In this document: in pieces, positions 1-48,832 of the stretch
Layout of the letters: each line of letters starts with the position of its first letter
Position numbering within the stretch: position 1 is the stretch's first letter
The notes under the pieces: generated by a model
What the model was told of the DNA's origin: nothing
Database searches by the model: none
Seen by the model: only the letters and a program-made list of their open reading frames with translations
Assembly (NCBI RefSeq): GCF_029167375.1
Contig: NZ_JARFTP010000031.1
Span: 1-48,832 of the forward strand
Source: Tsukamurella sp. 8F
GTDB taxonomy: Bacteria > Actinomycetota > Actinomycetes > Mycobacteriales > Mycobacteriaceae
Reading direction: 5' to 3'
Length of the DNA: 48,832 nucleotides
Made by a program: the position numbers and the translations under genes

Positions 1-1530
1 CGCGCGCTCACCGCGATGCGCACCGCGCTGGTCCTGCTGTTCCTGCTGGCCCTCGCGGCCGTACCCGGCGCACTCCTGCCGCAGCGGGAGCTCAACGAAC
101 AGAAGACGCTGTCGTACATCAGCGCGCACGGCGTGCTCGGCACCGTTATGGACAAGCTCGAGCTGTTCGACGTGTTCAAGAGCGTCTGGTTCACCGCGAT
201 CTACGTGCTCCTGTTCGTCTCGCTCGTCGGCTGTCTGACGCCGCGCATCATCGAGCACTTCCAGGCCCTGCGCACCCCGCCCGTGCCCACCCCGCGCAAT
301 CTGGCGCGCATGCCCCGGTACGCGACGCGCACCGCGTCGGGCACGCCCGACGAAGTAGCGGAGCGCGTGCTCGCGGGCCTTCCACGCTGGCGCAAGATCT
401 CCCGGACGCGGGCCGACGGCACGGTCGAGGTCTCGGCCGAGAAGGGCTACCTGCGCGAGGCGGGCAACCTGGTGTTCCACTTCGCGCTGCTGTGCATCCT
501 GGTCGCTCTCGCGCTCGGCAAGGTCTACGGGTACGAGGGTTCGCGGCTGGTCATCCAGGGCGACGACGGCTTCTGCAACACCACCTCGAACTACGACAAC
601 TTCCGCGCGGGTTCGATGGTGGACGGCACCGGGCTCGCGCCGTTCTGCCTCAAAGCGGACAAGGTGGACGCGATCTACCACCCGAACGGTGAGCCGGACC
701 AATTCCTCTCCTCGATCTCCTATCAGGACGAGTCGGGTCTGCAGACCGGCCAGTGGAAGCACTACGACCTGCGCGTGAACAAGCCGCTGCGCATGGAGGG
801 CGTCCGCGTCTACATGCTGGGGCACGGGTACGCGCCCACGTTCACGGTCACCTTTCCGAACGGTGAGAAGCGAACGCAGACGGTGCAGTTCGCGCCGCAG
901 GACTCGATGACCTACCTCTCCTCGGGCGCTGTCCGCGTCGACCCGCCGGCGGATCTGTACCCGTCGGACTCCGAGCGCCGCCAGCATCAGGTGGGCATCG
1001 AGGGGCTGTTCGCGCCTACCAAGGCACTGCAGGGCTCGCTGATGTCGTCGTCGTTCCCGGCGCTGCGCGATCCCGCCGTCGCGATCGACATCTACCAGGG
1101 CGACACGGGCCTGGACACGGGGCGCCCGCAGAACATCTACTCGCTCAGCCGCGACCAGATCGACTCGAAGCGTCTCGTGAAGAAGGCACGCGTCAACCTG
1201 GACGTCGGTCAGTCCACCACGCTCCCGGACGGGACCAAGGTCGCTTTCGACGGCGTCAAGCAGTTCGCCGCGCTGCAGGTCAGCCATGACCCGACGCAGG
1301 ACTGGGTGCTGGTGTCCGCCGTCGCCATGCTGCTCGGGCTGCTGGTGTCGCTGACGGTGCATCGCCGGCGGGTGTTCGCGCGGCTCACACCGTGCCCCGA
1401 CGGCGACGGGCGTACCGTCGTCGAGGTGGCCGGACTCGCGCGCTCGGACCAGGCCGGGTGGAACGAGGACTTCGACAAGCTGGCCGACCGCCTCGTGGGA
1501 ATCCCTCCCGCGGCGCAGGAGAAGGAATAG
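1..1530 (+). CDS. resB: Cytochrome c biogenesis protein ResB (5'-partial)
   Basis: ResB-family membrane protein of the system II (Ccs) cytochrome c maturation pathway. With CcsA/CcsB it delivers and attaches haem to apocytochrome c outside the membrane. The reading frame is open from base 1: codons before the internal ATG at 16 give R-A-L-T-A and then a membrane helix, so the real start lies upstream of the window. Visible features are an N-terminal helix ending in PGALLPQRELN, a second helix near residue 60, a third near residue 155 (VFHFALLCILVALALGKV), a long extracytoplasmic domain, and a last helix near residue 435 before a soluble tail. The family is about 530 residues and 509 codons are present, so little is missing. 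ccsB follows after 4 nt, consistent with one operon. Confidence 0.93.
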   Translation, partial: RALTAMRTALVLLFLLALAAVPGALLPQRELNEQKTLSYISAHGVLGTVMDKLELFDVFKSVWFTAIYVLLFVSLVGCLTPRIIEHFQALRTPPVPTPRNLARMPRYATRTASGTPDEVAERVLAGLPRWRKISRTRADGTVEVSAEKGYLREAGNLVFHFALLCILVALALGKVYGYEGSRLVIQGDDGFCNTTSNYDNFRAGSMVDGTGLAPFCLKADKVDAIYHPNGEPDQFLSSISYQDESGLQTGQWKHYDLRVNKPLRMEGVRVYMLGHGYAPTFTVTFPNGEKRTQTVQFAPQDSMTYLSSGAVRVDPPADLYPSDSERRQHQVGIEGLFAPTKALQGSLMSSSFPALRDPAVAIDIYQGDTGLDTGRPQNIYSLSRDQIDSKRLVKKARVNLDVGQSTTLPDGTKVAFDGVKQFAALQVSHDPTQDWVLVSAVAMLLGLLVSLTVHRRRVFARLTPCPDGDGRTVVEVAGLARSDQAGWNEDFDKLADRLVGIPPAAQEKE

Positions 1531-1534
1531 CGAA

Positions 1535-2512
1535 ATGGACATCAACCTCACGCTGTCGCATTACAGCGACCACTTCTTCGCCAGCGCGTGCGCGGTGTAC
1601 GCCGTATGCCTGGTGCTGCTCGTGGTCGAGCTGGCCGGGACACGGGTGCAGAAGCTCGTCGCCAAAGACGAGGCGCGCGAACTCGTCGGCGCCGGCGGGC
1701 CCGTCGCCACCGCTTCGTCGCCCGGCATCGTCGTCGATGAGCGCCGCGACCGGTCCATCGGCGAACGGCTCGGCCGCATGGGCTACGCCGTGCTGGTGGC
1801 CGGCCTGCTGCTGCACATCTCGTCCATCGTGCTGCGCGGCATGGCCACGCACCGCTGGCCGTGGGGCAACATGTACGAGTTCGTCACCATCACGTGCGCG
1901 GGCGCAGTAGTGGTCGGACTGATCGCGCTGCGCAAGCCGGAGAATCGTCCGGTCCTGGTGTTCGTGCTGACGCCCGTGCTGATCCTGCTCGGTATCGCGG
2001 GGAAGTGGCTGTACACCGATGCGGGGCCCGTCGTGCCGTCCCTGAAGTCGTACTGGCTGGCGATCCACGTGACCATCGTGTCGATCGGGTCCGGGATCTT
2101 CCTGGTGTCCGGCGCGGCCAGTCTGCTGTTCCTGTGGCGCCGCCGCTACGACGGGCGTGAGCTGCCGTCCGGGATCCTCGGCAACGTGCTGTCCCGCCTG
2201 CCCTCCACGCAGCAGTTGGACCGCATCGCCTATGCCACGGTGATCGTGGCCTTCCCGCTGTTCTCAGCGGGCGTCATCTGCGGCGCGATCTGGGCCGAGT
2301 CGGCCTGGGGCCGGTTCTGGGGCTGGGATCCGAAGGAGACGGTGTCCTTCATCGCGTGGGTCGTCTACGCCGCGTACCTGCACGCACGCGCGACCGCCGG
2401 CTGGAAGAACTCCCGCGCCGCGTGGATCAACATCGCCGGATTCGTGGCGATGATCTTCAACCTGTTCGTCATCAACTACGTCGTCTCGGGCCTGCACAGC
2501 TACGCGGGCTGA
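1535..2512 (+). CDS. ccsB: Cytochrome c biogenesis protein CcsB/CcsA (haem handling)
   Basis: 325-residue polytopic membrane protein of the CcmF/CcsA superfamily, partner of ResB in system II cytochrome c maturation. The tryptophan-rich haem-handling WWD signature is near residues 262-275 (WGRFWGWDPKET), followed by two more helices and a conserved C-terminal NYVVSGLHSYAG. About eight hydrophobic segments can be counted. A cytoplasmic stretch near residues 45-75 is rich in charged residues. The ATG lies 4 nt after the resB stop, so the two are co-transcribed and probably translationally coupled. Synteny with Mycobacterium (resB-ccsA) supports the call. Naming varies: mycobacterial homologues are often called ccsA, and c-type synthesis annotators use ccsB. 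Confidence 0.95.
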   Translation: MDINLTLSHYSDHFFASACAVYAVCLVLLVVELAGTRVQKLVAKDEARELVGAGGPVATASSPGIVVDERRDRSIGERLGRMGYAVLVAGLLLHISSIVLRGMATHRWPWGNMYEFVTITCAGAVVVGLIALRKPENRPVLVFVLTPVLILLGIAGKWLYTDAGPVVPSLKSYWLAIHVTIVSIGSGIFLVSGAASLLFLWRRRYDGRELPSGILGNVLSRLPSTQQLDRIAYATVIVAFPLFSAGVICGAIWAESAWGRFWGWDPKETVSFIAWVVYAAYLHARATAGWKNSRAAWINIAGFVAMIFNLFVINYVVSGLHSYAG

Positions 2513-2597
2513 GCCGGGTAGCCCGTCATAGGGCGCCGGCACCGCCGGATGGTCGCTGCCGGGCGTGGCGCCCGACGATCCGCTCTGGACACGGGAA

Positions 2598-2626
2598 TGC
2601 CCGGCAGCCCTCACGGCGGCCGGGCA
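2598..2626. terminator. Hairpin between convergent ccsB and bldC-like gene
   Basis: Perfect 8-bp inverted repeat TGCCCGGC / GCCGGGCA with a 13-nt loop in the 120-bp convergent intergenic region. There is no clear T-run. It may act as a bidirectional terminator. This is inferred from position and dyad only. Confidence 0.45.
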
Positions 2627-2632
2627 CTCGGA

Positions 2633-2902
2633 TCAGCGCGTTGCGGTGGTGGAGTTCTGGTTGAGTAGCGCCAGGACCTCGGACGCGCGGAAGCGGCGAT
2701 GGCCACCCGGGGTGCGAACGGCACCGAGCAGGCCGGCGCCGGCCCAGCGGGTCACCGTCTTGGGGTTGACGTTGAACAGCGCTGCCACCTGACCCGGGGT
2801 CATCAGACGCTCGGGCTGGCGCGGCGCGGCGTTGCTGCGGGTATCGGCTGGGCGCGGCGCGAAAGCGGCCTGTCCAGAAGCGGGGTGCGTGGCTGCGGTC
2901 AT
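2633..2902 (-). CDS. BldC-family helix-turn-helix (MerR-type) regulator
   Basis: 89-residue DNA-binding protein. The core LMTPGQVAALFNVNPKTVTRW followed by PGGHRRFRASEV is the excisionase/MerR-type winged HTH of BldC, a developmental and stationary-phase regulator in actinobacteria that binds direct repeats without an effector domain. The HTH occupies about residues 33-82, and the N-terminal 30 residues are Ala/Pro/Arg-rich and probably disordered. The ATG at 2902 has a strong GGAGGAG Shine-Dalgarno 5 nt upstream. It is transcribed alone, convergent to ccsB and divergent from the DUF4229 gene. Target genes cannot be read from this sequence. The family call is firm; whether this is the functional orthologue of Streptomyces BldC is inferred. 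Confidence 0.88.
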   Translation of the reverse strand: MTAATHPASGQAAFAPRPADTRSNAAPRQPERLMTPGQVAALFNVNPKTVTRWAGAGLLGAVRTPGGHRRFRASEVLALLNQNSTTATR

Positions 2903-3136
2903 TGTGTCTCCTCCGGAGTTCTCTGCCTGACACGGGCTCGCGGGCGACTTCCTTCACCTGTTTGTCCGAGTACGTGCCCAGTATGCCTGCAAATTTCCGA
3001 GTATTCGAACGTCCATGCGCGCACCAAGAGATCGTAAAGAACCGGGTGAATCGGACTTAGGGGACGTCGTATGCGTCGTCATGGGAGGTGAACGGTGTTT
3101 GCCGGAACGACCCGTGTGCATCGCTACCCTGGTGTG

Positions 3137-3538
3137 GTGAGTGATTCGGAAAGCGGCTCGGCCGCGGCGCCGAAGGGCGACGGCGCACAGTCTGTGAACG
3201 CCGATGAGTCCTTGATCCCGGAGGGCACGCGGCCCGACGCCCTGGCTCAGGAGGCGGCCAAGCGCGGCCTGGTGCGCGACGTCGGTCTGTACACGATCTA
3301 TCGCATCGCGCTCGTCGTGGTGCTTGCCGCGATCCTGTATGCGATCGGGCGCATGGTGACCGATCAGATGCCCGTGATCGTCGCTGTGCTGTTCGCCATC
3401 GTCATCGCGCTGCCGGTGTCCATGGTGACCGCCCGCGGCCTCAGGCGGCGCATCACGGGTCACGCCGCGGTATTGGGAGAGGCCCGGCGGGACCGCCGTG
3501 ACGCGTTCCGGAAGAGGCTGCAGGGCCGCGTCGACTGA
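3137..3538 (+). CDS. DUF4229 small membrane protein
   Basis: 133 residues with a charged, Ala/Gly-rich N-terminal segment (about 45 residues), then two adjacent hydrophobic helices (IYRIALVVVLAAILYAIG and MPVIVAVLFAIVIALPVSMV) and a basic C-terminus, as in the DUF4229 family. The topology suggests a short membrane hairpin with both ends in the cytoplasm. Function is unknown. The reading frame is open further upstream to a GTG at 3095, but the GTG at 3137 is preferred. It sits 6 nt after a TACCCT -10 hexamer (3125-3130), the leaderless pattern seen repeatedly in this window, and no Shine-Dalgarno is visible. It corresponds in position to Rv0531 of M. tuberculosis, which also follows the ccs genes. 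Confidence 0.82.
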   Translation: MSDSESGSAAAPKGDGAQSVNADESLIPEGTRPDALAQEAAKRGLVRDVGLYTIYRIALVVVLAAILYAIGRMVTDQMPVIVAVLFAIVIALPVSMVTARGLRRRITGHAAVLGEARRDRRDAFRKRLQGRVD

Positions 3539-3542
3539 CAGC

Positions 3543-3583
3543 GCGAGGCCCCGCCAGCGGCGGTACCGCAGGCGGGGCCTCGC
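3543..3583. terminator. Strong bidirectional hairpin terminator
   Basis: Perfect 13-bp inverted repeat (GCGAGGCCCCGCC at 3543-3555 and its complement at 3571-3583) with a 15-nt loop. It lies between the stop codons of the convergent DUF4229 gene and the PRC/DUF2382 gene. The dyad and the convergent position both support a shared terminator, although there is no T tract. Confidence 0.72.
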
Positions 3584-3590
3584 GGCGGCC

Positions 3591-4523
3591 TCAGTGTCCC
3601 TGGTGCTTGCCGCCGCGCGCGGCGTCCTGCTCGACGTCGACCTCTTCGTGGCCGACCTCGGCCTGGATCCGGCGCTCATCGCGGACGGTATTGGTCTGCA
3701 GGCCGACGCGCTCCTTGTCGACGACCTCCTTCTCGACCACCGGGCGCTCCTCGCTCAGCGTCACCTCGGCGACGTCCTCGCCGAGGGAGCCGCCGGTCTT
3801 TCCGCCCGAGATGGGCTCGCGGACGACCTCGAACTCCTCGCGCTCGACGGGCACGGTGATCGTCTTCTGCTCGGTGACGACGTGCTTGCGCAGCCGGATC
3901 GTGCCGGTCTGGACGCGCTCCTTGCTGACATTGAGCTGCTCCTCGCGCAGGACGAGATCGTTCTCGTTGTCGGCGGCCTGCTGGCGTTGTCCACCGGCCT
4001 GGCCCTGAGCTGCATGGCCCTGTCCCGCGACGCCCTGCCCTGCGGCCTGGCCGCGTGGGTCGTGCTGCCCCCGGCCGGCGGCACCGGCTGCTGCACCGGC
4101 AGCGCCCGCACCGGCTGCTGCACCGGCAGCGGCTCCCGTACCTACTCCCGCGCCGTCGGAGCCGCGTGCGTTCTGGTTCAGATCGGCGGCGTCGGGATCG
4201 TGCTGCTGCTCGCCGCTCGACGACAGGCCGTAGTACTCGAAGAGATTGCGCTGCTCGTCCTCCGTGAGGTTGCCCTCGGCCTCGATGTTGGGGGCGTCCT
4301 TGACGAAGTCCTTCGAGTACGGCACGCGGATGCCGTCGCTGGTCTGCTCGGCCTTGTGCAGTGGAACGAAGGTTTCCTTGGTCCCGAACAGGCCCGTCTT
4401 GATGGTGACGAAAGTCGGTGTGCCAGAACGATCGTCGACGTAGATCTGGCCGACTGATCCGATCTTCTCGCCCTGGTCTCCGACGATGGTCGAGCGGTTG
4501 AGCTGGTCGATATCGAATGTCAT
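3591..4523 (-). CDS. PRC-barrel and DUF2382 domain stress protein
   Basis: 310-residue two-domain protein. Residues 1 to about 90 form a PRC-barrel (DQLNRSTIVGDQGEKIGSVG and then a VPLHKAEQ core). A low-complexity Ala/Gly/Gln linker spans about 120-185. Residues from about 190 to 300 are a DUF2382 domain (EEQLNVSKERVQTGTIRLRK, later PVEREEFEVVREP and EERPVVEKEVV). This architecture is common in actinobacteria and Deinococcus and is usually described as stress-related; the molecular function is not known. The charged, repetitive composition suggests a soluble, partly extended protein. It is monocistronic with its own terminator. Start ATG at 4523. The linker DNA carries an exact tandem repeat (separate entry). 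Confidence 0.88.
   Translation of the reverse strand: MTFDIDQLNRSTIVGDQGEKIGSVGQIYVDDRSGTPTFVTIKTGLFGTKETFVPLHKAEQTSDGIRVPYSKDFVKDAPNIEAEGNLTEDEQRNLFEYYGLSSSGEQQHDPDAADLNQNARGSDGAGVGTGAAAGAAAGAGAAGAAAGAAGRGQHDPRGQAAGQGVAGQGHAAQGQAGGQRQQAADNENDLVLREEQLNVSKERVQTGTIRLRKHVVTEQKTITVPVEREEFEVVREPISGGKTGGSLGEDVAEVTLSEERPVVEKEVVDKERVGLQTNTVRDERRIQAEVGHEEVDVEQDAARGGKHQGH
4081..4131. repeat. Tandem repeat in the PRC/DUF2382 linker
   Basis: A 24-bp unit beginning GCACCGGCTGCTGC occurs exactly twice (4081-4104 and 4108-4131) with period 27 bp, encoding a 9-residue Ala/Gly linker repeat. Because the period is a multiple of three, copy-number change would lengthen or shorten the linker without a frameshift. 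Confidence 0.85.
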
Positions 4524-4728
4524 GAGTCTCGCCTTTCACTGCAGGATCGCGTGATGGCGGACGCACCGTTGGCTCAATGCGGTCCGGAGAACGGTGTCGG
4601 CTCCCTGCTCGATCATCACGGAGACGGTCGAGTGTGCGACACCGTGTCCGACCGTAGCAGTGATAAAGGTCCCACGCGAGGGTTCAGTGCAATATGGCGA
4701 TTATCGAATTTCGATCCGGTGCATCGGC

Positions 4729-5598
4729 CTACGCGAACAGGCCGATCGCCGTGGTCAGTGCCCACACGACCATGGCCAGCCCGGTCTGTGCGAGGGCCGG
4801 GATGAGAGCAGGGCCGTTCGCGCCACGGACCACGGGCAGCGCCGCGCGCACCGCGAGAGGCACCGCGAGCAGCGACAGCAGCACCCAGGGTGTGGCGACG
4901 AGCGCCAGGACGAACGTGAGTACCGTCGGGACGGCGACGAGCAACGCGAAGAACTGCCGGGTCCGGCGGTCGCCGAGTCGGACGGCGAGGGTGATCTTGC
5001 CCGACTCTGCGTCGGTCGGGATGTCGCGCAGGTTGTTGGCTACGAGCACCCCCGAGCTGTAACACCCGACGGCACACGCGACGAGCACGCCGGCGCCGTC
5101 GATGCGTCCCGCCTGTACGAACTGCGTGCCGAGGACCGCCACGAGGCCGAAGAACACGAACACGGCGATCTCGCCGAATCCCGAGTAGCCGTAGGGCCTC
5201 GACCCGCCGGTGTAGAACCATGCGCCGGCCACGCACACCAGGCCGATCAGGATGAGCCACCACGCAGAGGTGAGGGACAGCGCGATGCCAGCCACTCCGG
5301 CGACCCCGAAGCACGCGAACGCCGCCCGCTTGACGGCGCCCGGCGTCGCCGCCCGTGAACCGACGAGACGCAGGGGACCGACGCGCTCGTCGTCGGTGCC
5401 GCGGATGCCGTCGGAGTAGTCGTTGGCGAAGTTCACGCCGACGATCAGGGCGACCGCGACGATCATCGCGAGGAGGGCCTTCCACCACACCGCACCACCC
5501 GCGAACTGTGCCGCACCGGTGCCCGCGATCACCGGTGCGATCGCGTTGGGGAGGGTGCGGGGGCGGGCTCCTTCGAGCCACTGCGCTGCGGTTGCCAT
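4729..5598 (-). CDS. menA: 1,4-dihydroxy-2-naphthoate polyprenyltransferase MenA
   Basis: 289-residue UbiA-superfamily membrane prenyltransferase that joins the polyprenyl side chain to 1,4-dihydroxy-2-naphthoate to give demethylmenaquinone. The first Asp-rich motif is [20 protein letters not shown]. The second is near [22 protein letters not shown]. Eight to nine hydrophobic helices follow the usual layout. The frame is open back to a TTG at 5619, but the ATG at 5598 is chosen because a TAGGGT -10 hexamer stands 7 nt upstream, the leaderless arrangement shared by menB and menD. The gene before it on this strand is panB, about 50 bp upstream. Its substrates come from MenB activity and the polyprenyl synthase elsewhere in this window. 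Confidence 0.95.
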
Positions 5599-5653
5599 GC
5601 CGGCAACCCTATCGAGCAAGCCACATGCACTATGGAGCCCGCCCCGGTGCGGG

Positions 5654-6508
5654 TCAGAAGGTGTGTTCGGGCCCCGGGAACGTGCCGGCCTTGACCTCGG
5701 CGGCGTAGTCGCGCGCGGCGGCGAGCATCATGCCGTGTGCGTCGGCGAAGCGTTTGACGAAACGGGGCGTGCGGCCGGTGTTGAGGCCCACGGCGTCCTG
5801 CCAGACGAGCACCTGGCCGTCGGTACCCGCCCCCGCGCCGATGCCCACGGTGGGGATCGCGAGCTCGGTGGTGATGCGGCGCGCGACGTCGCCCGGCACC
5901 ATCTCCATCACGACGCAGAACGCGCCGGCCGCCTCGACGGCGAGGGCGTCCGCCACGAGCCGGTCGGCGGCGTCGCCCCGGCCCTGCACTCGATAGCCAC
6001 CGAGCGTGTGCTCCGACTGTGGCGTGAACCCGATGTGTGCGCACACCGGGATGCCGCCGTTCACGAGGCGCTCGATCTGCGGCGCCATCTCCGCGCCGCC
6101 CTCGAGTTTGACGCCTGCGACCCGCGCCTCCTTCATGAACCGCGCCGCTGTGAGGTAGGCCTGCTCCGGTGAGGCCTGGTACGAACCGAACGGCAGGTCG
6201 GCGATCACCAGGGAGCGGTGCGCCGCAGCGGCGACGGCACGCGCCAGCGGCATCAGCTCGTCGACGGTGATCGGTAGGGACGTCTCGTATCCGTACACGT
6301 TGTTCGCGGCGGAGTCCCCGACCAGCAGGACATCGATGCCCGCTTCGTCGAATACCGCCGCTGTGTACATGTCGTAGGCGGTCAGCATTGTGAACTTCTC
6401 GCCGCGCCGCTTGAAATCCTGTAGATGGTGGGTGCGAACCCTGCTGGTGGCTACCGGCCGCTCCTGCGCTCCGGTGCCGTAGGGTGCGCGCTCCTCGGTG
6501 ATCGTCAT
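5654..6508 (-). CDS. panB: 3-methyl-2-oxobutanoate hydroxymethyltransferase PanB
   Basis: 284-residue cytosolic enzyme of pantothenate and coenzyme A synthesis. It transfers a hydroxymethyl group from methylenetetrahydrofolate to 2-oxoisovalerate. Hallmarks are the N-terminal [17 protein letters not shown], the metal-binding [15 protein letters not shown] segment, [11 protein letters not shown], and the C-terminal [10 protein letters not shown]-type region. Length is normal (about 270-285). Start ATG at 6508 is supported by an AGGAAAGG Shine-Dalgarno. A 15-bp palindrome (6539-6553) lies just upstream and a TAGCCT -10-like hexamer beyond it (minus strand 6574-6569), so the palindrome would be in the early 5' leader. 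menA follows on the same strand. Confidence 0.95.
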
Positions 6509-6538
6509 CGCTTGCTTACCTTTCCTGTCGTCTCGCAG

Positions 6539-6553
6539 CTCCCAAGTTGGGAG
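6539..6553. promoter_or_regulatory. Palindrome in the panB leader
   Basis: CTCCCAAGTTGGGAG is a perfect dyad (7-bp arms around one base) about 30 bp before the panB ATG and just downstream of a TAGCCT -10-like sequence on the minus strand. It is too tight to form an RNA hairpin loop, so a repressor-binding site is the likelier reading. Confidence 0.45.
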
Positions 6554-6630
6554 TCCCCGGACGGATTCAGGCTAGGTCTCCCGCGGATGCGCGTGCGAGA
6601 GGGTGTGAGCTGATAGACACGACGCGGGTG

Positions 6631-7440
6631 TCAGGCGCCGGTCGCCGCGGGCCGTGCCGGGTCGCCGCACCACTGCGACCACGAGCCGGGGAAGAGTGCG
6701 GCGTCGACTCCCGCGATCGCGAGGGCGGCGATGTCGTGCGCCGCTGTGACGCCGGATCCGCAGTACACGGCGACGTCGGCCCCGGGCACCGCGCCCAGGC
6801 CCGCGTAGTGCTCACGCAGCTCGCTGGCCGGACGGAAACGGCTGTCCGGCAACAGGTTCGACGCAGTCGGTGCCGAACGTGCGCCCGGTATGTGCCCGGC
6901 GCGTGGATCCACCGGTTCGACCTCGCCCCGGTACCGCTCGGCCGCTCGGGCGTCCAGCAGCACGGGGACGTCGGCGACGTCGTCGATCCCGACGGTGGCC
7001 AGATGGCCTGCCGCGAGTACGACGTCACCTTGCTCCGTGGTCTCCTCGCCGGTCGCCAGTGGTAGCCCCGCCGTGCGCCAGGCGGCCAGGCCGCCGTCCA
7101 GAATCCGCACGTCGGCGACGCCCGCCCAGCGCAACAGCCACCAGGCCCGCGCCGCGGCCTGGCCGGCGTTGTCGTCGTAGGCCACGACGGCATCGCCCGC
7201 GTGGACACCCCAGCGGCGGGCCGCCGCCTGCAGGTCCGCGATGTCCGGCAGGGGATGGCGTCCCTCGCCCGCCGACGGTGGCGCCGCGAGCTCGGCCTCG
7301 AGGTCGACGAACACCGCGCCCGGGATGTGCCCGGCGAGGTATTGCTCGCGGCCGTCCGAGCGCCCGAGCCGCCAGCGCACGTCGAGCAACACCGGCGCGG
7401 TGAGCGAGTCGACGTCCGGCACCGTCGCGAGGACGCTCAC
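6631..7440 (-). CDS. Sulfurtransferase with two rhodanese domains (SseA/3-mercaptopyruvate type)
   Basis: 269-residue tandem rhodanese. The N-terminal domain (about 1-130) lacks a catalytic cysteine. The C-terminal domain (about 155-265) carries the active-site loop with Cys227 in YCGSGVTAAHD. CGSGVT resembles the 3-mercaptopyruvate sulfurtransferase loop more than the CRKGVT of thiosulfate sulfurtransferase, so MPST-like activity is inferred. The start is the GTG at 7440, whose GTGA overlaps the stop of the acyl-CoA dehydrogenase by 4 nt, so the two genes are translationally coupled. The reading frame remains open far upstream but that part is antisense shadow of the dehydrogenase. Confidence 0.88.
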   Translation of the reverse strand: MSVLATVPDVDSLTAPVLLDVRWRLGRSDGREQYLAGHIPGAVFVDLEAELAAPPSAGEGRHPLPDIADLQAAARRWGVHAGDAVVAYDDNAGQAAARAWWLLRWAGVADVRILDGGLAAWRTAGLPLATGEETTEQGDVVLAAGHLATVGIDDVADVPVLLDARAAERYRGEVEPVDPRAGHIPGARSAPTASNLLPDSRFRPASELREHYAGLGAVPGADVAVYCGSGVTAAHDIAALAIAGVDAALFPGSWSQWCGDPARPAATGA

Positions 7441-9245
7441 AGGACGTCGGTGTCGAGCTCGAGCGTCGTGCGATCGAGTCGCGCCAGAAGGTCGAAGTGG
7501 GTGTGCGCCTTGGGGAGTTCGTACACGAAGAAGTATCGGGCGGTGATGCGCTTGCCGCGCGCGAACGCGGAATCGTCTCCGGCGGTCGCGAGGGCCTGGT
7601 CGAGCCACAGCCACGCGAGTACCACCTGGCCGACGCCGTCCAGGTAGGCCGTTGCATTCGCCATCGACAGCGCGGGGTCTCCGGCGCCGCCGAGTGTGGT
7701 GGTCACCTCGACGATCCGACTCGCCGCACGCCGCAGATCCGCTGCGGCCTCGGCGAGCTCGCGATCTCCGGTGTCGGCGCGCTGGGCGGTCGCCTCGAAC
7801 CGGCCGAGCAGAGCACCGAACGTCGCCCCGCCCTTCGCCGGAACCTTCCGGCCGAGCAGATCCAGCCCGTGGATCGCCTTGGCGCCCTCGTGGATGGCGT
7901 TGAGGCGGTTGTCCCGATAGAGCTGCTCGACGTTGTAGTCCCGGGTGTAGCCGTAGCCGCCGTGGATCTGGATCGCGAGATCGCAGGCGACGGTGCCCCA
8001 TTCGGCCGGCCAGCTCTTCGTGATCGGCGTGAGCAGGTCCAGCAGCTGCCCGGCCGCCTCTCGGTCGGCCTCGTCGGGTGCCGAGCGCGCCTCGTCGACC
8101 AGCGACGAACAGAACAGCACCAGCGCCAGACCGCCCTGCGCGTAGGCCTTCTGCGCCAACAGCATCCGTCGTACGTCGGGGTGCTGGACGAGGGGCACCT
8201 GGGGCCCCGTCGGGTCCGAGATGAGGCGACCCTGCACGCGGGTTCTCGCGTACTCGACGGACTGGAGATGCGCGGTGTAGGCGATCGACGACGCGGCGAG
8301 GCCGACTGCGATCCTCGCCTCGTTCATCATCTGGAACATCTGGATCAGGCCGCGGTTCTCGGCGCCGATCAGGTAGCCGGTTGCGCCGCCCTCCTCCTGG
8401 GGGAAGGCGCCGTCGCCGAGCGCCAGCAGGCAGTTCGTGGTGCCCTTGTTGCCCATCTTGTGGTTCAGCGACACCAGCGCCACATCGTTGCGAGCACCTA
8501 TGGATCCGTCCTCCTGGACCAGGTACTTGGGGACGACGAACAGCGAGATGCCCTTCACGCCCTCGGGTGCATCGGGGAGCTTGGCCAGCACGAGATGGAC
8601 GATGTTCTCGGTCATCTCGTGGTCGCCGCCGGTGATCCACATCTTGTTGCCGGTGATCCCGTAGCTGCCGTCGGGGCGGGGTACGGCCCGCGTCGTGATA
8701 TCGGACAACGACGAGCCCGCCTCGGGCTCCGACAGGCACATGGTGCCGGTGAACCGGCCCTCGGTCATCGGCCCGACGAACGTCCGCTGCTGCTCCTCGG
8801 ACCCGAACGAGCGGATCACGTTGGCGTTGCCCAGCGTGAGACCCGCGTATACGGCCGTGGGCACGTTCGCCGCGTGCATCCACGCCCATGCGGCCTTGGC
8901 GACGGTCGCGGGCAGGCCGATGCCGCCACCGTCCGTGGGCAGCTCCCCGAACACCAGACCGGATTCGAAGATGGCGCGCAGGCCCTCGGCGGTCTCGGGC
9001 AGTGTGGTCGCGGTGCCGTCCGCGGCCACAGTCGGCTCGTGCTGGTCGGCGAGCTTGTAGTGGTTCGCCAGCTTCTTCGCTGCGATGTCCGCGGCCAGAT
9101 CGAGCGCCGCATCCAGCGTCTCTCGCGAGTGCTCGGCGAATTCGGGCCTCTCGCAGAGCTTCTCGACCTGTAGCCAGTCGTACAGCAGGAAGTCGATGTC
9201 CCGCGCGTCGAGAAGCGGGTAGGGGGACTGGACGTTCTGCTTCAC
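7437..9245 (-). CDS. Acyl-CoA dehydrogenase, long (about 600-residue) FadE5/DmdC-like class
   Basis: 602-residue FAD-dependent acyl-CoA dehydrogenase. The N-terminal extension (LLDARDIDFLLYDWLQVEKL) is typical of the roughly 600-residue class. The FAD/substrate motif TGTMCLSEPEAGSSLSD lies near residues 165-181 and NKMWITGGDHEM follows. The C-terminal QIHGGYGYTRDYNVEQLYRD and NAIHEGAKAIHG hold the expected catalytic glutamate (HEG). It probably oxidises fatty acyl-CoA or related substrates in beta-oxidation; chain preference cannot be read. GTG start at 9245 with AAGGAG 5 nt upstream. The rhodanese gene overlaps its stop. It lies 136 bp downstream of the SDR-hydrolase-monooxygenase operon on the same strand and may be a separate transcript. 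Confidence 0.92.
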   Translation of the reverse strand: MKQNVQSPYPLLDARDIDFLLYDWLQVEKLCERPEFAEHSRETLDAALDLAADIAAKKLANHYKLADQHEPTVAADGTATTLPETAEGLRAIFESGLVFGELPTDGGGIGLPATVAKAAWAWMHAANVPTAVYAGLTLGNANVIRSFGSEEQQRTFVGPMTEGRFTGTMCLSEPEAGSSLSDITTRAVPRPDGSYGITGNKMWITGGDHEMTENIVHLVLAKLPDAPEGVKGISLFVVPKYLVQEDGSIGARNDVALVSLNHKMGNKGTTNCLLALGDGAFPQEEGGATGYLIGAENRGLIQMFQMMNEARIAVGLAASSIAYTAHLQSVEYARTRVQGRLISDPTGPQVPLVQHPDVRRMLLAQKAYAQGGLALVLFCSSLVDEARSAPDEADREAAGQLLDLLTPITKSWPAEWGTVACDLAIQIHGGYGYTRDYNVEQLYRDNRLNAIHEGAKAIHGLDLLGRKVPAKGGATFGALLGRFEATAQRADTGDRELAEAAADLRRAASRIVEVTTTLGGAGDPALSMANATAYLDGVGQVVLAWLWLDQALATAGDDSAFARGKRITARYFFVYELPKAHTHFDLLARLDRTTLELDTDVL

Positions 9246-9381
9246 AGTGCTCCTTACGGATGGTTCATCCACTTTGGTAGGACCCGGCCGGTCCCGCCCA
9301 CGCTGATGGGCGAGAGACCAGCGATAGGTGACGAATAAGAAGCTATCACCCAATGATGCACGGGTGTAGGAATGTGGTCGC

Positions 9382-10290
9382 TTAGAGCCGCACGTCGTAT
9401 CGGGCTATGAGGCGGACCACCGCGGGCGCGACGTGCCAGGCCAGGTAACCGAGCCGCGATTCCGCGCCGACCAGTACTACGGGCCTGTTCGCCCCGATGC
9501 TGTCGACGATGACGCGCGCCGCACGCTCCGGCGGGTAATTGCGCAGGGAGTAGGCCCGGGCGGCGCGCTGCCGCGAGCGCTCCTGTTCGGTCGCGGAGGC
9601 GCCGGCGTACACGGTCGAGGTGGCGATGTCGGTGTTCACGAACCCCGGACACACGGCGCTCACCCGGATCCGGTGATCCGCCAGGTCGGCACGTACCGAC
9701 TCGGTGAACCCCAGGACCGCCGATTTGGTGGTCGAGTAGGCCACCATCGCTTTGCTCGGCAGGAACGCGGACGCGGACGCGACGTTCAGGATCACCCCAC
9801 CGCTCCCGCGATCCACCATCTGGGCGCCGAAGAGGGTGGTGCCGACGATCACCGAACGCAGGTTGACGTCGATGATCCGATCCCAGTGTTGCTCGTCGGT
9901 CTCGAACAGCCTTCCGGCCATACCGATACCGGCGTTGTTGACCAGGATGTCGACCGTCCCGATGAGCGTGCGGACCTCGTCGGCGAGGGCGACCATCGCG
10001 CCCCGGTCGGCGACGTCGACCGCGCGGGGTACCGCCCGCGCCCCTGCCGCCTCTACCGCAGCGACGGTGCCGGTGAGCCGATCGGTGTCCAGGTCCACGA
10101 GGACCAGCGTGTGCGCCCCGCGGCGCGCGAGTTCCGTGGCGGTCGCCCTCCCGATCCCCGCCCCCGCGCCGGTGACCAGGGCGATCCGTTCGCGAACAGG
10201 ATCGGTCCAGCTCAGGATCGAGTTGCCGGGAAGGGCGCGGGCGAGAACGCCGCGCGCGGTGTCGGCCGCGCGGCCGAGTACATAAGTCAC
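9382..10290 (-). CDS. Short-chain dehydrogenase/reductase (classical SDR)
   Basis: 302-residue NAD(P)-dependent oxidoreductase with a Rossmann fold. It shows the cofactor motif TGAGAGIG near residue 40, the NNAGIG motif, and a catalytic Ser-Tyr-Lys set in SASAFLPSKAMVAYSTTKSA. The N-terminal 30 residues and hydrophobic C-terminus (LAWHVAPAVVRLIARY) suggest membrane association, as in many mycobacterial SDRs. The GTG start at 10290 overlaps the upstream gene's stop by 4 nt (GTGA). It is the third gene of a tightly coupled trio with a flavin monooxygenase and a di-iron-like protein, which suggests oxidation or reduction of an alcohol/ketone intermediate feeding or following the monooxygenase. 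The substrate is unknown. Confidence 0.9.
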   Translation of the reverse strand: MTYVLGRAADTARGVLARALPGNSILSWTDPVRERIALVTGAGAGIGRATATELARRGAHTLVLVDLDTDRLTGTVAAVEAAGARAVPRAVDVADRGAMVALADEVRTLIGTVDILVNNAGIGMAGRLFETDEQHWDRIIDVNLRSVIVGTTLFGAQMVDRGSGGVILNVASASAFLPSKAMVAYSTTKSAVLGFTESVRADLADHRIRVSAVCPGFVNTDIATSTVYAGASATEQERSRQRAARAYSLRNYPPERAARVIVDSIGANRPVVLVGAESRLGYLAWHVAPAVVRLIARYDVRL

Positions 10291-11186
10291 GCTGCGGCCC
10301 TTCGTGCAGCGGGTGACGTCGCCAGGTAGGCGACCGCCTGCGCCGTCGAGCCGACGGTGGCCGGGTCGAACCGGGGATCGAAGTACAGCAGCGTGTACCT
10401 CACGACCGATCTGACCTTCGGCAGGATGTTGCGGTGACTCCCCCTGAGGTATTCGAACCACAGCCGGGGGTAGGACATCGACAGGTTCGGGTCCTCGTGG
10501 CACACGAAGCGCGCGGCCCGGTGTAGGACCGCGAGCAGGGCGACTACGACGATCACCATCGCGCGACACCGATGCAGATAGCTGGGGTCGAAGTACATGG
10601 CCACGTCGTGGGCCACGCTGCGGTGCTCGACCTCCTCCGCACCGTGCCACCGGCAGATGTCCGCCATGGTCGGATCGACGTCGTACTCGTCCCAAGCGCA
10701 GTTGAGGACGAAGTCCCCCAGGATGGCCGTGTAGTGCTCGATCGCGGCGACCAACCACAGCCGCTGCACCATGTCGTTGTACCGCGCCCTGTCCGACTTC
10801 TGCGAGCGCGGGGCGAGGATCTTGCGGAAGATGTACTCGACCTGCCGCAGCGCCGGCCCGGTGTCGATCCCGCGGGCCTCGAGGAACTCTCCCACGGCCT
10901 TGTCGTGGGATTCCGCGTGCATCGCCTCCTGGCCGATGAAGCCCCGCATCGCGGTGGCGAGTTCCTCGTCCTTCACGAAGGGCAGAGCCTCGTTGAAGAC
11001 CTCGCAGAACCAGCGCTCGCCCTCGGGCAGGACGAGATGGAGGATGCAGCAGATGTCCGACGCGACAGGCTCTCCGGCGATCCAGTGCAGTGGAGTACGC
11101 GACCAGTCGAAGGTGACGTTACGCGCGTGCAGTTCGACGCCCAGTGGCTCGAGTGCCTGCCGCTGTGCTTGCTCGTCCGCGGTCAT
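10287..11186 (-). CDS. PF10118-type 'metal-dependent hydrolase' with a di-iron carboxylate motif
   Basis: 299-residue protein of the family annotated as predicted metal-dependent hydrolase (COG3687/PF10118). The sequence shows a ferritin-like ligand series: Glu57, Glu87-x-x-His90 (QEAMH), Glu150 (AAIEHYT) and Glu185-x-x-His188 (EEVEH). The first pair is 30 residues apart and the second 35, the E...ExxH...E...ExxH layout of di-iron oxygenases and desaturases. This makes an oxidative role more likely than hydrolysis, although that is my inference. A hydrophobic helix near residue 210 may anchor it to the membrane. The ATG at 11186 overlaps the monooxygenase stop (ATGA) and its own stop overlaps the SDR start, so all three are translated as a coupled unit. 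Confidence 0.85.
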   Translation of the reverse strand: MTADEQAQRQALEPLGVELHARNVTFDWSRTPLHWIAGEPVASDICCILHLVLPEGERWFCEVFNEALPFVKDEELATAMRGFIGQEAMHAESHDKAVGEFLEARGIDTGPALRQVEYIFRKILAPRSQKSDRARYNDMVQRLWLVAAIEHYTAILGDFVLNCAWDEYDVDPTMADICRWHGAEEVEHRSVAHDVAMYFDPSYLHRCRAMVIVVVALLAVLHRAARFVCHEDPNLSMSYPRLWFEYLRGSHRNILPKVRSVVRYTLLYFDPRFDPATVGSTAQAVAYLATSPAARRAAA

Positions 11187-12715
11187 CTGCCGGTCCCCGC
11201 TGTCGCGCCCTCCGCAGGGCTTCCGTCGGCTGCGCTGGCGGACTCGAAGGCGAAATCGCTGAGCGGGAAGCGCCGCGCATCGCGCTGCGCTCCGGCCACC
11301 GAGCTCGGTCGCAGCAGGGTCGCCTCGCCGTGTGGATCGAAGTAGTAGCTGTGGCTGCCTGCGCATCGGCCCACCTGGAACACCGAGCGTTCCAGCCGGT
11401 GACTCATGCGATCGAGGAAGCGTTCGTTCGCCGCCTCGGTGACCTCGACCGTGTCGGCGCCGCGGCGTCGTGCCTCGGTGAACAGCCTGCGCAGCATCAC
11501 CATCTGCGCCTCGATCGTCCAGAAGTAGGACAGCCCGGTGTACGAGTACGGGCTGTGCAGCGAGAAGAAGTTGGGGAACCGCGGTATGGCGAGGCCCTCG
11601 TAGGCCTGGAATCGGTTGTCGCGCCACCACGCGCCGAGATCGCGACCACCCCGACCGATCACCTCGATAGCGGGGAAGTTCTTCTCCCACAACGAGAAAC
11701 CGGTGGCGAGTACCAGCACGTCGAGTTCGGTGACGCTGCCGTCACCGGTGACGATCCCCTCGGGACGCACCTCCGTGATCGTCTCGGTCTCGAGTGTGAC
11801 GGACTCGCGGGCGAAGGTCGGGAAATAGGAGTTCGAGAACGTCGGTCGCTTACAGCCGAACGAGTAGTGCGGCGTGAGGGCGCGCCTGGTCTCGGCGTCG
11901 CGGACCTGTGCGAACATGTGCGCCTTGGCTAGTAGCGCCGCGATCGAGTTGAATCCGCGGCCGTACTTGTAGTTGAGCACTCCGACCGTGGACAGCACCT
12001 CCAGTGCGGTGCCGTTCGCGGCGCGCGCGGCGCGCTGCGTCATCGGCAGCGCCGAGAACAGGCGCTGGAGCGCGCCGGGCACGGGGAAGTCGACCTTGGG
12101 GACGACCCAGATCGGCGTGCGCTGGAACACGGTGAGGTGGCCGGCGCGCTTCGCCAATTCGGGGATCAGCTGCACACCCGTGGCGCCGGTCCCGATGATG
12201 CCGATGCGCTTCCCGTCGAGCTCGACCGTGTCGTCCCACTGTGCGCTGTGCACGACGTCGCCGGCGAAGGTCTCGATGCCGTCGATATCGGGCAGCTTGG
12301 GCTGCGACAGGAAGCCGGTCGCAGTGATGAGGTACCGGGTGCGGAGCACCTCGCCGCCGGCCACGGTCACCTCCCATTCGGAGGCGTCGGCGTCCCATAC
12401 GGCACGCGTCGCCTCGACATCGAACCGCATGTGTCGCACCAGGTCGTATTCGTCGGCGACGTGCAGGGCGTACGCCTTGAGCTCGGAGCCCGGCGCATAC
12501 AGCCGTGACCAGCCCGGGTTCGGCTCGAACGAATACGAGTACGTCACCGATGCGATGTCCACGGACAGCCCGGGGTAGTGGTTCACGTGCCAGGTGCCGC
12601 CCAGGTCGGACTCGCGCTCGAGGATCACCAGATCATCGATACCCATCCGCTTCAGCTCGATCGCGGCGCCCATACCGCCGAATCCCGCCCCGATGATGAT
12701 CACGTCATGTGTCAT
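11183..12715 (-). CDS. Flavin-containing monooxygenase, Baeyer-Villiger type
   Basis: 510-residue class B flavoprotein monooxygenase. The FAD Rossmann motif GAGFGGMG is at residues 9-16, the Baeyer-Villiger fingerprint FxGxxxHxxxW at 150-160 (FAGDVVHSAQW), and the NADPH motif GTGATG at 175-180. These features indicate insertion of oxygen into ketones to give esters or lactones, or related S/N-oxygenation. It is the first gene of a minus-strand operon (monooxygenase, di-iron-like protein, SDR) with 4-nt overlaps. A GGGAG Shine-Dalgarno precedes the ATG at 12715. A TetR gene is divergent across a 147-bp region carrying a palindromic operator, so induction by a hydrophobic substrate is the likely control. 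Confidence 0.93.
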   Translation of the reverse strand: MTHDVIIIGAGFGGMGAAIELKRMGIDDLVILERESDLGGTWHVNHYPGLSVDIASVTYSYSFEPNPGWSRLYAPGSELKAYALHVADEYDLVRHMRFDVEATRAVWDADASEWEVTVAGGEVLRTRYLITATGFLSQPKLPDIDGIETFAGDVVHSAQWDDTVELDGKRIGIIGTGATGVQLIPELAKRAGHLTVFQRTPIWVVPKVDFPVPGALQRLFSALPMTQRAARAANGTALEVLSTVGVLNYKYGRGFNSIAALLAKAHMFAQVRDAETRRALTPHYSFGCKRPTFSNSYFPTFARESVTLETETITEVRPEGIVTGDGSVTELDVLVLATGFSLWEKNFPAIEVIGRGGRDLGAWWRDNRFQAYEGLAIPRFPNFFSLHSPYSYTGLSYFWTIEAQMVMLRRLFTEARRRGADTVEVTEAANERFLDRMSHRLERSVFQVGRCAGSHSYYFDPHGEATLLRPSSVAGAQRDARRFPLSDFAFESASAADGSPAEGATAGTGR

Positions 12716-12801
12716 GCCGTCTCGAACTCCCTTGTCGTTGCCGGCAGGCGCACCCCATCGTTCGGTGACGCCCGTGGCGCGTCGTTCCGTGCCGCCACGG
12801 C

Positions 12802-12823
12802 GCGGAATGACGTGTCATTCCGC
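12802..12823. promoter_or_regulatory. Palindromic TetR operator between monooxygenase operon and tetR
   Basis: Perfect inverted repeat with 10-bp arms GCGGAATGAC (12802-12811) and GTCATTCCGC (12814-12823) separated by GT. A third half-site, GTCGTTCCG, lies at 12781-12789. The site is about 40 bp upstream of the tetR start and about 85 bp upstream of the monooxygenase start, as expected for a TetR dimer repressing both directions. Confidence 0.7.
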
Positions 12824-12862
12824 CGACGATAGCGCGGAACCGAGCGGCTACGCTAGGGCCCC

Positions 12863-13495
12863 ATGGCGACCCCAACGGCGACGACCGCGACAGAGCGCAA
12901 GGCCGAACTCCGGGAATCGATCGTCTCCGCTGCCTTCGACGAGTTCGCGCACCGCGGCTACCACAACACGTCCATCGCCGACATCGCGCGACGCCTGGGA
13001 ATCGGCCACGGCACGTTCTACCGGTACTTCGAGAACAAGCGGGACATCCTCGACCACGTGGTGAGCGACACCGTGGAGAAGATCACGGAGGTGTTGACCG
13101 AGCAGGAGACACCCGATGAGGCGACGACGCTGGCCGAGTACCGGCAACAGTCCGACCGTATCGCCCGGGCGCTGCAGGAGATCTTCCTCGCGGACCACCG
13201 CCTGATCCGGATACTGCTGTTCGAGTCCACCGGCATCGATCGCGAGCTCACGGAACGGCTCACGGGTCTTCTGGACACGGCGGCGACTCTGACCCGCGAA
13301 TATCTCGAGAACGGCGTCGAGCGCCGGTTCCTCCGCCCCGACCTCGATACCCAGAACACGGCCCGCGCGATCAACGGGATGATCCTCGCCGGCGCGCTGC
13401 ACGGGCTCTCCTCGCCGGAGATCGTCGATACGTTCCCGGCGGCGGTGTCGACCCTGGTGTTCGGGTCGATCGCCGCCGGCTCCGAGGACGGCTGA
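12863..13495 (+). CDS. TetR-family transcriptional regulator
   Basis: 210-residue repressor with an N-terminal HTH (ELRESIVSAAFDEFAHRGYHN, then TSIADIARRLGIGHGTFYRYF, about residues 15-62) and a variable C-terminal ligand-binding domain rich in helices. Its divergent position and the palindrome at 12802-12823 indicate that it controls itself and the monooxygenase operon. The ATG at 12863 is probably leaderless: a TACGCT -10 hexamer ends 8 nt upstream (12849-12854) and no Shine-Dalgarno is present. The ABC1 kinase gene follows after 5 nt and is likely co-transcribed. The ligand is unknown. Confidence 0.92.
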   Translation: MATPTATTATERKAELRESIVSAAFDEFAHRGYHNTSIADIARRLGIGHGTFYRYFENKRDILDHVVSDTVEKITEVLTEQETPDEATTLAEYRQQSDRIARALQEIFLADHRLIRILLFESTGIDRELTERLTGLLDTAATLTREYLENGVERRFLRPDLDTQNTARAINGMILAGALHGLSSPEIVDTFPAAVSTLVFGSIAAGSEDG

Positions 13496-13500
13496 CGGCG

Positions 13501-14832
13501 GTGGGTTCCGACGACCACGCCGAGCGCGCCACGCGTCTGCGACGCGGGGCCCGACTGGGTGCGGCGGCCGCCCGGCACGCCGTCGACGGCGTCGGCGGAC
13601 GCGGAGCCGACATGGACGACCGGGCCGCGATCCGCGCGGCAGGTCGTCTGGTCGCCGTCCTCGGCGACATGCGCGGCGCGGCGATGAAGCTGGGCCAGAC
13701 GCTGGCCACCGTCGATCTCGGCCTGGTGCCCCCACACGCCCAGCCCGAGTTCGCCGCAAGGCTCGCGGAGCTCACGGATCGCGCCCCGGCGGCGGCCTTC
13801 GAGGACGTCCTGCCCATCCTCGAGGAGGACTGCCCGATAAGCGCGTTCGCCGACATCGACCCCGAGCCGTTCGCTGCGGCGTCGATCGGGCAGGTGCATC
13901 GCGGCCGCACACGGGACGGCCGCGAGGTCGTACTGAAGGTGCAGTATCCGGACATCGAGACGCTGATCCGCGCGGACCTGAAGAATCTCGCCTTGTTCCT
14001 GCGGCTGTGGCGTGGACGCCGGGCGGAGCTGCTCCGGGCGGAGGAGGTGCTCGCCGAGATCAACGCGACGATCCTCTGCGAGCTCGACTACCCCGCCGAG
14101 TGCGCAGCACAGGAGTCGGCGGCTCGGCGCTACGCCGGACACCCGTTCATCCGTGTACCGGCGCCGCTGCCGCAGTTGTCCGGGCGCCGGGTGCTCGTCA
14201 CCGAGTACTGTCCGGGCGAGCGCTTCGGAACGCTCGCATCCGCGCCCGAGGCCGAACGGAATCGCGCGGCCGAGATCGTGCATCGCTTCTACGTCGGCGG
14301 TATCTTCCGGGACGGCGAGTTCTGTGGTGACCCCCACCCCGGCAACGTGCTGGTGTGCGACGACGGCAGGCTCGCCTTCCTCGACTACGGCCTGTACAAG
14401 CGTCTCGGACGTGACGACGTCGCGTTCCAGCGTGACTGTTTCCGGGCGGCGGCCGAGCGGCGCGCCGATGATCTGCTGGCGATGCTCCGCGGCGTGGGTG
14501 CGGTCACGGGCCGCGGTCCCGACCCGGCCCGGCTGCTGGAGTACTTCCGTGCGGCGGGGCCGTGGCATCTCGACGATCACATCCTGCACATCGACGCGGA
14601 AACCGTCCGCCGTGCGGCCGCCGCAGCGACCAGGCCACCGGAGTCGGAGCCGCCACTCGTGCTGCCTGCCGGGCACACGTTCTCCCGCCGCGCGGAGGTG
14701 CTGGCGTTCGGGCTCGTGGCCCGCCTGGACGCGACGGCCGACTGGCACCGGATCTGCCGCGAGTGGGTGTACGGCGATGCGCCGAGTACGGTCCTGGGCC
14801 GCGAGCACGAGCGCTGGGCGGCGGCGCGCTGA
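13501..14832 (+). CDS. ABC1/ADCK (UbiB-like) atypical kinase
   Basis: 443-residue member of the ABC1/COQ8/UbiB family. It shows the family's KxGQ motif (MKLGQTLAT, residues 62-70), the Ala-rich nucleotide loop AAASIGQVH replacing the glycine loop, a catalytic-loop GDPHPGNV and a LDYG metal-binding motif (LDFG in most relatives). Members support quinone lipid synthesis or transport in the membrane. In this menaquinone-rich neighbourhood that role is attractive but inferred. GTG start at 13501, 5 nt after the tetR stop. It converges on menE with only 4 bp between stop codons, so no independent terminator separates them. Confidence 0.88.
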   Translation: MGSDDHAERATRLRRGARLGAAAARHAVDGVGGRGADMDDRAAIRAAGRLVAVLGDMRGAAMKLGQTLATVDLGLVPPHAQPEFAARLAELTDRAPAAAFEDVLPILEEDCPISAFADIDPEPFAAASIGQVHRGRTRDGREVVLKVQYPDIETLIRADLKNLALFLRLWRGRRAELLRAEEVLAEINATILCELDYPAECAAQESAARRYAGHPFIRVPAPLPQLSGRRVLVTEYCPGERFGTLASAPEAERNRAAEIVHRFYVGGIFRDGEFCGDPHPGNVLVCDDGRLAFLDYGLYKRLGRDDVAFQRDCFRAAAERRADDLLAMLRGVGAVTGRGPDPARLLEYFRAAGPWHLDDHILHIDAETVRRAAAAATRPPESEPPLVLPAGHTFSRRAEVLAFGLVARLDATADWHRICREWVYGDAPSTVLGREHERWAAAR

Positions 14833-14836
14833 GCCG

Positions 14837-15967
14837 CTATCGGCCGCCGAAGCGTTCGACCAGGGCCCGCCTGTCGATCTTGCCCGGTCCACGGCGCGGG
14901 AGCTCGTCGACGTGGAACACCTCGCGAGGCGCGGCGGTCCGATCGAGCGTCGCGGTCACCGTTTCCCGCAGTTCGTCGAGGGTCGCCGACCCGACGACGG
15001 CGGCTACGACCCGCTGTCCCAGGCGCGGATCGGGCAGCCCGAACACCGCGACCTCCCGCACCCCGGGCGCACCCGCAAGCGCGGTCTCGACGACCTGGGG
15101 GAGCACCGTCAGGCCGCCGGTCGAGATGGCCTCGTCGAGCCGCCCCGTCACCGACAGGACCCCCTCGGTGCTGAGCGCGCCCGCATCGTCGGTCCGGAAC
15201 CAGCCGCTCCGTGCGAACGCGGGGTGATCGGGACGGCCCCGGTAGCCGAGGGCGACGGTGGCCCCGCCCAGCCAGACGCGGGAATCGCCGTCCAGGGCCA
15301 CGCGCACGCCGGGCAGCGCGAGGCCGTCGTATACGCAGCCACCGCACGTCTCGCTCATACCGTAGGTGCGGACCATGCGTACGCCCGCGGCGAGCGCGGC
15401 CTCGCGGACCGGCGGCGGGCATGCGGCGCCGCCGATGAGTACGCCGTCGAACTCCGCTAGGACGGCCGTCGCGGCCGGGTCCGCGAGAACCTTGATGAGC
15501 TGGGTGGGGACCAGGGAGACGTACCGCCGGGGGGCCGTCATGCGGGTCATGCCGTCCTCCAGCGACGACGGTGCGAAGCCCTCGGCCACATCGATTCCTA
15601 CGGGGGTGTACCCGGCGCCGAGCGAGCGCAGCATGACCTGCACCCCCGCGACGTGGTGCGGAGGCATGGCGAGCAGCCACTGCCCGGCTCCGCCGAGCCG
15701 TTCGTGCGTGCCGGACGCGCTTGCGAGCAGGGCCTCGTGCGTGAGCATCGCGCCCTTCGGGGTGCCGGTCGTGCCGGACGTCGCGACGACGAGAGCGGCG
15801 CGGTCGTCGATGGGCGAGCCGGCCCCGAGGGCGTTCGTGAGCCGGGCGGCCTCACGCGGGTCGCGAGCGGGGACGGGCAGCAACGCCGGCGCGGCGCCGT
15901 CCAGGAGTGCGGTGAGGCCGGACAGGGCCGACTCGACGGTGTCGATCGGCAGGGGAGTGAGATTCAC
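14837..15967 (-). CDS. menE: o-Succinylbenzoate-CoA ligase MenE
   Basis: 376-residue ANL-superfamily ligase that activates o-succinylbenzoate with ATP and CoA for menaquinone synthesis. The P-loop TSGTTGTPKG is at residues 63-72. Other hallmarks are MPPHHVAGVQV, RTYGMSETCGG, the TDD/GRLDE hinge, and the C-terminal lysine in RRGPGKIDRRAL. It is short for an ANL enzyme but normal for actinobacterial MenE. Start GTG at 15967, overlapping the stop of the DUF3349 gene by 4 nt (GTGA). This menE-DUF3349-membrane protein-pitA run matches Rv0542c-Rv0545c in M. tuberculosis, a strong positional argument for the assignment. Confidence 0.93.
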   Translation of the reverse strand: MNLTPLPIDTVESALSGLTALLDGAAPALLPVPARDPREAARLTNALGAGSPIDDRAALVVATSGTTGTPKGAMLTHEALLASASGTHERLGGAGQWLLAMPPHHVAGVQVMLRSLGAGYTPVGIDVAEGFAPSSLEDGMTRMTAPRRYVSLVPTQLIKVLADPAATAVLAEFDGVLIGGAACPPPVREAALAAGVRMVRTYGMSETCGGCVYDGLALPGVRVALDGDSRVWLGGATVALGYRGRPDHPAFARSGWFRTDDAGALSTEGVLSVTGRLDEAISTGGLTVLPQVVETALAGAPGVREVAVFGLPDPRLGQRVVAAVVGSATLDELRETVTATLDRTAAPREVFHVDELPRRGPGKIDRRALVERFGGR

Positions 15968-16341
15968 GCGCCGCCGTACGGGCCGTCGGTGTGCGGATCG
16001 TCGGGGTCGCTGCCGGTACGGCGCAGCGGCTCGTCGTCGAACGGCCACCCCTTGCGCTCGAGGCGCTCCCGGACACGTCGGACATCGTTCTCGGAAGGCA
16101 GCTGATGCGTGCGCTGGGCTATCTCGGTGCCGGCGTCGACGCGGCTGATCGGCTCGATACCCTCGGGGGTGACCGTGGCGTTCTCGATGAGACGGCGGGT
16201 GACCGCCTTGACCTCGTCCTGCGTGAGCTGCCGTTCGAGCAGCGCGAGCAGTGGCTGGTAGTCGGTGTGCGGCACGCCGTCCGGATAACCGGCGCGCAGC
16301 CAGTCCACGATGCGTGTCACGAAGCCCTGGCCTCGAGCCAT
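15964..16341 (-). CDS. DUF3349 protein (Rv0543c-like), longer copy
   Basis: 125 residues. The DUF3349 core (about 1-105) begins FVTRIVDWLRAGYPDGVP, then TDYQPLLALLERQLTQDEV and a terminal VRRVRERLERKGWPF. It is followed by an acidic, Pro/Asp/Gly-rich tail. The family forms a small helical bundle of unknown function; a solution structure exists for the M. tuberculosis member. It overlaps the menE start by 4 nt. The ATG at 16341 has a GAGAGGATGAG Shine-Dalgarno-like sequence. A shorter paralogue sits 85 bp upstream, across a strong hairpin. The association with menE and pitA is conserved but its meaning is unknown. Confidence 0.88.
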   Translation of the reverse strand: MARGQGFVTRIVDWLRAGYPDGVPHTDYQPLLALLERQLTQDEVKAVTRRLIENATVTPEGIEPISRVDAGTEIAQRTHQLPSENDVRRVRERLERKGWPFDDEPLRRTGSDPDDPHTDGPYGGA

Positions 16342-16361
16342 GATCTCATCCTCTCGCTGAA

Positions 16362-16404
16362 CCGGATCAGCCCCTCATCCCACCAGGATAAGGGGCTGAT
16401 CCGG
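16362..16404. promoter_or_regulatory. 14-bp-stem hairpin between the two DUF3349 genes
   Basis: Perfect inverted repeat CCGGATCAGCCCCT (16362-16375) and its complement (16391-16404) with a 15-nt loop. It lies in the 84-bp gap after the first DUF3349 gene and ends about 20 nt before the second one's ATG. There is no T-run. Transcriptional attenuation, partial termination or mRNA stabilisation between pitA/DUF3349 and DUF3349/menE are all possible. Confidence 0.6.
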
Positions 16405-16425
16405 TCGTGTCCGTGCGGGCGGGCC

Positions 16426-16737
16426 CTAGTTGAAGCCGGTGAGCGGCCAGCCGCCGGCGGCGAGCCGGGCGGCCACGGTGCGCAGGTCGTCCGCGCTGGG
16501 CTCGGCTTGAGTTACCTTCGTGATCGCGTCCTCGATCTCCTTGCGGTCCAGCGAGCCCTCGGGCCGGGAGGCGAGCAGGCGGCCGATCACCTGGTGCAGC
16601 TCGTCGTCCGACAGGTTGCGCTTCAGCAGGGCGAGCAGGGGGAAGTAGTCCTTCGGCGGCACGCCCTCCGGGTAGCCCTGTCGCAGCCACTCGAGCACCT
16701 GCGTGAAGACGTTGTCCTGGGTGTTCTGCGTGGTCAT
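16426..16737 (-). CDS. DUF3349 protein, shorter paralogue
   Basis: 103 residues. The core resembles the neighbouring copy: VFTQVLEWLRQGYPEGVPPKDYF aligns with its WLRAGYPDGVPHTDYQ, then PLLALLKRNLSDDELHQVIG, and a terminal VAARLAAGGWPL. It lacks the acidic tail of the longer copy. Tandem duplication followed by divergence is the simplest explanation. Function unknown. ATG at 16737; the small membrane-protein gene ends 7 nt upstream, so it is probably co-transcribed from the pitA side. Confidence 0.86.
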   Translation of the reverse strand: MTTQNTQDNVFTQVLEWLRQGYPEGVPPKDYFPLLALLKRNLSDDELHQVIGRLLASRPEGSLDRKEIEDAITKVTQAEPSADDLRTVAARLAAGGWPLTGFN

Positions 16738-16744
16738 GGCGCTC

Positions 16745-17047
16745 CTACTTCTTGTCCACGAGCGTGGGGTAGATGTTGTCGAAGCTCACCTTCATGCCGA
16801 AGCCGGGAGCCACGATGACCATGAGGCCGATCACGACTGCGACGACAACGACGATGAAGGCGACCGCGGCGATGACGTTGCCCAGCGGGTTCGGCTTGTG
16901 CACCTGCCCGTCGGCGGCCTCGTGGCCGTTGCCCATGGCGATGCCGCGCACGCCGACCGCGAACAGGGCCGGCAGCCCTGCGCCGAGTATGAGGCCGATG
17001 ACGAGGATCTTCCAGATGGCGCTGAAAAGAACGGTGACCTGATCCAT
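16745..17047 (-). CDS. Small two-helix membrane protein (Rv0544c-like)
   Basis: 100 residues with two hydrophobic segments (IWKILVIGLILGAGLPALFAVG near residue 10-32 and VIAAVAFIVVVVAVVIGLMVIV near 60-82), a polar loop containing HEAADGQVHKPNP between them, and a short C-terminal segment ending TLVDKK. Function is unknown. The ATG at 17047 lies 5 nt after the pitA stop, so it is in the pitA operon. The same order (pitA, small membrane protein, DUF3349, menE) occurs in Mycobacterium, which suggests it may be an accessory subunit of the phosphate permease. This is inference from gene order only. Confidence 0.82.
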   Translation of the reverse strand: MDQVTVLFSAIWKILVIGLILGAGLPALFAVGVRGIAMGNGHEAADGQVHKPNPLGNVIAAVAFIVVVVAVVIGLMVIVAPGFGMKVSFDNIYPTLVDKK

Positions 17048-17052
17048 GACGG

Positions 17053-18303
17053 TTAGACCTTCGCAATCTTCTGGTCGGCGGGGACGATGGAGCCCGACTC
17101 GTCCCACTCGGCGTTGACGTTCCCAGCGTCGACCTTCTGCTGCTGGGCGCGGTAGTACATGTAGCCGGCGAGGCCGAGCAGGATCGCGAACACGACCAGG
17201 GGGCCGGCGATCCCGGGGATGTAGTGGGCGATGAACCACATGATCGCGCCGACGACCGCGGCGGCCGGGAGTGTGATGACCCACGCCGTGACCATGCGCA
17301 GCGCGACGCCCCAGCGGACCTGTGCGCCGGGCTTGCCGACTCCGGCGCCGAGGATCGAGCCGGTTGCGACGTGCGTCGTCGACAGTGCGAAGCCGAGGTG
17401 GCTCGAGACCAGGATGACGGTCGCGGACGCGGCCTCGGCGGCCATACCCTGCTGCGGGGTGATCTCGATCAGCCCCTTGCCGAGCGTGCGGATGATGCGC
17501 CAGCCGCCGATGTAGGTGCCGAGCGCGATCGCGAGGGCGCAGGCGAACTTGACCCAGACGGGGACCCCCTCGGTGGAGTGCCAGGCGAACATCCCGGTGC
17601 TGTCCGGGGTGCTGGCGCTGTAGCCGATCAGCGCGAGGGTGATGACACCCATGGTCTTCTGCGCATCACCGGTGCCGTGTGCGAGCGAGACCATCGAGGC
17701 GGTGCCGATCTGGCCCCAGCGGAAGCCCTCCTCGGTGAACCGCTCGGCGATGCCGGTGACGATCTTGAAGACGACGAACGTACCGATCGCAGCCACGACG
17801 CCGGCGATCACCGGCGAGAACAGCGCGGGGAGGATCACCTTGCCGAATACGCCGTCGAGCTTGCCGTGGCCGTTCCAGACGACGCCGGAGATGCCGAGGG
17901 CGGCGAGAGCGGCACCGATGAGGCCGCCGAACAGCGCGTGCGAACTGGAGCTCGGTAGACCGAGCAGCCAGGTGAGCAGGTTCCAGACGATGCCGCCGAC
18001 CAGTCCGGCCATGACGATCACGAGAAGCGCTCGCCCGTGGTTCGCCGTGAACTCCGCCTTGGGCGCTCCGGACTTGTCCTGGATCTTGATGACCGAGTTG
18101 GTGACGGTCAGGGCGACCTCCACGGAGAGGAAGGCGCCTACGAGATTGAGGATCGCGGACAGCGTGACCGCCGTCTTGGGCTTGAGGGCACCGGTAGCGA
18201 TGGACGTGGCCATCGCGTTCCCGGTGTCGTGGAAGCCGTTGGTGAAATCGAATGCCAAGGCAATGACGATCACCAAGAGCAAGATGATCAGTTCGCTGTT
18301 CAT
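17053..18303 (-). CDS. pitA: Low-affinity inorganic phosphate transporter PitA
   Basis: 416-residue PiT-family (PF01384) permease, probably a proton-coupled metal-phosphate symporter. The duplicated PiT signature is visible: FDFTNGFHDTGNAMATSIATG near the N-terminus and ALSTTHVATGSILGAGVG near residue 320. The PSSSSHALFGGLIGAAL segment is also present. About ten transmembrane helices can be counted, with a short hydrophilic C-terminus. The ATG at 18303 gives the standard N-terminus MNSELIILLLV; further upstream sequence is not family-like. A PHO-box-like direct repeat overlaps the likely -35 region (18400-18417), so phosphate-starvation control is suggested. The small membrane protein, DUF3349 genes and menE follow. 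Confidence 0.95.
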   Translation of the reverse strand: MNSELIILLLVIVIALAFDFTNGFHDTGNAMATSIATGALKPKTAVTLSAILNLVGAFLSVEVALTVTNSVIKIQDKSGAPKAEFTANHGRALLVIVMAGLVGGIVWNLLTWLLGLPSSSSHALFGGLIGAALAALGISGVVWNGHGKLDGVFGKVILPALFSPVIAGVVAAIGTFVVFKIVTGIAERFTEEGFRWGQIGTASMVSLAHGTGDAQKTMGVITLALIGYSASTPDSTGMFAWHSTEGVPVWVKFACALAIALGTYIGGWRIIRTLGKGLIEITPQQGMAAEAASATVILVSSHLGFALSTTHVATGSILGAGVGKPGAQVRWGVALRMVTAWVITLPAAAVVGAIMWFIAHYIPGIAGPLVVFAILLGLAGYMYYRAQQQKVDAGNVNAEWDESGSIVPADQKIAKV

Positions 18304-18385
18304 GAGGTGGATTCTGCTGCCCTTCACTTCAATGCACCAAACGGAGCCGACGGCCGAATTGTGCCATTGACCTGGGGATTCCGCC

Positions 18386-18417
18386 CCTATATGGAGACAG
18401 TTCACCCAATGTTCATC
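18386..18417 (-). promoter_or_regulatory. PHO-box-like direct repeat and -10 for pitA
   Basis: GTTCACC (18400-18406) and GTTCATC (18411-18417) form a direct repeat with 11-bp period, the spacing of PhoP/RegX3-type boxes (GTTCACC repeats). On the minus strand a TATAGG hexamer (18391-18386) lies 17 bp downstream, so the box covers the -35 position, as for an activator-dependent promoter. The pitA ATG is about 80 bp further on. Confidence 0.55.
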
Positions 18418-18496
18418 AACCGTCGGCCGGGTAGCCTCCCGGGCCGCGCACCGCGCGTGTCCGCGGTGCGCCCGGACCCGTGTCTAGGATCACCGC

Positions 18497-19624
18497 ATGA
18501 CCTCACTGGACATCCGGGTGCTCGGGCAGGTGTCGATGTCGGTAGGGGGCGCCCCTAACGAGGTGTCCGGGGTGAAGCCGCGGTCCGTGTTGGCGATCCT
18601 CGTGCTCAACCGGAACCGGGCGGTCACCGTGGACTCGCTGAGTGAGCAGGTGTGGGACGGCAACCCGCCGGCGTCGGCGGTCGCGAGTCTCCAGGTCTTC
18701 GTGTCGGGCCTGCGCAAGGCGCTGCGCGGACCTGACGGCGGATCCGGTTTCGACGGCCGACTCGTCACCGCCGGGCGGACGTATCGCCTCGATCTCGACC
18801 CCGAACAGTCCGATATCGGGCGCTTCGACGCGTCCCGCCGCCGCGGTGCCGAGCTCGCCGCAGCGGGCCGGTACGAGCAGGCGTCGCTCGCCTACGCGAA
18901 GGCTCTCGCGGAGTTCCGCGGCGACCCGGTCGCAGACCTCCGTGGACTGCAGTTCGCCGACACGTTCGCGCTCGGGATGGAGGAGGAGCGAGCGGCTGCG
19001 CAGTCCGCTATGTACGACGCGGAGATCGCGGCCGGACGCGCGTCGGCTGTCGTCGGCGACCTGCGGCGGCTCGTCACGGAGAATCCCCTGCGCGAGCCGT
19101 TGTGGGCGCAGCTCATCAGCGCGTTGTACCTGTCGGGGCGGCAGGCCGACGCGCTCGACTCGTGCCGGGAACTGCGCCGGGTACTCGCCGACGAGCTGGG
19201 GATCGATCCGTCGCCCTCGCTGGTCGCTCTGGAGCAGTCGGTGCTGCGGCAGGAGCCGCTCGCCGCATCGCCCGTGGCGCGCACGGTCGATCCCCGGGCG
19301 TTCGAGAAGACGGAGACCGACGTCGGCGACGGTGCGGTGCTCGCGCGCGGGCGCCTCGTAGCGCCGGACGGCACCGAGTACCCCGTTGCGGGTGAGGTCC
19401 GGCTCGGCCGGCTGCCCGACAACGACATCCCCGTGGACGACACCAAGGTGTCCCGCGAGCATGCGATCATCACACCCACCGTCGCGGGTTTCACGGTCCG
19501 CGACCTGCAGTCTTCCAACGGCACGTATGTGGGCGACCGACGGGTCGAGGGGTCCGCTGTGCTGGCCGACGGTGACGAACTCCGCGTCGGGCGTGTGATC
19601 TTCCGGTTCGCCGTGGACGTCTAG
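18497..19624 (+). CDS. EmbR-like regulator (winged helix, BTAD, FHA)
   Basis: 375-residue transcription factor with the EmbR/SARP-FHA architecture. Residues 1 to about 95 are an OmpR/PhoB-type winged helix (VKPRSVLAILVLNRNRAVTV, then ASLQVFVSGLRKAL). About 100-250 is a bacterial transcriptional activation domain (BTAD) with TPR-like helices (YEQASLAYAKALAEFRGDPV). About 290-375 is an FHA domain with the phosphothreonine-binding residues (RLGRLPDNDI, VSREHAII, SSNGTYVGDR). In mycobacteria EmbR is phosphorylated by Ser/Thr kinases and acts on arabinosyltransferase genes; no emb genes are in this window, so the target is unknown. The ATG is leaderless-like: TAGGAT (18485-18490) ends 6 nt upstream. 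Confidence 0.9.
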   Translation: MTSLDIRVLGQVSMSVGGAPNEVSGVKPRSVLAILVLNRNRAVTVDSLSEQVWDGNPPASAVASLQVFVSGLRKALRGPDGGSGFDGRLVTAGRTYRLDLDPEQSDIGRFDASRRRGAELAAAGRYEQASLAYAKALAEFRGDPVADLRGLQFADTFALGMEEERAAAQSAMYDAEIAAGRASAVVGDLRRLVTENPLREPLWAQLISALYLSGRQADALDSCRELRRVLADELGIDPSPSLVALEQSVLRQEPLAASPVARTVDPRAFEKTETDVGDGAVLARGRLVAPDGTEYPVAGEVRLGRLPDNDIPVDDTKVSREHAIITPTVAGFTVRDLQSSNGTYVGDRRVEGSAVLADGDELRVGRVIFRFAVDV

Positions 19625-19703
19625 GGAGTGCTGCCGGACCCGGGCCTGTCGTGTGCCGATCCGTCCAAGCCGTCGGCGTGAGGTGTGCGGCATCCTCGAA
19701 TAC

Positions 19704-20123
19704 ATGACGCTCTACGACGACGCCGGAGGGTTCGACGCCCTGCTTGCGCTGTGCCGCCGCTGGCACGACCTGTGCCTGGCGGATCCCGTTGCAGCCCATC
19801 CGTTCTCGCACCCTGGACAACATCCGCAGCACGACGAGCGGCTCGCCGCCTACCTGGCGGAGGCGCTCGGCGGCCCACCGCTCTACACGGCGGGCTACGG
19901 CGACGAGTCGCTCGTACAGCGCATGCACGCCGGCAACGGTGAGCACCACGAGCTCGACGAGATCTGCCTGCGTCTGTTCGACCGCGCGCTCGAGGACACC
20001 GCCGTCCCGGCTCATGCCGCCGCGCGGATCTCGCGCTACTTCCGCACGGCCACCGAGGCGATGGGCCGCTACTCGGCCAGTCGCGGCCTGGTCCCCGCCG
20101 GGCTACCACTCAATCGTGCGTAG
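19704..20123 (+). CDS. Truncated haemoglobin-like (group II) globin
   Basis: 139-residue 2/2 globin-fold protein. Family features are TLYDDAGGFDALLALCRRWHD at the N-terminus, HPFSH/HPQHDERLAAYLAEALGGPP in the middle, and YGDESLVQRMHAGNGEH, which should contain the proximal histidine (MHAGN). Group II truncated haemoglobins bind O2/NO and act in detoxification or oxygen chemistry. The ATG at 19704 gives the usual N-terminus; the frame is open further upstream with GTG at 19683 as an alternative, and no good Shine-Dalgarno is visible. It follows the EmbR-like gene by 79 bp and may be co-transcribed. It converges on the GGDEF gene. Confidence 0.85.
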   Translation: MTLYDDAGGFDALLALCRRWHDLCLADPVAAHPFSHPGQHPQHDERLAAYLAEALGGPPLYTAGYGDESLVQRMHAGNGEHHELDEICLRLFDRALEDTAVPAHAAARISRYFRTATEAMGRYSASRGLVPAGLPLNRA

Positions 20124-20168
20124 TTCCGGCCCTCGTACTCGATCAGAGGGTTCGGGTCGGATAGCAGG

Positions 20169-21023
20169 TCAGCAGTGCGACGGGCGGCCGTTCTTGGCCT
20201 GATACATCGCCACGTCGGCGCGATGCAGCGCCCGATCGAGCGATTCGCTGCCGGACCGCAGCGTGGCGACGCCGACCGAGACGCTGGGGACCAGCACGTT
20301 CTCGCCCATGCGGGCGCGGGTCGCCTCCAGTGGGGCGGCGAGCCGTGCGGCGAAGCGGGCGGCGTCGGCGAACGAATCCGCCGGAACGCACACGACGAAT
20401 TCGTCCCCCGACCAACGACCGATGACGGCGCCGGCCGGCGCGCCTCTGCTGAGGCCGGCCGCCACCGCACTCAAGACGCTGTCACCCACGGCGTGCCCGA
20501 AAGTGTCGTTGACGCCCTTCAGGTCATCCACGTCGATCATGGCTACGAGCATGTCGGTCGACGGGTAGTGCGTCGCCAGCTGCGAACGCAACCCGCGCCG
20601 GTTCAGCAGATCCGTGAGGTCGTCGTGAGTAGCGCTGTGCTCGAGCGCGTCCCGCTCGCCGAGCGGGTCGATGACGCCGAGGACGACGGTGTCGCTCTCG
20701 CGATCGAGCACGGTCTTGCAGACACGGGTCTGTACGACTGATCCGTCACGCCGGATGAGGCGTCGGTTCACGCCGGCTCCGTCACCCTGCCCTGAGAAAC
20801 CCTCCGCCGCCTCGTCGTTTCGCTGCGTGAGGTCGGCCGGGTGGATGACATCTGCGGCACTCCGACCGATGAGTTCGTCGCGGTCGTAACCGAGCAGTCG
20901 GGCGTACGCCTCGTTCGCGTCCAGGATGCGGCCGCTGAGGTCGTGCAGGACCATCGGACTCTGCGCCTGCTGGAAGGCGGTGCGATATAGGGAGCACGAC
21001 AGGCCCGATTCACTACGGTGCAT
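20169..21023 (-). CDS. PAS-GGDEF diguanylate cyclase-like protein (SGDEF motif)
   Basis: 284-residue soluble signalling protein. A PAS domain spans residues about 15-120 (SPMVLHDLSGRILDANEAYA, GRSAADVIHPAD). A GGDEF domain spans about 128-284 (THDDLTDLLNRRGL, IDVDDLKGVNDTFGHAVGD). The active-site loop reads SGDEF at residues 205-209, and no RxxD inhibitory site is seen five residues before it. SGDEF proteins are often still active in making cyclic di-GMP, but activity is not assured. ATG at 21023 is leaderless-like: TACGAT (minus 21035-21030) ends 6 nt upstream. It stands alone, with no EAL partner nearby; the YajQ family member at 37604-38095 is a possible nucleotide receptor. Confidence 0.9.
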   Translation of the reverse strand: MHRSESGLSCSLYRTAFQQAQSPMVLHDLSGRILDANEAYARLLGYDRDELIGRSAADVIHPADLTQRNDEAAEGFSGQGDGAGVNRRLIRRDGSVVQTRVCKTVLDRESDTVVLGVIDPLGERDALEHSATHDDLTDLLNRRGLRSQLATHYPSTDMLVAMIDVDDLKGVNDTFGHAVGDSVLSAVAAGLSRGAPAGAVIGRWSGDEFVVCVPADSFADAARFAARLAAPLEATRARMGENVLVPSVSVGVATLRSGSESLDRALHRADVAMYQAKNGRPSHC

Positions 21024-21117
21024 AGTGGAATCGTATCCACGCCCGGCGCTCCCCGCCTGCGGACCGCCTGTGGGGCCGACGCCGGCGTACGTCTTCTTCC
21101 GTCTTCCGAACCGGCGC

Positions 21118-22044
21118 CTAGTAGTAGTACGGGTACGGGGACCAGTCCGGCGCGCGCTTCTCGAGGAACGCGTCGCGGCCCTCGACCGCCTCGTCGGTCA
21201 TGTACGCGAGGCGCGTGGCCTCGCCCGCGAACAGCTGCTGGCCCATGAGGCCGTCGTCGACGAGGTTGAACGCGTACTTGAGCATGCGCTGGGCCTGCGG
21301 CGACTTGCCCAGGATGTCGGCGGTCCACTCGAGTGCCACGTCCTCGAGGCGGTCGTGGTCGATCACGTCGTTGACCGCGCCCATCTCGTGCATCTCCTGC
21401 GCCGAGTACGTCCTCCCGCGGAAGAAGATCTCGCGCGCGAACTTCTGCCCCACCATCTGCGCGAGATAGGCGCTGCCGTACCCGGCGTCGAACGAGCCCA
21501 CGTCGGCGTCGGTCTGCTTGAACTTCGCGTGCTCGCGTGAGGCCAGCGTCAGGTCGCATACGACGTGCAGGCTGTGCCCGCCGCCTGCGGCCCACCCGTT
21601 CACCACCGCGATCACGATCTTCGGCATGAACCGGATCAGCCGCTGCACCTCGAGGATGTGCAGGCGCCCGCCCTCGGCCTTGGTGCGCGCTACGTCCACG
21701 CCGCCTGCGGTAGCGGCGGCGACGTCGGAGTCGTGGCTGGTCGCGTACTGGTAGCCGGAGCGCCCACGGATCCGCTGGTCGCCTCCCGAGCAGAACGCCC
21801 AGACGCCGTCCTTGGGCGCCGGTCCGTTGCCGGTGATCAGGACGGCGCCCACGTCCGGGGAGCGGCGTGCGTGGTCGAGTACGCGGTAGAGCTCGTCGAC
21901 GGTGTGCGGACGGAACGCATTGCGTACCTCGGGCCGGTCGAATGCCACGCGGACGGTGCCCTGCGTGCGGTGCCGGTGATACGTGATGTCTGTCAGGTCC
22001 TCGAAGCCGACAACGGTGTTCCACAGGTCCGGATTGAACGTCAC
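21118..22044 (-). CDS. menB: 1,4-dihydroxy-2-naphthoyl-CoA synthase MenB
   Basis: 308-residue crotonase-fold enzyme that cyclises o-succinylbenzoyl-CoA to 1,4-dihydroxy-2-naphthoyl-CoA in menaquinone synthesis. It shows VRVAFDRPEVRNAFRPHTVDE, the oxyanion-hole segment WAFCSGGDQRIRG, NGWAAGGGHSLHVVCDLTLAS, SFDAGYGSAYLAQMVGQKFA and the C-terminal SPYPYYY, all typical of MenB. The GTG start at 22044 is leaderless-like, with TAATGT ending 7 nt upstream. Divergent from the siderophore esterase across about 125 bp that holds an iron box. It is not adjacent to menE here, but menA, menE, menD and menG are all within 17 kb. Confidence 0.95.
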   Translation of the reverse strand: MTFNPDLWNTVVGFEDLTDITYHRHRTQGTVRVAFDRPEVRNAFRPHTVDELYRVLDHARRSPDVGAVLITGNGPAPKDGVWAFCSGGDQRIRGRSGYQYATSHDSDVAAATAGGVDVARTKAEGGRLHILEVQRLIRFMPKIVIAVVNGWAAGGGHSLHVVCDLTLASREHAKFKQTDADVGSFDAGYGSAYLAQMVGQKFAREIFFRGRTYSAQEMHEMGAVNDVIDHDRLEDVALEWTADILGKSPQAQRMLKYAFNLVDDGLMGQQLFAGEATRLAYMTDEAVEGRDAFLEKRAPDWSPYPYYY

Positions 22045-22101
22045 CCGCCCGACATTACGCCCGCGCCACCGCCCATCCGGAGACGCACCGCGGACTCGGC
22101 A

Positions 22102-22120
22102 AATGGCTAGGCTAGCCTTA
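22102..22120. promoter_or_regulatory. IdeR/DtxR-type iron box before the esterase gene
   Basis: The core GGCTAGGCTAGCC (22106-22118) is a perfect dyad with 6-bp arms around one G. The 19-bp window 22102-22120 matches the IdeR consensus TTAGGTTAGGCTAACCTAA at 13 positions, with all central positions kept. It lies 49-67 bp upstream of the esterase ATG. Iron-loaded IdeR would repress the gene. Confidence 0.65.
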
Positions 22121-22168
22121 TGCGCTGGCGAGTGGCATGGCCGGAGCGAGCGGAAGGAGCGGCGGGCG

Positions 22169-23314
22169 ATGGGGTTGCGTGCGGACGTCGACAGGCACGT
22201 CCTTCAGCGGATCGCGGTGGAGCCGCAGGTCCCCGACGTCGTCGCCGCCGGTGCCACGGGTCCGGTCCTGGGGCGCGTGGTCGACGGCCCCGACGGCGAG
22301 TTGCTCCGCGAGGTCACCTTCGTCTGGCGCGCGGCGCCGCGGCGCTGGCCGCTGTTGTTCGTGAACGGGTTCACCGACCGTACAGATCCCGGGCAGTCGC
22401 TCATGCACCACGCGGGTGGCGGGGTGTGGTGGCGGACCACCCTTCTGCCGCACGACGCCGTCGTCTCCTACCGATTCATCGACTGCGACCCGGACGAGAC
22501 CCTGCCGGACTGGCGGACGCTGCATCGTCGGGGGCGGGCGGATCGGGACGCGAAACTGCCTCGGGTGCCGCATTTCGCGGGCGGCGAGTCGTCCGTGCTC
22601 GCGATGCCGGACGCGCCCGAATGGACCCGATGGCCCGCGTGGGGACCGGATCCCGCGCGGTGGTGCCCCGAGGACCTCGGCGCCGGCCGCCGCGGGCGCG
22701 TCCGCCTCGCCGAGGGCGAGCCGCGTGCGTTACTCGTCCTGTTCGACGGAGAGGTCTGGGGCCGCCTGCCGGTCGGCGCGACGCTCCCGCAGGATATCGA
22801 CGTGGTGACCGTCGCGACCGGAGGCATCGAGGAGCGGCACGCGGACCTCACCGACCCGGAGCGCGCTGCTCGCCTGGTCGAGCGCGCCGTCGCCGCATGG
22901 GGCCGTAGCCGCGGCCTCATGCCGACGCCGCCGACGATCGTCGCAGGCCAGAGCCTCGGCGGCCTCGCTGCCGCTTCCGTTCTGGCCGCACGACCGGACC
23001 TGGTGCGCGGCGCTATCGCGCAGTCGCCGTCGCTGTGGTTCCGACCGGGCGACTCCGCCTCCGGGCCGGCGGCGCGGGATCGTCTCGACGACTCGATCCC
23101 GGCCTATGTGGTGCCGGCCGGCGGTGCCGGGCGTGGCGTGGTCGTACAGGTCGGCACGCACGAGGGGCGCGCCATGGCCGAGCGGGCGGAGCGCTACGCC
23201 TCCGAGATGCGCAGTGCCGGAGCGGAAGTCGACTACCTCGCCGTGCGCGGTGGGCACGATCTGGCCTGGTGGTTCCCCGGTCTGCTGCGTGCGGTCGACA
23301 CGTTGGTCGGGTAG
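22169..23314 (+). CDS. Enterochelin esterase (Fes/IroD)-like siderophore hydrolase
   Basis: 381-residue alpha/beta hydrolase. The N-terminal half (to about 170) has the Fes-type beta-domain (EVTFVWRAAPR, DAVVSYRFIDCDPDETLPDW). The C-terminal half is an esterase-D-like hydrolase with the nucleophile Ser262 in GQSLGGLAAAS and the catalytic histidine in VRGGHDLAWWF. The family cleaves catecholate or other ferric siderophores in the cytoplasm to release iron. A DtxR/IdeR-like box 49 bp upstream supports iron control. ATG at 22169 with GGAAGGAGC Shine-Dalgarno. No siderophore synthetase or transporter is in this window, so the cognate siderophore is unknown. Confidence 0.88.
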   Translation: MGLRADVDRHVLQRIAVEPQVPDVVAAGATGPVLGRVVDGPDGELLREVTFVWRAAPRRWPLLFVNGFTDRTDPGQSLMHHAGGGVWWRTTLLPHDAVVSYRFIDCDPDETLPDWRTLHRRGRADRDAKLPRVPHFAGGESSVLAMPDAPEWTRWPAWGPDPARWCPEDLGAGRRGRVRLAEGEPRALLVLFDGEVWGRLPVGATLPQDIDVVTVATGGIEERHADLTDPERAARLVERAVAAWGRSRGLMPTPPTIVAGQSLGGLAAASVLAARPDLVRGAIAQSPSLWFRPGDSASGPAARDRLDDSIPAYVVPAGGAGRGVVVQVGTHEGRAMAERAERYASEMRSAGAEVDYLAVRGGHDLAWWFPGLLRAVDTLVG

Positions 23315-23379
23315 CCCCCCGCGGTTTCGCGCAGGAATGAAGAAGCGGGCCGGGCGCGCGGCGGGCTAGGTTGGCATGC

Positions 23380-25782
<2,403 letters not shown>

Positions 25783-25802
25783 TCGTCGTGCTGCCGCCGG
25801 CT

Positions 25803-26093
25803 GTGTGGTGGGATCTCCGAGCCCCACCGGAGGTCGGCCTGCTGGAGGGCGCGGCCGACTCCTGCCGAACCGACGGCGTTGCTGTGGCACTCCGATCAGG
25901 ACGCCATGTATGCGACCTTCGTCGAACTACCGCGTGAGGGCACTGAGGAGACCTGTGGGAGCTGCTGTGGTCGTTCGTCCACGGCGAATATCAATACCGC
26001 GTGGACATGCGCTCGGGCGGCCTGCCCAACGAGAATCCCCCGGCGCTCGCGGCGATGACCAGCGCGCAGACGTTGGCGGCGCTCGCCGCGTAA
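25803..26093 (+). pseudogene. Possible decayed gene remnant in three frames
   Basis: The 315 bp between the UvrA-like gene and the next stop contains no intact gene. Three short stretches look protein-coding but in successive frames: PPEVGLLEGAADS from about 25825, LLWHSDQDAMYATFVELPRE from about 25879, and LWELLWSFVHGEYQYRVDM from 25953 to a TAA at 26091-26093. The last ends in an Ala-rich tail. This pattern suggests a small gene broken by two frameshifts, or sequencing indels. I do not recognise the family. A 6-bp GGTGGG/CCCACC hairpin at 25807-25828 may terminate the UvrA-like transcript. Confidence 0.35.
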
Positions 26094-26097
26094 CGCT

Positions 26098-27360
26098 CTA
26101 CTGATCCAGCTCGGTCACCTCGACGACGAAGCCCTGTGCGCGCAGGCGGTCGGCGAGCACACCGTCGAGTGCGACAGCAGGGGTGAGGACGCCGTGTCGG
26201 TCGGGGAGGGGCGCGCCGCCGCGGGCGGAGTCGCCGTCGAGGGCGAGCGCAAGGGAGGCCTCGCCGAGCATGACCGCGGTCCCGGAGTAACCGGGGTCCT
26301 TGCGGGCGCCGACACGCGAGCGGTAACGGCGTCCCGAGGTGGTACGCGTGTACACCTCCGCCATGAATCTGCCTGCCGCCTGGGCCTTCTCGCTCGGACC
26401 CGAGCCGGGAGCCGGCAGAATGCGGTCGAGGAGGGGCCGTAGTGGCTTGGCCGCGATCGCCGCCACCCCGACACCCATGCCGGCCAGCACCGCGTACGAC
26501 CCGACCGTCGAAAGCCAAGGGTTGCGGCCCACCGACATGGTCTCGCGGTAGGTGAAGTCCGGCCCATACGCCCAATCCAGCAGGGCATTCGAGCGGCGCA
26601 CGACGCGAGTGTTGTACGGCGCCATGAAGAACGGGGCCAGCGAACCGGTCAGCGACGGGTCGACCTCGGCGGCGGCCACCACCGCCACGTCGGACGGCTG
26701 CTTCGGCCGCTCCTGAGTCTCGTCGGTGGTCAGCGAGTGCGGGCGGGTGGCGATGCGGCGCGCCTCCCGGTCCGTGGTGACCTCGTCGATGAGGCCGATC
26801 GCCGACGCGATGGTGCCGCCGCTCGCGCCGCCCTTCACATGGGCGACCAGTGTGGTCGGCCCGAGGGTCCCGGCGTCGTCGGTCTTCGCACGGTCGTACA
26901 GCAGCCACGTGCCGAGATCCGATGGGATGGAGTCGAATCCGCACGAGTGCACGATCTTCACACCGCCCGCGACCGCCTGGTCGTGGTACTTGTCGATGCT
27001 GCGCCGCGCGAACAGCACCTCGCCCGTGAGGTCCGTGTAGTGGGTACCCGCGTTGACGCACGCCCCCACCACGGCCTCGCCGTACTGCGCGTAGGGCCCC
27101 ACGGTGCTGCACAGCACCGCGGTCCGCGCCGCCATGGCGTCGAGCGAGGAGGGAGAGTCGACGTCCGCGATCACGAGCGGCCACTGCGCGGCTCGGACGC
27201 CGAGGCGCGAGCGCACCTGCTCCAGCTTGGCCTCGGTGCGGCCGGCGAGCGCGATCCGGACGTCGTCCGGCGCGTGCTGCGCGAGGTGTCGGGCGGTCAG
27301 CTCCCCGACGAAACCGGTGGCGCCGAAGACGATGACGTCGAATTCCCGTGCGTCGCTCAT
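26098..27360 (-). CDS. Saccharopine dehydrogenase-like / trans-acting enoyl reductase family protein
   Basis: 420-residue NAD(P)-binding protein. The Rossmann motif GATGFVGE lies near residues 13-20. Further family signatures are AVLCSTVGPYAQYGEAVVGACV, HYTDLTGE and VHSCGFDSIPSDLG. The C-terminal half has a hydrophobic segment (YAVLAGMGVGVAAIAA). This architecture matches the mycobacterial trans-acting enoyl reductases (Rv2953, Rv2449c type) that work on polyketide-derived lipids; no lysine-pathway context exists. The ATG at 27360 is leaderless-like: TAACCT (minus 27373-27368) ends 7 nt upstream. The substrate is not known; a lipid role is inferred from the family. Confidence 0.85.
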   Translation of the reverse strand: MSDAREFDVIVFGATGFVGELTARHLAQHAPDDVRIALAGRTEAKLEQVRSRLGVRAAQWPLVIADVDSPSSLDAMAARTAVLCSTVGPYAQYGEAVVGACVNAGTHYTDLTGEVLFARRSIDKYHDQAVAGGVKIVHSCGFDSIPSDLGTWLLYDRAKTDDAGTLGPTTLVAHVKGGASGGTIASAIGLIDEVTTDREARRIATRPHSLTTDETQERPKQPSDVAVVAAAEVDPSLTGSLAPFFMAPYNTRVVRRSNALLDWAYGPDFTYRETMSVGRNPWLSTVGSYAVLAGMGVGVAAIAAKPLRPLLDRILPAPGSGPSEKAQAAGRFMAEVYTRTTSGRRYRSRVGARKDPGYSGTAVMLGEASLALALDGDSARGGAPLPDRHGVLTPAVALDGVLADRLRAQGFVVEVTELDQ

Positions 27361-27421
27361 GGCGCCCAGGTTAGGCCATGTGCAGGCGCTCGGGGGCAGA
27401 GGCCGACCGGGAGCAGCGCGG

Positions 27422-28495
27422 TCAGAGGCCGACGGGGGCCGCGCGGCCGTCCGCCCGGCGGTGCCGGATCCGCTGGAACATGCGGGCTGCCCACGGGGCG
27501 AGGGCGAGCATCAGCACCACGCGCGTCATCTGCGCGGCGACGACGAAGGTGATGTCCACGCCCGACGACGATGCGACCGCGAGCACGGCGTACACGCCGC
27601 CGGGTGTCGTGGCGAGGTACCCGTCCAGCGCGCTGGTTCCGGTGGCGAGTGACAGGAGAGCCCCCAGTCCCGCGCATCCGGCGCCGATCGCCACGATCAA
27701 TGCCACCGCCCACGGCAGAAGCCGTGCGAGATGCCTGATCGAGTCGCGGGTGAATCCGAGTCCGGCTTGCCAGCCGATCGCAAGATAGCCGAGCGCGACG
27801 AGCGTCCCGGGCACCGCCGCGCCCGGGACGATTCCGGTCAGTTCGAACGCGCTGGCCAGCACCATCGGGCCGAGGAGCGCGCCTGCCGGCAGGTGCAGCA
27901 GGCGTCCGACGGCCACGCCGACCACGGTGCATCCGACGGTGAACAGCACGTCGAGCCACCACGGCTGCCGCCCCGCGGAGACGATCGTCGAACCGCCGGC
28001 GACATGCGGATAGAGCGCGGCGATCAGCGGGAGGGTCAGTGTCACGAGGCCCACTCGCAGGTACTGCACCACAGCGACCGTGCGCTCGTCGCCGCCCAGC
28101 TCGCGGGCTATCGCGACGAGGCCGGACGCTCCGCCTGCGACCAACGCGAGGGACCCGGTGAGCGGGTCCGTCGCGCGGTGCCGCCCCAGGAGCGCGCCCG
28201 CCGCGACCGAGAGGGCGAGCGTGCCGAACCCGACGCCGAGGACCGCGGGCCAGCGCGGCCCGAGTGCGGCGAGGGTGTGGGACTGCACCATCGTGCCGAT
28301 CGTGGTTCCGAGCACGCCCTGCGCGGCGAACAACGCCGGCCGCGGTAGCCGATCCGGTGCGCGGCCCGCGAGGGCGAACCCGGCGGCGCAGGCGAGCGCC
28401 GCGAAAAGCATGCCGCTCGGTACGCCGATGACGTCGAGTGCTAGGCCGGCCACGACCGAGACGGCGACGAGGGGGAGCCAGCGGCGGGTTAGCAC
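27422..28495 (-). CDS. AbrB-family (AbrB_dup) membrane protein
   Basis: 357-residue polytopic membrane protein with an internal duplication, each half having a conserved turn such as GVPSGMLFAALACAAGF and LHLPAGALLGPMVLASAFE. About ten hydrophobic segments are present. The family is often mislabelled as AbrB transcriptional regulator or ammonia monooxygenase; it contains neither DNA-binding nor oxygenase motifs and is more likely a transporter. The frame is open to a TTG at 28546, but GTG at 28495 is chosen: a GATACT -10-like hexamer ends 7 nt upstream and the longer start would leave no room for a promoter before divergent marR. Twin operators overlap both promoters, so MarR control is likely. 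Confidence 0.82.
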   Translation of the reverse strand: MLTRRWLPLVAVSVVAGLALDVIGVPSGMLFAALACAAGFALAGRAPDRLPRPALFAAQGVLGTTIGTMVQSHTLAALGPRWPAVLGVGFGTLALSVAAGALLGRHRATDPLTGSLALVAGGASGLVAIARELGGDERTVAVVQYLRVGLVTLTLPLIAALYPHVAGGSTIVSAGRQPWWLDVLFTVGCTVVGVAVGRLLHLPAGALLGPMVLASAFELTGIVPGAAVPGTLVALGYLAIGWQAGLGFTRDSIRHLARLLPWAVALIVAIGAGCAGLGALLSLATGTSALDGYLATTPGGVYAVLAVASSSGVDITFVVAAQMTRVVLMLALAPWAARMFQRIRHRRADGRAAPVGL

Positions 28496-28500
28496 AGTAG

Positions 28501-28514
28501 CAAGTATCAGCTTG
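28501..28514. promoter_or_regulatory. MarR operator, copy 1 (membrane-protein side)
   Basis: CAAGTATCAGCTTG has 4-bp inverted arms CAAG/CTTG around 6 nt. It overlaps the GATACT -10-like sequence of the minus-strand membrane-protein gene. The same CAAG-N6-CTTG pattern recurs 53 bp away on the marR side. Confidence 0.6.
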
Positions 28515-28553
28515 ATATTCTGGGCAGTCAAATCGATGCGGTGCAAGATATAC

Positions 28554-28567
28554 CAAGTACAGTCTTG
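28554..28567. promoter_or_regulatory. MarR operator, copy 2 (over the marR -10 box)
   Basis: CAAGTACAGTCTTG repeats the CAAG-N6-CTTG pattern. Its central hexamer TACAGT (28558-28563) is itself the -10 box of the leaderless marR gene, whose ATG begins at 28570. Binding would block the promoter directly. Confidence 0.62.
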
Positions 28568-28569
28568 CT

Positions 28570-28992
28570 ATGTCTGACAGTACCGACCTACGCATCGCGG
28601 TCAACGCCCTGAACCGTGAGCTGCGCAGCCACCGATCACCGGCGGGGCTCACGCAGACGCAGTACACGATCCTCGGGTACCTCGACCGGGTCGGCCCGGC
28701 CACGCCCGCCCGATTGGCCGAGTACTTCCGCGTCAAGGGGCAGTCGCTCACCCTCTCGGTGAACACGCTGACCGAGCGGGGGCTGGTGAGCAGGCGCCAG
28801 GACGACGTCGATCGGCGCCGTCAGTTCGTCGAGCTGACCGATGCAGGTCGCGTTCTGGTCGACGAGGACCGCGCCGTCCGCGACGTCTGGCTCGAGACGG
28901 CGATGGCCGAGCGGCTCACTGAGCTCGAACGCGGCGTACTCCGGCTCGCGGTACCGGTGCTGCTCACCCTCGCGGGAGACGTCGGGGCGTGA
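28570..28992 (+). CDS. MarR-family transcriptional regulator
   Basis: 140-residue winged-helix repressor. Core: [40 protein letters not shown] (recognition helix) and the wing [17 protein letters not shown]. Divergent from the AbrB-type membrane-protein gene, with two matching palindromes in between, so it almost certainly represses itself and the neighbour and responds to a small ligand. The ATG is leaderless: TACAGT ends 6 nt upstream and no Shine-Dalgarno is visible. The ligand is not known; the exporter-like neighbour suggests it could be the exported compound. Confidence 0.9.
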
Positions 28993-29086
28993 CCGCCCGC
29001 CACCGCGCCGGAGCCCCTCGAGCCGGGCCGGTGTGCCGCCCAGCGCTGAGGACCGGGGCATGTCGGTGGGGATTACCCTGGGCCGG

Positions 29087-30745
29087 GTGAGTGCAGCCCA
29101 TCCGAGTAATCCGTCGACCCTGCAGGCGCGGGTGCTCGTCGACGAACTGGTCCGCGGTGGCGTCACCGATGTCGTGCTGTGCCCGGGATCGCGGAACGCG
29201 CCCCTGTCGTTCGCGGTGCACGCCGCCGACGCCCGCGGCGAGCTGCGGCTGCACGTGCGGATCGATGAGCGCGGTGCCGGCTTCCTCGCGGTCGGCATGG
29301 CCGCCGCCACCCGCCGCCCGGTCGCTGTGATCATGACGTCCGGAACCGCGGTGGCCAATCTCAGCCCAGCGGTGTTCGAGGCCAACTACGCGCGGGTGCC
29401 GCTCGTGGTGATCAGCGCGAACCGCCCGTACGAGCTGCTGGGTTCGGGCGCCAACCAGACTGTCGAGCAGTTCGGGATCTTCGGTACCCAGGTCCGCGCG
29501 GCGATCAGCCTGGGGCTTGCGGAGCCCGGGCTGGACCGCAACTCGCAGTGGCGCAGCGCGGTCTGCCGCGTCCTTGCCGCGGCTCGCGGCGCGCGATCGG
29601 GCAACGCGGGCCCCGTCCAGTTCGACGTGCCTCTGCGCGAGCCACTCGTCCCTGACGATCCCGAGCCCACCGACGCCCTCGGTCGCCCGGACGGCGGGGC
29701 CTGGACGGTTGCACCCGTCGGCACGCTGGACGTTCCGCTGCCCATCGATCTGACGCCGGACACCGTGGTCATCGCAGGGCACGGCGCCGGGCCGAATCCC
29801 GAGCTCGCGAACCTTCCGACCGTCGCCGAGCCCACCGCGCCGCAGGCTCCCGTAGGGCAGGGCGGCCTGCCGCTGCACCCGTGGGCGCTGCCGCTGCTCA
29901 AGCCGCGGCAGGCGATCATCTGCGGCCGCCCCACGCTGCATCGCGAGGTGAGCGCGCTGCTCGCGGATCCGGGCGTGACCGTCTATGCCGTCACAACCGG
30001 CCCGCGCTGGCCGGACGTGTCCGGCAACGTCGTCGCCACGGGCACGCGGGTGGTGCCGGTCGGTGCGCCGGACCCGGAGTGGATGGCGGCATGTGCCGAT
30101 GCCGACGCCGCGGCGCGCGCGTCGGTCGCGGCGGGACTCGACGAGGGGCCGGCGACCGGCCTACACGTTGCCCGCGCGGTCTGCGCGGCGCTCCGGCCGG
30201 GCGACACCCTCGTCGTCGGGGCATCGAACCCGGTTCGGGACATCGCCCTCGCCGGCGATCTGCCCGTGGGCGTGCGGGTCCTGTCCAACCGCGGCGTCGC
30301 AGGGATCGACGGCACGGTGAGTACCGCGATCGGCGCGGCGCTCGCCCGACCCGAGTCTCGGACGATCGCGCTGATGGGTGACCTGACGTTCGTCCACGAC
30401 GCGTCCGGGCTGCTGATCGGCCCCGACGAGCCGCGTCCCGACAACCTCACGATCGTGGTCGCCAACGACAACGGCGGCGGCATCTTCGAACTGCTCGAGC
30501 AGGGCGACCCGCGCTACTCATCGGATCTGTATCGCGGCGCTGCGCGGCGGGTGTTCGGCACGCCGCACGGCACGGATATCGAATCCCTGTGTCGCGCGTA
30601 CGGTGCGCGTTATGCGGCGGGCGGCCTTGCCGACCTCACCGCGTCCGGCCTCGCCTCCGACGGCCTCCGCGTCGTCGAGATCCGCACCGACCGCGCCGTC
30701 CTGCGTGCGTTGCACCGCTCGATGCGGGAACGGATTCGCGTGTGA
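29087..30745 (+). CDS. menD: SEPHCHC synthase MenD
   Basis: 552-residue thiamine-diphosphate enzyme that combines 2-oxoglutarate and isochorismate in the first committed step of menaquinone synthesis. It shows [15 protein letters not shown] and [14 protein letters not shown] (ThDP glutamate region), [21 protein letters not shown], and the C-terminal ThDP/Mg segment [14 protein letters not shown] with [14 protein letters not shown]. Length matches M. tuberculosis MenD (554). GTG at 29087 is preferred over an in-frame ATG at 29060: TACCCT (29074-29079) ends 7 nt before it and the shorter N-terminus fits the family. The stop overlaps the next GTG by 4 nt. First gene of the menD-to-htpX run. Confidence 0.95.
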
Positions 30746-31191
30746 GCGCCGCGGTACTGCGGCGGCTGCAGCTCACACTCGTGTGGGCAGGTGTCCTCGT
30801 AGCGGTCCTGTGCGCGCTGCTCGTGGTCGCGGCGTGGCGTGACGACCGTGCGATCGAGGCCCACATGGGTACGGCGACCGCGGACGTACTCTCCGCAGGC
30901 GCGACACGGTCGACCATCAGCTTCTACACATCCGATGGCGTCAACCACAATCCGCCGCTCGGCGTGCTCTACCCGAGCGAGCTCACCGTCGGGGACCGCA
31001 TCCAGGTGCAGTACGACGTGCAGCAGCCCGAGCTGGTGCGCGTCGCCGGACGTACGGCGGCCGTCGCCGTCGTGCCCGCGGCATCGGTGGCCGTCGGAAC
31101 GTGGCTGGTCATCGGGGCGGTCATGGTCGCCTTGGCCCAGACCAGGCGGCGGAACAGTTCACCGGACGTTCGGCACGAGGTCAGCTCGTAG
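30742..31191 (+). CDS. DUF3592 membrane protein (Rv0556-like)
   Basis: 149 residues: a transmembrane helix ([20 protein letters not shown]) near residues 10-30, an extracytoplasmic domain typical of DUF3592 ([20 protein letters not shown] and a [12 protein letters not shown] loop), and a second helix near residue 110-135. Function unknown. The GTG at 30742 overlaps the menD stop (GTGA) so translation is coupled. The same position is held by Rv0556 in M. tuberculosis. Confidence 0.85.
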
Positions 31192-31220
31192 GTGCAGCCA
31201 GGTCGATCGGCTGCGGGACA

Positions 31221-32384
31221 GTGACGACCGTGCGGGTAGCCATCGTCGCGGAATCGTTCCTTCCCAACGTCAACGGCGTCACCAACTCGGTGCTTCGTCT
31301 GCTCGAGCACTGCGCGCGGACGGGTCACGAGGCTATGGTCATCGCCCCGGATTCCCCGCGTGGTGAGCCTGCCGCCGAACTCAGTCACCTGGGTTTCCCG
31401 GTGCATCGCGTGCCCGCGATGATGGTGCCCAAGATCTCGTCGCTCCCCATCGGGCAGCCGCATATGGCCATCGTCGACGTGCTGCGCGACTTCGCTCCCG
31501 ACGTCGTGCACCTCGCTTCCCCCTACTACCTCGGCGCCGGCGGTCTCGCCGCCGCCAAGCGTCTCGGCGTCCCGACGGTGGCGATCTACCAGACCGACGT
31601 CGCGGGCTTCGCCGACTCGTACGGACTCGGCCCGCTCACCCGCGCCGCATGGTGGTGGACCCGGCAGATGCACAGGCAGTGCGACCTGACGCTCGCGCCA
31701 TCCAGCGCGGCCGTGGCCGACCTGGAGGAGCACCACATCCCGCGCGTTCGGACGTGGGGCCGGGGCGTCGACGTCGAGCGCTTCGCTCCGTCGTGGCGCT
31801 CGCTCGAGCTGCGCGCGGACTGGCTGGGTGCGCACACCGACCGGATGGTCGTCGGCTTCGTCGGCCGGCTGGCGGCGGAGAAGCATGTGGACCGGCTGGC
31901 GTCGCTGAACGGTCGTGACGACGTACAGCTGGTCGTCGTGGGCGACGGACCCGAGCGTCCGCGTCTACAGGCGCTGATGCCGGGCGCGGTGTTCACCGGC
32001 CAGCTCGGAGGTGCCGACCTGGGCCGCGCATACGCATCGCTCGACGTGTTCGTCCACCCGGGAGAACACGAGACGTTCTGCCAGGCCGTTCAGGAGGCGC
32101 TCGCTTCGGGCGTGCCTGCGATCGCGCCGGATCAGGGTGGGCCGCGGGACCTCGTCGCACACTGCCGCAACGGCTACCTGCTCCCGCCGAAGGAGTTCGC
32201 CGAGTTGCTGCCCGGGGCGGTGTCCGCGCTGCGCGACCCCGGCCTGCGGGCGCGGTTCGGCGACGCGGCGCGCAAGTCCGTGCTGGGCCGCACATGGCCT
32301 GCGCTGTGCGAGCAGCTGTTCGCCCACTACGCGGATGTGCAGGGCGCCCCGCGGCGTTCCGGTGGCCTCCGCACCGTCGTGTAG
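31221..32384 (+). CDS. mgtA: GT4 glycosyltransferase, MgtA/PimB-like mannosyltransferase
   Basis: 387-residue GT-B glycosyltransferase of family GT4. The N-terminal domain opens with [20 protein letters not shown], a hallmark of the GDP-mannose-dependent alpha-mannosyltransferase group. The C-terminal domain has [16 protein letters not shown], the acceptor-site [22 protein letters not shown] (EX7E-like) and [11 protein letters not shown]. In mycobacteria and corynebacteria MgtA mannosylates glucuronyl-diacylglycerol or PIM precursors of lipomannan-type glycolipids at the cytoplasmic membrane face. Placement between menD/DUF3592 and menG is the same as Rv0557, which supports the symbol. GTG at 31221 is chosen (a second GTG at 31230 is possible). 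The exact acceptor is not readable. Confidence 0.88.
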
Positions 32385-32393
32385 CTTGCAGGA

Positions 32394-33083
32394 ATGTCTC
32401 GCGCCTCGTTGGATAAAAAGCCGGCCGAGGTGGCCTCGATGTTCGACGGGGTCGCCCGCCGGTACGACCGAATGAACACCCTGATGACCGCCGGGCTCGA
32501 CCGTTCGTGGCGGCGGAGGACGCGCGCCGCGCTCGAGTTGCAGCCGGGCGAGAAGGTTCTGGATCTGGCGGCGGGGACGGGCGTCTCCACCGTCGAGCTC
32601 GCCCGCTCCGGAGCGTGGGCGGCGGCGTGTGACTTCTCGGTCGGGATGTTGCGGTCGGGCCGGTTCCGGCGTGTCCCCATGACCGCGGGCGACGCGATGG
32701 CGCTGCCCTTCGCCGACGGCGTCTTCGACGCGGCCACCATCTCCTTCGGGCTCCGCAACGTGTCCGACCCGGCGGCTGGGCTGCGTGAGATGGCCCGCGT
32801 CGTGCGGCCGGGCGGGCGCCTCGTCGTGTGCGAGTTCTCGACGCCCACGTGGAAGCCCTTCCGCACCGCATACGAGCGGGTCGCGCTGCGGGCGATCCAG
32901 GTCATCGCCGACCGTGCGTCGTCGAATCCCGAGGCGTACACGTACCTCGCCGAGTCGATCCAGCAGTGGCCCGATCAGCGCGGCCTCGCGGAGACGATCC
33001 GAGACAGCGGCTGGGAATCGGTGCGCTGGACCGACCTGACCGGTGGTGTCGTGGCCCTGCATTGGGCTCGGCGGCCCGAGTGA
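32394..33083 (+). CDS. menG: Demethylmenaquinone methyltransferase MenG (UbiE family)
   Basis: 229-residue class I SAM methyltransferase that performs the last step of menaquinone synthesis. It has the N-terminal [20 protein letters not shown], motif [16 protein letters not shown] (about 60-74), [18 protein letters not shown] and the UbiE signature [17 protein letters not shown]. It is somewhat shorter than E. coli UbiE, normal for actinobacteria. The ATG at 32394 has TAGCTT ending 6 nt upstream, so it may also be leaderless. It follows mgtA by 9 bp. The polyprenyl synthase gene follows after 50 bp. Confidence 0.95.
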
Positions 33084-33133
33084 GCCGCGACGCCCGGCGG
33101 GCGGAACCTGGGAATGAAGTTAGGCTGGCGGAC

Positions 33134-34129
33134 GTGGAGAACACGGTGACGTCCCTGGACCTCGGGTCCGACGCGTTCGCAGAGGACCTGCGCGCCGACC
33201 TGGCGCGGGTCGAGACGGTTATCCGCGAGGGCATCGAGACCGCGCACGACTGCGTGATCGAGGAGGCCCTACACCTGTTCGAGGCGGGCGGTAAGCGCTT
33301 CCGGCCGATGTTCACGCTGCTGGCCGCGCGGGTCGGGCCCGACCCGAAGAACACCGAGGTCGCGATCGCCGCAGCCGCGCTCGAGACGACCCACCTCGCC
33401 ACGCTCTACCACGACGACGTCATGGACGAGGCGGACACGCGTCGCGGGGCACCGTCGGCGAACTCCCGGTGGGGCAACAGCATCGCGATCCTCGCGGGCG
33501 ACTTCCTGTTCGCCAAGGCCTCGGGCTACGGCGCCCAGCTCGGTCCGCGCGCCGTCGGTGTGATCGCCAAGTGCTTCGGCGAACTGGTGACCGGCCAGAT
33601 GCTCGAGCTCAAGGGAGCCGAGGCCGGGGATCCGATCCAGCACTACCTCGACACCATCTGGGGCAAGACTGCGAGCCTCATCGCGACGTGCGGCCTGCTC
33701 GGCGGGCTGCACGGCGGCTGCTCGGAGGAGGACGCCCAGCGGCTCTACCGCATCGGGTCGGCGGTCGGCATGGCATTCCAGATCAGCGACGACATCATCG
33801 ACATCAGCTCGGTGGCACAGCAGTCCGGCAAGACGCCCGGCACGGACCTGCGCGAGGGCGTCCACACGTTGCCGGTCCTGCACGCCCTGCGGGACTCCGG
33901 GCCCGACGGTGACCGCCTCCGCGAGATCCTCATCGGGCCCGTCACCGACGACGCCCTGATCGCCGAGGCGATAACACTCCTCGACCGGTCCGACGGTATG
34001 AAGCGGGCCAAGGTGACGCTCGAGGAGTACGCCGAGGACGCCCGGACCGAGCTGGCGCAGCTGCCCGAGTCCGAGGCGCGATCCACGCTGGAGTCGCTGG
34101 TGTCCTTCACGGTCGCGCGCGTCGGCTAG
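33134..34129 (+). CDS. Long-chain polyprenyl diphosphate synthase (GrcC-like)
   Basis: 331-residue trans-isoprenyl diphosphate synthase, probably making the menaquinone side chain. First Asp-rich motif DDVMD at residues 94-98, second DDIID at 219-223, plus GGKRFRP at the IPP site and GKTASLIATC. Residues ahead of the first motif are small or aliphatic (THLATLYH), as in long-chain (heptaprenyl to decaprenyl) enzymes rather than farnesyl synthases. The GTG start at 33134 has TAGGCT (33121-33126) ending 7 nt upstream, fixing it as leaderless. Position next to menG and before htpX matches grcC1 (Rv0562) in M. tuberculosis. Exact chain length is not readable. Confidence 0.92.
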   Translation: MENTVTSLDLGSDAFAEDLRADLARVETVIREGIETAHDCVIEEALHLFEAGGKRFRPMFTLLAARVGPDPKNTEVAIAAAALETTHLATLYHDDVMDEADTRRGAPSANSRWGNSIAILAGDFLFAKASGYGAQLGPRAVGVIAKCFGELVTGQMLELKGAEAGDPIQHYLDTIWGKTASLIATCGLLGGLHGGCSEEDAQRLYRIGSAVGMAFQISDDIIDISSVAQQSGKTPGTDLREGVHTLPVLHALRDSGPDGDRLREILIGPVTDDALIAEAITLLDRSDGMKRAKVTLEEYAEDARTELAQLPESEARSTLESLVSFTVARVG

Positions 34130-34147
34130 GCGCCGGCCCACGTCCAA

Positions 34148-35020
34148 GTGCACGCCACGCTGAACCGCTGCCGCACCGTCGCACTGCTCGGCCTCCCGCC
34201 GGTCGCGATGATGCTGGTCGGCCTGTTCTTCGGCCGGATCGTGCTGGTGGTGGCGATGGTCGGCGGCATCGGCGTCGCCGCGTACGTGTACCTGATGAGC
34301 GGGAACCTCGCCCTGCGCGCCATGCATGCCCGGCGCGTGTCCGAGCTGCAGCATCCGGCGCTGTATCGGGTGGTACGGGATCTGTCCACGACGGCCCGGC
34401 ACCCTATGCCGACGCTGTACGTCTCGCCCACCCGCGCGCCGACCGCGTTCGCAGTCGGTCACAACCCGGGCGCGGCGTCGCTGTGTTGCACCGCGGGGCT
34501 GCTGGACGCGCTCGACGAGCGTGGCCTGCGCGCCGTCGTCGCTCATGAGCTCGCGCACGTGCACCATCGCGAGACCCTCGTCGGCTCGGTGGCCGGAGCC
34601 CTCGCCGCCGTGCTGTGCGGACTGTCCGGGTTCGGTTACCTGGTATCCGGGTTCGACGGTGTGCGGCGCGGCGCCGGTGACGGTGCGCCCCGCACGCCCC
34701 GCAGCGTGCGCGCTGCGCTAGCCCTGTTGGCGCCCCCGGCGGCCCTGATCGTGCGGTGCGCAGCACCCCGCGCGTGCGAGCTACACGCCGATGAGCGCGG
34801 TGCCGTGCTGTGTGCCGACCCGGAGGGTCTGGCCCGTGCGCTCGAGACGCTCGACTCGGCGGCCCGCGCCGCGCCGCTGCCGCCCGAGCCGGAGCTGGTC
34901 ACGCAGGCGCACCTGATGATCGTGCCGCCGTTCCGCCCCGACGACGCCGTCGTCCGCCGCTTCAGCTTCCACCCGCCGGTAGCCGAGCGGACGGCCCGGT
35001 TGCGCGCGATGATCGGCTGA
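34148..35020 (+). CDS. htpX: HtpX-like membrane M48 metalloprotease
   Basis: 290-residue zinc metallopeptidase. Two N-terminal hydrophobic helices (about 11-50) anchor it. The catalytic HELAH is at residues 133-137, with a probable third zinc ligand in CELHADERGA near residue 215, and a further hydrophobic stretch near 140-165. HtpX cleaves misfolded membrane proteins under stress with its active site in the cytoplasm. The GTG start at 34148 lies 18 nt after the polyprenyl synthase stop. Same order as Rv0562-Rv0563. It is convergent with the DHA2 transporter gene. Confidence 0.9.
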   Translation: MHATLNRCRTVALLGLPPVAMMLVGLFFGRIVLVVAMVGGIGVAAYVYLMSGNLALRAMHARRVSELQHPALYRVVRDLSTTARHPMPTLYVSPTRAPTAFAVGHNPGAASLCCTAGLLDALDERGLRAVVAHELAHVHHRETLVGSVAGALAAVLCGLSGFGYLVSGFDGVRRGAGDGAPRTPRSVRAALALLAPPAALIVRCAAPRACELHADERGAVLCADPEGLARALETLDSAARAAPLPPEPELVTQAHLMIVPPFRPDDAVVRRFSFHPPVAERTARLRAMIG

Positions 35021-35040
35021 CTGCCGCGGAGCGTGCCGGA

Positions 35041-35065
35041 GGGGCCCTACGCCGCAGGGTGCCCC
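35041..35065. terminator. Weak hairpin between htpX and the MFS gene
   Basis: GGGGCCCT (35041-35048) pairs with AGGG and CCCC (35056-35065) with a 2-nt bulge and 7-nt loop. It lies between convergent genes. No T-run. Possible terminator only. Confidence 0.35.
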
Positions 35066-35070
35066 AGGCG

Positions 35071-36474
35071 CTACACGGTGACCCGGGTCGCCGCCGCCCC
35101 CTCGTCGATGCTCCGCGGGGAGCGCGAGAACAACGCGATCGCAGCCGCACCCGCCAGCAGCCCGACGACGCCCGCCACGGCCATCGCCGCGTCGAGCCCG
35201 GCCACGAAGTCCGCGCGCACCGTCGGGCGCGACGAGCCCGCCACCGATGAGAAGACGCATCCGAGCACGGCGACACCGAGCGCGAAGCCGATCTGGCGGG
35301 CTGTGTTCACCGCACCGGAGGCGACGCCGCTGAGCTGCGGCGGCACCGCTCCGAGCGCGACCGATGCCAGGGCCGGTGCGCCCAGCCCCACGCCGATGCC
35401 GATCACGGCGAGGCCGGGCGCGGCCGCCCACCAGTGCGAGCCCGCCGAGACGAGGGTGAGCAGGCCGGAGCCGACGCCGATCACCAGCAGGCCGATCCCG
35501 ACGGTGCGCTGCGGCGGCGCGCCGTCGAGTCGGTGGCCGAGCGCCCCCGCCGTGACGAACGCGACCGCAGCCATCGGCAGCATCGCGAGGCCCGTGCCGA
35601 TCGCCGAGAGGCGCAGCACGTCCTGCAGCCATATCGACAGGAGCACGGAGCCCGAGAACGCGGCGAAGTTCATGCCGATCCCGCCGACGAGGGAACCGGC
35701 GAAGCGGGGATTGCGCAGCAGCGACAGGGGCAGCATCGGGTTCGCGACGCGGGTCTCCACGACGCCGAACGCGATCAGCGCCAGCGCGGCGACCGCGAGG
35801 GACGCCATCGTGGCAGGGCGTCCCCAGCCGGCCTCGCCGCCGCGGATGATCCCGAAGATGAGGGCGCCGGCCGCGAGCGAGAACAGGACGACGCCCGCGA
35901 TGTCGAGGCGCACGCGGCGGCGGGCGGTCTCGCGGAAGGCCACCACAGACAGGGCCACGGCACACACGGACACCGGGACGTTGACCATGAATACCCAGCG
36001 CCACCCTGCCCACTGTGTCAGCGCGCCGCCGAGTACCACGCCGATCCCGGCGGACGCGCCCGACACCGCGCCCCAGATGCCGAAGGCGATGCCGCGCTCC
36101 CGCCCCGAGTACGTGGCGTGCAGCAGGGCGATGGTCGTCGCGAACATGGCCGCGCCGCCGACGCCCTGCACCGCCCGGGCGGCGACGAGCACGCCGCCCG
36201 ATCCGGCGAGCCCACACGTGAGCGACGCCGCGGCGAACAGGAGAGTGCCGGCGATGTACACCCGCTTGTGCCCGAGATTGTCGGCGAGGGCACCCATGCC
36301 GAGCACCAGTGCGCCGAGCACGAGTGCGTAGGCGTCGAGCACCCACTGCAGGGTGGTGAACGATGCGCCCGTGGCGGCGGCGATGTCCGGGAGCGCCACG
36401 GTGACGATCGTGACGTCGATCAGCAGCATGAACGTGCCCAGGCACGATGCGATGAGTGGAGTCCATTTCTTCAT
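35071..36474 (-). CDS. DHA2-family (14-TM) MFS drug efflux transporter
   Basis: 467-residue major facilitator permease of the EmrB/QacA type. It has an N-terminal motif DVTIVTVALPDIA in helix 1 (typical of DHA2), ADNLGHKRVYIAG (motif A), RAVQGVGGAAMF (motif B) and SGASAGIGVVLGGAL (motif C region, with Ala in place of the usual Pro). About fourteen hydrophobic segments can be counted. It probably exports toxic compounds in exchange for protons. The ATG at 36474 gives the normal N-terminus MKKWTPLIA. A divergent double-Lrp regulator and an inverted repeat lie in the 67-bp gap, so local control is likely. Confidence 0.92.
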   Translation of the reverse strand: MKKWTPLIASCLGTFMLLIDVTIVTVALPDIAAATGASFTTLQWVLDAYALVLGALVLGMGALADNLGHKRVYIAGTLLFAAASLTCGLAGSGGVLVAARAVQGVGGAAMFATTIALLHATYSGRERGIAFGIWGAVSGASAGIGVVLGGALTQWAGWRWVFMVNVPVSVCAVALSVVAFRETARRRVRLDIAGVVLFSLAAGALIFGIIRGGEAGWGRPATMASLAVAALALIAFGVVETRVANPMLPLSLLRNPRFAGSLVGGIGMNFAAFSGSVLLSIWLQDVLRLSAIGTGLAMLPMAAVAFVTAGALGHRLDGAPPQRTVGIGLLVIGVGSGLLTLVSAGSHWWAAAPGLAVIGIGVGLGAPALASVALGAVPPQLSGVASGAVNTARQIGFALGVAVLGCVFSSVAGSSRPTVRADFVAGLDAAMAVAGVVGLLAGAAAIALFSRSPRSIDEGAAATRVTV

Positions 36475-36475
36475 A

Positions 36476-36500
36476 CGTCCAGCGTGTTCGCGGATGGACG
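36476..36500. promoter_or_regulatory. Inverted repeat between MFS and Lrp-type genes
   Basis: CGTCCA (36476-36481) and TGGACG (36495-36500) form a 6-bp dyad with 13-nt spacing, just upstream of the MFS ATG in a 67-bp divergent gap. A candidate operator for the neighbouring Lrp-type regulator. Confidence 0.45.
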
Positions 36501-36541
36501 AATCCCACGCATGTCGCCGCCAGATGCGCAAGGATCCGGTT

Positions 36542-37603
36542 ATGGAGCGGCGACACAGTGAGAAATCCATTGTCCTCGATCGTCTCGACCGCGGAATCCT
36601 TCGCGCGCTCACCTACGACGCGCGCCTCTCGTTCGCGGCTCTCGCGGACGCGCTGTCGATCTCGGAGCAGACGGTGAAGCGCCGCTACGACGCAATGGTC
36701 CGGTCTGGCATGGCACGCGTATTCGTGATGGAGAATATGCAGGTCGTGGGCCTGCCGCGGTGGTACCTGCGGCTGCGCCCGAGCCCGGGGGAGGCTCGTC
36801 ACCTGGCCGACCTGCTGGCCGCCCACCAGGACATCAGCTGGGTCGGTGAGGTGTCGGGCGGTACCGAGGTCGTCGCGATCTACCGGCCGCAGTCCGAGTC
36901 GGCGCGCGACGATCTGCTCCGCGATCGGCTGCCCCGCACCGCGGCGGTCGCCGAGTTGCAGGCACACTCGTTGGTCTTCCGGTACCCGTGCGACAGGGGG
37001 ATGCCCGGCACTCACGATGCCCTCGACGAAGCGCAGGAGGCGCGGGTGCGCGAGCTGGCGGACCCGGCGCACCGCGTCGTCGACCTGCTCGACCAGCCGC
37101 CCGCTGGTGCGACCGCGCCGCTCGACGGCATCGACAGGGGCATCGTCGCCGAGCTGGAACGGGACGGGCGGACGCCCTACGCGGCGGTCGCGCGCGCAGT
37201 CGGGATCAGCCCTGCTCGTGTGTCGCAACGGGTGGCGGCGATGGTGCGTGCCGGCCGGCTGCACTTCGATCTCGACCTGTCCATGCCTGCCCTCGGTTAC
37301 GGGCAGTACATGCAGCTCTATCTGTCCTGCGCCCCGTCGGCGGTGGACCGCGCGGGCCGCGCGCTCGCCCGCGCCGAAGAGGTGCCGTTCGTCGGGATGG
37401 CGACTGGTCCGGCGAATCTGATCGCGAGTGCGGTGTTCCGGGACGACCTGCACGTGCACGAATTCGTCACGGGCACGCTCGGCGGCATCCACGGGATAAC
37501 GTCGATGGAACTGGTACCGGTCACGCGTCCGGTGAAGCTCGCCCGCTCGTTCCACGCCGGCGCGGGCTTGTCACCCGTCCCGCCCGCGCGGGTCACCAGG
37601 TGA
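36542..37603 (+). CDS. Tandem-duplicated Lrp/AsnC-family regulator
   Basis: 353-residue protein made of two Lrp/AsnC modules. Module 1 has a HTH near residues 10-60 (LDRLDRGILRALTYDARLSF, SISEQTVKRRYDAMVRSG) and a ligand domain to about 165. Module 2 has a second HTH near residues 197-245 (LDGIDRGIVAELERDGRTPY, VGISPARVSQRVAAMVRAG) and a ligand domain. Such fused Lrps are seen in actinobacteria. ATG at 36542 is preferred over the ATG at 36524: AAGGA lies 10 nt upstream. Divergent to the efflux pump, which it probably controls. It abuts the yajQ stop with no gap. The inducer is unknown. Confidence 0.85.
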   Translation: MERRHSEKSIVLDRLDRGILRALTYDARLSFAALADALSISEQTVKRRYDAMVRSGMARVFVMENMQVVGLPRWYLRLRPSPGEARHLADLLAAHQDISWVGEVSGGTEVVAIYRPQSESARDDLLRDRLPRTAAVAELQAHSLVFRYPCDRGMPGTHDALDEAQEARVRELADPAHRVVDLLDQPPAGATAPLDGIDRGIVAELERDGRTPYAAVARAVGISPARVSQRVAAMVRAGRLHFDLDLSMPALGYGQYMQLYLSCAPSAVDRAGRALARAEEVPFVGMATGPANLIASAVFRDDLHVHEFVTGTLGGIHGITSMELVPVTRPVKLARSFHAGAGLSPVPPARVTR

Positions 37604-38095
37604 CTAGCGGTAGTTGACGAACTGCAGGGCAAGGTCCAGGTCGGCGCCCTTCAGCAGGGACTGGACTGCCTGCAGATCGTCGCGGGACTTGCTGCTCACG
37701 CGCAGCTCGTCGCCCTGGATCTGGGCCTTCACGGACTTCGGGCCCTCGTCGCGGATCAGCTTGGAGATCTTCTTGGCCTGATCGGACGCGATGCCCTCGA
37801 CGATCTTGCCGCTGATCTTGAACTGCTTACCGGATGCGACCGGATCGCCGGCGTCGAACGCCTTGAGCGAGATGCCGCGCTTGATCAGCTTCTCCTGGAA
37901 CACCTCGAGGCCGGCCTTGGCGCGCTCCTCGGCATCGGACGTGACGAGGATGCCGTCCTCGCCCGAGAACTCGACCGTGGTGTTGGTCCCGCGGAAGTCG
38001 TAGCGCTGGCTGAGTTCCTTGCCTGCCTGGTTGAGGGCGTTGGCGACTTCCTGGCGGTCGACCTTGCTCACGACGTCGAATGACGAATCTGCCAC
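37604..38095 (-). CDS. YajQ-family nucleotide-binding protein (UPF0234)
   Basis: 163-residue soluble protein of the YajQ/DUF520 family with two ferredoxin-like RNP folds. Signatures: [20 protein letters not shown] at the N-terminus, [20 protein letters not shown], and the C-terminal [20 protein letters not shown]. Family members bind cyclic di-GMP in some species or tRNA/GTP in others; the role here is unknown. The GTG start at 38095 has GAGGAG 8 nt upstream. Corresponds in position to Rv0566c. The GGDEF protein in this window makes the cyclic di-GMP link attractive but unproven. Confidence 0.92.
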
Positions 38096-38153
38096 TTGTA
38101 GCTGCTCCTCTGCTCGGTGCGGTCTGGGGTGCGCGGCGGCATGACCTGCTGGT

Positions 38154-38182
38154 TTGCATACCCCCGGTGGCGACGTTGTATT
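38154..38182 (+). promoter_or_regulatory. Promoter candidate for tRNA-Tyr
   Basis: TTGCAT (38154-38159) and TGTATT (38177-38182) are separated by 17 bp, ending about 60 bp before the tRNA-Tyr gene. The hexamers and spacing fit a housekeeping promoter; no direct evidence of use. Confidence 0.4.
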
Positions 38183-38243
38183 GTACGTTCCGCTGCTCCG
38201 CGAGGGGTGGCGCGGCCACTCCGCGAGGAGCGGCCCGAGATAC

Positions 38244-38326
38244 GGCACGTTGCCCGAGCGGCCAATGGGAGCGGACTGTAAATCCGTCGGCTTACGCCTA
38301 CGTAGGTTCGAATCCTACACGTGCCA
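38244..38326 (+). tRNA. tRNA-Tyr (GTA)
   Basis: Class II tRNA, 83 nt. Acceptor GGCACGT pairs with ACGTGCC (38319-38325), discriminator A. Anticodon GTA at 38278-38280, T arm GTAGG-TTCGAAT-CCTAC, and a long variable arm (CGGCTTACGCCTACG region) characteristic of tRNA-Tyr. CCA is not encoded. A strong hairpin terminator follows 8 nt after the gene. Confidence 0.96.
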
Positions 38327-38334
38327 CACCTACA

Positions 38335-38364
38335 GACCCCCGGACTCGGCCGAGTTCGGGGGTC
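38335..38364 (+). terminator. Terminator after tRNA-Tyr
   Basis: GACCCCCG and CGGGGGTC form an 8-bp stem, extended inward by ACTCGG/CCGAGT after one mismatched pair, giving a near-continuous 15-bp stem. No T-run follows, so a GC-stem terminator is inferred from position. Confidence 0.65.
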
Positions 38365-38484
38365 GTGGTGTCTCCTGGCGCATTGCGCCGAAAATAGCCT
38401 TGACCAGGCGATTTGGTCTTCCGGCCCGGCGGTGTGTAACCTCGTTAAGGCTTCAGGGCAGGCCGCGATGCGGTCCGTCCGAAG

Positions 38485-38557
38485 GCCCCCTTAGCTCAGT
38501 CGGCAGAGCGTTTCCATGGTAAGGAAAAGGTCGACGGTTCGATTCCGTCAGGGGGCT
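38485..38557 (+). tRNA. tRNA-Thr (GGT)
   Basis: 73-nt tRNA. Acceptor GCCCCCT pairs with AGGGGGC (38550-38556), discriminator T. D arm GCTC-AGTCGGCA-GAGC, anticodon loop ATGGTAA with GGT at 38518-38520, T arm ACGG-TTCGATT-CCGT. A TTGGTC/TAACCT pair upstream is a possible promoter. CCA is not encoded. Confidence 0.95.
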
Positions 38558-38587
38558 CGCTAGACCAGTGCGATGGGTGTAGCTCAT

Positions 38588-38661
38588 GGCGGTGTAGCTC
38601 AGCTGGTTAGAGCGCACGACTCATAATCGTGAGGTCGGGGGATCGAGCCCCCCCACCGCTA
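38588..38661 (+). tRNA. tRNA-Met (CAT), elongator type
   Basis: 74-nt tRNA. Acceptor GGCGGTG pairs with CACCGCT (G1:U72 wobble), discriminator A. Anticodon CAT within ACGACTCATAATCGT. It lacks the three G:C anticodon-stem pairs and the C1:A72 mismatch of initiator tRNA, so it is the elongator. rpmG starts 35 nt downstream and may be co-transcribed, as in Mycobacterium. Confidence 0.94.
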
Positions 38662-38696
38662 CAAGAACTATCGAAGTACCCGAAAGAAGGCAGACT

Positions 38697-38864
38697 GTGG
38701 CTTCGTCTACTGATGTCCGCCCCAAGATCACCTTGGCGTGCGACGTGTGTAAGCACCGCAACTACATCACCAAGAAGAACCGGCGCAACGATCCGGATCG
38801 CCTGGAGCTGAAGAAGTTCTGCCCGAACTGCGGGACGCACCAGGCTCACCGCGAGTCGCGCTAG
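38697..38864 (+). CDS. rpmG: Ribosomal protein bL33
   Basis: 55-residue large-subunit protein. Starts GTG at 38697 with AGAAGG upstream. The protein begins [20 protein letters not shown] and ends [15 protein letters not shown]. Two Cys pairs (CDVC and CPNC) form the zinc ribbon, so this is the zinc-containing (C+) form, a form that zinc-starved actinobacteria replace with a C- paralogue. Position before hadA matches rpmG2 (Rv0634B). It ends in a clear rho-independent terminator. Confidence 0.95.
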
Positions 38865-38875
38865 AGCTTCCACGG

Positions 38876-38903
38876 GGAGGGCACCGTCAGGTGCCCTCCT
38901 TTT
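38876..38903 (+). terminator. Rho-independent terminator after rpmG
   Basis: Perfect 10-bp stem GGAGGGCACC / GGTGCCCTCC with a GTCA loop, followed by TTTT. It lies 11 nt after the rpmG stop. This is the best classical terminator in the window, so hadA must have its own promoter. Confidence 0.92.
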
Positions 38904-39000
38904 GTGTTTCCCCCGGCAGCCCGCGGGCGGGAAGGAACCCGGCACCACGCCGCCGAAGATGGGGGCGGGGCGCTGGCTGATATAGGTAGGGTGACCCCCT

Positions 39001-39579
39001 GTGAGTAACGAAATAGAGGTGCCCGGCGGCTCCGTCAAGGAGAAGCTGACGCCGGAGGAGATCTCGGAGCGCACGCGCGCCGCGGTCGGTTACAACTACG
39101 AGTACAAGGACAAGTACCTCGTGGGCCGGGAGAAGATCCGCGAGTTCGCGTTGGCGACGCAGGCGACCGATCCGATCCACTTCGAGGTGGAGGCCGCCCG
39201 GGCGGCCGGCTACGAGGACATCGTCGCGCCCCCGATCTTCTTCAGCCTGTTCGGGATCATCGCGCACCGTCCGCTGTTCGACGAGGCCGTCGTCGGCTAC
39301 GGCAAGGGCCAGATCATGCAGTCGGAGCAGAAGGTGGTCTTCCATCGGCCGATCGTCGCCGGTCAGGTCCTCACCTGCCATGTTCACTTCGACAGCTTCC
39401 GGCAGGCCGTCGGCGTCGACATGATCGTGACGCGGAACGAGATCCACGATCAGCACGGCAATCACCTGTGCAGCTCGTGGACCACTCTGGTCGGCTACTC
39501 CGGTGGTGGCGAGGACGATACGGCGGGCCCGGACTTCGAGGACGCTCTCGAGAAGGTGATGATGCATGGCACTGCGTAA
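39001..39579 (+). CDS. hadA: (3R)-hydroxyacyl-ACP dehydratase subunit HadA
   Basis: 192-residue MaoC-like hotdog protein, the substrate-binding non-catalytic subunit of the HadAB dehydratase in FAS-II mycolic acid elongation. Features: YNYEYKDKYLVGREKIREFA, TDPIHFEVEAARAAGYEDIV and VAPPIFFSLFG. It lacks the catalytic hydratase Asp-His set found in HadB. GTG at 39001; TAGGGT (38987-38992) ends 8 nt upstream and there is no Shine-Dalgarno, so translation is probably leaderless. It overlaps hadB by 14 nt. No hadC follows. It is the target of thiacetazone/isoxyl-type inhibitors in mycobacteria. Confidence 0.94.
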   Translation: MSNEIEVPGGSVKEKLTPEEISERTRAAVGYNYEYKDKYLVGREKIREFALATQATDPIHFEVEAARAAGYEDIVAPPIFFSLFGIIAHRPLFDEAVVGYGKGQIMQSEQKVVFHRPIVAGQVLTCHVHFDSFRQAVGVDMIVTRNEIHDQHGNHLCSSWTTLVGYSGGGEDDTAGPDFEDALEKVMMHGTA

Positions 39580-39991
39580 CTTCACGGACGTCCAGGTGGG
39601 CGACGAGCTGCCCGAGCGGACTTTCGAGCTCACCCGCGGCGATCTGGTCAACTACGCCGGCGTCACCGGTGACCCCAATCCGATCCACTGGTCCGACCAC
39701 GTGGTCAAGCTCGCCGGGCTCGACGACGTGATAGCGCAGGGGATGCTGACGATGAGCCTGGGCTCGAACTTCGTCGCCGATTGGCTCGGCGATCCCGGCT
39801 CGATCAAGGACTACGCCATCAAGTTCATCAAACCGGTCTTCGTGCCGGCGGACGAGAAGGCCGTCCTGAAGTACTCCGGCAAGATCAAGTCGCTCGACCC
39901 CGAGACCAAGACCGGCGTCGTGTTCCTGACGGTCACCCAGGGGGAGCGCAAGGTCGCCGGTAAGCCGGTCGCTACAGTTCAGTTCGCCTGA
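39566..39991 (+). CDS. hadB: (3R)-hydroxyacyl-ACP dehydratase catalytic subunit HadB
   Basis: 141-residue hotdog-fold catalytic subunit. The R-hydratase motif YAGVTGDPNPIHW places the catalytic Asp36 and His41 as in M. tuberculosis HadB. Further features: DDVIAQGMLTMSLGSNF and the C-terminal VTQGERKVAGKPVATVQF. The ATG lies inside the 3' end of hadA (14-nt overlap), so translation is coupled and equimolar. tRNA-Trp follows after 135 bp, with no hadC between, unlike Mycobacterium. Confidence 0.95.
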   Translation: MALRNFTDVQVGDELPERTFELTRGDLVNYAGVTGDPNPIHWSDHVVKLAGLDDVIAQGMLTMSLGSNFVADWLGDPGSIKDYAIKFIKPVFVPADEKAVLKYSGKIKSLDPETKTGVVFLTVTQGERKVAGKPVATVQFA

Positions 39992-40001
39992 CGAGCGGTT
40001 T

Positions 40002-40030
40002 TTGGGTGCGGCGGCACGGTGCCGTACACT
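40002..40030 (+). promoter_or_regulatory. Promoter candidate for tRNA-Trp/secE
   Basis: TTGGGT (40002-40007), a 17-bp spacer and TACACT (40025-40030) lie about 97 bp before tRNA-Trp. ACACT/AGTGT next to it is a small dyad. Sequence-only inference. Confidence 0.4.
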
Positions 40031-40126
40031 GAAGTGTCCGTGGTGGACGAGTGCGCGCTGGATCGTGAATCCGGCGCGCATGGCATGTGAGCCGCGGAAC
40101 GGCCTCCCGGAGACGGGCAGGGCCGA

Positions 40127-40199
40127 AGGGGTGTAGCTCAGTTGGTAGAGCAGCGGTCTCCAAAACCGCAGGTCGCAGGTTCGAGTCCTGTCGCCCCTG
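40127..40199 (+). tRNA. tRNA-Trp (CCA)
   Basis: 73-nt tRNA. Acceptor AGGGGTG pairs with CGCCCCT, discriminator G. Anticodon loop CTCCAAA with CCA at 40160-40162. T arm GCAGG-TTCGAGT-CCTGT. It sits directly upstream of secE-nusG, the standard trpT-secE-nusG arrangement. Confidence 0.95.
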
Positions 40200-40284
40200 C
40201 ACTGGTGGGTAGCAGCCTTCGACGGCGGCGGTCACCGGCAGGCCCGTCGGGCCGCACGAAACGAACGACGTGGAGGGTGTTTGC

Positions 40285-40680
40285 GTGAGCGACGAGCGAG
40301 ACGACGTGACCGAGGACGCGAAGAGCGCCGCGGACGACGCCGACGCCGCTGCTCGTCCCTCGGGTAAGCGCGGCTCACGCCGCGGGCGGGCGCTACTCGA
40401 CGAGTCGGGCGCAGGTGAGTCCACCTCGCGTGGCGGGACGGCCACGCTGACGAAGCCGAAGGCGGCCAAGGCCACCGCGACGCAGAGCCGGAACCCGTTC
40501 GCCGCCGTGTGGTTGTTCCTGCGGCAGGTGGTAGCCGAGCTGCGCAAGGTCATCTGGCCGAACCGCAGGCAGACGGCCACCTACGTGATGGTCGTGCTGG
40601 TGTTCGTGGTCGTCCTGACCGCGTTCATCTCCGGCCTGGACATCGGGTTCGCAAAGCTCGTCCTCTGGGCCTTCGGCTGA
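40285..40680 (+). CDS. secE: Preprotein translocase subunit SecE
   Basis: 131 residues. A long charged N-terminal region (about 75 residues, actinobacterial style), then the conserved [20 protein letters not shown] amphipathic segment and one transmembrane helix ([20 protein letters not shown]), as in single-helix SecE of the SecYEG channel. The GTG at 40285 is chosen over GTG at 40270 because GGAGG lies 8-9 nt upstream and the shorter protein is typical. It precedes nusG by 55 bp. Confidence 0.94.
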
Positions 40681-40735
40681 CAAGAGGAAGCACGACCCGC
40701 GCGGCCGACGGGCGCGTGAGCGACAAGGAAGGAAT

Positions 40736-41587
40736 GTGGGCGCAGTGAGCACCCCGGAGTACGACGAGGCAGAGCAGGACGCCGCCCCGCAGGCGCACAG
40801 CGACCTCGCGGCGGACGGTGAGGCCGTAGCGGCCGGGGAAGCGCCCGCCGGCGAATCGACCGACGACGTGGCGACCGGCGAGACCGCCGTGGACGACGCG
40901 GCGATCGGAGAGAGCGCCGCGGACGACGATGCTGCCGAGGAGACCGCCGACGAGGTCGACCCCGTGGCCGAGCTGAAGGCACAGCTGCGCATCGCTCCGG
41001 GCGAGTGGTACGTCATCCACACCTACGCCGGTTACGAGAACAAGGTGAAGGCCAATCTCGAGACCCGCGTCCAGAACCTCGATGTCGGCGACTACATCTT
41101 CCAGGTCGAGGTCCCGACCGAAGAGGTCACCGAGATCAAGAACGGCCAGCAGAAGCGAGTCAACCGCAAGGTGCTGCCGGGCTACATCCTGGTACGCATG
41201 GACCTCAACGACGAGTCGTGGGGTGCGGTGCGCAACACGCCGGGTGTCACCGGCTTCGTCGGGCTCACCAGCAAGCCCTCGCCGTTGACCATCGGCGAGG
41301 TCGTGAAGTTCCTGCTCCCCGAGAGCGCGCGGCGTAAGCCCGCGAAGACCGCGGCGGGCGCGGATGTACCGGCCGCGGCGGCGGGAGCCGCGCCGCAGGG
41401 GCCCGCCGTCGAGGTGGACTTCGAGGTCGGCGAGTCGGTCACCGTCATGGACGGCCCGTTCGCGACCCTGCCCGCGTCGATCAGTGAGATCAATGCCGAG
41501 CAGCGCAAGGTCAAGGTGCTGGTGTCGATCTTCGGTCGCGAGACTCCCGTCGAACTCGCGTTCAACCAGGTCGAGAAGATCAGCTAG
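40736..41587 (+). CDS. nusG: Transcription termination/antitermination factor NusG
   Basis: 283-residue NusG with the acidic N-terminal extension common in actinobacteria (first 75 residues), an NGN domain ([35 protein letters not shown]) and a C-terminal KOW domain ([20 protein letters not shown]). NusG couples RNA polymerase to Rho or ribosomes. A Pro/Ala-rich linker joins the domains. GTG at 40736 has AAGGA 6 nt upstream; a second GTG at 40745 is an alternative start. rplK follows. Confidence 0.94.
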
Positions 41588-41656
41588 TCCCTCCGCACAG
41601 ACTTCCCACGCCCCGACAAAGAGACACGGGTGTGGGGTGGATAAAAGGAAACAAGG

Positions 41657-42088
41657 ATGCCCCCGAAGAAGAAGAAGGTCGCCGGGCTCATCAAGCTGCA
41701 GATCCAGGCCGGGCAGGCCAACCCCGCCCCGCCCGTGGGTCCTGCGCTGGGTCAGCACGGCGTCAACATCATGGAGTTCTGCAAGGCGTACAACGCCGCG
41801 ACCGAGTCGCAGCGTGGCAACGTCATCCCGGTCGAGATCACGGTCTACGAGGACCGCTCGTTCGACTTCAAGCTGAAGACTCCTCCGGCCGCCAAGCTGC
41901 TGCTGAAGGCAGCGGGCGTGCAGAAGGGCTCGGGCGAGCCGCACAAGAACAAGGTCGCCAAGGTGACCTGGGATCAGGTGCGCGAGATCGCCGAGACCAA
42001 GAAGGAGGACCTGAACGCCAACGACATCGATCAGGCCGCGAAGATCATCGCCGGTACTGCTCGGTCGATGGGCATCACGGTCGAGTAA
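41657..42088 (+). CDS. rplK: Ribosomal protein uL11
   Basis: 143-residue large-subunit protein. Starts [20 protein letters not shown], then [19 protein letters not shown] (the thiopeptide/23S contact loop) and ends [11 protein letters not shown]. It is complete and typical. ATG at 41657 with AAGGAAACAAGG upstream. rplA follows after 87 bp, with a 16-bp palindrome immediately after the stop codon. Confidence 0.96.
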
Positions 42089-42104
42089 CGAGGCGCGCGC
42101 CTCG
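42089..42104. repeat. 16-bp perfect palindrome after rplK
   Basis: CGAGGCGCGCGCCTCG directly follows the rplK stop codon. As RNA it could form a short stem with a tight loop between rplK and rplA; function unknown. Confidence 0.5.
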
Positions 42105-42175
42105 TGGGAGGGCCCGCTTGGCCCGCAGAACCACACCCCTGCTCGGTACGCCGGGCAAGATACGAAAGAGCAACG

Positions 42176-42448
42176 ATGAGCAAGAAGAGCAAGGCCTTCA
42201 AGGCCGCTACCGAGAAGATCGACAAGGACAAGCTGTACAGCCCGCTCGATGCTGTGAAGCTGGCCAAGGAGACCTCCTCCACCAAGCAGGACGCCACCGT
42301 CGAGGTCGCCATGCGCCTGGGCGTCGACCCGCGCAAGGCGGACCAGATGGTCCGCGGCACCGTCAACCTGCCGAACGGCACCGGTAAGACCGCGCGCGTC
42401 GTGGTGTTCGCCGTCGGAGCCAAGGCCGAAGAGGCTAAGGCCGCGGGG
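42176..42448 (+). pseudogene. rplA: Ribosomal protein uL1, 3'-truncated at a GC-only junction
   Basis: The first 91 codons are an intact uL1 N-terminus ([20 protein letters not shown], then [20 protein letters not shown] and [19 protein letters not shown]). Homology then stops in a tract of G and C homopolymers. The family is about 235 residues, so more than half is absent, including the second domain's MPNPKTGTVT. No in-frame stop follows the junction: the frame runs to 43750 across the neighbouring aminotransferase in a wrong frame. ATG at 42176 and its spacing after rplK are normal. A loss of this universally conserved gene with no stop codon suggests misassembly more than natural decay. 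Confidence 0.85.
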
Positions 42449-42479
42449 GGCCCCCCCGGGGGGGCCCCCGCGCCCCCCC
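42441..42479. other. 39-nt G/C-only homopolymer junction
   Basis: After CCGC the sequence is six G, seven C, seven G, five C, GCG and seven C, ending before CTCGTCC. The block 42451-42464 is a perfect palindrome of C and G runs. It separates truncated rplA from a Shine-Dalgarno (CGGAGGAGGG) serving the aminotransferase. Such runs are typical of poly-G sequencing artefacts or low-quality contig ends; a genuine rearrangement cannot be excluded. Confidence 0.85.
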
Positions 42480-42509
42480 TCGTCCAGACCACGACCGGAG
42501 GAGGGCAAG

Positions 42510-43808
42510 ATGACCGTCGTCGACTCACAGGCCGCGGAGAGCGGCGCGGGTGCCGTCTTGGACGGGCCTGCCCTGTGGCCCGCGCAGGCCCACACCCCGA
42601 CGGTGCTAGGTCGCCAGTTGGTCATCGACCGCGCGCAGGGCGCGTACGTCTATACCGCCGACGGACGTCGTCTCTTCGACGGGACCGCGGGGCTGTGGCA
42701 CGCCAACATCGGCCACTGCCATCCGGAACTCGCCCATGCCGCGTTCGACCAGATGAACAGGCTCGAGACCTACCACACGTTCGCACGCTTCGTGAACGAC
42801 AAGGCGCTGGCCCTGGGGGAGCGGCTCGCGGCGATCGCGCCGATCGAGCGCGCGAAGGTGATCCTGGGCTCCGGCGGATCCGACGCCATCGACGTCGCGT
42901 GCAAGCTGGCGCGCCGACACTGGCAGCGCGAGGGCCGCGCCGGCAAGACGATGATCGTCAGCCGCGAGTTCGCCTACCACGGGTTGCACGCCTATGGGAC
43001 GTCGATCGCCGGCCTGCCGTTCAACCGCGAGGGTTACGGCACCGAGTCGCTGGTGCCGGAGACCGCCCGCGTCCCCGTACACGACGCAGACGCGCTGGCG
43101 AGCCTCATCGACGAGGTCGGTGCCGACAACATAGCGGCGTTCATCACCGAGCCCGTGCAGGGCACCGGTGGTGTCAACCCGCCCGCCGACGGGTACCTGG
43201 AAGCCGTGCAGCGGCTGTGCCGCGACAACGACATACTGCTGATCCTCGACGAGGTGATCACCGGATTCGGCCGGGTGGGAACGATGTTCGCCGCCGAGCG
43301 ATACGGTGTGCGGCCGGACATGGTCACGTTCGCCAAAGGTGTCACGTCCGGCTACGCCCCGCTCGGCGGGGTGCTTGTGGCGCCCCGGATCTGGGAACCC
43401 TTCTATGTGGACGCGCCCGGGACGCCGATCTTCCGGCACGGCGCCACCTATGCGGGTCACGCGACCGCGGCGGCGGTCGCGCTCGCGCACCTCGACATCC
43501 TCGAGCGAGAGGAGCTCGTACCGCGTGTTCGGGAGCTCGAAACCGTTCTGCAGCAGTCGCTCGCGTCCATGGCGGAGCGGACCGACGGGGTCGTGGACGT
43601 CCGCGTTGCGGGACTACTCGGCGGAGTGACCCTGGCGGACCGCCTGTCGGCCGAGCGGGTGGCCGACGACCTGATCGAGACGGGCTTCATCTCGCGGCCG
43701 TTGCGCGGCAACACATTGCAGATCAGCCCGCCGTTCATCATCAGCGATGACGAGCTCGTCGGCTACGTCGACGCGATCGGCCGCGCAGTTGCGGAGGCGG
43801 ATCGATGA
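42510..43808 (+). CDS. Class III (omega) aminotransferase
   Basis: 432-residue PLP-dependent transaminase of fold type I, class III. PLP lysine Lys276 in [31 protein letters not shown] (247-260) and [15 protein letters not shown] are typical. Likely substrates are omega-amino acids or diamines such as putrescine, GABA or beta-alanine, with pyruvate or 2-oxoglutarate as acceptor; specificity is not readable. ATG at 42510 has CGGAGGAGGG upstream and is intact, although it starts 30 nt after the GC junction, so promoter and upstream partners are lost. It overlaps the aldehyde dehydrogenase by 4 nt (ATGA). Confidence 0.92.
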
Positions 43809-45265
43809 CCGTGACAGCTGTGGGTGCCCGTGAGGGGATGGCGATCGCCGACGGCGTGGTGGAGTCGCTCGGCCTGCCGTCGTCGGGCATAGACGTGCGC
43901 GACCCCGCGACGTCGGAGGTCATCGGGCGCGTACCGGATATCGATGTGCCGGGTGCGCTGTCCGCCGTCCATACCGCCGCGCGAGCCGGGGCCGAGTGGG
44001 CGCGGACCACACCGCGCGAGCGGTCCGATGCGCTGTACGCGTGGTGGCGACTGCTGGTCGACGATGCCGAGAGCATCGCCCATCTCATCACGCGCGAGAT
44101 GGGCAAGCCGCTCGCCGAGGCGCGCGGCGAGGTGAAGTACGGCAGCGACTTCGTGCGCTGGTATGCCGAGGAGGCCGTGCGCCCTGGTGGCGGATACCGC
44201 GACGCCCCCGACGGCGGAGCCAGCATCCTCACGCGCCGCTCACCGGTCGGTCTCGCGGTACTCATCACTCCGTGGAACTTCCCTCTGGCCATGGCGACTC
44301 GGAAGATCGCACCTGCCCTGGCGGCCGGGTGCCCAGCCGTCGTCAAGCCCGCGACCGCTACCCCGCTGACGACGTTGTACGCGGTCCAGCTGGCCCGGAA
44401 GGCAGGGATCCCGGAGGATCTCGTCCAAGTGGTGACGACGTCCGATTCGGGTGCCTTCAGCGAGGCGGTCCTGCGCCAGGAGCAGGTCCGGAAGGTGTCG
44501 TTCACCGGCTCGACCCCTGTGGGCCAGCGCCTCATGCGCCTCGCCTCCGAGAACGTACTGCGTTCGTCGATGGAGTTGGGCGGCAATGCTCCTCTGTTGG
44601 TCTTCGACGACGCCGACCTGGAGCGGGCGGTCGCCGGCGCGGTGGCGGCCAAGCTGCGGAACGGCGGTCAGTCGTGCATCGCCGCCAACCGGATCTACGT
44701 GCAGGACGGTATAGCCGACGATTTCGTCGCCGCGTTCGCTGCGCGCCTCGCCGAGACGAAGGTGGGCAGCGGTTTCGCGGAGGGCACCGCGGTCGGTCCC
44801 CTGATCGATGATCGCGCTGTCGCACAGATGAGTGCCCTCACCGACGACGCGCTCGCGCGCGGCGCGGTACTGCGGGCCGGCGGTGCCGCGGTGGGCGGCG
44901 AGGGCAGCTTCTTCGTCCCGACGGTGCTCGACCGTGTCCCGGGGGACGCAGACGTCGTGCGCTCCGAGATCTTCGGGCCGATCGCGGCGGTGCAGCGGTT
45001 CTCGACAGAGGAGGAGGTACTCGGCCGGGCGAACGACACCGAATACGGCCTCGCCGGTTACGTCTTCACCGAGAACCTGGACCGTGCACTCGACGTCGCC
45101 GACCGCCTTCAGACGGGGCTCGTGGGCATCAATCAGGGCGTCCCCTCCAATGCCGCAGCGCCTTTCGGCGGCATCAAACAGTCGGGACTGGGCCGAGAGG
45201 GAGGCGCCGAGGGGCTCGAGGAGTATCAGAACGTGCGGTTCTACAACATCGCGCGGCGCCGGTGA
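43805..45265 (+). CDS. NAD(P)-dependent aldehyde dehydrogenase (succinate-semialdehyde type)
   Basis: 486-residue ALDH. Catalytic Cys291 in GGQSCIAANRIYV and general base Glu257 in MELGGNAPLLVF. PWNFP (156-160), KPATATPLT and FTGSTPVGQRL form the cofactor pocket. Position and overlap (ATGA) with an omega-aminotransferase indicate that it oxidises the semialdehyde made by that enzyme, for instance succinate semialdehyde to succinate. The substrate assignment is an inference from pairing and the SSADH-like motifs. It ends about 50 bp before the PPOX gene, which has its own promoter. Confidence 0.92.
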   Translation: MTVTAVGAREGMAIADGVVESLGLPSSGIDVRDPATSEVIGRVPDIDVPGALSAVHTAARAGAEWARTTPRERSDALYAWWRLLVDDAESIAHLITREMGKPLAEARGEVKYGSDFVRWYAEEAVRPGGGYRDAPDGGASILTRRSPVGLAVLITPWNFPLAMATRKIAPALAAGCPAVVKPATATPLTTLYAVQLARKAGIPEDLVQVVTTSDSGAFSEAVLRQEQVRKVSFTGSTPVGQRLMRLASENVLRSSMELGGNAPLLVFDDADLERAVAGAVAAKLRNGGQSCIAANRIYVQDGIADDFVAAFAARLAETKVGSGFAEGTAVGPLIDDRAVAQMSALTDDALARGAVLRAGGAAVGGEGSFFVPTVLDRVPGDADVVRSEIFGPIAAVQRFSTEEEVLGRANDTEYGLAGYVFTENLDRALDVADRLQTGLVGINQGVPSNAAAPFGGIKQSGLGREGGAEGLEEYQNVRFYNIARRR

Positions 45266-45275
45266 CCCGTCGTCC

Positions 45276-45306
45276 TTGACCTCAACCCGAGTCGAGGTCG
45301 TAGCGT
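45276..45306 (+). promoter_or_regulatory. MerR/SoxR-type promoter and operator for the PPOX gene
   Basis: TTGACC (45276-45281) and TAGCGT (45301-45306) are separated by 19 bp, the long spacing used by MerR-family activators. Within it a dyad GACCTC...GAGGTC (45278-45299) is centred, with 8 of 10 arm positions matching. The ATG is 7 nt after the -10 hexamer. No MerR gene is in this window. Confidence 0.55.
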
Positions 45307-45313
45307 CGGCGGC

Positions 45314-45766
45314 ATGTTCACCGACTACGAGCTCGAATACCTCTCCGGCCAGCACCTGGGGCGGCTCGCCACCGCGGCACCCGATGGGACGCTACAGGTC
45401 AGCCCCGTCGGGTTCGGCGTCAACGAATCCCTCGGGACCATCGACATCGGGGGGTACAACATGGAGCGGAGCCGCAAGTTCCGCAACGTGCGTGACAACG
45501 GGCGGGTCGCGTTCGTGGTCGACGACGTCTACTCGACCGATCCGTGGCGCGTGCGCTTCCTCGAGATCCGGGGGACCGGAGAGGCACTCGCCGATCCCGA
45601 GGACTCCAGGGGGCACGCGGGTGCCGGGCCGATCATTCGGGTGTATCCGGCGCGCATCCTCACGCTCGCGCTGCTGCCGGGCGACCTCGACACCGAGCCG
45701 CATCTCGTCGGTATGCGCAGCCGCGACGTCGGTGTCGCCCGGACGGAGGGCCGACAGACGGGCTAG
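45314..45766 (+). CDS. PPOX-class (split-barrel) F420/FMN-binding oxidoreductase
   Basis: 150-residue split beta-barrel flavin/deazaflavin-binding protein of the pyridoxamine-phosphate-oxidase superfamily. Core: LEYLSGQHLGRLATAAPDGT, GYNMERSRKFRNVRDNGRVA and WRVRFLEIRGTGEAL. Actinobacterial members include F420-dependent reductases and haem-degrading enzymes; which applies here is not known. ATG at 45314 is leaderless-like, 7 nt after TAGCGT, and the promoter has MerR-type 19-bp spacing. Its stop codon overlaps that of the convergent Cys-rich gene (CTAG). Confidence 0.87.
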   Translation: MFTDYELEYLSGQHLGRLATAAPDGTLQVSPVGFGVNESLGTIDIGGYNMERSRKFRNVRDNGRVAFVVDDVYSTDPWRVRFLEIRGTGEALADPEDSRGHAGAGPIIRVYPARILTLALLPGDLDTEPHLVGMRSRDVGVARTEGRQTG

Positions 45767-46017
45767 ACGGACTCGCGAGTCCGGCTGGTGCGGTCGTTCA
45801 GGGCGCCGTGGCCGTCCCGTCTCGCGCAGTGGGCACAGCAGAACACATCCGCGTCGACCTGCACCCCGTGCCCCAGGACGCGGCATCCGCACGACGCACA
45901 CGTCGGGGCGAGAGCGGTGATGGCGCACTCGAAACTGTCGAACTGCCAAGCGGTTCCGTTATGGATGACCGTGAACGCGGCGTCGTAGTCGTTGCCGCAC
46001 GTGTGGCATGTGGTCAT
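45763..46017 (-). CDS. Small Cys-rich zinc-binding protein (metallothionein-like)
   Basis: 84-residue protein with nine cysteines (residues 4, 7, 31, 40, 43, 45, 60, 61, 64) and nearby histidines: CHTCGND, SFECAI, CASCGCRVLGHGV, CCAHCAR. The pattern resembles actinobacterial proteins labelled prokaryotic metallothionein and can bind zinc or other metals. A redox- or metal-buffering stress function is plausible. It is the third gene of a minus-strand trio (72-residue protein, CBS protein, this gene), 10 nt after the CBS stop. The stop codon overlaps the convergent PPOX stop. The exact family is uncertain. Confidence 0.75.
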   Translation of the reverse strand: MTTCHTCGNDYDAAFTVIHNGTAWQFDSFECAITALAPTCASCGCRVLGHGVQVDADVFCCAHCARRDGHGALNDRTSRTRESV

Positions 46018-46027
46018 GCGCGTCTCC

Positions 46028-46444
46028 TCAGTCGTATGACAGAGCGGTGATCAGGTCACCGACGGTCGGCTCGGACAACGTTCGCGCGACATCGGCCTGG
46101 GCGATGATGCCGACGAGGCGGTGACCGTCGATGACGGGGATACGCCGCACCCGGTGGTGGCACATGGTGGCGAGCAGGTCGCCCGTGTCGTCGTCGGCGC
46201 CGATGGTGACCGCCTCGCCCTGCGCCGGTTCACCGGCGTGGACGGTGGCCGGATCGTGCCCGCGGGCGATCACCTTGGTGACTATGTCGCGGTCTGTGAC
46301 GACACCCTCGAGGCGATCGTCCTTGCCGCACACCGGCAACGATCCGACGTGCTGTTCGTTCATGATGCGTGCGGCATCCTGCGCGGTGGCGGTGCTGTCG
46401 ACGCATTGGACACGCGGATGCATGATCTCGCGGGCTGTCGTCAT
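46028..46444 (-). CDS. CBS-domain pair protein
   Basis: 138-residue protein consisting of two CBS motifs (Bateman module): TAREIMHPRVQCVDSTATAQ and then RLEGVVTDRDIVTKVIARG; second GEAVTIGADDDTGDLLATM and RIPVIDGHRLVGIIAQADVA. Stand-alone CBS pairs bind adenine nucleotides and are often induced in hypoxia or stress in mycobacteria. The ATG at 46444 overlaps the stop of the upstream 72-residue gene (ATGA). In a stress-type operon led by sigma-F/B-like promoters. Confidence 0.9.
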   Translation of the reverse strand: MTTAREIMHPRVQCVDSTATAQDAARIMNEQHVGSLPVCGKDDRLEGVVTDRDIVTKVIARGHDPATVHAGEPAQGEAVTIGADDDTGDLLATMCHHRVRRIPVIDGHRLVGIIAQADVARTLSEPTVGDLITALSYD

Positions 46445-46659
46445 GATGTCTCTCCTCTCTCGGCCTGGACCGGTCGGCGGGAGTCGTCGGATGCCTGCAG
46501 ACTCTCGGCGACCCGCATGGAGACGGTGCGCCTGGGACCTCCGGCGAGCGGCTCGAGCTCGACGTAGCTGAACGGCGCGCGGCGGATCGCCGCGACGCGG
46601 TACTGCACGCGCCGGCCCGTGGTCGACGGGGTACTCAATCGTGTTCCGCGTGTGATCAT
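46441..46659 (-). CDS. Small protein of unknown function, first gene of the CBS operon
   Basis: 72 residues, basic and Ser/Arg-rich: TRGTRLSTPSTTGRRVQYRV, then APFSYVELEPLAGG and VSMRVAESLQ. I do not recognise the family. That it is real is supported by a strong GGAAGGGAG Shine-Dalgarno, a 4-nt ATGA overlap with the CBS gene, and sigma-F/B-type promoters upstream. The C-terminal 15 residues are rich in charged residues and likely unstructured. A small DNA- or RNA-binding role is conceivable but unsupported. Confidence 0.7.
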   Translation of the reverse strand: MITRGTRLSTPSTTGRRVQYRVAAIRRAPFSYVELEPLAGGPRRTVSMRVAESLQASDDSRRPVQAERGETS

Positions 46660-46713
46660 GTGGCGCTCCCTTCCGAGCGATCGGCCCGGTGCCTGTCCCG
46701 GGTCGGCCTTCGG

Positions 46714-46738
46714 GTACCCGCGGTCGTGCGCGACAAAC
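46714..46738 (-). promoter_or_regulatory. Sigma-F/B-type promoter for the CBS operon
   Basis: On the minus strand GTTT (46738-46735), a 15-bp spacer and GGGTAC (46719-46714), about 55 bp before the 72-residue gene's ATG. Matches the GTTT-N14-17-GGGTA(C/T) consensus of actinobacterial sigma-F/sigma-B promoters. Confidence 0.65.
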
Positions 46739-46761
46739 CCCGTCCCGTGGGATTCGTGGAC

Positions 46762-46806
46762 GTTTGGCGCCTGGACTCGTGGGTACCCGGCGTCCAGCCG
46801 TCAAAC
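46762..46806. promoter_or_regulatory. Bidirectional sigma-F/B-type promoter for csbD and the CBS operon
   Basis: Plus strand: GTTT (46762-46765), 15 bp, GGGTAC (46781-46786). Minus strand: GTTT (46806-46803), 14 bp, GGGTAC (46788-46783). Both use the same GGGTACCC palindrome (46781-46788) as the -10. csbD begins about 45 bp downstream on the plus strand. Confidence 0.65.
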
Positions 46807-46831
46807 CCCGAAATGAAAGGGAGGGATATCG

Positions 46832-47074
46832 ATGGCAGAGAACACCGGCCCCGCGGAGGCAGCGAAGGGTCTCACCGAGGACGTGAAGGGCAAGGCCAAG
46901 GAAGCCGCCGGCACCGTGTTCGGCCGGGACGACCTGGTCGACGAGGGCCGCGCCCAGCAGGACAAGGCCGCCGACCAGCGTCAGGCGGCCGAGCACGAGG
47001 CGAAGGCCGAGAAGAAGCGCATGGATGCCGAGAACGCCGAGGCCGGGCAGGCCGACGCGCAGCGGCAGCGCTGA
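46832..47074 (+). CDS. CsbD-family stress protein
   Basis: 80-residue hydrophilic, Ala/Lys/Glu/Gln-rich protein. N-terminal EAAKGLTEDVKGKAKEAAGT resembles CsbD, a sigma-B-dependent general stress protein in Bacillus and abundant in actinobacteria; the second half (QDKAADQRQAAEHEAKAEKK) is a charged helix. Molecular function unknown. ATG at 46832 with AAAGGGAGGG upstream. A sigma-F/B-type promoter lies about 45 bp before the start. A 10-bp-stem hairpin follows. Confidence 0.85.
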   Translation: MAENTGPAEAAKGLTEDVKGKAKEAAGTVFGRDDLVDEGRAQQDKAADQRQAAEHEAKAEKKRMDAENAEAGQADAQRQR

Positions 47075-47083
47075 CCGGCCGGC

Positions 47084-47118
47084 GAGGTGGCGGGCGCCCG
47101 TCGGGCATCCGCCACCTC
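47084..47118 (+). terminator. Hairpin terminator after csbD
   Basis: GAGGTGGCGG (47084-47093) and CCGCCACCTC (47109-47118) form a perfect 10-bp stem, with a smaller GCCCG/CGGGC stem inside the loop. 9 nt after the csbD stop; no T-run. Confidence 0.6.
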
Positions 47119-47197
47119 CGCACGTCGAGCGCGGGTGCCCGTTGGGCGTGGGGGACGTGACGACGCGGCCGCGAAGACGTTGTGGACGTCCGTACGG

Positions 47198-47223
47198 GTT
47201 TGCGCTGACGACGAGCAGGGTAG
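47198..47223 (+). promoter_or_regulatory. Sigma-F/B-type promoter for dps
   Basis: GTTT (47198-47201), 16 bp, GGGTAG (47218-47223), about 73 bp before the dps ATG. Same class as the csbD/CBS promoters. Confidence 0.55.
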
Positions 47224-47296
47224 GCCTTTCGGAAGCGCTGCCCGGTCGGCACGAGCCGGCAGGGTGGACGACCGGAGCGACAGGAAGGACCACAAG

Positions 47297-47869
47297 ATGA
47301 CCACGACAGAGCATCCCGTCCCGGGCACTATCGAGTTCACCGTGCCTGGAATGGCGGACGGCGACGCACGATCCGTCGTCGACATCCTCCAGGACCGGCT
47401 GAATGCGCTCAACGATCTGGCGTTGACGCTCAAGCACATCCACTGGAACGTGGTCGGGCCTCAGTTCATCGCGGTGCACACGATGCTCGATCCCCAGGTC
47501 GACGCCGTGCGCCTGATGGCCGACGAGACCGCCGAGCGCATCGCCGCTCTGGGTGGGGTGCCGGTCGGGACTCCCGGTGCGCTTGCGGCGCAGCGTGGCT
47601 GGGACGACTACGACCTGGGTCGAGCCGATGCCATCGCCCATATGGGCGCGCTCGACGTGGTCTATGCGGGCGTCATCGAGGCGCATCGGCGGGCGATCGC
47701 CGATACGGAGGGCCCGGACCCGGTCACTCAGGACATGCTCATCGGGCAATCGCACCGGCTCGAGCAGTTCCACTGGTTCGTGCGGGCGCATCTGGAGGGT
47801 CCGAGCGGAACCCTCACGACTGCTGGCGCGGACACGGAGCGGACCGCCGCTCAACGCGCGCAGTCGTGA
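47297..47869 (+). CDS. dps: Dps ferritin-like DNA-protection protein
   Basis: 190-residue Dps-family miniferritin. Ferroxidase ligands expected in KHIHWNVVGPQFIAVH, DAVRLMADETAERIAALGG, as in other Dps dodecamers. It binds DNA and oxidises iron with peroxide, protecting DNA in stress. The N-terminus is slightly extended (about 25 residues before the core), which may carry DNA-binding lysines/arginines or not. ATG at 47297 has AGGAAGGACC upstream. Preceded by a GTTT-N16-GGGTAG promoter. pfpI follows after 35 nt. Confidence 0.92.
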   Translation: MTTTEHPVPGTIEFTVPGMADGDARSVVDILQDRLNALNDLALTLKHIHWNVVGPQFIAVHTMLDPQVDAVRLMADETAERIAALGGVPVGTPGALAAQRGWDDYDLGRADAIAHMGALDVVYAGVIEAHRRAIADTEGPDPVTQDMLIGQSHRLEQFHWFVRAHLEGPSGTLTTAGADTERTAAQRAQS

Positions 47870-47904
47870 GGCGCCGCTACCGCACAGCGAGAAGGAGGAG
47901 ACAC

Positions 47905-48465
47905 GTGGTAGACGACATGCAGGGCAAGACGGTCGCGTTCCTGGTCGCACCCGAAGGTGTCGAGCAGGTCGAGTTGACGGAGCCTTGGCGTGCGGTCGAG
48001 AGCATAGGCGTCACACCGTGCCTGGTGTCCACACAGGCGGGGTCGGTGCAGGCGTACCGTCATCTCGACCGCGCGGACACGTTCCCGGTCGAGATGACGG
48101 TGGACGACGTCGTTGCAGACAGATTCGACGCACTCGTCCTGCCTGGCGGGGTGGCGAATCCCGACTACCTGCGCACTATTCCGGGTGCGGTCGGCTTCAC
48201 GCGCCGGTTCTTCGAACTCGGCAAGCCGGTCGCCGTCATCTGCCACGGGCCGTGGACCCTCGTCGAGGCGGGAGTCGTGGACGGACGCTCCCTCACCTCA
48301 TGGCCGAGCTTGCGCACAGATATCAGCAACGCCGGTGGGCACTGGACGGACAAGGCCGTGGTCACCTGCACGAGGGGACCTAACACGCTGATCTCGAGTC
48401 GCATGCCGGACGACCTGCCGGAGTTCTGCGCGACGCTCCGCGCAGAACTGCGGGGCGCGGAATAG
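47905..48465 (+). CDS. DJ-1/PfpI-family protein
   Basis: 186-residue DJ-1/PfpI glutamine-amidotransferase-like protein. Nucleophile Cys113 in AVICHGPWTLV and a conserved Glu20 near the N-terminus (APEGVEQVE). Such proteins act as deglycases, proteases or glyoxalases; the exact activity is not known. GTG start at 47905, with GAAGGAGGAG 5 nt upstream. It follows dps closely on the same strand and is probably in the same stress operon. Confidence 0.9.
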   Translation: MVDDMQGKTVAFLVAPEGVEQVELTEPWRAVESIGVTPCLVSTQAGSVQAYRHLDRADTFPVEMTVDDVVADRFDALVLPGGVANPDYLRTIPGAVGFTRRFFELGKPVAVICHGPWTLVEAGVVDGRSLTSWPSLRTDISNAGGHWTDKAVVTCTRGPNTLISSRMPDDLPEFCATLRAELRGAE

Positions 48466-48481
48466 CATTGCGGCCCGCCGA

Positions 48482-48832
48482 CTACAGCAGGGCGTCGGCG
48501 GCAAGGCGCCAGTCTGCGCGGGGTGCGACGTCCATCGACGGCCCGAGCACCTGGAGCAGTACCGTGTCGGCGCCTGCGTCGAGGTGATCTCGAACCCTTG
48601 CGGCAGTCGCGTCGAGACCGTGGGTGACGAGCGCGGACTTGAGTCGATCGCTGCCCCCTCGCACGAAGTCCTCCTCCGAGAAGCCTTGGCGCACCCAGGA
48701 TCTGCGGTAGTTGGGAAGCCCTGTGTAGACGTTCAGGTGATCGTGCGCGCGGCGACGCCACTCGTCGCCGTCGGCGGTGGGATCGATCACGCACGCCTGC
48801 TCCACCGCAAGCAGCCGGGCCCCGCCGCCCGC
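48482..48832 (-). CDS. F420-dependent LLM-class oxidoreductase, C-terminal part (partial)
   Basis: Partial gene: 116 codons are open to the window's last base and the real start lies outside. The C-terminal region of an LLM (luciferase-like monooxygenase) TIGR03620-type protein: ARLLAVEQACVIDPTADGDE, HLNVYTGLPNYRRSWVRQGF, GGSDRLKSALVTHG and HLDAGADTVLLQVLGP. The stop TAG is at 48482-48484. It converges on pfpI with a 16-bp gap. Confidence 0.85.
   Translation of the reverse strand, partial: AGGGARLLAVEQACVIDPTADGDEWRRRAHDHLNVYTGLPNYRRSWVRQGFSEEDFVRGGSDRLKSALVTHGLDATAARVRDHLDAGADTVLLQVLGPSMDVAPRADWRLAADALL

Follow-up and report, generated by a model that had tools for sequence, protein, structure and literature searches.

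The break within rplA (uL1) is in all probability (about 97%) the result of a sequencing and assembly artefact and not of biology. The window analysed here is the entire contig C25 with its 48832 bases; in it, the 5' part of rplA runs into a tract of G and C behind which an unrelated segment is attached, while the true continuation of the operon was identified at an end of another contig of the same assembly, C27. The features concerned are compiled in Table 1, whereby the name uL11 for the gene product encoded in front of rplA is presumed from its sequence and from its position.

Table 1. Features on both sides of the rplA break in the window (contig C25).
Feature	Coordinates	Strand	Evidence and remarks
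Intact rplK (uL11, presumed), on the side of the break regarded as true	41657..42088	+	ORF, 143 aa
rplA (uL1), 5' part, codons 1-91	42176..42448	+	start at 42176, codon 91 at 42446-42448; Pfam Ribosomal_L1 profile 2-63 of 198; blastn against 10 congeners
G/C-only run; very likely artefact tract and false join	42439..42479	.	41 nt; homopolymer part 42445-42479
Unrelated segment attached by the tract (tail)	42480..48832	.	no match in the roughly 19 kb behind rplA of 10 congeners; contig-like composition
Class-III aminotransferase, intact, outside the rplKA operon	42510..43808	+	432 aa; Aminotran_3, E 4e-87, profile 11-402 of 403
Aldehyde dehydrogenase, next after the aminotransferase	43805..45265	+	Aldedh, E 5e-151

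That rplA is cut at codon 91 by a block of G and C had been claimed in a preliminary description of this DNA, and the claim is borne out by the letters themselves, by the match to the Ribosomal_L1 profile, which is restricted to positions 2-63 of 198, and by the homology to congeners, which ends at base 42447. Likewise confirmed was the lack of a stop codon after the interrupted gene: the rplA frame is open for 524 codons in all, running through the tract and overlapping the aminotransferase gene in another frame, and no stop soon after the break closes a shortened uL1. The block itself had been given as 39 bases; a pure G/C block is present, but its length is 41 nt, of which 35 nt make up the homopolymer part with the order G6 C7 G7 C5 G C G C7. 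It is the window's longest G/C-only run (the runner-up has 23 nt), contains three of the four homopolymers of at least 7 found in the window and includes the perfect palindrome G5 C7 G7 C5. Blocks of G and C alternate in the tract instead of forming one plain joint of poly-G and poly-C, which counts against the artefact reading and leaves the exact assembler step unexplained. Behind the tract, the unrelated and intact aminotransferase gene with an upstream signal of its own was found as described before, namely as a complete ORF with GGAGGAGGG upstream.

The second half of rplA, stated to be missing at this place, is indeed absent from it: uL1 was found to be full-length in 20 of 20 relatives, with one match each, whereas the single uL1 match in the strain's own genome (family search, both of the 2 candidates scored) covers less than half of the profile. 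For comparison at the DNA level, the window's last 8.8 kb were aligned with one 19.9 kb stretch from each of 10 congeners; most of this DNA lies downstream of rplA. Six of the stretches start inside rplK and four further to the right, so that the left part of the match differs between them. Blastn gave one match per congener with 87-90% DNA identity, starting in rplK and continuing into rplA for the former six, and ending at base 42447 in 10 of 10; homology to relatives hence breaks at the joint in each of them. Right of the tract, no match was obtained to the roughly 19 kb that follow rplA in these 10 genomes. The congeners with their intact rplA thus share with the window the rplK part and rplA up to this base, while the rest of rplA, some small genes and then rplJ follow in the congeners and the corresponding DNA lies here, with a gap, at the C27 end.

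The evidence for this continuation comes from DNA of congener G001 located 3' of rplA, which was aligned with the strain's own genome, whereby the best 40 of 586 candidates were scored. The query matched the minus strand of C27, in order and in five pieces which reach the contig end, and judged by their translations we take rplJ and rplL to be among these pieces. Besides those on C25 and C27, weak short matches were obtained on C17, C34 and C1 (E 4e-4 to 7e-4; best 40 of 586 candidates). C27 comprises 48169 bp, its final letters are GGGGGGGC, and its tip ends in a G7 run. From the position of the break in rplA to that of the C27 tip, 1227-2138 bp are found in the 10 congeners. This interval of 1.2-2.1 kb, which includes the second half of rplA, was not recovered from the readable assembly, neither among the best 40 of 586 candidates nor by the uL1 family search. 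Outside the readable assembly there are six short contigs (C62-C66 and C68, 2841 bases in all) which were read as N, and these might hold the missing half of rplA. As an observation on the congener itself, G001 was found to carry between rplA and rplJ several small genes for membrane or secreted proteins, some of which resemble copies of one another; parts of the same stretch (12941-19468 of the compared piece) match at the C27 end.

Tracts of this kind are widespread at the contig ends of the assembly, which possesses 140 such ends, 12 of them from masked contigs and 128 readable. A G or C run of at least 6 within the last 60 bases was found on 59 of the 128 readable ends, as compared to 8 of 1624 60-mers from the window's interior (each chunk counted twice, once per strand; chunks touching the tract excluded) and to 1 of 128 readable stretches located 280-340 bases inside the ends (132 in all, 4 masked). 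When read outwards, runs of at least 9 consist of G on 35 ends and of C on 10, hence outward G runs at contig ends far exceed the background. The remaining 69 readable ends, among them both ends of C25, possess no run of at least 6, which counts against the artefact reading. For the word G9, the count is 506 in this genome as compared to 2, 14, 0, 0, 4, 4, 4 and 0 in the congeners G001 to G008, so that the excess is one of this assembly and is not shared by the genus. Four genomes from the same order have counts of 0, 35, 31 and 31; with 31-35 in three of them, a part of such words is not specific to this assembly, a point against the artefact reading. The pattern G5-C5-G5 was found at seven places, i.e., near the ends of C18, C21, C23 and C37 and inside C25, C49 and C33, whereby the match inside C33 resembles ordinary sequence, and the tracts of this genome vary in both length and order.

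Two further tracts locate to the interior of contigs. On C10 (80552-80616), flank, G run, C runs and flank follow upon each other, and in five of six congeners the two sides of this tract map to different contigs or to places separated by at least 0.55 Mb, the sixth showing a match on the right side only. The left-flank match stops about 1.65 kb before the tract, and the C10 joint itself is therefore not pinned; still, this tract is probably a second false join in the same assembly. The third internal tract, on C49 (14389-14425), lies some 2 kb before the end of its contig; of its flanks the left alone matches congeners (6 of 6), and it speaks neither for nor against the artefact reading, a third false join being possible. 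The exact 25-mer of the window's tract was moreover identified in a genome collection on six contigs from bacteria of unrelated groups, each contig being named in the SPAdes style; in four of them it lies at most 40 bases from a contig end, and in two, which count against the artefact reading, it is internal, once close to a run of N. The window shares with these short-read assemblies the identical 25-mer within a G/C mosaic, but differs from them in that its tract lies inside the contig, as a join between two segments unrelated to each other. The 25-mer could possibly serve as a quality flag for public assemblies.

The segment behind the tract was characterized with regard to its origin. Its aminotransferase has relatives of at most 47% identity in 12 congeners, and the aldehyde dehydrogenase has relatives annotated as succinate-semialdehyde dehydrogenase; on Rhodococcus plasmids, such a dehydrogenase was seen paired with an aminotransferase at about 67% DNA identity. 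A Pfam scan further revealed pyridoxamine-oxidase-like, CBS, ferritin-like (presumably of the Dps type) and DJ-1/PfpI proteins as well as a CsbD-like protein scoring below the Pfam cut-off, while the ninth protein scanned, at the contig end, gave no Pfam family. In G+C content (0.69) the tail agrees with the remainder of the contig, and its tetranucleotide distance to the contig body amounts to 0.117, 13 windows of the body ranging from 0.105 to 0.190; towards a 19 kb piece of C10, distances of 0.155 (tail) and 0.123 (rest of the contig) were obtained. Bases 48482-48814 share 81% identity with congener G007. When the home of the 6.35 kb tail was sought in 14 relatives, scattered pieces were among the matches listed (20 candidates scored per genome), and its true place was not identified in this way, a point against the artefact reading. 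In a plasmid search with the tail, 1050 records were hit. Identity was 60-80% for 1029 of these, no record covered 80% of the tail, and the tail was not placed by this search. The tail probably represents accessory DNA of this genome, within which the aminotransferase segment most likely belongs elsewhere.

In two-colour sequencing, the absence of signal is called G, and false G runs are formed at read ends. Considering this, the proposed course of events assumes that short reads of this type, with missing signal called G, would carry false poly-G ends, that real coverage would end in rplA at codon 91, and that the poly-G ends would extend the contig outwards with G. A second contig end would be extended likewise, with the added G appearing as C on the opposite strand; the assembler would then join both ends via the low-complexity G/C block, with the true operon continuation being the C27 end and the aminotransferase segment coming from elsewhere. 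The left segment is followed by G6 and the right segment is preceded by C7, an arrangement expected of such a join. Coverage gap, machine type, assembler and assembler step are what we infer here. The suggestion of a poly-G artefact or a contig-end join, voiced in the preliminary description, thus held, given the operon continuing at a C27 end with a G7 tip and the like tracts on readable contig ends. Sections of published reports describe G as the base without label in two-channel systems including the NextSeq 2000 (PMC11140927), and polyG tails, said to be 'common in NovaSeq', as being removed by fastp 1.0, with polyG trimming intended for two-color chemistry (PMC12527978). Poly-G in this assembly, being found mostly outward at contig ends, is similar to the poly-G read tails of two-colour Illumina instruments (NextSeq, NovaSeq); it differs in that the artefact is built into contig ends and internal joins and not into reads alone, with an instrument of this type being presumed. 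Among the titles listed in literature searches, none dealt with poly-G blocks at bacterial contig ends, and a printed account may nevertheless exist.

Several other explanations have to be weighed against this one. The adjacency could be real, with rplA having lost its second half to a deletion or rearrangement that also introduced the aminotransferase segment, so that only the G/C letters of the joint would be wrong. Such a scenario would fit with the missing half being absent from the searchable assembly and with the tail having the composition of the same contig, but the joint resembles the tracts on 59 of the 128 readable ends, the missing piece might reside on the six masked short contigs with their 2841 bases, and the operon resumes at the C27 tip. 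As this tip carries G7 and follows after 1.2-2.1 kb in congeners, a coverage gap would account for the loss of rplA sequence. A real truncation was consequently rejected, owing to the resumption of the operon and to the frequency of such tracts; the real adjacency is very unlikely, and that the strain truly lost the second half of rplA by rearrangement and survives with an L1 of about the first 91 residues is even harder to credit. Insertion into rplA of a real G/C-homopolymer element, e.g., a palindromic or slippage-prone tract, would be in line with the perfectly palindromic G5 C7 G7 C5 and with the identical 25-mer in other genomes. However, the carriers of this 25-mer are unrelated short-read assemblies with the word at most 40 bases from a contig end in four of six, the genome's own tracts differ among themselves, and a plain insert would leave the second half of rplA behind, none of which matches right of the tract. 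Since rplA fails to resume there, the insertion was rejected, its likelihood being next to nil.

Contamination of the contig by a tail from another organism would constitute a variant of the artefact reading and not an alternative to it. It is suggested by the aminotransferase, for which no relative above 47% identity was found in 12 congeners, and by the larger tetranucleotide distance of the tail to the C10 piece. This distance is slightly above the value for the remaining contig, whereas G+C content and tetranucleotide make-up agree with the same contig, bases 48482-48814 match G007 at 81% identity, and the contamination listed for the assembly is 0.62%. A foreign tail is therefore unlikely by composition, and we regard it as improbable.

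With the sequencing and assembly artefact as the preferred reading, the earlier proposal that a real break would mean the loss of domain II of L1, and thereby an influence on exit site and rplKA autoregulation, finds no support; claims on any of these have no footing in the rplA break. The relevance of the finding is that of a warning only. Internal false joins are present in a draft genome with a listed completeness of 99.96%, very likely at the window's tract, probably on C10 and possibly on C49, and as G/C blocks mark such joins, gene truncations and gene neighbourhoods read near them are unsafe. Elsewhere among public assemblies, this type of error could be detected by a simple scan for mosaics of G/C homopolymers.
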